Virus record (IMG/VR): IMGVR_UViG_3300018418_000088
Span: 1 to 29,263 of that record
Reading direction: 5' to 3' (one strand)
Source of the DNA: a virus
DNA: 29,263 nt
Position numbers and translations under genes: made by a program. Below are positions 1 through 29,263 of this stretch, one piece after another. The notes beneath the pieces are model-generated. The model saw nothing but the letters and a program-made list of their open reading frames with translations, was not told the DNA's origin and ran no database searches. Position 1 is the stretch's first letter. Each line of letters begins with the position of its first letter.

Positions 1-215
1 CGACAGTTAGGACAAAAGATTCAATTATATTCCTTGTAAAAAAGGCCGGTAATTCTTGGAATACTGATTTAAATTGTGATTTACCGAATAATACAGACTC
101 TAAAGTCAGTTTCAAAACTGTTCACAGAACTATTAAGGAAGGTTCAGAACTTACATTTATAATTGGTAAAGATAACCATCATAACTGTAAAGTTTCTAGA
201 TTAGCTTCTCTTTAA
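1..215 (+). CDS. Unknown protein, 3' end only (partial)
   Basis: An open frame runs from the window edge (first full codon at base 3) to a TAA at 213-215, giving the last 70 residues of a plus-strand protein whose start lies outside the window. The piece is polar, with alternating hydrophobic residues (for example SIIFLVKK and ELTFIIGKD) that suggest beta strands, and it shows no motif I recognise. Its stop overlaps the dut stop on the other strand: both lie inside the bases TTAA, so the genes converge with no room for a terminator. That it is coding is supported by the open frame of about 213 bases and the exact junction with dut. Function unknown. Confidence 0.6.
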   Translation, partial: TVRTKDSIIFLVKKAGNSWNTDLNCDLPNNTDSKVSFKTVHRTIKEGSELTFIIGKDNHHNCKVSRLASL

Positions 216-709
216 GTTCCAGTACTTCCAAAGCCCCCATTTCTACTCGTTTTCTGAGCAGGGGCTTTTTTAACCTCTTTTAATTCGTATTGTAAAGTTT
301 CCTCTAGTCTACATTGAGCTAACCTTTCTCCGTGCTCTACAGTGACCAGACTGTCTGATATATTCAATACAGCGATAAACGATTCTTCTACGTAATCACT
401 ATCAATCACACCAACACTATTACAAAGAATCAAACCTTTCTTCGTGGCTACACTTGAACGAATAAACATTTCCAATACATGGTTATCTGGCACATCAAAT
501 ATAAGTCCAGTCGGAATTAGCACTCGTGTTTCTGGTGGGATTTGGATTGATTGGTTTTTCTTTACCAAAATTGGAACTTGTTTGTTCCATGCGTTATATC
601 CTTTTAATCGCTCACCATTTGTTAAACAAGCTTTAACATCAAAGCAAGCAGAGCCTTCTGTGGCGAATGTGGGGATTTCAGCGTAATCTTTTACTTTAAA
701 AATATTCAT
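212..709 (-). CDS. dut: dUTP diphosphatase (trimeric dUTPase)
   Basis: Hydrolyses dUTP to dUMP and pyrophosphate, keeping uracil out of phage DNA and supplying dUMP for thymidylate synthesis. All five trimeric dUTPase motifs are visible in order: EGSACFDVKA (motif 1), RSSVATKKGL (2), NSVGVIDSDY (3, with the catalytic Asp region), HGERLAQ (4) and the C-terminal glycine-rich arm RNGGFGSTG (5). The length of 165 residues is normal. A TTG six bases upstream is also in frame, but the ATG at 709 is preferred. A consensus promoter lies directly upstream, so the mRNA leader would be only a few bases. T4 itself uses the unrelated gp56 dCTPase/dUTPase; no dCTPase is seen here. Confidence 0.93.
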   Translation of the reverse strand: MNIFKVKDYAEIPTFATEGSACFDVKACLTNGERLKGYNAWNKQVPILVKKNQSIQIPPETRVLIPTGLIFDVPDNHVLEMFIRSSVATKKGLILCNSVGVIDSDYVEESFIAVLNISDSLVTVEHGERLAQCRLEETLQYELKEVKKAPAQKTSRNGGFGSTGT

Positions 710-722
710 AATCAATACCTAT

Positions 723-751
723 ATTATAACACATAATGTGTGATTTGTCAA
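723..751 (-). promoter_or_regulatory. Sigma70-like promoter for dut
   Basis: Read on the minus strand, TTGACA (751-746), a 17-base spacer and TATAAT (728-723), both perfect consensus, with a TG one base before the -10 (extended -10). Transcription would start near 716, only about 7 bases before the dut ATG. Confidence 0.85.
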
Positions 752-757
752 ATTTTT

Positions 758-1423
758 TTAAGGAACTGGCGTAAACCAATCTTGTTTTTCTATCATTTCC
801 TTAAATAGTTGATAGTCGGGAGATTGCTCCCATAATTCATTATACCAAAAGAGCTCTCTAAAATTAGATTCCCATACAAAAGGAGTATCCTCTTGTTTTT
901 GTAGAACACAGGTAATTATTCTATTTACTTCTGCAGCGAATGTTGGTGAGGATATTACTTTATAGTTATTAGCCATAGTCAATTTATCAAAGAAATTATC
1001 TTCGGCGTGGAAAATTGAACCATGATATCCATGTTCAACAAACATTCGAGCTCGAGGAGTCCAATGTACAAATATAGAACCAACGTGTCCTAGATTATGC
1101 ATACACTGGTAAAAGGTTCTTTGGACTGGAATATGCTCACTCATTCCAAAGTTTGTTATAATATCAAAGGAATCCATGCCAGTAGCTTCTTTGATTTGTT
1201 CTGCCGCGGATTCACTTCGCAGGTCAAGTGGAATTGCTCCATCTAAACCATTTAAATCTGTTGAATGATAACTTTTTGCACCGGCACGTAAATAATCATC
1301 TCTATACACACCGTTTCTATTACCTTTATTTCCAAGTTCGAGAATTGTTTTACCTTCTAAATTTGGTAAATGCACAAACTCTCGCATAGGAATTACTTTT
1401 GGTACAAAATTTCCATTATTCAT
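758..1423 (-). CDS. Putative SAM-dependent methyltransferase (class I fold)
   Basis: A 221-residue protein with a Rossmann-type methyltransferase core. Motif I appears as KTILELGNKGNRNG (about residues 25-38), followed by an acidic strand end STDLNGLD and a motif IV-like segment SFDIITNFGMSEHI, where the family usually has a D-x-x-x-x-x-x-x-E-H arrangement. Substrate not predictable; such genes may methylate small molecules, sugars or proteins. The ATG at 1423 has an AGG-type ribosome site 7 bases upstream. It lies between regA and dut and could be read through from regA. The class is reasonably clear from the motifs; the methyl acceptor is unknown. Confidence 0.6.
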   Translation of the reverse strand: MNNGNFVPKVIPMREFVHLPNLEGKTILELGNKGNRNGVYRDDYLRAGAKSYHSTDLNGLDGAIPLDLRSESAAEQIKEATGMDSFDIITNFGMSEHIPVQRTFYQCMHNLGHVGSIFVHWTPRARMFVEHGYHGSIFHAEDNFFDKLTMANNYKVISSPTFAAEVNRIITCVLQKQEDTPFVWESNFRELFWYNELWEQSPDYQLFKEMIEKQDWFTPVP

Positions 1424-1438
1424 AATATAACCTAAAAT

Positions 1439-1843
1439 TTATTTTTTGCCGATGTTATACTTAACGGCAAGTTCCCATTCATCTTTCTCTTTAAAAGCAA
1501 TGATTTTAATTTGGTTCAACGAAGCAACTGGATCTTTTGTTTTGCTGGAATCAACAATTTTGATGAGTTCCCATTCTTCCAATAAATTTACAATAGTGTT
1601 TCTTCTTGAAAGATCTTCTTCTGTAAATGTATTCGCTTTACCATCTAATATAAACAATTCTTTAAAGTGAAGAATAGAATATCTTCCTTTCTTGTGAAGG
1701 ATGTGGCACGACTGAAATAACTTCTTCTCTTTACGAGAAGAGATTCCAATACGTGTAAGTGTTTCTTTTACTTTGAGGAAACTATCAGGTGTCGGTAATT
1801 CTACCTCAACACCTACGCCTCTAAAAATGTCTTCGTTGTCCAT
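1439..1843 (-). CDS. regA: RegA translational repressor
   Basis: RNA-binding protein that represses translation of many phage early mRNAs, including clamp and clamp-loader genes in T4, by occupying their start regions. The 134-residue sequence matches T4 RegA in character and order: SFLKVKETLTRIGI, LFQSCHILHKKGRY, ILHFKELFILDG, TEEDLSRRNTIVNLLEEW and a C-terminal KYNIGKK. It is slightly longer than the T4 protein (122 residues) because of an N-terminal extension. The position directly downstream of gp62, in the order 45-44-62-regA, matches T4. A candidate late promoter lies in the gap upstream. Confidence 0.95.
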   Translation of the reverse strand: MDNEDIFRGVGVEVELPTPDSFLKVKETLTRIGISSRKEKKLFQSCHILHKKGRYSILHFKELFILDGKANTFTEEDLSRRNTIVNLLEEWELIKIVDSSKTKDPVASLNQIKIIAFKEKDEWELAVKYNIGKK

Positions 1844-1901
1844 GATACATATTCACCTTTATTCTATAATTAGTGGTTTAATGGCCAATAACCAATAAAA
1901 C

Positions 1902-1909
1902 TATTTATA
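1902..1909 (-). promoter_or_regulatory. Candidate T4-type late promoter before regA
   Basis: The minus strand reads TATAAATA, the exact T4 late promoter box recognised by gp55. It lies in the 78-base gap between gp62 and regA, about 60 bases upstream of the regA ATG. The box is short and AT-rich, so chance is possible in this genome, but this is one of the few real gaps in the block and the phage encodes gp55. Confidence 0.4.
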
Positions 1910-1921
1910 GGATTTTAAACC

Positions 1922-2314
1922 TTAACCACCAGTGACCAGCTTATCATGTACAGTCTTTAATTGTTCTTTTGTCAATGTTTTCAGATACATCTTTGCAACC
2001 GTGCGATTACACTGATATACTTCCTGAATTGCATCGAGGTCTGTGTTCTTTTCTGCCTTGTGCCATTTGGAAAATCTCTTGCGTTTCCTTAAGACACTTC
2101 GGTAATAGTCAAACTGGGCAGCTGGAAATAAGTCATGTCTTTGATTCATTTCGTTAGCATGTAAAATCGTGTCCTCAAAATATGTAAAGCCTCTGTTGAC
2201 AATATATGCGTTATATTGTTTTTCAGTCATTTCCGGTAGTTCACTTTCACGAATTACATCTTTTTTAGTAAAAGATGCTGCATTCATAAAATCAAACGGA
2301 CTAAGATCTTTCAT
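1922..2314 (-). CDS. 62: Clamp loader small subunit (gp62)
   Basis: Small subunit of the sliding-clamp loader; with gp44 it opens gp45 and loads it at primer-template junctions. Recognition rests on position (immediately after gp44, before regA) and on features shared with marine T4-like gp62 proteins: an N-terminal PFDFMNAASFTKKDV, a central NRGFTYFEDTILHANEMN, the basic RKRKRFSKWHK, and a terminal KLVTGG. At 130 residues it is shorter than T4 gp62 (187 residues), as in other marine T4-like phages. Its ATG lies inside the end of the small zinc-ribbon gene (14-base overlap), which suggests translational coupling. Confidence 0.85.
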   Translation of the reverse strand: MKDLSPFDFMNAASFTKKDVIRESELPEMTEKQYNAYIVNRGFTYFEDTILHANEMNQRHDLFPAAQFDYYRSVLRKRKRFSKWHKAEKNTDLDAIQEVYQCNRTVAKMYLKTLTKEQLKTVHDKLVTGG

Positions 2315-2465
2315 TTAGCACCTCTTGTAAATCTTTTGCAATTTCGTTAAAATTTTTACCACAAGGTTCACAGAGTTCTACTGTGTGAGGACCTTCAGCA
2401 GTTTCCATACGGACTTTCCAACCTTTTGATTTGTCGAATTTATTACCACAGCTAAAACATTTCAT
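2301..2465 (-). CDS. Small zinc-ribbon protein between gp44 and gp62
   Basis: A 54-residue frame starting at the ATG that overlaps the gp44 stop (TAATG at 2463-2467) and ending inside the gp62 start. It holds two CxxC knuckles, CFSC at residues 3-6 and CEPC at 32-35, spaced as in a zinc ribbon, then a short charged helix (NEIAKDLQEVLNE). Tight junctions on both sides and exact filling of the 150-base gap support a real gene. The function is unknown; a structural zinc site and nucleic-acid or clamp-loader contact are possible, the latter only from position. Confidence 0.75.
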   Translation of the reverse strand: MKCFSCGNKFDKSKGWKVRMETAEGPHTVELCEPCGKNFNEIAKDLQEVLNERS

Positions 2466-3415
2466 TATACAAACTCGGACTCAACCATCACCTCAGTGAG
2501 GAATGCAACCATATTAATTTCTTGGTCGGCAACAAAATTAGACTTGTACATATAATCGGCAATGGTCACAATGAATCCAGCCTGAGAGCGAAATTCAACC
2601 TTGTCAGCCATTGCATCGTAGATACGTCTGAACATCTCATTCATATCTTGGTCTGAATTGTTTGCAACCCATTTACGCATTTCTGTAAAGTTCTTTTCCT
2701 TAAGAAATTTGAATAAAGCGTCAATAGATTCTTGTTTAATATTGACAAAGATTCCTTCATCAATTCGTCCTGAAGCTGCATAGGATTGTAATTCTGTTAA
2801 TACACGACGAAAATCTGGGAAGTGTTTTTCAATTACCTTTGCAAGGACTGCCTTGTCATAATCAACATTTTCATTTCTCAGAATCTGTTGGACGCGTTTG
2901 AAAAACTCCATCGCCATTATTGGTCGTTCAGTCTGTTCGATACTGAAATCAACTTCGGAGAGTCGAGATCTCAGTGGAGAGATGATACGATTTTTAAAAT
3001 TACATGTAAAGATAAAGCCACAATTGGCTGAATATTCCTCAATGAAATTACGCAGAGCAGGCTGAACACTTGCAGCATTCAGATAATCTGCCTCGTCGAA
3101 GATTACATATTTACGCCCACCTGTCAATGACACAGCAGAGGCGAATGTAGAGATATCGTATCGGAGGGTATCAATATTGACATTCAATGAACCATTTTTT
3201 ACAATGTAGTCGCAACCAAGTTCGTCAAGCATAGCTTTTGCGATGGTTGTTTTACCTACACCAGGTCCACCAGTCAATAATAGATTAGGGACATTACCAT
3301 CAGAAACAAATTTACGGAATGTTTCCTTCATTTGTTCTGGTAGGATAGTGTCGTCAATTTTTTGTGGTCGGTATTTTTCAACCCACAACACTTCATTTGC
3401 TTTCGCATCAATCAT
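2465..3415 (-). CDS. 44: Clamp loader large subunit, AAA+ ATPase (gp44)
   Basis: ATPase subunit of the clamp loader. The 316-residue length matches T4 gp44 (319). Walker A is GGPGVGKTT (49-57), Walker B is VIFDEAD with the DEAD box at 107-110, sensor 1 is FTCN, and an SRC-like arginine-finger motif appears as LRSRLSEVDF. The N-terminal WVEKYRPQKIDD is characteristic of RFC-like loaders. It lies upstream of the zinc-ribbon gene, gp62 and regA and is probably co-transcribed from the gp45 promoter. A GC-rich hairpin separates it from the gene upstream. Confidence 0.96.
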   Translation of the reverse strand: MIDAKANEVLWVEKYRPQKIDDTILPEQMKETFRKFVSDGNVPNLLLTGGPGVGKTTIAKAMLDELGCDYIVKNGSLNVNIDTLRYDISTFASAVSLTGGRKYVIFDEADYLNAASVQPALRNFIEEYSANCGFIFTCNFKNRIISPLRSRLSEVDFSIEQTERPIMAMEFFKRVQQILRNENVDYDKAVLAKVIEKHFPDFRRVLTELQSYAASGRIDEGIFVNIKQESIDALFKFLKEKNFTEMRKWVANNSDQDMNEMFRRIYDAMADKVEFRSQAGFIVTIADYMYKSNFVADQEINMVAFLTEVMVESEFV

Positions 3416-3455
3416 AATAAATCACCATAAACATAATATAATAAAATTTGAGGGC

Positions 3456-3482
3456 GGGGACTAGGCTTTTGACCAAGTCCCC
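3456..3482 (-). other. GC-rich hairpin in the gp44 leader region
   Basis: GGGGACT (3456-3462) pairs with AGTCCCC (3476-3482); after one mismatch, two more G-C pairs extend the stem over a 7-base loop. It is by far the most GC-rich spot in the 91-base gap between the 92-residue gene and gp44. On the minus strand it is followed by GCCCTCAAATTTT rather than a clean U-run, so it may be a leaky terminator, an mRNA stabiliser or a regulatory hairpin that lets gp44 be expressed below gp45. Confidence 0.55.
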
Positions 3483-3506
3483 TGTTCTCGAGAAGAGGAT
3501 TGTTGA

Positions 3507-3785
3507 TTACTCAACAACTTTGTCAGCCAAAGGAGCTGCATCAGCTGTATCAACATCTACCTCACCTTCAGCTACACTAGCATCCGGTTGAGGTGAATTT
3601 TGACGTAGATATGCTTCGAGTTTATTTCTCAACATACCAATTCCTGCCAATTCATTTCCTTGGAACCCGCCTCTTGTGGAAACAACATCAATAATCTGCA
3701 ATACAGTGCTGATGTCTCCTAAGGTCAATGTGACCTTTTGTTCTTGACCTTGTTGGCCAAAATTTCCATTTACTGGTTCATTCAT
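3507..3785 (-). CDS. Small conserved phage protein between gp45 and gp44
   Basis: A 92-residue protein of unknown function. The core VTLTLGDISTVLQIIDVVSTRGGFQGNELAGIGMLRNKLEAYL is predicted helical and resembles a small gene found next to gp45 in other marine T4-like phages (from memory, not searched). The tail is very acidic and alanine-rich. The start is set at the ATG at 3785, which has AAAGGTG six bases before it; a GTG nine bases upstream is in frame but overlaps the gp45 stop and lies in the ribosome site. Probably part of the gp45-gp44 transcript. Confidence 0.75.
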   Translation of the reverse strand: MNEPVNGNFGQQGQEQKVTLTLGDISTVLQIIDVVSTRGGFQGNELAGIGMLRNKLEAYLRQNSPQPDASVAEGEVDVDTADAAPLADKVVE

Positions 3786-3790
3786 ATTAA

Positions 3791-4453
3791 TCACCTTTTA
3801 TTATAAGTCGACTTTGAATCAATAGCCACATAATATGTGACACCTTTTCCTTTGAACTCAGATATGCCTTTTGAGCATATTGTGACCTGATAATCCAAAG
3901 GTAGTAATTTAAGGTTATCAGTTTTAATAATTACCTTAAATGTATCGTCAGTCTCGCCGATTTCAACGCCAAAGTCATCTGCGTTTTCGTTTGAGCTGTC
4001 GATTGCCTTGAGATAGCATGTGCCGCCTTCGCCTACAAATGCAACCTCAGAGAACTGAAGAACACCGGCCGCCTTTAATACAGACGATAAGTCTCCTTCT
4101 GATACATTTACTACCACGTCCTCGGAAGGCAATGTAATATCCTTCTCTGGCGGAGTATGAATCATGGAGATGTCAGCGTAAACGTATTTTGTTCGACGTT
4201 TGCCTTCAGAGATTACAAAGTATTTATCTCCAAATTCAACATCGGGTTCATTATATAAAGACAAGATTGATAGAAATCTTGAAAGGTCGTAAACACAAGC
4301 CTGTGATGGCATTGTATCTGGGACCTCTGCGATTGCAATCAATGTCTTTTCTGGTGTGATTGTTTTAATTACATTACCTTCAGTTAAAAGAATACTCTTG
4401 TTAATTGCGGTAAATGATTTTAAAACATTCAACGTGTCGTTAGAAAATTTCAT
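3791..4453 (-). CDS. 45: Sliding clamp (gp45)
   Basis: DNA polymerase processivity clamp, a ring-shaped trimer; in T4 it also activates gp55-dependent late transcription. The 220 residues compare with 228 in T4, and the ends match well: N-terminal MKFSNDTLNVLKSFTAIN and C-terminal KGVTYYVAIDSKSTYN. Inside, ACVYDLSRFLSILSLYNEPDVEF corresponds to T4 AIYDLNGFLGILSLVND. The ribosome site GGAGAA lies 8 bases before the ATG. It has its own consensus promoter and heads the clamp / clamp loader / regA block. Confidence 0.94.
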   Translation of the reverse strand: MKFSNDTLNVLKSFTAINKSILLTEGNVIKTITPEKTLIAIAEVPDTMPSQACVYDLSRFLSILSLYNEPDVEFGDKYFVISEGKRRTKYVYADISMIHTPPEKDITLPSEDVVVNVSEGDLSSVLKAAGVLQFSEVAFVGEGGTCYLKAIDSSNENADDFGVEIGETDDTFKVIIKTDNLKLLPLDYQVTICSKGISEFKGKGVTYYVAIDSKSTYNKR

Positions 4454-4488
4454 AATATAGATTCTCCAAATTTATTTTCTTGATTGGT

Positions 4489-4517
4489 ATTATATACCTA
4501 TTTTGATGATTTGTCAA
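4489..4517 (-). promoter_or_regulatory. Sigma70-like promoter for gp45
   Basis: Minus strand: TTGACA (4517-4512), 17-base spacer, TATAAT (4494-4489), both perfect. The upstream glycosyltransferase stop codon lies in the spacer. The start is predicted about 29 bases before the gp45 ATG. Confidence 0.82.
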
Positions 4518-5370
4518 CAGGTTTGTACGATTTTCTGTTGGAAGTTTTATCCGCAGTGGCGGACACACCTAGTTGACCAATCGAGCCCATATTACCCTTA
4601 AAAATATAAGAGCCGACATGGTTGATTTGCATCCAAGGACACATCCAAATTTTCAAACCAATTTGTCTGGCTTTACGACAAAAGAAATAATCCTCAGATA
4701 GATACCTTTTTGATTCTGGGTCAATGACGCAATCAAAGAAAGCAGTTATTTCTCTTGTACCGTCAAAATTGTCGGTTCGAATGTGGTCTGGTTTGTAAGA
4801 AAGTTCTGGATAAGAATCTCTATACTTCTCCAAAGCCTCTCTTGTGATAAGCATAAATCCTGTTCCGGCCTCGGACACCTCTACAGGTTCTCCAAGTTTA
4901 AATGATGTCATTCCTTTCACAGGATTAAATACAAAATCTGATGTATAATTTTCTAGTTTAAATGGATTGTCATTTGCAAGACCAAGTTCAGATGCTTTAC
5001 TTACTTTTTCCCAAGCAATTGTTTTCTTGGGATATGGTCCTGTGACAACGTCCATGTTTTCTTTATCTTGAATATTCATTGCCAAGAGTGCAAGTACATC
5101 TCTAGGATTAAATCCAATATCGGAATCAATAAACATAAGATGTGTACAATCAGATCTCATGAATTCATCTACAATATAATTCCTGGCCCTTTGTACTAGA
5201 CTCTCATTAAATAAAAAATAGTATTTAAGTGGTATTTGATGTTTTGCACATAGCATACTCAAGTCGTTTGTTGACTTTGTAAACATACCACTGCACTGGC
5301 CACCATACATTGGTGTGCCAATAAAGATACTATATTTTCTTAACTCTTCAGTTGATACTTCAAGTTTCAT
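4498..5370 (-). CDS. Glycosyltransferase-like protein, GT-A fold
   Basis: A 290-residue protein with signs of a GT-A glycosyltransferase: an N-terminal strand SIFIGTPMYGG, the segment FNESLVQRARNYIVDEF, a DxD-type metal/nucleotide-sugar motif in HLMFIDSDIGFNP (about 78-89) and a later acidic segment SEDYFFCRKARQIGLKIWMCP resembling the catalytic-base region of GT2-like enzymes. It probably uses a nucleotide sugar; acceptor unknown. It sits in the same strand block as the sugar dehydrogenase and epimerase, which favours a shared glycan pathway. Similar proteins are common in marine T4-like phages. Confidence 0.72.
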   Translation of the reverse strand: MKLEVSTEELRKYSIFIGTPMYGGQCSGMFTKSTNDLSMLCAKHQIPLKYYFLFNESLVQRARNYIVDEFMRSDCTHLMFIDSDIGFNPRDVLALLAMNIQDKENMDVVTGPYPKKTIAWEKVSKASELGLANDNPFKLENYTSDFVFNPVKGMTSFKLGEPVEVSEAGTGFMLITREALEKYRDSYPELSYKPDHIRTDNFDGTREITAFFDCVIDPESKRYLSEDYFFCRKARQIGLKIWMCPWMQINHVGSYIFKGNMGSIGQLGVSATADKTSNRKSYKPVDKSSK

Positions 5371-5382
5371 GTAATTTTCTCG

Positions 5383-5616
5383 TTAGGGTAATCTTGGTGC
5401 TTCAGGGACATGAAAATACTTGTTTAACATTGCAAGTTTATCTTCATAATCAGCCATCATTGCTAATTCTTTTTCAATAGTTTCCATTACATCTGGATGT
5501 TCGGCCACACCAACATGTGAGTCCAAAAGAATGTCGACATTGATTTTATGCTTTTGAATATGAGCTTCGAAATGAAGCTTTGAAGCTTTTAAAATTTGAT
5601 CTTTATAATTTGCCAT
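5383..5616 (-). CDS. Small protein of unknown function
   Basis: A 77-residue, mostly helical, histidine-rich protein (LHFEAHIQKHKINVDILLDSH, then ETIEKELAMMADYEDKLAMLNKYF). No motif I recognise. The ATG has AAGGA as ribosome site and lies about 9 bases after the predicted start point of its own consensus promoter. It precedes the glycosyltransferase by 12 bases, so both are probably on one transcript. Confidence 0.7.
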   Translation of the reverse strand: MANYKDQILKASKLHFEAHIQKHKINVDILLDSHVGVAEHPDVMETIEKELAMMADYEDKLAMLNKYFHVPEAPRLP

Positions 5617-5631
5617 TTTATTTTTCCTTAT

Positions 5632-5660
5632 ATTATAACACGTAAAGGATTATTTGTCAA
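5632..5660 (-). promoter_or_regulatory. Sigma70-like promoter for the 5383-5616 gene
   Basis: Minus strand: TTGACA (5660-5655), 17-base spacer, TATAAT (5637-5632), with TG one base before the -10. The -35 box lies in the last codons of the sugar dehydrogenase gene upstream. Confidence 0.83.
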
Positions 5661-6540
5661 TACGCATATCATTATTAAGCTGAATCGCTTGTTCTAAAAG
5701 TTGAAGCATTGAATAATCTCTTGATTCTTCAACAAATGCTTTTGTGTCTTTTGGGAAACAATTGCCACCGAAACCAAATCTACCATCAGGTCCTGGAACA
5801 TTCATGTGAGATGGACCGACACGAGGTTCGTGTGCCAACACACCAATAAATTCTGACCAGGAAGTTGACATGTCATATTCGGCATAAAGTTCTCTTAGTT
5901 CATTAAAAAATACTACCTTTGTAGCCAACCAGCTGTTAATAGTATATTTTAAGAAACTTGCTGCCTTAATGTCAAGTTTGAATGTTGGTACAGGTTTTAC
6001 ATCACTGTATTGAGTATACATTTGTTCTACTTTTGTACACATATCCCAATCACCACCAAAGATTTGGAAAGGTGGATTTACGAAATCATCATTTGCATTT
6101 GCTTCTGTTAAAAATTCAGGATTGTAAACAATATTAAGTTGTGTAAAAATATTTGTAAATGATTCTAACACTGAAGGTGCGACTGTGCTCTTAATGACCA
6201 CAATACCATCATATTGTTCTTTTTCAAGATTACTTAATGTAGTTTTAATTAAGTCTGCGTTTACACTACCTACAGGACCTTCAACCGAAGCCTTTGTTCT
6301 TGTTGGTGTAGGTAAACAAATAAAAATAACTTCTGGGTTTGAGTCTATAAGCTCTGCAAAAGTTAATTTTGAATGTACTGGGTCTACAATATATTGTTCT
6401 ACATTTTTAGTATCGAATCCAGTGGATACTGCTCCGCCTACAAAACCTCGGCCAATAATACCGAGTTTAAGTGTTTGAGTAGTTTTCATGTTCACCCTCT
6501 GCCTAGGTGTTTTGATTGCATTAATATTTGCTTGTTGCAT
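5650..6540 (-). CDS. Nucleotide-sugar dehydrogenase (UDP-glucose 6-dehydrogenase-like), short form
   Basis: Expected to oxidise a nucleotide sugar such as UDP-glucose to the uronic acid with two NAD+. The NAD-binding fingerprint GIIGRGFVGGAV is at residues 27-38, and the catalytic cysteine motif FGGNCFPKD places Cys at 261. The protein ends 35 residues later, so the C-terminal UDP-binding domain of full-length enzymes (about 400 residues or more) is absent. The ATG at 6540 is chosen because GGAG lies 5 bases upstream and it starts outside the dexA gene. An ATG at 6489, with GAGG upstream, starts just before the first strand and is also credible; an upstream TTG at 6585 is less likely. Confidence 0.82.
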   Translation of the reverse strand: MQQANINAIKTPRQRVNMKTTQTLKLGIIGRGFVGGAVSTGFDTKNVEQYIVDPVHSKLTFAELIDSNPEVIFICLPTPTRTKASVEGPVGSVNADLIKTTLSNLEKEQYDGIVVIKSTVAPSVLESFTNIFTQLNIVYNPEFLTEANANDDFVNPPFQIFGGDWDMCTKVEQMYTQYSDVKPVPTFKLDIKAASFLKYTINSWLATKVVFFNELRELYAEYDMSTSWSEFIGVLAHEPRVGPSHMNVPGPDGRFGFGGNCFPKDTKAFVEESRDYSMLQLLEQAIQLNNDMRIDK

Positions 6541-6559
6541 TTCTTCTCCATAATATAAA

Positions 6560-7177
6560 TTAATCAAGTTTTTCAGCTCTGTCAATAGCTTGTAATCTTA
6601 AAACATCAGCAAGGATATCCCAAGAACTATCATGAGCTTTAAAAGTCTGTTCCCATATCTTTTCATCTTCAATAGGACAGAAACCATTTTTTCTTGGAAA
6701 ATCTAATTTCGCATCAATCCATGTTCTTGTATCACGTAGTGACCAATGCGGTAAGTATTCCAAGACCTGTTGTTTTTTACCAATCACATCAAATAATCTC
6801 CATAGGATACAAGGGTCGAATGAATTACTACGAGACCACCAATGTGAGATTTTTCCATGTGGAATGAGGTATGAAATAAATTGTTCTGCAAATTGCTCTA
6901 AACTAATATCAGTATTTCTTGGCACAATATTTTTACGAACTTCTAGTGGTTGGTCCTCCCAGAATTTTACTGTGCTTTTATCTATTGTAAAGTTGTATTT
7001 AGCAACTTGTTCTCTGATATCAAATTTGTATTTTTGAACTTGTGAGATATCCTTAAAGTTATAAGGATTATTAGATGAGAATTTATCCCAGTCAAACACG
7101 AGTGCTGACATGTCAATAACTACACAATTGTTGACATCAATACCCATAGTTTCAAAGTCAATAATGCAATGTTTCAT
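6560..7177 (-). CDS. dexA: DexA-like 3'-5' exonuclease (DnaQ fold)
   Basis: A DEDDh-type exonuclease acting on single-stranded DNA 3' ends; in T4, DexA helps degrade DNA. Motifs: Exo I IIDFETMG (Asp7, Glu9), Exo II SFDPCILWRLFD (Asp121), Exo III HDSSWD (His182 with Asp187 five residues on, the DEDDh pattern). FWEDQPLEVRKNI aligns in character with T4 DexA YWKNQSPEARKNI, and the overall length of 205 is close to T4 (227). It starts after its own promoter. The sugar dehydrogenase follows within about 20 bases. Confidence 0.88.
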   Translation of the reverse strand: MKHCIIDFETMGIDVNNCVVIDMSALVFDWDKFSSNNPYNFKDISQVQKYKFDIREQVAKYNFTIDKSTVKFWEDQPLEVRKNIVPRNTDISLEQFAEQFISYLIPHGKISHWWSRSNSFDPCILWRLFDVIGKKQQVLEYLPHWSLRDTRTWIDAKLDFPRKNGFCPIEDEKIWEQTFKAHDSSWDILADVLRLQAIDRAEKLD

Positions 7178-7203
7178 AATAAAAATTCCTCAATGTATAT
7201 GCC

Positions 7204-7232
7204 ATTATAACATATATTTGGCACAATGTCAA
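7204..7232 (-). promoter_or_regulatory. Sigma70-like promoter for dexA
   Basis: Minus strand: TTGACA (7232-7227), 17-base spacer, TATAAT (7209-7204), TG one base before the -10. The TGA stop of the epimerase gene (7231-7229) is part of the -35 hexamer. Confidence 0.85.
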
Positions 7233-8089
7233 CCATTATCTACCAACCTATTTATATAATCTCTCAGATTTCGTTTTGGTTCCCAACCGAGAGCTCTGGT
7301 ATTATCAGTAATAACATCTGCCGCCATACGATTACCTTTACGAGGTGGAAGTTTTTCAATTTGACCACCAAATAATGTGGCCACGTCTAATACTGTAAAT
7401 CGTTCTGGATGGCCGATACCATATTCGTCGCCTTGGCCTTTTTCACCAATCAGAACGAGAGCGTCAACAATATCATCTACATGAGTGAAATTTCTTTGTT
7501 GTGTTCCTGGCGATACAACTGGTAATAATTGTTTCTCTTCCATCAGTCTGGCATATTTTGCAATAAGTGTAGCATATTTTCCATCTTGTATTTCTCTAGG
7601 TCCATATACATTATAAAAATATGTGATTGCATAGTCAATACCAAACCATTCAGCATACATTTTAACAAGTTCTGTATTTTTGGCTTTTGACCAGGCATAA
7701 GGACTCATTACATAATCCTTATCATCACGGTCTGCAAATTTGGTACTTGAACCAGAATAAACTAGTTTGGCATTCCATGCACGGACACATTCCAATACAC
7801 GAGTTGTACCTTCAATATTAAATTTGTGTACAAGTTCAATATCCTCGAATGATTGTTCCACACGAGAATACTCACCTAAATGATACACAATATCAAAATC
7901 ACCTTCGCCAAAATCTGGTGTCAAGTTTGTAGTACAATCCTGTACATATAAAACTTCGCGGACATGATTTTTCATTGAACCTGTAAAATAGTTATCCAAT
8001 GAACAAACCTGATGCCCTTCAGCAACAAGTCTTTCAGCCAAATGACTACCGACAAAACCTGCACCACCTGTAATTAATATTTTAGCCAT
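7229..8089 (-). CDS. NAD-dependent sugar epimerase/dehydratase (extended SDR)
   Basis: An extended short-chain dehydrogenase acting on nucleotide sugars, most like GalE-type epimerases. NAD-binding GGAGFVGSHL lies at residues 8-17; the catalytic triad region is SGSSTKF (112-118) plus YAWSK, with Tyr131 and Lys135. FYNVYGPR and RNFTHVDDIVDAL are typical substrate-side motifs. Length 286 is slightly short of the usual 310-340. Its ATG overlaps the end of the TAGT-like gene by 8 bases, so the two are translationally coupled, which suggests it supplies that enzyme's sugar donor. The exact sugar cannot be assigned. Confidence 0.83.
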   Translation of the reverse strand: MAKILITGGAGFVGSHLAERLVAEGHQVCSLDNYFTGSMKNHVREVLYVQDCTTNLTPDFGEGDFDIVYHLGEYSRVEQSFEDIELVHKFNIEGTTRVLECVRAWNAKLVYSGSSTKFADRDDKDYVMSPYAWSKAKNTELVKMYAEWFGIDYAITYFYNVYGPREIQDGKYATLIAKYARLMEEKQLLPVVSPGTQQRNFTHVDDIVDALVLIGEKGQGDEYGIGHPERFTVLDVATLFGGQIEKLPPRKGNRMAADVITDNTRALGWEPKRNLRDYINRLVDNG

Positions 8090-9311
8090 GTATTGATGTT
8101 CTCCCTTCCGGAAATATATTTGCTTCGAAATCCGGATCTGGGAATTGTTCGTCAGTATTCCAATTTCGCATTAATTGCATTCCGTAATTATCTACTTTAT
8201 TCACTATTGGTACATCTTTTTTCAATATAAGTGGATTTTGTCTAGCAGGGTATCCATGCTTATTTACGATGGCGTTGAGGTCAACATGGTGATGTACTCT
8301 TCCATATCTCTCAACGAGAGTCACACAGTCTGGGTGCATTTCTTTTAACATTTTTGATTTGTTATATGCTGGGTCATTTTCAGAATCAACATTATAATCC
8401 TCATACACTTCAGTTGTGTTTCCACCTTTTACTGTTCCCGTTCTGAGTTTACCTTGAACAAATGCGTATATTAGCATTGTACATAATCCTTCCTTAAGGA
8501 CACGGATACTCAAATCTACATCTTCATTAAACTTGCCACGCCATTTGTGCGGACAATTATTATCAATTAAAATACAGGACATCATTCTTGTATTTAGTAT
8601 AAATGGCTGATATGGGCATGGGTCAACCACAAAGAATTTATATTGGAATGAGGCGAGAGCCACATTTTCATATCTGTCAACAAAATCCTCAGTCGCCCTA
8701 AAAATACCAGAACCATTTTCTACACGGTATCGTTTGTTATGATTTAATCTGACAAACCCATCAATGTTATCGTCCATCAGCCAGTGTCTAGCATGACCAT
8801 TCGCCTGTGAATGTTCCCAGCACCAATTTCTTGCAGGACCAGAACCTTTACCATGATTACTGAAAGGAAGTTTTAATACAGTACCCAAGCCTGGAGGAGT
8901 CGCCTCAACATATTTGTCGTATTCCTGTGGTTCGACTGCAATGTAATATGGCACACCCATTTTTTCCAATGTCCTTGCGGTGTGTCTTGTATCCCATCGT
9001 CCCTTACTAATAATATAGATAGGATATCTTGGTTGAAAGTGGTCAGTATCAGTCTCAACATATCTGTTGGTCATGTTCTCTTCTCTGCCTCTAGCAGGAT
9101 AATAAACCACATTTGTTTTATTTGTCAAATTATAATCCAGTTTATCGCTGAAATGTTTTCTGTCTTCTTCTGATTTGAACTTGACAGCGATTTGTTTAAA
9201 GACATCTTTTTTCTTTGCTCTAAAGGTTGGCATACCAGCGGCATACCATTGGACATACTGATTACGCCATTCCTTTTGTAATTCTTCTTGTGTGTGAACT
9301 GGTGTATACAT
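8082..9311 (-). CDS. TET-associated glycosyltransferase-like protein (TAGT family) with extra N-terminal domain
   Basis: A 409-residue two-domain protein. Residues 27-80 form a small domain (VFKQIAVKFKSEEDRKHF, then NVVYYPARGREEN). From about 96 on, YPIYIISKGRWDTRHTARTL, PFSNHGKGSGPARNWCWEHS and HWLMDDNIDGF (a DDN acidic motif at 180-182) match what I recall of the TAGT family, described by Iyer and colleagues as glycosyltransferases linked to TET/JBP base oxidation in phages. A DNA-base glycosylation role is therefore possible, but no TET/JBP gene or hydroxymethylase is in this window, so the acceptor is open. It sits between a free-standing homologue of its N-terminal domain and the epimerase, with overlapping start and stop codons on both sides. 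Confidence 0.72.
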   Translation of the reverse strand: MYTPVHTQEELQKEWRNQYVQWYAAGMPTFRAKKKDVFKQIAVKFKSEEDRKHFSDKLDYNLTNKTNVVYYPARGREENMTNRYVETDTDHFQPRYPIYIISKGRWDTRHTARTLEKMGVPYYIAVEPQEYDKYVEATPPGLGTVLKLPFSNHGKGSGPARNWCWEHSQANGHARHWLMDDNIDGFVRLNHNKRYRVENGSGIFRATEDFVDRYENVALASFQYKFFVVDPCPYQPFILNTRMMSCILIDNNCPHKWRGKFNEDVDLSIRVLKEGLCTMLIYAFVQGKLRTGTVKGGNTTEVYEDYNVDSENDPAYNKSKMLKEMHPDCVTLVERYGRVHHHVDLNAIVNKHGYPARQNPLILKKDVPIVNKVDNYGMQLMRNWNTDEQFPDPDFEANIFPEGRTSIHG

Positions 9312-9634
9312 TATAATAAATCCAAAATTCCATTTTCTTGTCGTCCAGCCTTGTAGACAACATCTTTTAATTTAGGCATAGGCTTTTCGTCAATCGCCAA
9401 CATAAAATCAATATAATCTTGTTCGCTCTCAAAGTTTACAAAAAGTGTCTGCCAAGGTTCTGGAAATTCTGGGTCAACTTTTTTCCTTGCAACCTCTGGT
9501 TTATAGTCAGCCTTCTCTTCGCCGAGGAAAGTATCCAATGTATCTGTAATATTATCATCAGAAACATATCCAACCAAATCCTCGTATTCAGCGGCCGTGT
9601 CTTTTGTATAGTCTTTTAAATTTTTATTACTCAT
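9311..9634 (-). CDS. Free-standing homologue of the glycosyltransferase N-terminal domain
   Basis: A 107-residue protein. Its first half is acidic and probably disordered (KDTAAEYEDLVGYVSDDN). The second half (residues 54-107: PEFPEPWQTLFVNFESEQDY, then LKDVVYKAGRQENG) aligns by eye with the N-terminal domain of the next gene: LFVNFESEQDYIDF against IAVKFKSEEDRKHF, and VVYKAGRQEN against VVYYPARGREEN. The stop overlaps the next ATG (TAATG). The role is unknown; a shared recognition or docking domain for the same substrate or partner is the simplest reading. Confidence 0.72.
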   Translation of the reverse strand: MSNKNLKDYTKDTAAEYEDLVGYVSDDNITDTLDTFLGEEKADYKPEVARKKVDPEFPEPWQTLFVNFESEQDYIDFMLAIDEKPMPKLKDVVYKAGRQENGILDLL

Positions 9635-9666
9635 AATTTATTACCTCTGACATATATTTAGTAAAT

Positions 9667-10257
9667 TTATTCATCAATAGTTTCTCTTGTCCAGTCTGTA
9701 AATCTTTCAGAATCTGATTTACACCTGTAAACAACACCTTCTGTGGTAATACCATATTTTTCTGCAACCTCTGAGATTGATTCATATGTTTTACCCTCTA
9801 TTATATAGTCAAATTTTCTAACTGGTTTTGGTTCCCAAGGAATTAATTTAATACCAGCCTCGGCATATGCCTGTCTCCAAGGTAGATGGTCAAATCTTTT
9901 TAATTTGACATTCTCTTCGCTTGTTGTATAATGACCTCTCATTCTAGACCTAATCAGTTTCATTATAAATGATTGACTCTTACCAGTTAAAAATGCTCTG
10001 GTAATGTCTTTTGCTGATTGTGTCCTGCCTCGATAATGCTCATAGCATGGAACATATTTGTGACCCTTTTCATCTTTTAATTTTTGTGCCTCTTCTGAGA
10101 TGAACTCTACTGGCTCTCGTCCTGCATCAAATAATGCATTAGCTAGAGCACGTTGGGTTATTTTATCACATAAATGATAAGATGGATTTAAGACATTATT
10201 CTTGAAGAAGTAATATACTTCCCACTGATTGTCCGTATAGGTCGTTTCGTTTTGCAT
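9667..10257 (-). CDS. Unknown protein with a C-terminal HTH-like (NUMOD1-like) segment
   Basis: A 196-residue protein. The C-terminus, YIIEGKTYESISEVAEKYGI followed by TTEGVVYRCKSD, has the form of the NUMOD1/IENR helix-turn-helix DNA-binding modules found in phage homing endonucleases. The N-terminal 140 residues are basic and tryptophan/arginine-rich (RSRMRGHYTTSEENVKLKRF) but show no GIY-YIG, HNH or other nuclease motif. It could be a DNA-binding protein or a decayed or divergent homing endonuclease relative. It has its own strong promoter. DNA binding is an inference. Confidence 0.6.
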   Translation of the reverse strand: MQNETTYTDNQWEVYYFFKNNVLNPSYHLCDKITQRALANALFDAGREPVEFISEEAQKLKDEKGHKYVPCYEHYRGRTQSAKDITRAFLTGKSQSFIMKLIRSRMRGHYTTSEENVKLKRFDHLPWRQAYAEAGIKLIPWEPKPVRKFDYIIEGKTYESISEVAEKYGITTEGVVYRCKSDSERFTDWTRETIDE

Positions 10258-10287
10258 AATATTGCGGTGTATTTAGTATTAATGTAT

Positions 10288-10316
10288 AGTATAACATATT
10301 TTTGGGCATTTGTCAA
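10288..10316 (-). promoter_or_regulatory. Sigma70-like promoter for the 9667-10257 gene
   Basis: Minus strand: TTGACA (10316-10311), 17-base spacer, TATACT (10293-10288; 5 of 6), TG one base before the -10. It fills the gap after glutaredoxin. Confidence 0.8.
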
Positions 10317-10319
10317 CCC

Positions 10320-10544
10320 CTATTGCTCGAAATGTTCTACCAATCCTTGGTAGCCTCCTTCAACAATGGTATCATTTACTGTAATTTGAGGAAATGTTCT
10401 TGCGCCTGGAAACTTATCAAAGAATTCATTTGCTGTATAATCCTCATTTAATGAAAGGTATTTGTATTCAACACCTTTCTGCTCACATAGATTTTTAGCC
10501 ATTGTGCAATAACCACACGCTGGCTTTCCATATATTTCTATCAT
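10320..10544 (-). CDS. Glutaredoxin
   Basis: A 74-residue thioredoxin-fold redox protein that can reduce ribonucleotide reductase or other disulfides (T4 NrdC plays this role). The active site is CGYC at residues 10-13, preceded by the strand MIEIYGK; the cis-proline site is TFPQI and the glutathione-binding end is VEGGYQGL. The length is typical of a minimal glutaredoxin. It follows the 97-residue gene by 9 bases on the same strand. No ribonucleotide reductase gene is in the window. Confidence 0.9.
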   Translation of the reverse strand: MIEIYGKPACGYCTMAKNLCEQKGVEYKYLSLNEDYTANEFFDKFPGARTFPQITVNDTIVEGGYQGLVEHFEQ

Positions 10545-10553
10545 AATAAAGTC

Positions 10554-10847
10554 CTATTTAATAAGACTCAGGCCTTCTGTTGGAATTTCCAAACCTGATG
10601 TCACTTTTACTATTTGTGCTTTTAATTGTGCTCCAGGTTCTGTAATAAACATTACATGATTTCTGTTCACAACCACATCACTTCCATCGCCGTAAGGTAC
10701 AAAAGGAATCATTCCCATTTTACCTTCTCCAGCTGGGACCAAAAGAATACCATCTACAATTGCTACGGTATCTTCGGTTTCTGTAATACGACCTACAACT
10801 TCTTCACCAGTTGATAGTCTTACTAGTTTAATATCGCTATCGCTCAT
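10554..10847 (-). CDS. Small beta-rich protein, possibly Sm-like
   Basis: A 97-residue protein predicted to be mostly beta strand: IKLVRLSTGEEVVGRITETEDTV opens like an Sm/LSm small barrel (strand, GEEV turn, strand), and IPFVPYGDGSDVVV and VMFITEP continue the pattern. Similar genes occur in marine T4-like phages, from memory. An RNA- or protein-binding barrel is possible but not shown. The ribosome site AGGAG is ideal, and a consensus promoter lies just upstream, so it should be well expressed; glutaredoxin follows. Confidence 0.68.
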   Translation of the reverse strand: MSDSDIKLVRLSTGEEVVGRITETEDTVAIVDGILLVPAGEGKMGMIPFVPYGDGSDVVVNRNHVMFITEPGAQLKAQIVKVTSGLEIPTEGLSLIK

Positions 10848-10867
10848 AATTTTTCTCCTAAAGGGGT

Positions 10868-10896
10868 ATTATAACATAAAAAGTTGACTTTGTCAA
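10868..10896 (-). promoter_or_regulatory. Sigma70-like promoter for the 97-residue gene and glutaredoxin
   Basis: Minus strand: TTGACA (10896-10891), 17-base spacer, TATAAT (10873-10868), TG one base before the -10. The TGA stop of the sulfotransferase-like gene (10895-10893) lies inside the -35 box. Confidence 0.85.
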
Positions 10897-11624
10897 CCCG
10901 TAAAAAGTTTTTCAACATCGAACCCTTCTGGTAGTATTGGGTCCTGTTCAAATGTGACTATTCTATTATATTTTTCTTCTGGACGATTTTCAAAGAAATC
11001 CTCCATGCACACTAGCTCACCTGGATATTTTTTATAAAGCTCAGCCATGTACTCATAATTATTAGTCAGTTGTTTTACTAATCTAGTAGCGTAAAGACCT
11101 TCTGGGTTTATTACAATATGATGTTTAACTGGTTCCTCAGTTTTGCCCAAAAGTCCTAAATGTTTTTCTCTTTGTGACTCTTCAAATTGAGCCTTACTAA
11201 TTTGAGGACCAGAAATAAATCCAGTACCACCAAAGTCTCCTTGTTGTCTTACCGCAATCCAACTTTTACATTGAGCCATAAAATCTCTACGATACAAATA
11301 ATAAATTTTATCGACACTATTCATCAGCCTATCAATGTTTTTATCTTGCTGATGGAGTTGATAAGGCATATATTTAAAACAACAAGGTTCGCCATTCTCA
11401 AGTTGTTCAATAAATTTTTCGTCAGAAGCAAATTCTTTTCTTTTCTCCTTACCGAATATTCCTAATTGGTTTAATTCCCATGTTGCTTTTGCTTCACCAA
11501 GACTGTGTGGTCTTTCATGTGAAAACATCTCACCTTTAAATGGTACATTATATTCCTGTGCTTTTAAAAGCGTGAATGCAGTACTTGCTGCTCTAAAGTT
11601 TGTGACAATTAAAATTGTATTCAT
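10893..11624 (-). CDS. Sulfotransferase-like P-loop protein
   Basis: A 243-residue protein that begins with a strand and loop, ILIVTNFRAASTAFTLL (4-20), resembling the 5'-phosphosulfate-binding loop of PAPS-dependent sulfotransferases (usual form R-x-G-S-T). The second site, VDKIYYLYRRDFMAQCKSW (about 103-121), resembles the 3'-phosphate-binding strand and helix, usually with R-D-P and a conserved Ser. If correct, it transfers sulfate from PAPS to an unknown acceptor. The APS kinase and nucleotidyltransferase genes at 17.5-18.6 kb would provide the donor. Family membership is by motif only; it lies one base from the end of gp43. Confidence 0.65.
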   Translation of the reverse strand: MNTILIVTNFRAASTAFTLLKAQEYNVPFKGEMFSHERPHSLGEAKATWELNQLGIFGKEKRKEFASDEKFIEQLENGEPCCFKYMPYQLHQQDKNIDRLMNSVDKIYYLYRRDFMAQCKSWIAVRQQGDFGGTGFISGPQISKAQFEESQREKHLGLLGKTEEPVKHHIVINPEGLYATRLVKQLTNNYEYMAELYKKYPGELVCMEDFFENRPEEKYNRIVTFEQDPILPEGFDVEKLFTG

Positions 11625-14174
11625 TTATGTAAAGAAATCCTCGATTGTATCTACCTTTTCTGCCGACCAACCAAGAGCATCTAGGATACCTTGGATAGGT
11701 GTTAGGAATACCTTATCAAATTGTGTGTCGTAGTCAATATATTTAGTAAGTTCTAGTTCCTTAGGTAAAACACCAGGAAAACTAATGACATTTTGCTGAA
11801 TAGGATTTGGTACCTTCAGATAGATAAGTTTGACCTTGTCACCAGATTGTATTTGTTCGTATTTCTTGTTCAGTTTGTTTTTGACCAAATGGTGGTTATA
11901 CAAGATTGAACCACGTACATGGATAGGACAACCTTTTCGGAATAAGGTAGCCTTGTCTTTGTATTTTTCAATATCGTCAGTACCAGATGTTTTTGCAATA
12001 TCCTCGATAGGTACTGATTGGAACTCTTCCTTGAACTCTTTAATAAAGGTTTGAGCATCTTGTTCGGTACCATTCATAATCACATCGAAGGCCTGTTTCA
12101 TTTTTTCTCTACAAATTTCTGGCGTAGAGGAACGAACACTTTCAAGACCAGTCACGCTTATTTTTGGTTTTTCGTAATGAACACCTTCGGAGTTGAGAGC
12201 ATTCAGGATATATCTCTTTTTCGCAACAAAGATGGCACGGTCAGTAATTTTTTCACGTTTCATCACCATCGCATTTCGATATGCGCCCATCTTGGTTTTA
12301 AGGTCCTCGTAGCCTTGTTCAATGATTTGTTCAATTTTTGTAGAACAAACCTTATCGAGAAACTCTTCGCCTTGTTTACGGTCAATGTCTGTTGTACCAA
12401 ACACTTCAGTAATAAGGTCGGCAAAGTTGACATAAATGGAATCTGTGTCAATGTAAATGATATAATCCTTATCCTTTGTGCCAAGGATTTTATTCATGTA
12501 TTCATTTACAGATTTTTGAGCATATCGGATAGACAACTGACCAGATGTAGTAATCGCCTCGGCCATTTCCGAAATATAATATAAGAAATATTTGTTTGCC
12601 GTTGCACCGTATAGACTGTTCATCGCAATTTTGATAGACATTTGTGAATTGTGAAGTTGATTCATTTCACGTTTGAGTCTTTTCTTTTCGGTTTCGTCAA
12701 TCTCTACTTCGAGCTGTTGTTCGACCGCAAGCATTTGTTTCTTGATCTGAACACGATTCCGATAGTATTCATTAATAATACCTGGAATAATTCCAACCTC
12801 GTCATTCCTAAAACAAACACCATTTGCACATACCGATACATCTGGGTCATCATTTGTAAACTCACCTTCGAGTACCATATCCTGAGTCACATATTCACGT
12901 CGGTCAGAAACCCAAGTCTCTGGTGACATGTTATATTGTAGCATCAGGTGAGGATATAGGGAGTTAAGGTCAAAACTAACAACCCAAGGGTGCATGCCAG
13001 GAACTGGATCTTTAACATAACCACCGACAAGTCCTCCTAAATTTTCGCCGGGACCACCTTTAAGAGGTGGAACAATTTTGTCTCGCAATAGTCTACGGTA
13101 AATGGTTGTTTCCCAGATACCCACAGTACCAAATGCATCTTTATAATCGACACCGCCACCATAAGCGACAGTCATTACCAATTGTAATAAACTTGTTTCC
13201 TCTTCGAGAGCAGAAATCAACTGAGTATCACGAAGATTATAATCAAGATAGAGTTGTGGATTTTCGTCATATAGAGCTGTTAGGTTTCCATATTCAGAAT
13301 AGTCCAATTTTTTCTTACCAAGGACTGTATATGCAATATGGTCAAGTTTATAAGATTCTTGTGGACCATATTTGTATCCAAATTTCTTGAACGCGTCCAT
13401 GTAGTCAATCACAGTCATACCAGAGATACGATATGTGGATTGGACCTTATTGAAGATTTCGTTTGAGTGTTTCTTGATATGTTTCCAAGGCGAAAGTCTT
13501 TTTGCCAAGTCTTCGCCACAGATACGAATAATACGAGTCACAAGATATTGTATGTCAAAATATTCAACGTTCCAACCAGTCACAATATCTGGATAATCTG
13601 CCGCCCACAATTCAACGAAATATCTTAGGAGTTGTTGTTCACTACTGAATTTGACGAACTCAATGTCCTCTGGGTCAATTCCAGTAGTCGTTGCGTATTT
13701 GTCAAAATCTTTGACCGCAAGGAGTGTGTATTTTGAATTTCGTGAACTGTGGTAGGCAATTGATGTAATCTCTTTATCTGCCTCTTCGATGTTTGCATAA
13801 CCATCACGTATATCAACCTCAATATCAAACGAGGCGACATTGATTTGAGACATGTCGAATGCAATCTTATCTGGGTAGTTTTCTTGAATGAACTGAGCAA
13901 CATAGTTTGTACTACCAAACATTTTCATATTGCCGACGCCTTTATACTCTTCGATAAAGTTTTTGGCTTCGCGCATATCACCAAACTGCTGAGGTGAAAG
14001 TTTGTAATTACCCACTAAGGAAGTATAGCCTTCCTCACCAGATTTTGGTGTATGTAAATACAGTGTCGGTTTGAACGGAACTTTATATGAGAATCTTTTC
14101 CCATTGTTATATCCACGATGTAAGATATTATTGCCGAAGCGTTCGACTGATGTGTAAAACGATGTCATTGTCAT
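11625..14174 (-). CDS. 43: DNA polymerase, family B (gp43)
   Basis: Replicative polymerase with 3'-5' proofreading. Exonuclease motifs: ASFDIEVD (Asp117, Glu119), VTGWNVEYFDIQYL (about 198-211) and DYNLRDTQLI (Asp316 region). Polymerase motifs: A FDLNSLYP (Asp402), B KIAMNSLYGATAN (about 515-527), C YIDTDSIYV (Asp576, Asp578). The C-terminus IEDFFT is a plausible clamp-binding tail. Length 849 against 898 in T4. An alternative ATG lies two codons in. In T4, gene 43 follows regA; here it lies between gp46 and the accessory block, away from gp45-gp44-gp62. Confidence 0.97.
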   Translation of the reverse strand: MTMTSFYTSVERFGNNILHRGYNNGKRFSYKVPFKPTLYLHTPKSGEEGYTSLVGNYKLSPQQFGDMREAKNFIEEYKGVGNMKMFGSTNYVAQFIQENYPDKIAFDMSQINVASFDIEVDIRDGYANIEEADKEITSIAYHSSRNSKYTLLAVKDFDKYATTTGIDPEDIEFVKFSSEQQLLRYFVELWAADYPDIVTGWNVEYFDIQYLVTRIIRICGEDLAKRLSPWKHIKKHSNEIFNKVQSTYRISGMTVIDYMDAFKKFGYKYGPQESYKLDHIAYTVLGKKKLDYSEYGNLTALYDENPQLYLDYNLRDTQLISALEEETSLLQLVMTVAYGGGVDYKDAFGTVGIWETTIYRRLLRDKIVPPLKGGPGENLGGLVGGYVKDPVPGMHPWVVSFDLNSLYPHLMLQYNMSPETWVSDRREYVTQDMVLEGEFTNDDPDVSVCANGVCFRNDEVGIIPGIINEYYRNRVQIKKQMLAVEQQLEVEIDETEKKRLKREMNQLHNSQMSIKIAMNSLYGATANKYFLYYISEMAEAITTSGQLSIRYAQKSVNEYMNKILGTKDKDYIIYIDTDSIYVNFADLITEVFGTTDIDRKQGEEFLDKVCSTKIEQIIEQGYEDLKTKMGAYRNAMVMKREKITDRAIFVAKKRYILNALNSEGVHYEKPKISVTGLESVRSSTPEICREKMKQAFDVIMNGTEQDAQTFIKEFKEEFQSVPIEDIAKTSGTDDIEKYKDKATLFRKGCPIHVRGSILYNHHLVKNKLNKKYEQIQSGDKVKLIYLKVPNPIQQNVISFPGVLPKELELTKYIDYDTQFDKVFLTPIQGILDALGWSAEKVDTIEDFFT

Positions 14175-14197
14175 GTCATTCCATATTGTAGGTGTAT

Positions 14198-14226
14198 ATT
14201 ATAACACGCCTGAGGATAAATGTCAA
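14198..14226 (-). promoter_or_regulatory. Sigma70-like promoter for gp43
   Basis: Minus strand: TTGACA (14226-14221), 17-base spacer, TATAAT (14203-14198), TG one base before the -10. The TGA stop of gp46 (14225-14223) is inside the -35 hexamer. Confidence 0.85.
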
Positions 14227-15935
14227 CCGATAATTTCGCTGAAGTTTTTAATCTTGTCAAAAGTAATGCTGCCATCAAATTTTTCTGCAAACTGGTCACC
14301 TCTGTGACTGATAACAAATATGTTATCGTCAGCATTCAGTCCGTGTAGAGTTTCAATTAGACTTTCAATACCTACACTATCAAGAGCACCATCGAGTGTC
14401 TCATCAAGTATGAGTAGGTTTGTAGAAACTGAATTACGAAGTTTGGCAACTGAACGCCAGGCAAGCATAATTGATAATGTAATTCTGAGTTTCTCACCTT
14501 CTGAGAATGAGGCGTATGTAAAATTATCTCTAAATCTTGAACGAATGACCTCATTGAACTCTTCATCAAGTTGAAAGTCAACGAATAAATCAAATGCTGC
14601 TAGATACTTATTAATCAGTTTATTCATCACTGGAATATATTGACTAATAATTCTGGCCTTAATTCCACCATCCTTAAGGATTGTAGATACGACATTTAAA
14701 ATCTCGTGTTCACGTAATAGCTCTTCAGCCTTTGAGTTCTTGATGTTGAGATCTTCTTGCAAGGCTTCGAGTTTTGATGTGTCAACTTCTTCGACTTCAC
14801 GTTCCGCCGACTCAAGTTCTGTTTTAAACGAGACGAGAGCATTTTTAGCCATTTTGATTTCGGCTCTAATCTCAGAAATTTCAAAATTCTTATTTTGGAT
14901 TTGCTCTTCAACTTCACCAATGGCGTCAAGTCTTTCTTGGCAATCGGTAATCTTTGTAGTGATTTCAACCAAACCATTTTCAAGTTCTTGCAATTTGTCA
15001 TTCTTTTCACTAACAACCTTCTCTTTAAAGTCATGTTCGATTCCTTGTTTACAGGTTGGACAATTATCATTGTCGTGGTAAAAGGATAACTCTTTATCAA
15101 AGTTTCTACGAGTTGTTTCCATGTCTTGTTTTAAAGAGTTGGCCTTATCAAATTTGCCTTTTACATCTTTCTTGTCACTGATTGTTTCGTAGAGAGCTTT
15201 AATGTCTTCGTCAACTGTGTCAATATTAGTTTGTTTACTTTCGATGTCAGAAATGTGTTCGTTCATCTTGGTACGAATTTTATCTACTTCGGTCTCTTTA
15301 ATCTTACGAATTGCATCATTATTCTCTTCAGCAGATTCAATTTTAGACTCAATCAGTTCGATGTTATATTTGTTGTCATTAATTTCAGATTTATTCTCAT
15401 TGATTTTATCTTTGGCCAATAGATTCATTACACTGAACACTTGAATGTCTAAAAGATCTTCAATAATTTCCCTACGCTGACCTACTCTCAATTCCATAAA
15501 TGGAACATAGGTGGCAGAACCAAGGACTACAATCTGATTAAAAGATTTATAATTAATGCCGAGGATACTCTCCTCAAGATGTTGTTGGTAATCTTTCTTT
15601 GCTGCGTTTTGGTTTAAGAGTTGACCATCTTTATAAATTTCAAAAATGTTTGGTTTCATACCTCTGCGAATCATGTAGTTATTACCACCTGCCGCAAAAT
15701 ATAATTCAACCTCGAGTCCCTTTTTATTAATACTATTCAGCAATTGGCCTTTACTAATATTACGGAAAGGCTTTCCATATAGGCCAAATGTAATTGCATC
15801 TAGTAATGTTGATTTTCCAGAACCATTTGAGCCACTTACGAGTGTGGTTGGAACTGAGTCAAATTCGATTGTTGTAAAAGAATTTCCTGTTGATAATATA
15901 TTTTTGTATTTTACTTTTTTGAAATGTATTCGCAT
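14223..15935 (-). CDS. 46: Recombination endonuclease subunit, Rad50-like ATPase (gp46)
   Basis: SMC/Rad50-type ATPase that with gp47 resects DNA ends for recombination-dependent replication. Walker A GSNGSGKSTLLD is at 35-46, a long coiled coil fills the middle, the zinc-hook cysteines appear as CPTC in DNCPTCKQGIEH, the ABC signature is FSEGEKLRI and Walker B is LLILDETLDG. The 570-residue length compares with 560 in T4. Its ATG overlaps the gp47 stop by one base (TAATG), as expected for subunits made together. Confidence 0.96.
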   Translation of the reverse strand: MRIHFKKVKYKNILSTGNSFTTIEFDSVPTTLVSGSNGSGKSTLLDAITFGLYGKPFRNISKGQLLNSINKKGLEVELYFAAGGNNYMIRRGMKPNIFEIYKDGQLLNQNAAKKDYQQHLEESILGINYKSFNQIVVLGSATYVPFMELRVGQRREIIEDLLDIQVFSVMNLLAKDKINENKSEINDNKYNIELIESKIESAEENNDAIRKIKETEVDKIRTKMNEHISDIESKQTNIDTVDEDIKALYETISDKKDVKGKFDKANSLKQDMETTRRNFDKELSFYHDNDNCPTCKQGIEHDFKEKVVSEKNDKLQELENGLVEITTKITDCQERLDAIGEVEEQIQNKNFEISEIRAEIKMAKNALVSFKTELESAEREVEEVDTSKLEALQEDLNIKNSKAEELLREHEILNVVSTILKDGGIKARIISQYIPVMNKLINKYLAAFDLFVDFQLDEEFNEVIRSRFRDNFTYASFSEGEKLRITLSIMLAWRSVAKLRNSVSTNLLILDETLDGALDSVGIESLIETLHGLNADDNIFVISHRGDQFAEKFDGSITFDKIKNFSEIIG

Positions 15936-16996
15936 TATAAACTAAGAGCCTCACTGTATAATTCATTAACTACTCTCTTAATTGCATCTTTATCGGCTTG
16001 AGTGTCAATAGAATCAATATAATCATTTAATAGTTCTGATGTGTCTTTTGTTTCATCAAGAATCTCTTCAGTACCCAATTCGGCTAGATTAAGATTGTCT
16101 TCGATTGCTTTTACATCAACAGCTCCACAATCTGACATTCGATTCATGAATAAATCATAAAGATACGCGTTGGTACGATTTTTTACAATCACCTTAACAT
16201 ATGTATCCTTATATTGGTCCACATCAAAATTGGCAACATCATCAACAGTCCAATCAGCATCATCATAGTCAATTTTATAAAACACTCGATGTGGGTTCAG
16301 TATCTTTTCCATCTCTCGGGTTTCTGTATCAAATACATGGAAACCTCTCTTACCTTTATAATCGCCCCACATCATCTCATACGGGGCTCCAAGGTATTCT
16401 AAATTTTGATATCTTGATGGGTGGTGGAAATGTCCTGAATATACATCTTGGAAATTTTTAAATACATTTAAATCCAAACCGTGTGTACATAACTGACCTT
16501 TCATCATTTCAAAGCCTTTCATTTCCAAATGTCCCATAACAACATCAGCATCAGATTCAGAAATAAATTTTAAATTGTAATCAGCATTCTCTCTACTAAT
16601 CCAAGGAAGCATGAGGAATTTTGTTCCTCCAAGTTCCAAGTGTTCGGCTTTGTCCTCATAGAGTTTAAAATTAGGATATTCTTGTAAGAGTAAATTCATA
16701 CTATTAATATCGTTGGTATTACTATAATAAGTATCGTGATTACCAATTAAAGCATGAAACTCAAGATTACGTTCGGCAAGACCATCAAAGAAACAAGTCT
16801 TCGCATGTTCTAAACTCACATAATTGATATATTTCCTTCTATCAAAAGTATCACCTAAGTCGAATACAACTTTAATATCGTGTTCGTCAATATAAGGAAA
16901 GAATACCTCTTGGAAAAATTTTCTTTGGACTTCGTGAAATACACGACTATCCCCTCTTGCGCCGAAATGTACATCGGTCACTATTGCTATTTTCAT
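15935..16996 (-). CDS. 47: Recombination endonuclease subunit, Mre11-like nuclease (gp47)
   Basis: Metallophosphoesterase nuclease that partners gp46. Metal-binding motifs in order: TDVHFGA (Asp8, His10), DLGDTFDRR, LIGNHDTYY, VMGHLEM and YSGHFHHPS. Length 353 against 339 in T4. The C-terminal third is acidic and probably contacts gp46. It starts one base after the deformylase stop; no promoter is visible between them, so it belongs to the transcript running from gp55 through the sulfate cassette. Confidence 0.96.
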   Translation of the reverse strand: MKIAIVTDVHFGARGDSRVFHEVQRKFFQEVFFPYIDEHDIKVVFDLGDTFDRRKYINYVSLEHAKTCFFDGLAERNLEFHALIGNHDTYYSNTNDINSMNLLLQEYPNFKLYEDKAEHLELGGTKFLMLPWISRENADYNLKFISESDADVVMGHLEMKGFEMMKGQLCTHGLDLNVFKNFQDVYSGHFHHPSRYQNLEYLGAPYEMMWGDYKGKRGFHVFDTETREMEKILNPHRVFYKIDYDDADWTVDDVANFDVDQYKDTYVKVIVKNRTNAYLYDLFMNRMSDCGAVDVKAIEDNLNLAELGTEEILDETKDTSELLNDYIDSIDTQADKDAIKRVVNELYSEALSL

Positions 16997-16997
16997 A

Positions 16998-17567
16998 TTA
17001 GTCCTGTGTCTGTGTTTCTTGAGTTTGCTGTGCCTCGAATTGTTTCATCATTGACAGATAACTCATCATTTTTGCTCTTTGTTTTTGAATTTTACTTTTC
17101 TTTTTGAGAGCTCTATCCCATTTTAAATGAGATGTTTTGTCTTTATATACTACCCCGTGCAAATGGTCATATTCATGTAAGAAACATCTTGCACCATACC
17201 CAGTAATTGTGCCTTCTTGTAGTTGTAGATTTTCATCATACCATTTTGCCTTCACATCAGCTGGTCTTTTAATTTGTACAAATACATCTGGAAAACTTAA
17301 ACAACCTTCATAATCCAAAACTTCCTCTTCGGATACATCAATAACTTCTGGATTGATAAACATTGCGATTGCGTCTTCTTTTTCTCCCATGATAAAGAGT
17401 TTATGGTCAAGACCAACTTGACATGCTGATAAACCCAAACCTCTCTTTTCAAGCATAATTTTTATCATCTGCTCTTTAAGTTCTTTTGGGTCAAAGCCTG
17501 GATTTTCAATATTTACATCTGCCAATTCCTTTTTTAAAATTGGGTCTGGGTAGTATACTAACTTCAT
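16998..17567 (-). CDS. def: Peptide deformylase
   Basis: Removes the formyl group from nascent proteins. The three family motifs are present: GLGLSACQVG (43-52), EGCLSFP (Cys89 metal ligand) and HEYDHLHG (His131 and His135 ligands, Glu132 catalytic). Motif I has Ser where most bacterial enzymes have Ala or Gly. The C-terminus extends past the core with a basic helix and a Gln/Thr-rich tail. Deformylases are known in marine phages. The ATG overlaps the stop of the nucleotidyltransferase gene (ATGA). Confidence 0.94.
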   Translation of the reverse strand: MKLVYYPDPILKKELADVNIENPGFDPKELKEQMIKIMLEKRGLGLSACQVGLDHKLFIMGEKEDAIAMFINPEVIDVSEEEVLDYEGCLSFPDVFVQIKRPADVKAKWYDENLQLQEGTITGYGARCFLHEYDHLHGVVYKDKTSHLKWDRALKKKSKIQKQRAKMMSYLSMMKQFEAQQTQETQTQD

Positions 17568-17989
17568 AATTTACCTTCTTCTCTCATTTGAGCACGAATT
17601 TTAGTTGCTGAAATATCGTGGATATCTTTTCCTAAATCATGCTCTGTAAATGTATAACCGACTCCGCGGCCATAACTAATATCAACAATATTTGGTACTT
17701 CAAGTATTAGATATTCTCGGCCATTCATATAGCCGTGTTCTGCTAATCCTTTTTCAATGCCTTCAATGGTCTGTATCATTCCAAATGGATTATCGTCTTG
17801 TACTACGGTACGGCCTGCTCCTGCATCGCCGTCAAATTGAAATACATCACGTACCATTATAACAACTTGACCAGTAATGTCAAGGGCTTTTTTAAATAAT
17901 TCTGTGTGACCATCGTGCCACGGTTGCCACCTACCCAACATCTGAACTGTTGGTTTCTTGTAATCGAACATATCTTGTGGGTCTATCAT
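17564..17989 (-). CDS. HxGH nucleotidyltransferase, candidate ATP sulfurylase-like enzyme
   Basis: A 141-residue member of the HxGH nucleotidyltransferase superfamily: MLGRWQPWHDGHTELF carries His25-x-Gly-His28, and DISATKIRAQM carries the second ATP-binding motif (I-S-x-T-x-x-R). Such enzymes transfer AMP or CMP to a phosphate-like acceptor. Overlap by ATGA with a DUF2061 gene, followed upstream by APS kinase, suggests it forms APS from ATP and sulfate, but it is far smaller than known ATP sulfurylases and this substrate is inferred from context only. A cytidylyl- or NMN-type activity is an alternative. Confidence 0.72.
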   Translation of the reverse strand: MIDPQDMFDYKKPTVQMLGRWQPWHDGHTELFKKALDITGQVVIMVRDVFQFDGDAGAGRTVVQDDNPFGMIQTIEGIEKGLAEHGYMNGREYLILEVPNIVDISYGRGVGYTFTEHDLGKDIHDISATKIRAQMREEGKL

Positions 17990-18213
17990 TTGTTTACTCC
18001 AAATTTACTATATTTGTACCATACACGTTCGTGATAATAATATAGAATCATCTTTGTGGCAACTTCGAAACCTGCAATCATACCTGCCCAGTCAACCTTT
18101 CCTGTGATTAACCATGCAAGTAGAAAAGTATCTGTTGTTGCTACTACTCTCCATGTAAGGGTTTTTGCTAAGTGTCTTTTCGCACTTATTTTTTCTTCTG
18201 ATTTCTTTGCCAT
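17986..18213 (-). CDS. DUF2061 family membrane protein
   Basis: A 75-residue protein with two hydrophobic segments (TDTFLLAWLITG and AGMIAGFEVATKMILYYYHE) framed by the family-type ends KRHLAKTLTWRVVATT and YYHERVWYK. DUF2061 proteins are often found beside sulfate-assimilation genes in bacteria (from memory), which fits the neighbours on both sides; a role as partner or transporter is inferred. The ATG at 18213 lies within the end of the APS kinase gene (28-base overlap); a longer in-frame start would overlap it further and adds residues not typical of the family. The stop overlaps the next ATG. Confidence 0.82.
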   Translation of the reverse strand: MAKKSEEKISAKRHLAKTLTWRVVATTDTFLLAWLITGKVDWAGMIAGFEVATKMILYYYHERVWYKYSKFGVNK

Positions 18214-18626
18214 GTTGCGAAAGCCTTTTCTAGGATTGGTGCGAGTTCCAGATGTGTTGCTGGATACCACTCTGTAATCAAATAATCACAATGTTTTGGT
18301 TTTTCAAAGATTTTATTTGTATCTTCAAATCTACCTTCCTCAATAGTATCCATCCAAACTGTATAATCTGGGTCAAACGAATTACGAGCTTCTTGGAATG
18401 GGCATACAAAATCTGTAATTGCAATTTTACCAGCCTTGGATACACCATCAGCCAATAATCTCATTCTCATTGCTTGTCTCATTCGTCCTTCATCACTGAA
18501 GTCCCAATCATTATATTCTTCTCTTATTGCGTCTGCGTTAATCCAGACACCTTCAACCTGCTCTGCGAGCGGTTCTGATAACGTGCTTTTTCCTGAGCCG
18601 GGTAGGCCAAAGACTAATACTTTCAT
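18186..18626 (-). CDS. cysC: Adenylylsulfate (APS) kinase-like
   Basis: Expected to phosphorylate APS to PAPS, the sulfate donor for sulfotransferases. The P-loop GLPGSGKST is at residues 7-15; WINADAIREEYNDWDFSDEGR corresponds to the family D-G-D-x-x-R and F-S segments; ITDFVCPFQEARNSF matches the A-F-I-S-P-F region; IFEKPKHCDYLI is typical of the end. At 146 residues it is shorter than bacterial CysC (about 200). It shares TAATG with the gp55 stop, so it is expressed with the late sigma factor. Another small-molecule kinase of the same fold is possible. Confidence 0.82.
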   Translation of the reverse strand: MKVLVFGLPGSGKSTLSEPLAEQVEGVWINADAIREEYNDWDFSDEGRMRQAMRMRLLADGVSKAGKIAITDFVCPFQEARNSFDPDYTVWMDTIEEGRFEDTNKIFEKPKHCDYLITEWYPATHLELAPILEKAFATWQRNQKKK

Positions 18627-19114
18627 TATTTTTTCTTCTTTTTGTGTTTTTGTTCAAATTCGTCTACGAACTCATTAATATAATCCGGAAGTTCGTTCTG
18701 TGGAACTTGGTCTCCAGCACTATTTAAAATATTCAGTTCGTGATTTTGTTGTTGAGATGCTTTAAACTTGATATACATCTGCTTTTTCTCTTTGTGAATC
18801 CTACGGAGAAAAGCATACCATATAATCTGTGTAAAGTACGCGAATGGGTTGTTTGATTTTTCTGGATTGAAGTTATGAATATATTGTAGACAATTCTCAA
18901 TACCATCTGAAATCATCTCCTCTTTATATGAGTATCCGGAGAAGTTTGGTTTCGTTGCGAGTCTTGTTGCAATTAACAAGATACACTTTCCAATGTATTC
19001 CGGAACTTGAGGATTCTTTTCACCACAATTTTCAGCTTCTTTGACAGAGGCTTGGTAGTCAATTAAAGCCTGTAATAGGTCTTTGTTATTGACATAGTTT
19101 CTTTTTCTTGCCAT
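18626..19114 (-). CDS. 55: Late transcription sigma factor (gp55)
   Basis: Highly divergent sigma70-family protein that directs host RNA polymerase to TATAAATA late promoters. The match to T4 is clear: RNYVNNKDLLQALIDYQASV, NFSGYSYKEEMISDGIENCL and NPFAYFTQIIWYAFLRRIHKEKKQ correspond to T4 [35 protein letters not shown] and [21 protein letters not shown]. Length 162 against 185. The C-terminal lysine run (HKKKKK) may replace the T4 clamp-binding end. It has its own promoter and heads the transcript through APS kinase and deformylase. Confidence 0.95.
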   Translation of the reverse strand: MARKRNYVNNKDLLQALIDYQASVKEAENCGEKNPQVPEYIGKCILLIATRLATKPNFSGYSYKEEMISDGIENCLQYIHNFNPEKSNNPFAYFTQIIWYAFLRRIHKEKKQMYIKFKASQQQNHELNILNSAGDQVPQNELPDYINEFVDEFEQKHKKKKK

Positions 19115-19154
19115 GATTTAAATTTACCACCTTGTTCATTGTTAAATTTGTAGT

Positions 19155-19183
19155 ATTATATTACAATTTGTATACTTTGTCAA
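19155..19183 (-). promoter_or_regulatory. Sigma70-like promoter for gp55
   Basis: Minus strand: TTGACA (19183-19178), 17-base spacer, TATAAT (19160-19155). The gene leader is about 34 bases. Long A-tracts lie just upstream (19197-19221) and could act as an UP element. Confidence 0.8.
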
Positions 19184-19232
19184 CGGTTTTGCGATATTTT
19201 TTAATTTTTTTTAATTTTTTTACAAAAAAGTG

Positions 19233-19260
19233 TTGACATTTGCTAAGAAGTCGTTATAAT
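19233..19260 (+). promoter_or_regulatory. Plus-strand promoter firing into the uvsW 3' end
   Basis: TTGACA (19233-19238), 16-base spacer, TATAAT (19255-19260), preceded by AAAAAAGTG, the same upstream run seen at the promoters of the 27-28 kb early genes, and by T-tracts. There is no plus-strand gene downstream: transcription would start near 19267 and run antisense into uvsW, whose stop is at 19290. An antisense or small RNA is the simplest product. Confidence 0.65.
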
Positions 19261-19289
19261 AAGCTTATCGGCTTTAAGTTATACCTAAG

Positions 19290-20780
19290 TTAAATGTCGA
19301 TTGTAAAGATCTTGAATGGGAACTCCTCAGCTCCATAGATCTCAATTCTCTTTTTAAAATGTTTTAGCGTATAGTTCTCAAAACTTCCTACACTCAAGTC
19401 GTCAGCGATATCATATAATACAGCCTTCTGACTATCAGAAGCCTTTCTCAAACTCCTTCCAATACTTTGTAATACCTTAATTTCTGATTTTGAACCAGAA
19501 GCGAAAATCACATTATCCAATCTTTTCAGATTCACACCAGTAGAGAATACTCCATAAGAAGCAAGAATGTCATGTTTCTTTTCTGGGTCATTTTCTACTA
19601 AATGTCTGATTCGTTCACGTTCATCACCAGATGTTCCACCATAGATAAAATGCAACTCTCTTCCCTCTTTGCGCAGCAAAGGTTCAAGCACTTTACCATG
19701 TTTTTCGACCAAGTCAAATAATACAAGATTATTTTGGTCCTTTAATGACCACAAGAGATTTCTTATAAAAGTATTACGTTTTGTGTGATTCGTAATGAAC
19801 TCTCGTTCAGCTGGCCATTTCTTTGTGTTTTCTTTAATACGACCCATTGCATCTTTAAAAGATTTTCTAGCCGTATTATCATGTGAGAGTACAATTGCCT
19901 TGACTTGAAAATCAGCAACTGTGCCCTCGTCCATTAATTTCTTTGTGTTTACTACTTTTTTGACTTTACCAAAACATCCTTCCAATACTAATCTGTGTGT
20001 TTTACTTTCAGAAGATTTTAATGTTCCTGTAAAGCCGTGTCTGTAAGGGCAATCAGTTAATTTGTGCATAATTGTAGTCAGCGATTTTGCCTGGAAGAGG
20101 TGAGCCTCGTCTCCCATTACTACACGAAATTGATTAAACCAACTTTTTGGTTGTTTGACTAGTGATTGCCATGTACTGATAACAATAGGTGCTTGTGTGT
20201 TTTTATCAACACCACCTTGAATTTTATAAATGAGTTTCTCATCACAACCATAATCCACAAAGTCACCAGCCATCTGATGAACTAGACCAATCGTAGGTAC
20301 AATAATTAATGTACGATGTCCAAATGTTTGGAAATAATGTTGCTGTAATAGATAAATGATAAGTGATTTACCAGACGATGTCGGACTGAGTGACAATGAA
20401 CGCCTTTTTGATATTGAATTTTTAATGTATTCTATCTGATAGTCACGAGGTGTGAATTTACAATTAATTTCCTTTGCAAGCTCTAATACATAATCATCTT
20501 CAACTGGTTCATCTTTCCATTTCTCTGGGATATTTAATGTATAACCACGAGCGTCACAAAATTCTTGTAAATGTGTTAAAAGGCCATTATATAATACTGG
20601 TTTGAAAGGACTGAATAAACGGATGATACCGTCCCATACACGAGCTTTAAATCTTGGATTAAATTGATATCCTTCAGGACGAAAACTGAAATGCTCAGCC
20701 AACTCAGTCTTAACACTGGCTTCAGCAATAATTTTCATATGAACCTCATTTAAAGGTTCGACTGTAATAATATCACTCAT
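19290..20780 (-). CDS. uvsW: UvsW-type DNA/RNA-DNA helicase
   Basis: Superfamily 2 helicase that unwinds R-loops and branched DNA and shifts replication from origin-dependent to recombination-dependent mode in T4. Motif I SPTSSGKS is at 132-139; motif II appears as MGDEAHLFQ, motif III as GFTGTL and motif VI as QSIGRSLRK. Length 496 against 503 in T4. The N-terminal domain (FRPEGYQFNPRFKARVWDG) matches the small UvsW N-domain in character. Its ATG overlaps the stop of the membrane protein gene (ATGA). Confidence 0.95.
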   Translation of the reverse strand: MSDIITVEPLNEVHMKIIAEASVKTELAEHFSFRPEGYQFNPRFKARVWDGIIRLFSPFKPVLYNGLLTHLQEFCDARGYTLNIPEKWKDEPVEDDYVLELAKEINCKFTPRDYQIEYIKNSISKRRSLSLSPTSSGKSLIIYLLQQHYFQTFGHRTLIIVPTIGLVHQMAGDFVDYGCDEKLIYKIQGGVDKNTQAPIVISTWQSLVKQPKSWFNQFRVVMGDEAHLFQAKSLTTIMHKLTDCPYRHGFTGTLKSSESKTHRLVLEGCFGKVKKVVNTKKLMDEGTVADFQVKAIVLSHDNTARKSFKDAMGRIKENTKKWPAEREFITNHTKRNTFIRNLLWSLKDQNNLVLFDLVEKHGKVLEPLLRKEGRELHFIYGGTSGDERERIRHLVENDPEKKHDILASYGVFSTGVNLKRLDNVIFASGSKSEIKVLQSIGRSLRKASDSQKAVLYDIADDLSVGSFENYTLKHFKKRIEIYGAEEFPFKIFTIDI

Positions 20781-21046
20781 AATTTAATTGCTAGTAAAAT
20801 AAAAATGCCAAATAATAATAAATTTGTAAAAAAGATTAATACTGCTAAAATTGTATGATACCAAATCCATCTAGTACGATACGCATTTTCTAATGTTAAA
20901 TCTTCTGGGTCTGCTTCCTCGTCCATTACAGGAAGATTATGCATTATGGTTTGGTCAATTTTATTATTGGCGATGTCACGCTCAAACATTTTATTTGCTT
21001 GTTTCTGAAATCCTTTTTCTATAAATTTATCAAACCATTTAAACAT
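20777..21046 (-). CDS. Small membrane protein between uvsY and uvsW
   Basis: An 89-residue protein with a charged N-terminal half (KWFDKFIEKGFQKQANKMFE, then acidic DEEADPEDLTLE) and one strong C-terminal transmembrane helix, WYHTILAVLIFFTNLLLFGI followed by FILLAIKL. It is probably C-tail anchored in the inner membrane with the soluble part in the cytoplasm. Start supported by GGAG five bases before the residual spacer and by TAATG overlap with the uvsY stop. Function unknown; a membrane protein inserted between two recombination genes is unexpected. Confidence 0.75.
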   Translation of the reverse strand: MFKWFDKFIEKGFQKQANKMFERDIANNKIDQTIMHNLPVMDEEADPEDLTLENAYRTRWIWYHTILAVLIFFTNLLLFGIFILLAIKL

Positions 21047-21483
21047 TAATAGTCTCCAGCCTGGAACTTTAATATGTCAATCATATTTTTAATTACAAAA
21101 TTTCTACTGTGTATAGTTTTAATTATATCTTCTAGGTAATTAGCATTAGCTGTATGAAAATCAATCGTTAAACTTAATTTAATAATGTCCTTATCCGATT
21201 GAATATACTTATCCAAATCATTACGCAATACTTTGAGCTGAAAAGGTTTCCAACCTTGCTCTTTTAAAGTAATCTCGTCCATACTACCATCATAATATTC
21301 GCGCTTTAATCTCTCAAGCTCTTTATATTCAGCCTTTAATTTCTTAACGCGTAAGACTTCTCGGTAATAGAGGTTGTAATATTTACTGTGTAGGTTTGGG
21401 ATTCTTTTGCTCTCGCCGACTAAATTCGTTTCATCAATGGGAGAGTCTGCTGCCCATAATTTTGAAATATCATCTGTGTTCAT
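21046..21483 (-). CDS. uvsY: UvsY recombination mediator
   Basis: Loads the UvsX recombinase onto single-stranded DNA covered by gp32. The 145-residue helical protein ends in SRNFVIKNMIDILKFQAGDY, which matches T4 UvsY SRGFAIKHIQDMRAFEAG closely; upstream YYREVLRVKKLKAEYKELER, a central REYYDGS (T4 RLDYYSG) and DKYIQSDKDIIKLSL (T4 DKDVLKVDTSL) complete the match. T4 UvsY has 137 residues. It is next to uvsW, as in T4, and has its own promoter. Confidence 0.93.
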   Translation of the reverse strand: MNTDDISKLWAADSPIDETNLVGESKRIPNLHSKYYNLYYREVLRVKKLKAEYKELERLKREYYDGSMDEITLKEQGWKPFQLKVLRNDLDKYIQSDKDIIKLSLTIDFHTANANYLEDIIKTIHSRNFVIKNMIDILKFQAGDY

Positions 21484-21512
21484 ATTATAAATCCATGTAC
21501 TATTTTAGTACC

Positions 21513-21541
21513 ATTATATCACGAAAAGTTTGAAATGTCAA
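21513..21541 (-). promoter_or_regulatory. Sigma70-like promoter for uvsY/uvsW
   Basis: Minus strand: TTGACA (21541-21536), 17-base spacer, TATAAT (21518-21513), with TG one base before the -10. It separates uvsY (early or middle) from the tail gene upstream, which has a late box. Confidence 0.84.
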
Positions 21542-21545
21542 CCGT

Positions 21546-22037
21546 TTAGATGTTTTCTATTTGGAAAGAACCATATCTAAAAGTCACATCACATGTCGCA
21601 TAGGAAATGTCTTGTGTACTTACATTTAAATCAATGCTTCCTAAAGATACTGGGAAAGCATTTTTAAAAGTAAATTTCATATTAGGATTTTTATGGCTAT
21701 TTGTAATTACAACTGATATGTCAGATTCCAATGTATTATCAGCAGTATAATTTTTGTGTTGGTCAGTATTTTCCGGAAATCCTAACCCTTCTAGCCATCG
21801 TAGTACTTCTGTGTAATTATTCATTTCTTCGTCAACAATAAACTGAAGAGTTAAATCATCATATGTCAATTTATCTTGTTGAGCGTAAAATGTTCTCAAT
21901 GGAGTATTCATCTCGACAGGAGATGATGATACGCCGGGAATTGAAACCGATTGAGTAAAAAACTCAACATTCGGCATTCTGTCTATTGAAACAGTAAACG
22001 AAGCCGGTGATAAATAATTGTTAATAATTTCGGGCAT
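21546..22037 (-). CDS. Tail-tube-like virion structural protein (gp19/gp54 type)
   Basis: A 163-residue protein, the same length as the T4 tail tube protein gp19. The layout agrees: FFTQSVSIPGVSSSPVEM (the Q...LPG segment), KLTYDDLTLQFIVDEEMNNY (T4 R-T-F-D-D-W-T-V-T-V-M-N-D-E), a central RWLEGLGF and the terminal AFPVSLGSIDLNVS plus CDVTFRYGSFQ strands. It could be a tube protein or one of the related baseplate tube-initiation proteins; this cannot be decided here. An exact late promoter box lies 36 bases upstream of the ATG, as expected for a virion gene. In T4, uvsY is also next to baseplate genes. Confidence 0.7.
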   Translation of the reverse strand: MPEIINNYLSPASFTVSIDRMPNVEFFTQSVSIPGVSSSPVEMNTPLRTFYAQQDKLTYDDLTLQFIVDEEMNNYTEVLRWLEGLGFPENTDQHKNYTADNTLESDISVVITNSHKNPNMKFTFKNAFPVSLGSIDLNVSTQDISYATCDVTFRYGSFQIENI

Positions 22038-22072
22038 ACCAAATCCTGATAAATAAATTTATTGGTTTACAT

Positions 22073-22080
22073 TATTTATA
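22073..22080 (-). promoter_or_regulatory. T4-type late promoter for the tail gene
   Basis: The minus strand reads TATAAATA, exact consensus for gp55-dependent late promoters, about 36 bases upstream of the ATG of a structural gene. A near match on the plus strand (GATAAATA, 22048-22055) lies 40 bases before the plus-strand methyltransferase gene, so the 58-base gap could hold divergent late promoters. Confidence 0.72.
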
Positions 22081-22095
22081 ACGCTGAGGTACATC

Positions 22096-22806
22096 ATGAG
22101 AATCAAATCATTTTCCTATGACATGGATATGGGCGGACTTGCCCTCCACGAAGTCGCACGACTACATCACACATTTTTCGTCGATAAAAAATATGACTGG
22201 TGGTATGAAGTATTACCAGACGATGTCGTAGTTGATATTGGAGCTGGAACAGGAATGTTCTCAGCAAAAGCTTTAGATGCTGGCGCGAAAAAAGTTTATA
22301 TGATTGAACCTAATAAAAGACTTTTAAAAACAGCGATTAAAAATGTCAGCGAATATATGATGGATACTGAAACTCCTAAGGTCATACCAATTAATGCCGC
22401 AATAGGTAAAACAGATATTGATTTAAGTAATGTTTATAAATCAAGTACAATTGTAGAAGAAGATGAGGACTGTAAGCTTTCATCGTTTAGAGAATTCGTA
22501 GGTAAATATGATTTAAACCATATTGATTTTTTAAAGATTGATGCTGAGGGTGCTGAATTAAACTTCCTACCTGAACACTTAGATTATATTTCATCTCATG
22601 TACGACACGCAGCAATTAATGTTCACGTTGATGCTCAATATGGCGCTGCTGATAAGTTTTGGAATTTTAGGTCAAAGATTATTAAACCATTTTTAGATAC
22701 AAATAGGTTAAGATTCCAAGATGAAACTTTAAGAGATAAAGTAATGGCTCAAAATTGGAATCAACTTGTACCAAGAGAATTTATGATTTATATTACTAAT
22801 TACTAA
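22096..22806 (+). CDS. FkbM-family methyltransferase (paralogue A)
   Basis: SAM-dependent methyltransferase of the FkbM type, which usually O-methylates sugars or small metabolites. Motif I is VVVDIGAGTGMFSAKAL (44-60), the acidic motif II YMIEPNKR, and the family-specific IDFLKIDAEGAE (around 143-154) with its D-x-E-G pair. The ribosome site GAGG is 7 bases before the ATG. It is the only plus-strand gene between 216 and 27360. It converges on a clear paralogue: both share the motif order and the ending F-M-(I/L)-Y-I-(T/S)-N, and the two frames overlap by 11 bases. The methyl acceptor may be a glycan made by the sugar genes here, but this is only an inference. Confidence 0.85.
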   Translation: MRIKSFSYDMDMGGLALHEVARLHHTFFVDKKYDWWYEVLPDDVVVDIGAGTGMFSAKALDAGAKKVYMIEPNKRLLKTAIKNVSEYMMDTETPKVIPINAAIGKTDIDLSNVYKSSTIVEEDEDCKLSSFREFVGKYDLNHIDFLKIDAEGAELNFLPEHLDYISSHVRHAAINVHVDAQYGAADKFWNFRSKIIKPFLDTNRLRFQDETLRDKVMAQNWNQLVPREFMIYITNY

Positions 22807-22819
22807 TATAGAGCATAAA
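22780..22819. repeat. Palindrome formed by the overlapping 3' ends of the two FkbM genes
   Basis: The last 27 bases of the plus gene (22780-22806) and of the minus gene (22819-22793) read almost the same in their own directions (23 of 27), and they overlap, making a 40-base imperfect palindrome with 17 of 20 paired positions plus one G-U. It encodes the same C-terminal peptide pattern on both strands and could act as a bidirectional terminator hairpin. Confidence 0.8.
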
Positions 22820-23494
22820 AGAACACCAATCCGTTTTATTTCCATTATATAAAAAGAAATCATTATAGGCATTCTCTCGATCTTCGTGTTCTAAAAATCT
22901 AATTTGGTCTGTATCGAATCGTTGAAGCAATGTATCTCTTACGCGAATCCATTGTTTAACTTGCCAAGGATTTGTGACATGGAATTCTACCGCGATATGA
23001 CCAACAGCATTTTTCAAGTATGACATATTTGATTCCTTGAAAATGTCATACTCTCCACCTTCGCAATCTATTTTAAGATAATCAATCCAAGAAATGTCAT
23101 ACTCTGTCATACACTCAGCAAAATTCATTACTCTAAATGAAGTGTCTGTATTATTATTGAAAACATTCTGATAATGTTCTCTGTCGCTTCCTATAGCGGC
23201 GTGTATCGGCACAACAGGTAATTCCCCATTGTCTATAAAGTATGCTGATGTATTTTTTAAGAGCGTTTGAAGATGAGCTCGTGAAGGCTCGATAGCGTAT
23301 ATCCTATGAGCCCCACAATCAAGAGCATGGCATGTAAAGAAACCCACACAAGAACCAATATCGACGACAACATCAAGAGGCTGAACATCACGATACCATT
23401 CATAATCCTTTCTATGAAAGAACTCATGATAGAGAGTATTGATGTCATTGAGTGGTAATCCTTCTACACTTAAGTTTTTATTTAAATATCTCAT
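22796..23494 (-). CDS. FkbM-family methyltransferase (paralogue B)
   Basis: A 232-residue FkbM methyltransferase. Motif I VVVDIGSCVGFFTCHAL (42-58), motif II YAIEPSRAHL, and the family segment IDYLKIDCEGGEYDIF. Around these the two paralogues keep the same layout (LYHEFFHRKDYEWYRDVQPL against LHHTFFVDKKYDWWYEVLPD; VPIHAAIGSD against IPINAAIGKT; IRFLEHEDRENA against LRFQDETLRDKV), so they derive from one gene, but they have diverged to moderate identity. The 5' end overlaps the small gene upstream by 17 bases and is probably carried on the gp39/gp52 transcript. Confidence 0.85.
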   Translation of the reverse strand: MRYLNKNLSVEGLPLNDINTLYHEFFHRKDYEWYRDVQPLDVVVDIGSCVGFFTCHALDCGAHRIYAIEPSRAHLQTLLKNTSAYFIDNGELPVVPIHAAIGSDREHYQNVFNNNTDTSFRVMNFAECMTEYDISWIDYLKIDCEGGEYDIFKESNMSYLKNAVGHIAVEFHVTNPWQVKQWIRVRDTLLQRFDTDQIRFLEHEDRENAYNDFFLYNGNKTDWCSFMLYISN

Positions 23495-23666
23495 TACGTC
23501 TTTGCACTAACTCAAAATATCCATTAGGTCCTACCTCATAGATATCTCCAATCTGAATATCGGTTTCATCTAATATCCAGTGTTTATTATCTTCGTCCGA
23601 TTCTTTTACAATACGAAATCCGTTATCGAACGTATTCATTATTAAACCCTTTACATGTTTAAACAT
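23478..23666 (-). CDS. Small protein of unknown function downstream of gp52
   Basis: A 62-residue protein starting one base after the gp52 stop, with AGGAAAT eight bases before the ATG. The sequence RIVKESDEDNKHWILDETDI, then QIGDIYEVGPNGYFELV, looks like a small beta-rich fold. A second in-frame ATG at residue 10 is possible but has a weaker site. It overlaps the FkbM paralogue B start by 17 bases. No family recognised. Confidence 0.65.
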   Translation of the reverse strand: MFKHVKGLIMNTFDNGFRIVKESDEDNKHWILDETDIQIGDIYEVGPNGYFELVQRRNEIFK

Positions 23667-25019
23667 TTAAATTTCCTCTAAGTCAGTTGTGAATTGGTCT
23701 TGGGGTTTTGTCTTTTTCCAAAAGTTCAAGGTTCGTTTCGTTTCAGCAATCTGTTTCTTTAATTTAACAATTTCGTCTTTTGTTAAAGTCATGATACCTA
23801 ATGAGAGCAATCTGGCACAGTCACCTCCTTCGGCCGATGTCTCGTTCATTATTTGTTTCTGAACTTGTGTTTTGGTATTATCCTTAAATACAACTCGGCC
23901 ATCAACCACAGCTTGGATAAATTCCATTTTCACGGTTAACCAACGAACCTCTTCCGTGAACTCTGTTTTACGTGCATTGATTCTTTTCTGTAAAATACCT
24001 AAACGATAATCGCAAAAATCCTTAATCAGTTGTCGTGCGTCATCATATTCACGTAGCTTACCATCGTAGTCAATCACGGTTAAATTTTGGGCAAAAGGTT
24101 TACTCAATTTAAATTTACTAATAATTTTAGATCGAGACCATTTTGCCGAAGTGTTTTGTTTCAGTTTTACTTCAAACCTGAAACCAGTTTTATCACATAG
24201 GTCCTCATAGGAAACAATGTCGCCATCATCTTCCAAACCATCAAGGACCTTCACATATGATTCCCTGTCAAATCCGTATGGCACTTCCGTAATGGAGAGT
24301 AGCGTTTTTGTTCGCTGAGTGAAAGTACCATACGCAATATATTTTGTTGGGTCTTCTTTGTTTTGTTCCACAGTTCCACTGAACTCTGGGAATTTAATAT
24401 CAATAGGATTTGCAATATCACCTGTTTCCAAATATTCCAAACACGCAGCACTAACACTTTCAGGGCAATGAGGTAGAATATTTGTAGCGAAACCAGTTGC
24501 AATACCTTTTGTTCCATTAATTAAAACTAAAGGAATGACTGGTAAGTAAAATGCAGGTGGTTCGTGTTCTGGGTCATCATGAACTGGAGATAAATCCAAA
24601 TCCTTAATGTACGTGTTGAAGTTATCTGAAAGGCGAGTATAAACATACCTTGCCGCACCAGCCTCTTGTACCAGTCGAGTACCAAATGAACCTCGGCCTT
24701 CAATTAAACATATGTTGTTATTCCATGTTGCCGCCATTAATTGACCAGCACCCGCTGCCGAAGCCTCGCCGTGATTATAACCATAATCGGAAATGATACC
24801 AGACACAGCTGATACCTTTTTAAAATCTTTTTTACTATTGAGTATTGATGAATACAAATAGAACCTTTGAACAGGTTTTAATCCATCAACCATATTTGGA
24901 ATCGCACGAGATTCAACGGTGTACATTGCAAATGATTTCCATTCATTACGTGCTACACTTGAAATAGGATATTCGGTACCTAAAGTATTTTCACTTGTAA
25001 AAGCAGTTAAATCACTCAT
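23667..25019 (-). CDS. 52: DNA topoisomerase II medium subunit (gp52)
   Basis: DNA-breaking subunit of the phage type II topoisomerase (GyrA/ParC-like). The segment AMYTVESRAIPNMVDGLKPVQR is nearly the T4 sequence, DYGYNHGEASAAGAGQLMA follows, and the catalytic tyrosine is Tyr125 in GAARYVYTRL, preceded by Arg124 as in the family. PPAFYLPVIPLVLINGTKGIATG is also conserved. Length 450 against 442 in T4, and both end in DLEEI. The ATG overlaps the stop of the cysteine-rich gene. Confidence 0.96.
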   Translation of the reverse strand: MSDLTAFTSENTLGTEYPISSVARNEWKSFAMYTVESRAIPNMVDGLKPVQRFYLYSSILNSKKDFKKVSAVSGIISDYGYNHGEASAAGAGQLMAATWNNNICLIEGRGSFGTRLVQEAGAARYVYTRLSDNFNTYIKDLDLSPVHDDPEHEPPAFYLPVIPLVLINGTKGIATGFATNILPHCPESVSAACLEYLETGDIANPIDIKFPEFSGTVEQNKEDPTKYIAYGTFTQRTKTLLSITEVPYGFDRESYVKVLDGLEDDGDIVSYEDLCDKTGFRFEVKLKQNTSAKWSRSKIISKFKLSKPFAQNLTVIDYDGKLREYDDARQLIKDFCDYRLGILQKRINARKTEFTEEVRWLTVKMEFIQAVVDGRVVFKDNTKTQVQKQIMNETSAEGGDCARLLSLGIMTLTKDEIVKLKKQIAETKRTLNFWKKTKPQDQFTTDLEEI

Positions 25020-25314
25020 AATATTCCTCTAAATTTATACCTCGGAAAAAGTTTTCCTTCGAAACTTTACCAGCACTTAAATCATCAATTAATCTCAATG
25101 CATTATCTTTTGTTATCATTCCTTTCTCATAATTTATTAACATAGGACAAAAAAATCTTTGACATCTTTCTGGTCTGTTTTCATATATGGAACATTTATT
25201 ATCACTAGTAAGATTTATACATGGCAAAATTAAATCATCGCCACCATCAATTATTACTTTATCAAATAATGTACCATTACAACAATGACCACATTCAAAG
25301 CACAAATTATCCAA
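25012..25314 (-). CDS. YkgJ-like cysteine-rich metal-binding protein
   Basis: A 100-residue protein with the CxxCxxCC signature of the YkgJ/UPF0153 family (CFECGHCCNG at residues 5-14) and a second cluster, CSIYENRPERCQRFFC. These proteins are thought to bind zinc or an iron-sulfur centre; the biological role is unknown. No ATG is available: a TTG at 25314 is chosen because a strong AAGGAG lies 7 bases upstream, inside the last codons of gp39, which ends at 25307. The gene is coupled to gp39 and to gp52 by overlaps on both sides. Confidence 0.75.
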   Translation of the reverse strand: MDNLCFECGHCCNGTLFDKVIIDGGDDLILPCINLTSDNKCSIYENRPERCQRFFCPMLINYEKGMITKDNALRLIDDLSAGKVSKENFFRGINLEEYYE

Positions 25315-27136
25315 ACATAAACTCCTTACGCAATGATGAATCCTTACCAAACATCATTTGAAGTACATCAGCGTCGTCCATTGTGACGACATCGTAGGTT
25401 GGTTTATTAATTATAATACTATATTCGTCCTCTGTCAATGACCCAAGACCTTTTATGTATCTATGTTTCCAATTCTTTTCTTTTGATTTAAATGAAGAAG
25501 CTTCCTCATAAGTATAGAACCATTTTATATCTTCACCTTTCGTTGAAATCATAATTGGAGTTCTGGTAATCATTACTCTTTGTTCAGTTAAGAGTCGTGG
25601 CCAGAATTTATAAAAGAATGCAATTAATAATGGACTGATATGTCCAATACCATCATGGTCAGCATCAGTTAGTGTTGCGATATACTTATATGACATATCA
25701 TCAACACTGTTTGGATTATTAATATCCAAACCTAATACAGCAACCAATTCACTCAATTCTTTATTCTTTAATACATCAGCGGGTTTCATATCCCACGTAT
25801 TCATAATTACGCCTCGCAATGGAAACGCACCTACTTTATCTGGGTCGCGAACCTTTAATAGGAAACCCATTGCCGAGTCTCCTTCCACAATTTTAAGTGT
25901 CGCATCATCTTTATTTGCCGCAATGTGTTTTGCAACCTTAACCTTTCTTAATTTTTTCTGAGCCAATGTCGCAGCTCTTTTATCAGCTGCCATTTTCTTG
26001 GCAAGTTGTGCTTCGATAATTGGGTCAATAATAACAGGTGTATTTAAAATCTTCCTTGCGATGGCTTGGAAATCTTTAATGTCAGCCTGTTCAACGTGTT
26101 CCTTAATATTACTTTGTGGATTTGTTAAGCGTTCTTTTGTTTGACTGTCAAATTTTGGATTAATAAAATTACGAGCAAACATTACAAAGGTCAAACCACC
26201 TTTAATAGTAGTTTTCATCACCTCGATTTTATGTTTACGCTTAATCATTGTGACAAGTTCATCAACAATACTATTCACAATATAATCTACATAATTACCA
26301 CCCTGTCTGGTATTCACGCCATTTATAAAACTATTAGAGCGGAATCCATCTTCAGATGGAGCAAAGAACATTGCCAGATTATCTGATTTTTCTATAATTG
26401 TAGTTTCATCAAATAATGCAGCGTATTTCTTTAAATCTGTGACCTTAATTCTTCTCTTATTAAAATAGAAATTAATTTCAGGGAACGCCATTTGTAATGA
26501 CATCAGTCTATCTTCAATTAATGATACTGTGTCTAATTCTTGTAGTGTGTCGACTTCAAATAAGTCAAAGTCTGGTATAAAAGAAACTTCAGTACCTGAA
26601 CCAGCTTTGGCCCCTGTTTTAATTTTTAACTCATCAGCACCATCTTTACAATGTACCTCCAGGTATTTGCTGTCAGCCCATGTACGACCAATAAACTTTG
26701 ATGAAAGGAAGTTTGTCGCGGCCGAACCGACACCGTTGGTACCGATTGTGACTCTCTCGTCGTCGAAGGAAGTACCAGCATTAACCTTAGTCCATGCGGC
26801 CACAGGTCTCAAAATCTCTTCTTTAGAGGTTTCGTCATAAATTTTATCTTGTGGAATTCCGCGACCATTATCAGTGACGGTAATTTTATCTCCGTCAATG
26901 GATACATTAATCTTATTTGAGTATTTAAAATTAGTTCTAATCGCCTCGTCAATTGCATTATCTAATATTTCATCAACCATTTTAGATAAGGCAGGGACAT
27001 ATACAGCTTTCTTCCATTCACCACAAACAAATCTTTCTATTTGTTCACGAGAACTAGAACCCATATACATACCGATACGCTCTCGGACATGCTGACGAGC
27101 TGTCAATATTCTAAATTGTTCTGTCTGTTGTGTCAC
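25307..27136 (-). CDS. 39: DNA topoisomerase II large subunit (gp39, with the gp60 part fused)
   Basis: ATPase and TOPRIM subunit of the phage topoisomerase. The GHKL ATPase motifs are DEILDNAIDEA (Glu56, Asn60) and DNGRGIP (89-95), then GTNGVGSAATN. The TOPRIM motifs KIVEGDSAMGF and TLTDADHDGIGH (the DxD metal site) lie in the same chain, so T4's split into genes 39 and 60 is absent. Length 609 residues. The start is GTG, with GGAG nine bases upstream, downstream of its own promoter; no upstream ATG in frame fits. It is divergent from the plus-strand early genes. Confidence 0.95.
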   Translation of the reverse strand: MTQQTEQFRILTARQHVRERIGMYMGSSSREQIERFVCGEWKKAVYVPALSKMVDEILDNAIDEAIRTNFKYSNKINVSIDGDKITVTDNGRGIPQDKIYDETSKEEILRPVAAWTKVNAGTSFDDERVTIGTNGVGSAATNFLSSKFIGRTWADSKYLEVHCKDGADELKIKTGAKAGSGTEVSFIPDFDLFEVDTLQELDTVSLIEDRLMSLQMAFPEINFYFNKRRIKVTDLKKYAALFDETTIIEKSDNLAMFFAPSEDGFRSNSFINGVNTRQGGNYVDYIVNSIVDELVTMIKRKHKIEVMKTTIKGGLTFVMFARNFINPKFDSQTKERLTNPQSNIKEHVEQADIKDFQAIARKILNTPVIIDPIIEAQLAKKMAADKRAATLAQKKLRKVKVAKHIAANKDDATLKIVEGDSAMGFLLKVRDPDKVGAFPLRGVIMNTWDMKPADVLKNKELSELVAVLGLDINNPNSVDDMSYKYIATLTDADHDGIGHISPLLIAFFYKFWPRLLTEQRVMITRTPIMISTKGEDIKWFYTYEEASSFKSKEKNWKHRYIKGLGSLTEDEYSIIINKPTYDVVTMDDADVLQMMFGKDSSLRKEFMFG

Positions 27137-27161
27137 TTATGTACTCTCCATTTGAATTGCC

Positions 27162-27190
27162 ATTCTATCATATTACTTGTCAAAAGTCAA
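27162..27190 (-). promoter_or_regulatory. Sigma70-like promoter for gp39
   Basis: Minus strand: TTGACT (27190-27185), 17-base spacer, TAGAAT (27167-27162), each one base from consensus. It is the weakest of the minus-strand series and lies in the 224-base divergent region before the early genes. Confidence 0.65.
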
Positions 27191-27224
27191 CCCCTATATA
27201 AAAAATAATTTTTTCGGAAACGTG

Positions 27225-27253
27225 TTGACAATGGGCCAGTTTCCTGTTAGTAT
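27225..27253 (+). promoter_or_regulatory. Upstream plus-strand promoter of the early gene cluster
   Basis: TTGACA (27225-27230), 17-base spacer, TAGTAT (27248-27253; 4 of 6), with TG one base before the -10. Together with the promoter at 27300 it gives the early cluster tandem promoters. Confidence 0.55.
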
Positions 27254-27299
27254 TTAACTATGATTTATCTATTAATAAGAAAAAGATTTGCAAAAAGTG

Positions 27300-27328
27300 T
27301 TGACTTTTGCTTGTTAAAGTATTATAAT
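27300..27328 (+). promoter_or_regulatory. Main plus-strand promoter of the early gene cluster
   Basis: TTGACT (27300-27305), 17-base spacer, TATAAT (27323-27328), preceded by CAAAAAGTG, an element also found at 28034 and 19233. The leader to the first ATG (27361) is about 25 bases and contains a perfect AAAGGAGG ribosome site. Confidence 0.82.
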
Positions 27329-27360
27329 AGTAATATAAACAATTGGAAAAGGAGGAAAAA

Positions 27361-27558
27361 ATGAGTTGTTTACATAATGATATGATTCTGGATAATATCC
27401 ACATGGACGTTATTTCAGAGGACGAACAAGGTCTTTTAGAGCCTGAAATAAGAGACATCGTGTTGGATACTGGTTTACATCCAGATGATGATAGAGATGA
27501 AATATTAATTAGAATCGTTGAGGATAGGTTTGACGCCTTACCTGACGGTCCACAATAG
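27361..27558 (+). CDS. Small acidic early protein
   Basis: A 65-residue, strongly acidic protein (DVISEDEQGLLEPEIRDIVL, then HPDDDRDEILIRIVEDRF). The ATG at 27361 has AAAGGAGG five bases upstream, the strongest ribosome site in the window; a TTG further upstream would lie in that site. First gene after two strong promoters, it should be expressed early and at high level. No family recognised; an acidic host-takeover or DNA-mimic protein is only speculation. Confidence 0.72.
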   Translation: MSCLHNDMILDNIHMDVISEDEQGLLEPEIRDIVLDTGLHPDDDRDEILIRIVEDRFDALPDGPQ

Positions 27559-27569
27559 GAGTTGTTATT

Positions 27570-27758
27570 ATGATGGACCCTAAGACTTTTAAATTGCTTG
27601 CTGAATGTTCAGTAAGAGATGGAGAACAAAGATATACCGAGGCCGATATCAGGGCCATGGTAGGTGCTCCAACTAGAGAAGAAGAGGAATACTGTATTTG
27701 CGGTGATAAACTGGTCGACTGCGAAGATGGTTATGTACATATGACCAGTGGAGTGTAA
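27570..27758 (+). CDS. Small protein with a partial zinc-knuckle
   Basis: A 62-residue protein, eleven bases after the first early gene, with AGGAG upstream. The helical first half (FKLLAECSVRDGEQRYTEAD) is followed by YCICGDKLVDCEDGYVHM, which has Cys-x-Cys, a third Cys and a His and could bind one zinc ion. The ATG is doubled (MM). Function unknown; co-transcribed with its neighbours. Confidence 0.7.
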   Translation: MMDPKTFKLLAECSVRDGEQRYTEADIRAMVGAPTREEEEYCICGDKLVDCEDGYVHMTSGV

Positions 27759-27763
27759 TTATT

Positions 27764-27976
27764 ATGAATTTTAATATTAAAGAAATCGCAAAAGATCTTG
27801 GTTTTGGTATCGCGGCAGTTGCTATTGTAGTCGGAACCATGTTTGCAATTATTTCCCTTTTGGAAATGATTAATATGACAGAAGATAACATTAGGCTTGC
27901 AATTGCAACACCCTTTGTAATTTACTTCTGTTGGATGTTTGGAAGTTTAACTAGGTCAATCTACTTTAAGGATTAA
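27764..27976 (+). CDS. Small two-helix membrane protein
   Basis: A 70-residue protein with two predicted transmembrane helices, LGFGIAAVAIVVGTMFAIIS (about 12-31) and LAIATPFVIYFCWMFGSL (about 45-62), joined by a short polar loop (EMINMTEDNIR). Ribosome site GGAG is ten bases before the ATG. Probably an inner-membrane protein expressed early; function unknown (superinfection or host-membrane roles are common for such phage genes but not shown). Confidence 0.7.
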   Translation: MNFNIKEIAKDLGFGIAAVAIVVGTMFAIISLLEMINMTEDNIRLAIATPFVIYFCWMFGSLTRSIYFKD

Positions 27977-28033
27977 CCTAACTTTTGGTTATATCGTTAT
28001 ATCAAAATATTATATAAAAGTTTGCGAAAAGTG

Positions 28034-28061
28034 TTGACTTTTACTAGAAATTTGGTATAAT
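28034..28061 (+). promoter_or_regulatory. Plus-strand promoter for the 28.1-29.2 kb genes
   Basis: TTGACT (28034-28039), 16-base spacer, TATAAT (28056-28061), preceded by GCGAAAAGTG. From the GAAAAGTG-type run through TTGACTTTT the sequence is almost identical to the promoter at 27300. The rest of the 115-base gap is AT-rich; a weak 5-bp hairpin (TAACC...GGTTA) follows the membrane gene. Confidence 0.82.
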
Positions 28062-28091
28062 GGTAGAGTAAATTAAATTATGGGAGTGAAA

Positions 28092-28436
28092 ATGTCAACA
28101 TTCACAATTGAACAAAATCCAGGTTCTTCTGGTACGTCCCTCCAGGGATACATTAATGCGTCTTACGACGATTTGGTTCTTGCCTTTGGTAAACCAACCT
28201 ACGATGAAACATCAGCCGACAACAAGGTCGACATTGAGTGGTGTTTAAAGATTTTTGAAAATGACGACGAAGATGGTATCAACGTCACCATTTATAATTG
28301 GAAAGATTACGATGGTGGCAAACGAGCCACTGCTGACCTTGATTATGAATGGCACATTGGCGGACACAGTCCTATCGATGCGGTCACATTGAAAGAAGCT
28401 TTCGTTTATCAATTATCACAAAAGGAGGTTGCGTAA
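28092..28436 (+). CDS. Conserved small phage protein of unknown function
   Basis: A 114-residue protein. SSGTSLQGYINASYDDLVLAFG, then KPTYDETSADNKVDIEWCLKIF, NVTIYNWKDYD and YEWHIGGHSPIDA form a pattern I have seen in small proteins of many phages, function unassigned. The ATG at 28092 is chosen because GGAG lies five bases upstream; an ATG at 28080 is also in frame but lacks a ribosome site. The stop overlaps the next ATG (TAATG), preceded by AAAGGAGG. Confidence 0.75.
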   Translation: MSTFTIEQNPGSSGTSLQGYINASYDDLVLAFGKPTYDETSADNKVDIEWCLKIFENDDEDGINVTIYNWKDYDGGKRATADLDYEWHIGGHSPIDAVTLKEAFVYQLSQKEVA

Positions 28437-28621
28437 TGGCAATAGATAAAGATGTTCTTAAGGCTATGGAAGAACTAAAAAATAACAAGGCCACAAAGAA
28501 ACTGGCAAAACAAAGACCAGAAGATTTTTCTTTGTATTCTGACTCAGTTGATGATTTCGATGTGAGTGAACTTGGTTCCAATTTTAGTTTTGGTAGTTAT
28601 GGAGACTCCGATTGGAATTAA
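28436..28621 (+). CDS. Small acidic protein of unknown function
   Basis: A 61-residue protein with a lysine-rich helix (DVLKAMEELKNNKATKKLAK) and an acidic, serine/glycine-rich tail (SDSVDDFDVSELGSNFSF, then GSYGDSDWN). The ATG overlaps the previous stop and has AAAGGAGG seven bases upstream, so the start is firm. Low-complexity tail and charge separation suggest a small adaptor or disordered protein. Unknown function. Confidence 0.7.
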   Translation: MAIDKDVLKAMEELKNNKATKKLAKQRPEDFSLYSDSVDDFDVSELGSNFSFGSYGDSDWN

Positions 28622-28776
28622 TTGGATTATTCCTAGGATTTGTGTTTGTTTTAGCACTATTCCTAGGGTTAATTAAAATTTTACTCGGCCTTGCCGAGTT
28701 TATTTGGAACAATGTATGGACTGTAATATTGTTCTTTATATTTTTTATAATGATATTAATATCGGGAGTTTATTAA
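28612..28776 (+). CDS. Small hydrophobic membrane protein with TTG start
   Basis: A 54-residue frame: two long hydrophobic stretches, LIGLFLGFVFVLALFLGLIK and TVILFFIFFIMILISGVY, separated by GLAEFIWNNVW. Start proposed at the TTG at 28612, seven bases after GGAG (28601-28604) within the end of the previous gene; the stop is one base before the next ATG. A perfect 7-bp hairpin lies inside it. The coding signal is the membrane pattern and the junctions; no ATG start exists, so confidence is moderate. Confidence 0.55.
   Translation: MELIGLFLGFVFVLALFLGLIKILLGLAEFIWNNVWTVILFFIFFIMILISGVY
28683..28699 (+). terminator. Terminator-like hairpin inside the small membrane gene
   Basis: ACTCGGC (28683-28689), loop CTT, GCCGAGT (28693-28699): a perfect 7-bp stem in an AT-rich setting, followed by TTATTT. 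It has the shape of a weak intrinsic terminator and could reduce transcription before the SprT-like gene. The U-run is poor and the stem is also coding. Confidence 0.4.
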
Positions 28777-28777
28777 T

Positions 28778-29200
28778 ATGGTAGTTTCGTTCTCTGGTCC
28801 ACGAGGTGGTAAGGTTGATATGGGTCTGCAAAACTATGCGTTGATGGCAATAAATAATTTTGCCAAACAACTAGGCATAAGAAGGTTGCGGACAGCAATT
28901 GAAGTACGCTTTCACCACAATTTATATGTTGACAACTCCCAATGTAGTGAAGGTCTTTGCGAAGCTCTGGACCGGAGAACTTTTATTTTGGATATCGCAT
29001 TATATGGAAATTGGGTATCCACACTGGCACATGAAATGATTCATGTAAAACAATTTGCGAAAGAGGAATTGGACCCAGCATTAACTCGTTGGAAAACAAA
29101 GGACCATTCGCGAACAGAATACTGGGAACAACCTTGGGAAAAGGAAGCCCGACGATTGCAAGCTAAGTTAGTTGCAAACTTTGAAAAACAATTTGTTTAA
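28778..29200 (+). CDS. SprT-like zinc metallopeptidase
   Basis: A 140-residue protein with the metal site HEMIH (His85, Glu86, His89) in STLAHEMIHVKQF and a downstream PWEKEARRL, whose glutamate is a likely third ligand. This is the minimal SprT/WLM-type zincin found in many tailed phages; the substrate is unknown (SprT relatives act on DNA-protein crosslinks in cells, which may not apply). The ATG follows GGGAG by seven bases, one base after the small membrane gene. A tRNA gene follows after 11 bases. Confidence 0.8.
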   Translation: MVVSFSGPRGGKVDMGLQNYALMAINNFAKQLGIRRLRTAIEVRFHHNLYVDNSQCSEGLCEALDRRTFILDIALYGNWVSTLAHEMIHVKQFAKEELDPALTRWKTKDHSRTEYWEQPWEKEARRLQAKLVANFEKQFV

Positions 29201-29211
29201 ATAGAGTTTAC

Positions 29212-29263
29212 GCGCTCTTAGCTCAATTGGATAGAGCAACAGCCTTCTAAGCTGTAGGTTTCA
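29212..29263 (+). tRNA. tRNA-Arg (anticodon TCT), truncated by the window end
   Basis: Acceptor 5' strand GCGCTCT (29212-29218), TA at positions 8-9, D-stem GCTC/GAGC, anticodon stem ACAGC/GCTGT with loop CTTCTAA and anticodon TCT, then the variable loop. The T-arm and 3' acceptor end lie outside the window. It reads AGA (and AGG by wobble), common codons in this AT-rich phage. Confidence 0.9.

Follow-up and report, generated by a model that had tools for sequence, protein, structure and literature searches.

In the window, by which we mean the whole stretch of 29,263 nucleotides analysed here (IMG/VR record IMGVR_UViG_3300018418_000088), three overlapping genes probably form a phage-borne module that makes PAPS and so activates sulfate; we put the probability of this reading at about 0.7. 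The three genes encode an APS-kinase-like P-loop kinase (K), a small predicted membrane protein of the DUF2061 family (D), and a compact HIGH-type nucleotidyltransferase (NT), which would represent a third, miniature kind of ATP sulfurylase. The linkage of the genes, their fusion in some relatives, their conservation, and their genome context are observed; the chemistry and its direction are inferred. NT, with about 120 to 140 residues, would interconvert sulfate plus ATP and APS plus PPi; it would not be of the CysDN kind and would be only distant kin of Sat. K would phosphorylate APS at the ribose 3' position, giving PAPS and pulling the reaction forward. D could be a small membrane partner that brings the pair to the membrane or assists in supplying sulfate, although this is a guess. 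The genome context of the bacterial relatives indicates that NT is probably a miniature ATP sulfurylase. In a broader reading, NT would found a third ATP sulfurylase family, supply the missing enzyme of sulfite oxidation in SAR11, make up a phage PAPS kit with K, and have been exchanged together with K between phages and one SAR11 lineage; taken jointly, these propositions are somewhat more probable than their opposite. That the phages carrying NT with K as a complete PAPS kit would include T4-like ones is part of this joint estimate.

The DNA polymerase of the window is closest to those of T4-like phages (45% identity to Phage C48C1, followed by Synechococcus phages at 44%). Five genes on the minus strand form a run in which each overlaps the next: a gp55-type late sigma factor (18626-19114; phrog_234, 9.5e-61), K (18186-18626; 146 aa from an ATG), D (17986-18213; 75 aa from an ATG), NT (17564-17989; 141 aa from an ATG), and a peptide deformylase (16998-17567; PF01327, 4.1e-39). 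In the list of open reading frames, D starts at a GTG at 18270. K shares one base with gp55 and 28 bases with D (18186-18213); D and NT overlap by the four bases ATGA (17986-17989), and NT and the deformylase also by four. The first-pass annotation had described K, D, and NT as overlapping genes directly behind gp55, and the coordinates, both overlaps, and the gp55 match agree with this. Its unit of three genes is too short, however, because the run of overlapping genes extends from gp55 to the deformylase.

Searches of IMG/VR returned 438 stretches with NT relatives and 115 with K relatives. The 80 best hits of each search were retained; with 11 duplicates dropped, they form the set of 145 distinct viral contigs used here. 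The relatives in these contigs are 82-100% identical to NT and 60-100% identical to K, which shows that neither gene is a chance ORF. K and NT occur together in 136 of the 145 contigs, always on one strand and with K first; seven of the other nine are cut at a contig end. Two viral contigs (L119 and L120) have K and D without NT, and a gp47-like ORF directly follows D in L119. In 68 contigs D separates K from NT, and where it is missing the two genes overlap or lie at most 60 bases apart, measured stop to stop, in 63 of 67 contigs; D is thus optional, and K-NT is the core. Among the 136 contigs, gp55 was found in 71 and the deformylase in 52, and all five genes in 50. A single phage profile, PHROG_10255, matches both proteins, K at positions 3-113 (6.6e-32) and NT at positions 122-228 (3.1e-17). 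Five annotated phage records match K and NT, which are one fused gene in the three siphophage records inspected; K-NT fusions were also found in six bacterial loci. In a tree of 57 NT sequences, a clade of 40 (support 100/97) unites all IMG/VR phage forms with a single SAR11 lineage and a few further sequences from bacteria; the branching order inside this clade is largely unresolved. The sequences from P. ubique, the forms found with aprMBA, those in cysH operons, and the fusions fall outside it.

K scored 38.2 bits against the PF01583 APS_kinase profile (Pfam cut-off 21.1) and 34.5 bits against the equivalog domain model apsK of NCBIfam, which is below its cut-off of 138.7; we therefore call K APS-kinase-like and not a standard CysC. 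Residues G7, G10, G12, K13, D32, R35, F43, and R48 are invariant in 34 sequences. The position of the APS-site Asn is occupied by Gln51, and the C-terminal lid could not be aligned; the positions are assigned to the P-loop and the APS site as in known APS kinases. A profile search of the PDB with the 34 sequences had an APS kinase as its top hit, and most of the hits after it are APS kinases too. K also matches the kinase portion of PRK05506, a CysN-CysC model, and this was the only match to a CysD or CysN profile for K, D, or NT up to an E-value of 1. As for the possibility raised earlier that K lacks APS-binding residues, it retains most of the APS-site positions but not all of them. A role of K in defence was considered and dropped; the PADLOC matches were weak (best 1.1e-5).

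NT contains HDGH, an HxGH motif, at residues 25-28 and ISATKIR at residues 126-132. H25, G27, H28, and R132 are present in all 57 sequences, S127 and T129 in 56 of 57, and G19, R20, and Q22, from the stretch GRWQPWHDGH, again in all 57. The AF2 model (pLDDT 80.9, weak at residues 101-130) has a Rossmann-like fold of the HIGH type, and together with HxGH and ISxTxxR this places NT in the HIGH nucleotidyltransferase superfamily, in agreement with its earlier naming as an HxGH nucleotidyltransferase. Compared with PPAT, the model gave a VIA Z of 9.3 (rmsd 2.9, 112 aligned), and with archaeal NMNAT a Z of 9.2. The best Foldseek match was HldC at an E-value of 0.003, with none at 0.001 or below; Sat was absent among the fold matches listed, which is uninformative either way. 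The substrate of NT cannot be told from the predicted fold. NT passes no profile cut-off: it reached 19.2 of 21 bits for CTP_transf_like and 11.2 bits for the ATP-sulfurylase profile PF01747 (cut-off 24.3). The sulfate-binding motif of Sat, QxRN before HxxH, is absent, and the corresponding residues of NT read GRWQ.

Support for the sulfate reading came from bacterial relatives. A genome scan found 139 bacterial NT relatives, and the best 80 were kept; by record title, most of these belong to SAR11 (Pelagibacteraceae) or to uncultured Alphaproteobacteria. In 78 of these best 80 loci, K adjoins NT or is separated from it by D, and in L202 and L225 a gene of the CysQ cluster takes the place of K. 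Within 6 kb of NT, the same 80 loci contain the CysQ cluster in 45 cases, AprA in 35, and Xsc in 30, counts that are not independent because many loci are near-identical. One representative each of CysQ, AprA, AprB, and Xsc passed its curated cut-off. Five loci (L161, L162, L211, L239, and L240) resemble phage contigs that were binned with bacteria.

SAR11 bacteria rank with the most abundant groups in the sea. We sampled 147 genomes from the order of G022, the genome that holds locus L216 (Pelagibacteraceae by title). NT was found in 110 of them at an E-value of 0.001 or below, a few copies being partial or broken (for example in G329, G502, and G505); 108 genomes had AprA above its cut-off, six had Sat, and nine had CysD. 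NT and AprA were both present in 101 genomes, NT without a full AprA in nine, AprA only in seven, and neither in 30 (Fisher's p 8e-17, phylogeny ignored). CysD was found in none of the 110 genomes with NT, versus nine of the 37 without it. Sat showed no trend with NT in either direction (5/110 with NT, 1/37 without). Sat and NT do not strictly exclude each other, since five of the six genomes with Sat in this order, and one of four genomes with cysH operons described below, have both. In the first scan, Sat was present in one of the 32 genomes with NT (from the best 80 of the 139 relatives). Although the genomes may be incomplete, the occurrence of Sat in 6 of 147 beside AprA in 108 is not explained by chance gaps alone. 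The positions of NT and aprA were compared in 100 genomes: 37 have the two within 5 kb of each other, 13 have them farther apart on one contig, and 50 have them on separate contigs. In a class-wide sample of 385 genomes, NT had matches in 17, of which five were weak and may be other nucleotidyltransferases. In five loci (L255 and L265-L268), NT has no K nearby and lies directly upstream of aprM-aprB-aprA. AprA and AprB of L265 pass their cut-offs, and aprM is named by its position, its profile matches being weak or none. In some sulfur oxidisers, sat occupies a similar place before aprMBA. Genome G423, which we take to be Ca. P. ubique HTCC1062, carries K-NT and AprA far apart, and neither the Sat nor the CysD profile found a match in it.

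In SAR11, NT would run in reverse behind APS reductase: sulfite and AMP would be converted to APS, and APS and PPi to ATP and sulfate. According to PMC10356861, ATP sulfurylase is missing from most SAR11. The group has APS reductase, which leaves the end of sulfite oxidation, from taurine and other sulfonates, without an assigned enzyme. PMC5069961 describes P. ubique as without cysDNCHIJ and sat and states that AprBA may serve to detoxify sulfite. In Table 3 of that paper, so far as its layout can be followed in plain text, cysC and cysQ are nonetheless entered; the strains with cysC are also those with aprA, and cysD is marked for one strain and cysN for two. The passages of PMC2211403 consulted contain no mention of ATP sulfurylase in Pelagibacter, and a literature search whose coverage excluded most subscription journals found no description of the NT enzyme among its top-ranked results. 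NT, present in 110 of the 147 genomes of the order, is one candidate gene for the sulfite step, and from its genome context it may be the enzyme for the sulfur step that SAR11 is missing. If this is true, many marine genomes may have been wrongly scored as lacking sulfate activation when only profiles of Sat and CysDN were used, and a step of sulfate activation would be carried by phages.

Four genomes of the class-wide sample (G364, G187, G055, and G285; loci L253 and L262-L264) have the gene order cysG-cysI-cysH-D-K-NT, in which K-NT occupies the place of cysDNC or sat-cysC. In L253, the profiles for uroporphyrinogen-III methyltransferase (273.5 bits, cut-off 185), sulfite reductase (NF010029; 709 bits, cut-off 457), PAPS reductase (NF002537; 248 bits, cut-off 154), and DUF2061 matched; in L262-L264, D, K, and NT were identified by profile and the cys genes by eye. 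CysD exceeded its cut-off in none of the four genomes, and Sat in one (G055, elsewhere in the genome). Locus L245, from a Microvirga plasmid, has a K-NT fusion beside cysD and cysN and near a sulfotransferase gene; this cysN carries a C-terminal DUF2061 domain. The NT part of the fusion differs at 8 of the 27 columns that are near-invariant in the 57 other sequences, including G27, R108, and R132, in a single case and with columns chosen without L245, which favours the detection of changes. The loss of motif residues suggests that this NT has decayed beside an ATP sulfurylase of a known kind. G218, by contrast, combines a fused NT that is intact with a CysD-like ORF below the cut-off. K without NT also occurs on plasmids, two of which have real sulfotransferase genes next to the K relatives or close to them. 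Counting against the main reading are the case of G218, the distance between K-NT and aprA in G423, the genomes with only one of NT and AprA, and K without NT in L119, L120, and on plasmids, as well as the nearest solved relatives of NT, which are NMN adenylyltransferases and PPAT and not Sat.

D scored 78.7 bits against the PF09834 DUF2061 profile (4.5e-22, cut-off 23.1), as expected from its earlier description as a DUF2061 membrane protein. DUF2061 did not prove to be a general marker of sulfur metabolism. It was present in 64 of 299 genomes of a Pseudomonadota sample, around whose loci CysD, CysN, CysH, CysI, CysG, CysQ, AprA, K, and NT were sought. None of these genes was found within 1.5 kb on each side of the 30 loci given, nor within about 8 kb of 12 chosen loci, for the most part two-copy cases or the ones most similar to the phage form. 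A general association of DUF2061 with CysC was considered and dropped; the form linked to K-NT does have sulfur ties in bacteria.

Two other readings of the module concern the use of PAPS. The first-pass annotation had added a fourth gene, a sulfotransferase-like ORF at 10893-11624 (minus strand, 243 aa), and a system of four genes could make PAPS and sulfate a surface molecule of the phage or host. By eye, the start of the ORF resembles a PAPS loop and the stretch RRDxxxxCKSW follows later, and the K relatives near sulfotransferase genes on two plasmids, with the K-NT fusion of L245 likewise on a third, fit such a system. However, Pfam, PHROG, and NCBIfam gave no sulfotransferase family match for the ORF at an E-value up to 1, its AF2 model from a single sequence was unusable (pLDDT 32.9), annotated phages contained no match to it, and its only relatives in IMG/VR were five sequences, all identical over 243 aa. 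A search of 49 further records with K-NT, which are mostly fragments (46 longer viral contigs and three annotated phages, the phage of the window excluded), found neither Sulfotransfer_3 nor PAPS reductase. The five identical relatives, which make the ORF lineage-specific, and the absence of Sulfotransfer_3 from these records show that the four-gene system is not general; we consider it doubtful, and membership of the ORF in the cassette is not supported. Of the co-occurrence expected in other phages, the K-NT part was recovered in 136 of 145 contigs and the sulfotransferase part was not. The first-pass proposal is thus partly supported: the sulfotransferase-like gene finds no support as a partner, and the cysH and aprMBA surroundings in bacteria and the rarity of known ATP sulfurylases there favour a sulfate-activation unit with a much reduced ATP-sulfurylase-like enzyme. 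PAPS may be used by a host enzyme, by an unrecognised gene, or not at all if the pair is reversed with the APS reductase of the host. In this last case, the host enzyme would make APS from sulfite, NT would form ATP from APS and the PPi released by phage DNA synthesis, and K and PAPS would be secondary. The lack of a PAPS consumer in the 49 records and the presence of NT with aprBA in SAR11 relatives fit this, but a purely reverse role needs no K, which phages keep with NT almost always; we regard the reversed module as quite unlikely.

Two further readings concern the substrate of NT. The pair could serve NAD salvage, with K phosphorylating nicotinamide riboside and NT joining NMN to ATP, similar to NadR in reverse order, so that NAD would be rebuilt. 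NadR pairs a kinase with an NMN adenylyltransferase, and NAD salvage genes are known in phages. A PDB profile search with 39 NT sequences ranked NMN adenylyltransferases first, and the best distant matches of NT are of the NadM type, with a similar GRxQPxHxGH motif. Nevertheless, the NMN adenylyltransferase models gave only 26.3 bits (NadM; cut-off 127) and 22.7 bits (cut-off 181.2), and the NadM-type match covers mainly the first two thirds of NT, ending near residue 100. The possibility raised earlier that NT is an NMN transferase thus has a basis in its resemblance to the archaeal enzyme, which is its closest, but scores lie far below the cut-offs. K moreover resembles APS kinases, and the genes identified near the bacterial copies are CysQ, AprA/B, Xsc, CysH, and CysI, so that NAD salvage appears very improbable. 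Alternatively, K could be an APS kinase and NT an enzyme acting on another intermediate or co-substrate, such as an APS:phosphate adenylyltransferase, in which case the pair would handle APS made by others. The sulfur context would suit any enzyme that acts on APS, and NT beside aprMBA with no K nearby, plasmid K without NT near sulfotransferases, and Sat in some genomes with NT are all compatible with this idea. The cysH operons, however, need an enzyme that makes APS from sulfate, and three of the four genomes, which are possibly incomplete, yielded no match to Sat or CysD; the absence of CysD from all 110 NT genomes of the SAR11 order and the apparent decay of NT where cysDN adjoins it in L245 also speak against it. 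We judge it unlikely.

As a miniature ATP sulfurylase, NT would catalyse the reaction of Sat (PF01747), and both belong to the HIGH nucleotidyltransferase superfamily; NT is much smaller, scores below the Sat cut-off, and does not have the QxRN motif. The same reaction is catalysed by CysDN, an ATP sulfurylase with another fold and a GTPase subunit. NadM and archaeal NMN adenylyltransferase, the closest solved relatives by profile, share GRxQPxHxGH and the S/T-R motif with NT, but the second half of NT is not aligned by profile, the scores are far below the cut-off, and the gene neighbours of NT are sulfur genes. K has the P-loop of CysC-type APS kinases (PF01583), the Asp and Arg of NADxxR, the subsequent Phe and Arg positions, and the FVxP segment; it differs in its length of 146 aa and in having RFEDTNxxF in place of part of the C-terminal lid. 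PHROG_10255, a siphophage family of 230 positions annotated as "kinase" with no assigned substrate, agrees with K-NT in both domains, their order, and their motifs; the domains are fused in the three records inspected, whereas in the window they are split, with DUF2061 in between. PAPS synthases, which are fusions of Sat and CysC, follow the same two-step logic of a kinase fused or coupled to an adenylyltransferase; K-NT is much smaller, and its adenylyltransferase would be of another family.

The late sigma factor gene gp55, the APS-kinase-like gene (K) and the DUF2061 gene (D) occur as gp55-K-D in viral contigs L119 and L120, neither of which contains the compact nucleotidyltransferase (NT) or the deformylase; in L119, D is directly followed by a gp47-like ORF. 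Relatives of K are found on plasmids of Rhizobium (L241), Methylosinus (L242), and Rhodoferax (L243). No match to NT was present near K in these three loci, and a Sulfotransfer_3 gene is located near or beside K in L241 and L243. A Microvirga plasmid (L245:8211-13761) encodes a sulfotransferase, a K-NT fusion, cysD, and a cysN-DUF2061 fusion; the NT part of the K-NT fusion is apparently decayed.

In the window itself, two similar FkbM-type methyltransferase-like ORFs (22096-22806, + strand; 22796-23494, - strand) are arranged tail to tail, and nucleotide-sugar dehydrogenase, epimerase, and glycosyltransferase-like ORFs (5650-9311) are possibly a surface-sugar set; all were read by eye.

In genome G423, K-NT lies on contig C1 from about position 1,199,270 (L271:9270-10054). 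Inspection by eye places a Rieske-type oxygenase-like ORF on one side of it and an ORF resembling an enoyl-CoA hydratase on the other; aprA is distant. The K-NT contigs L161, L162, L211 (Rhodobacteraceae bin Water_Bin34), L239, and L240 (Neomarinimicrobiota MAG) all come from bacterial bins; they look like phage DNA because they share neighbors with viral contigs and, in L239 and L240, because the deformylase gene is located 3' of NT.
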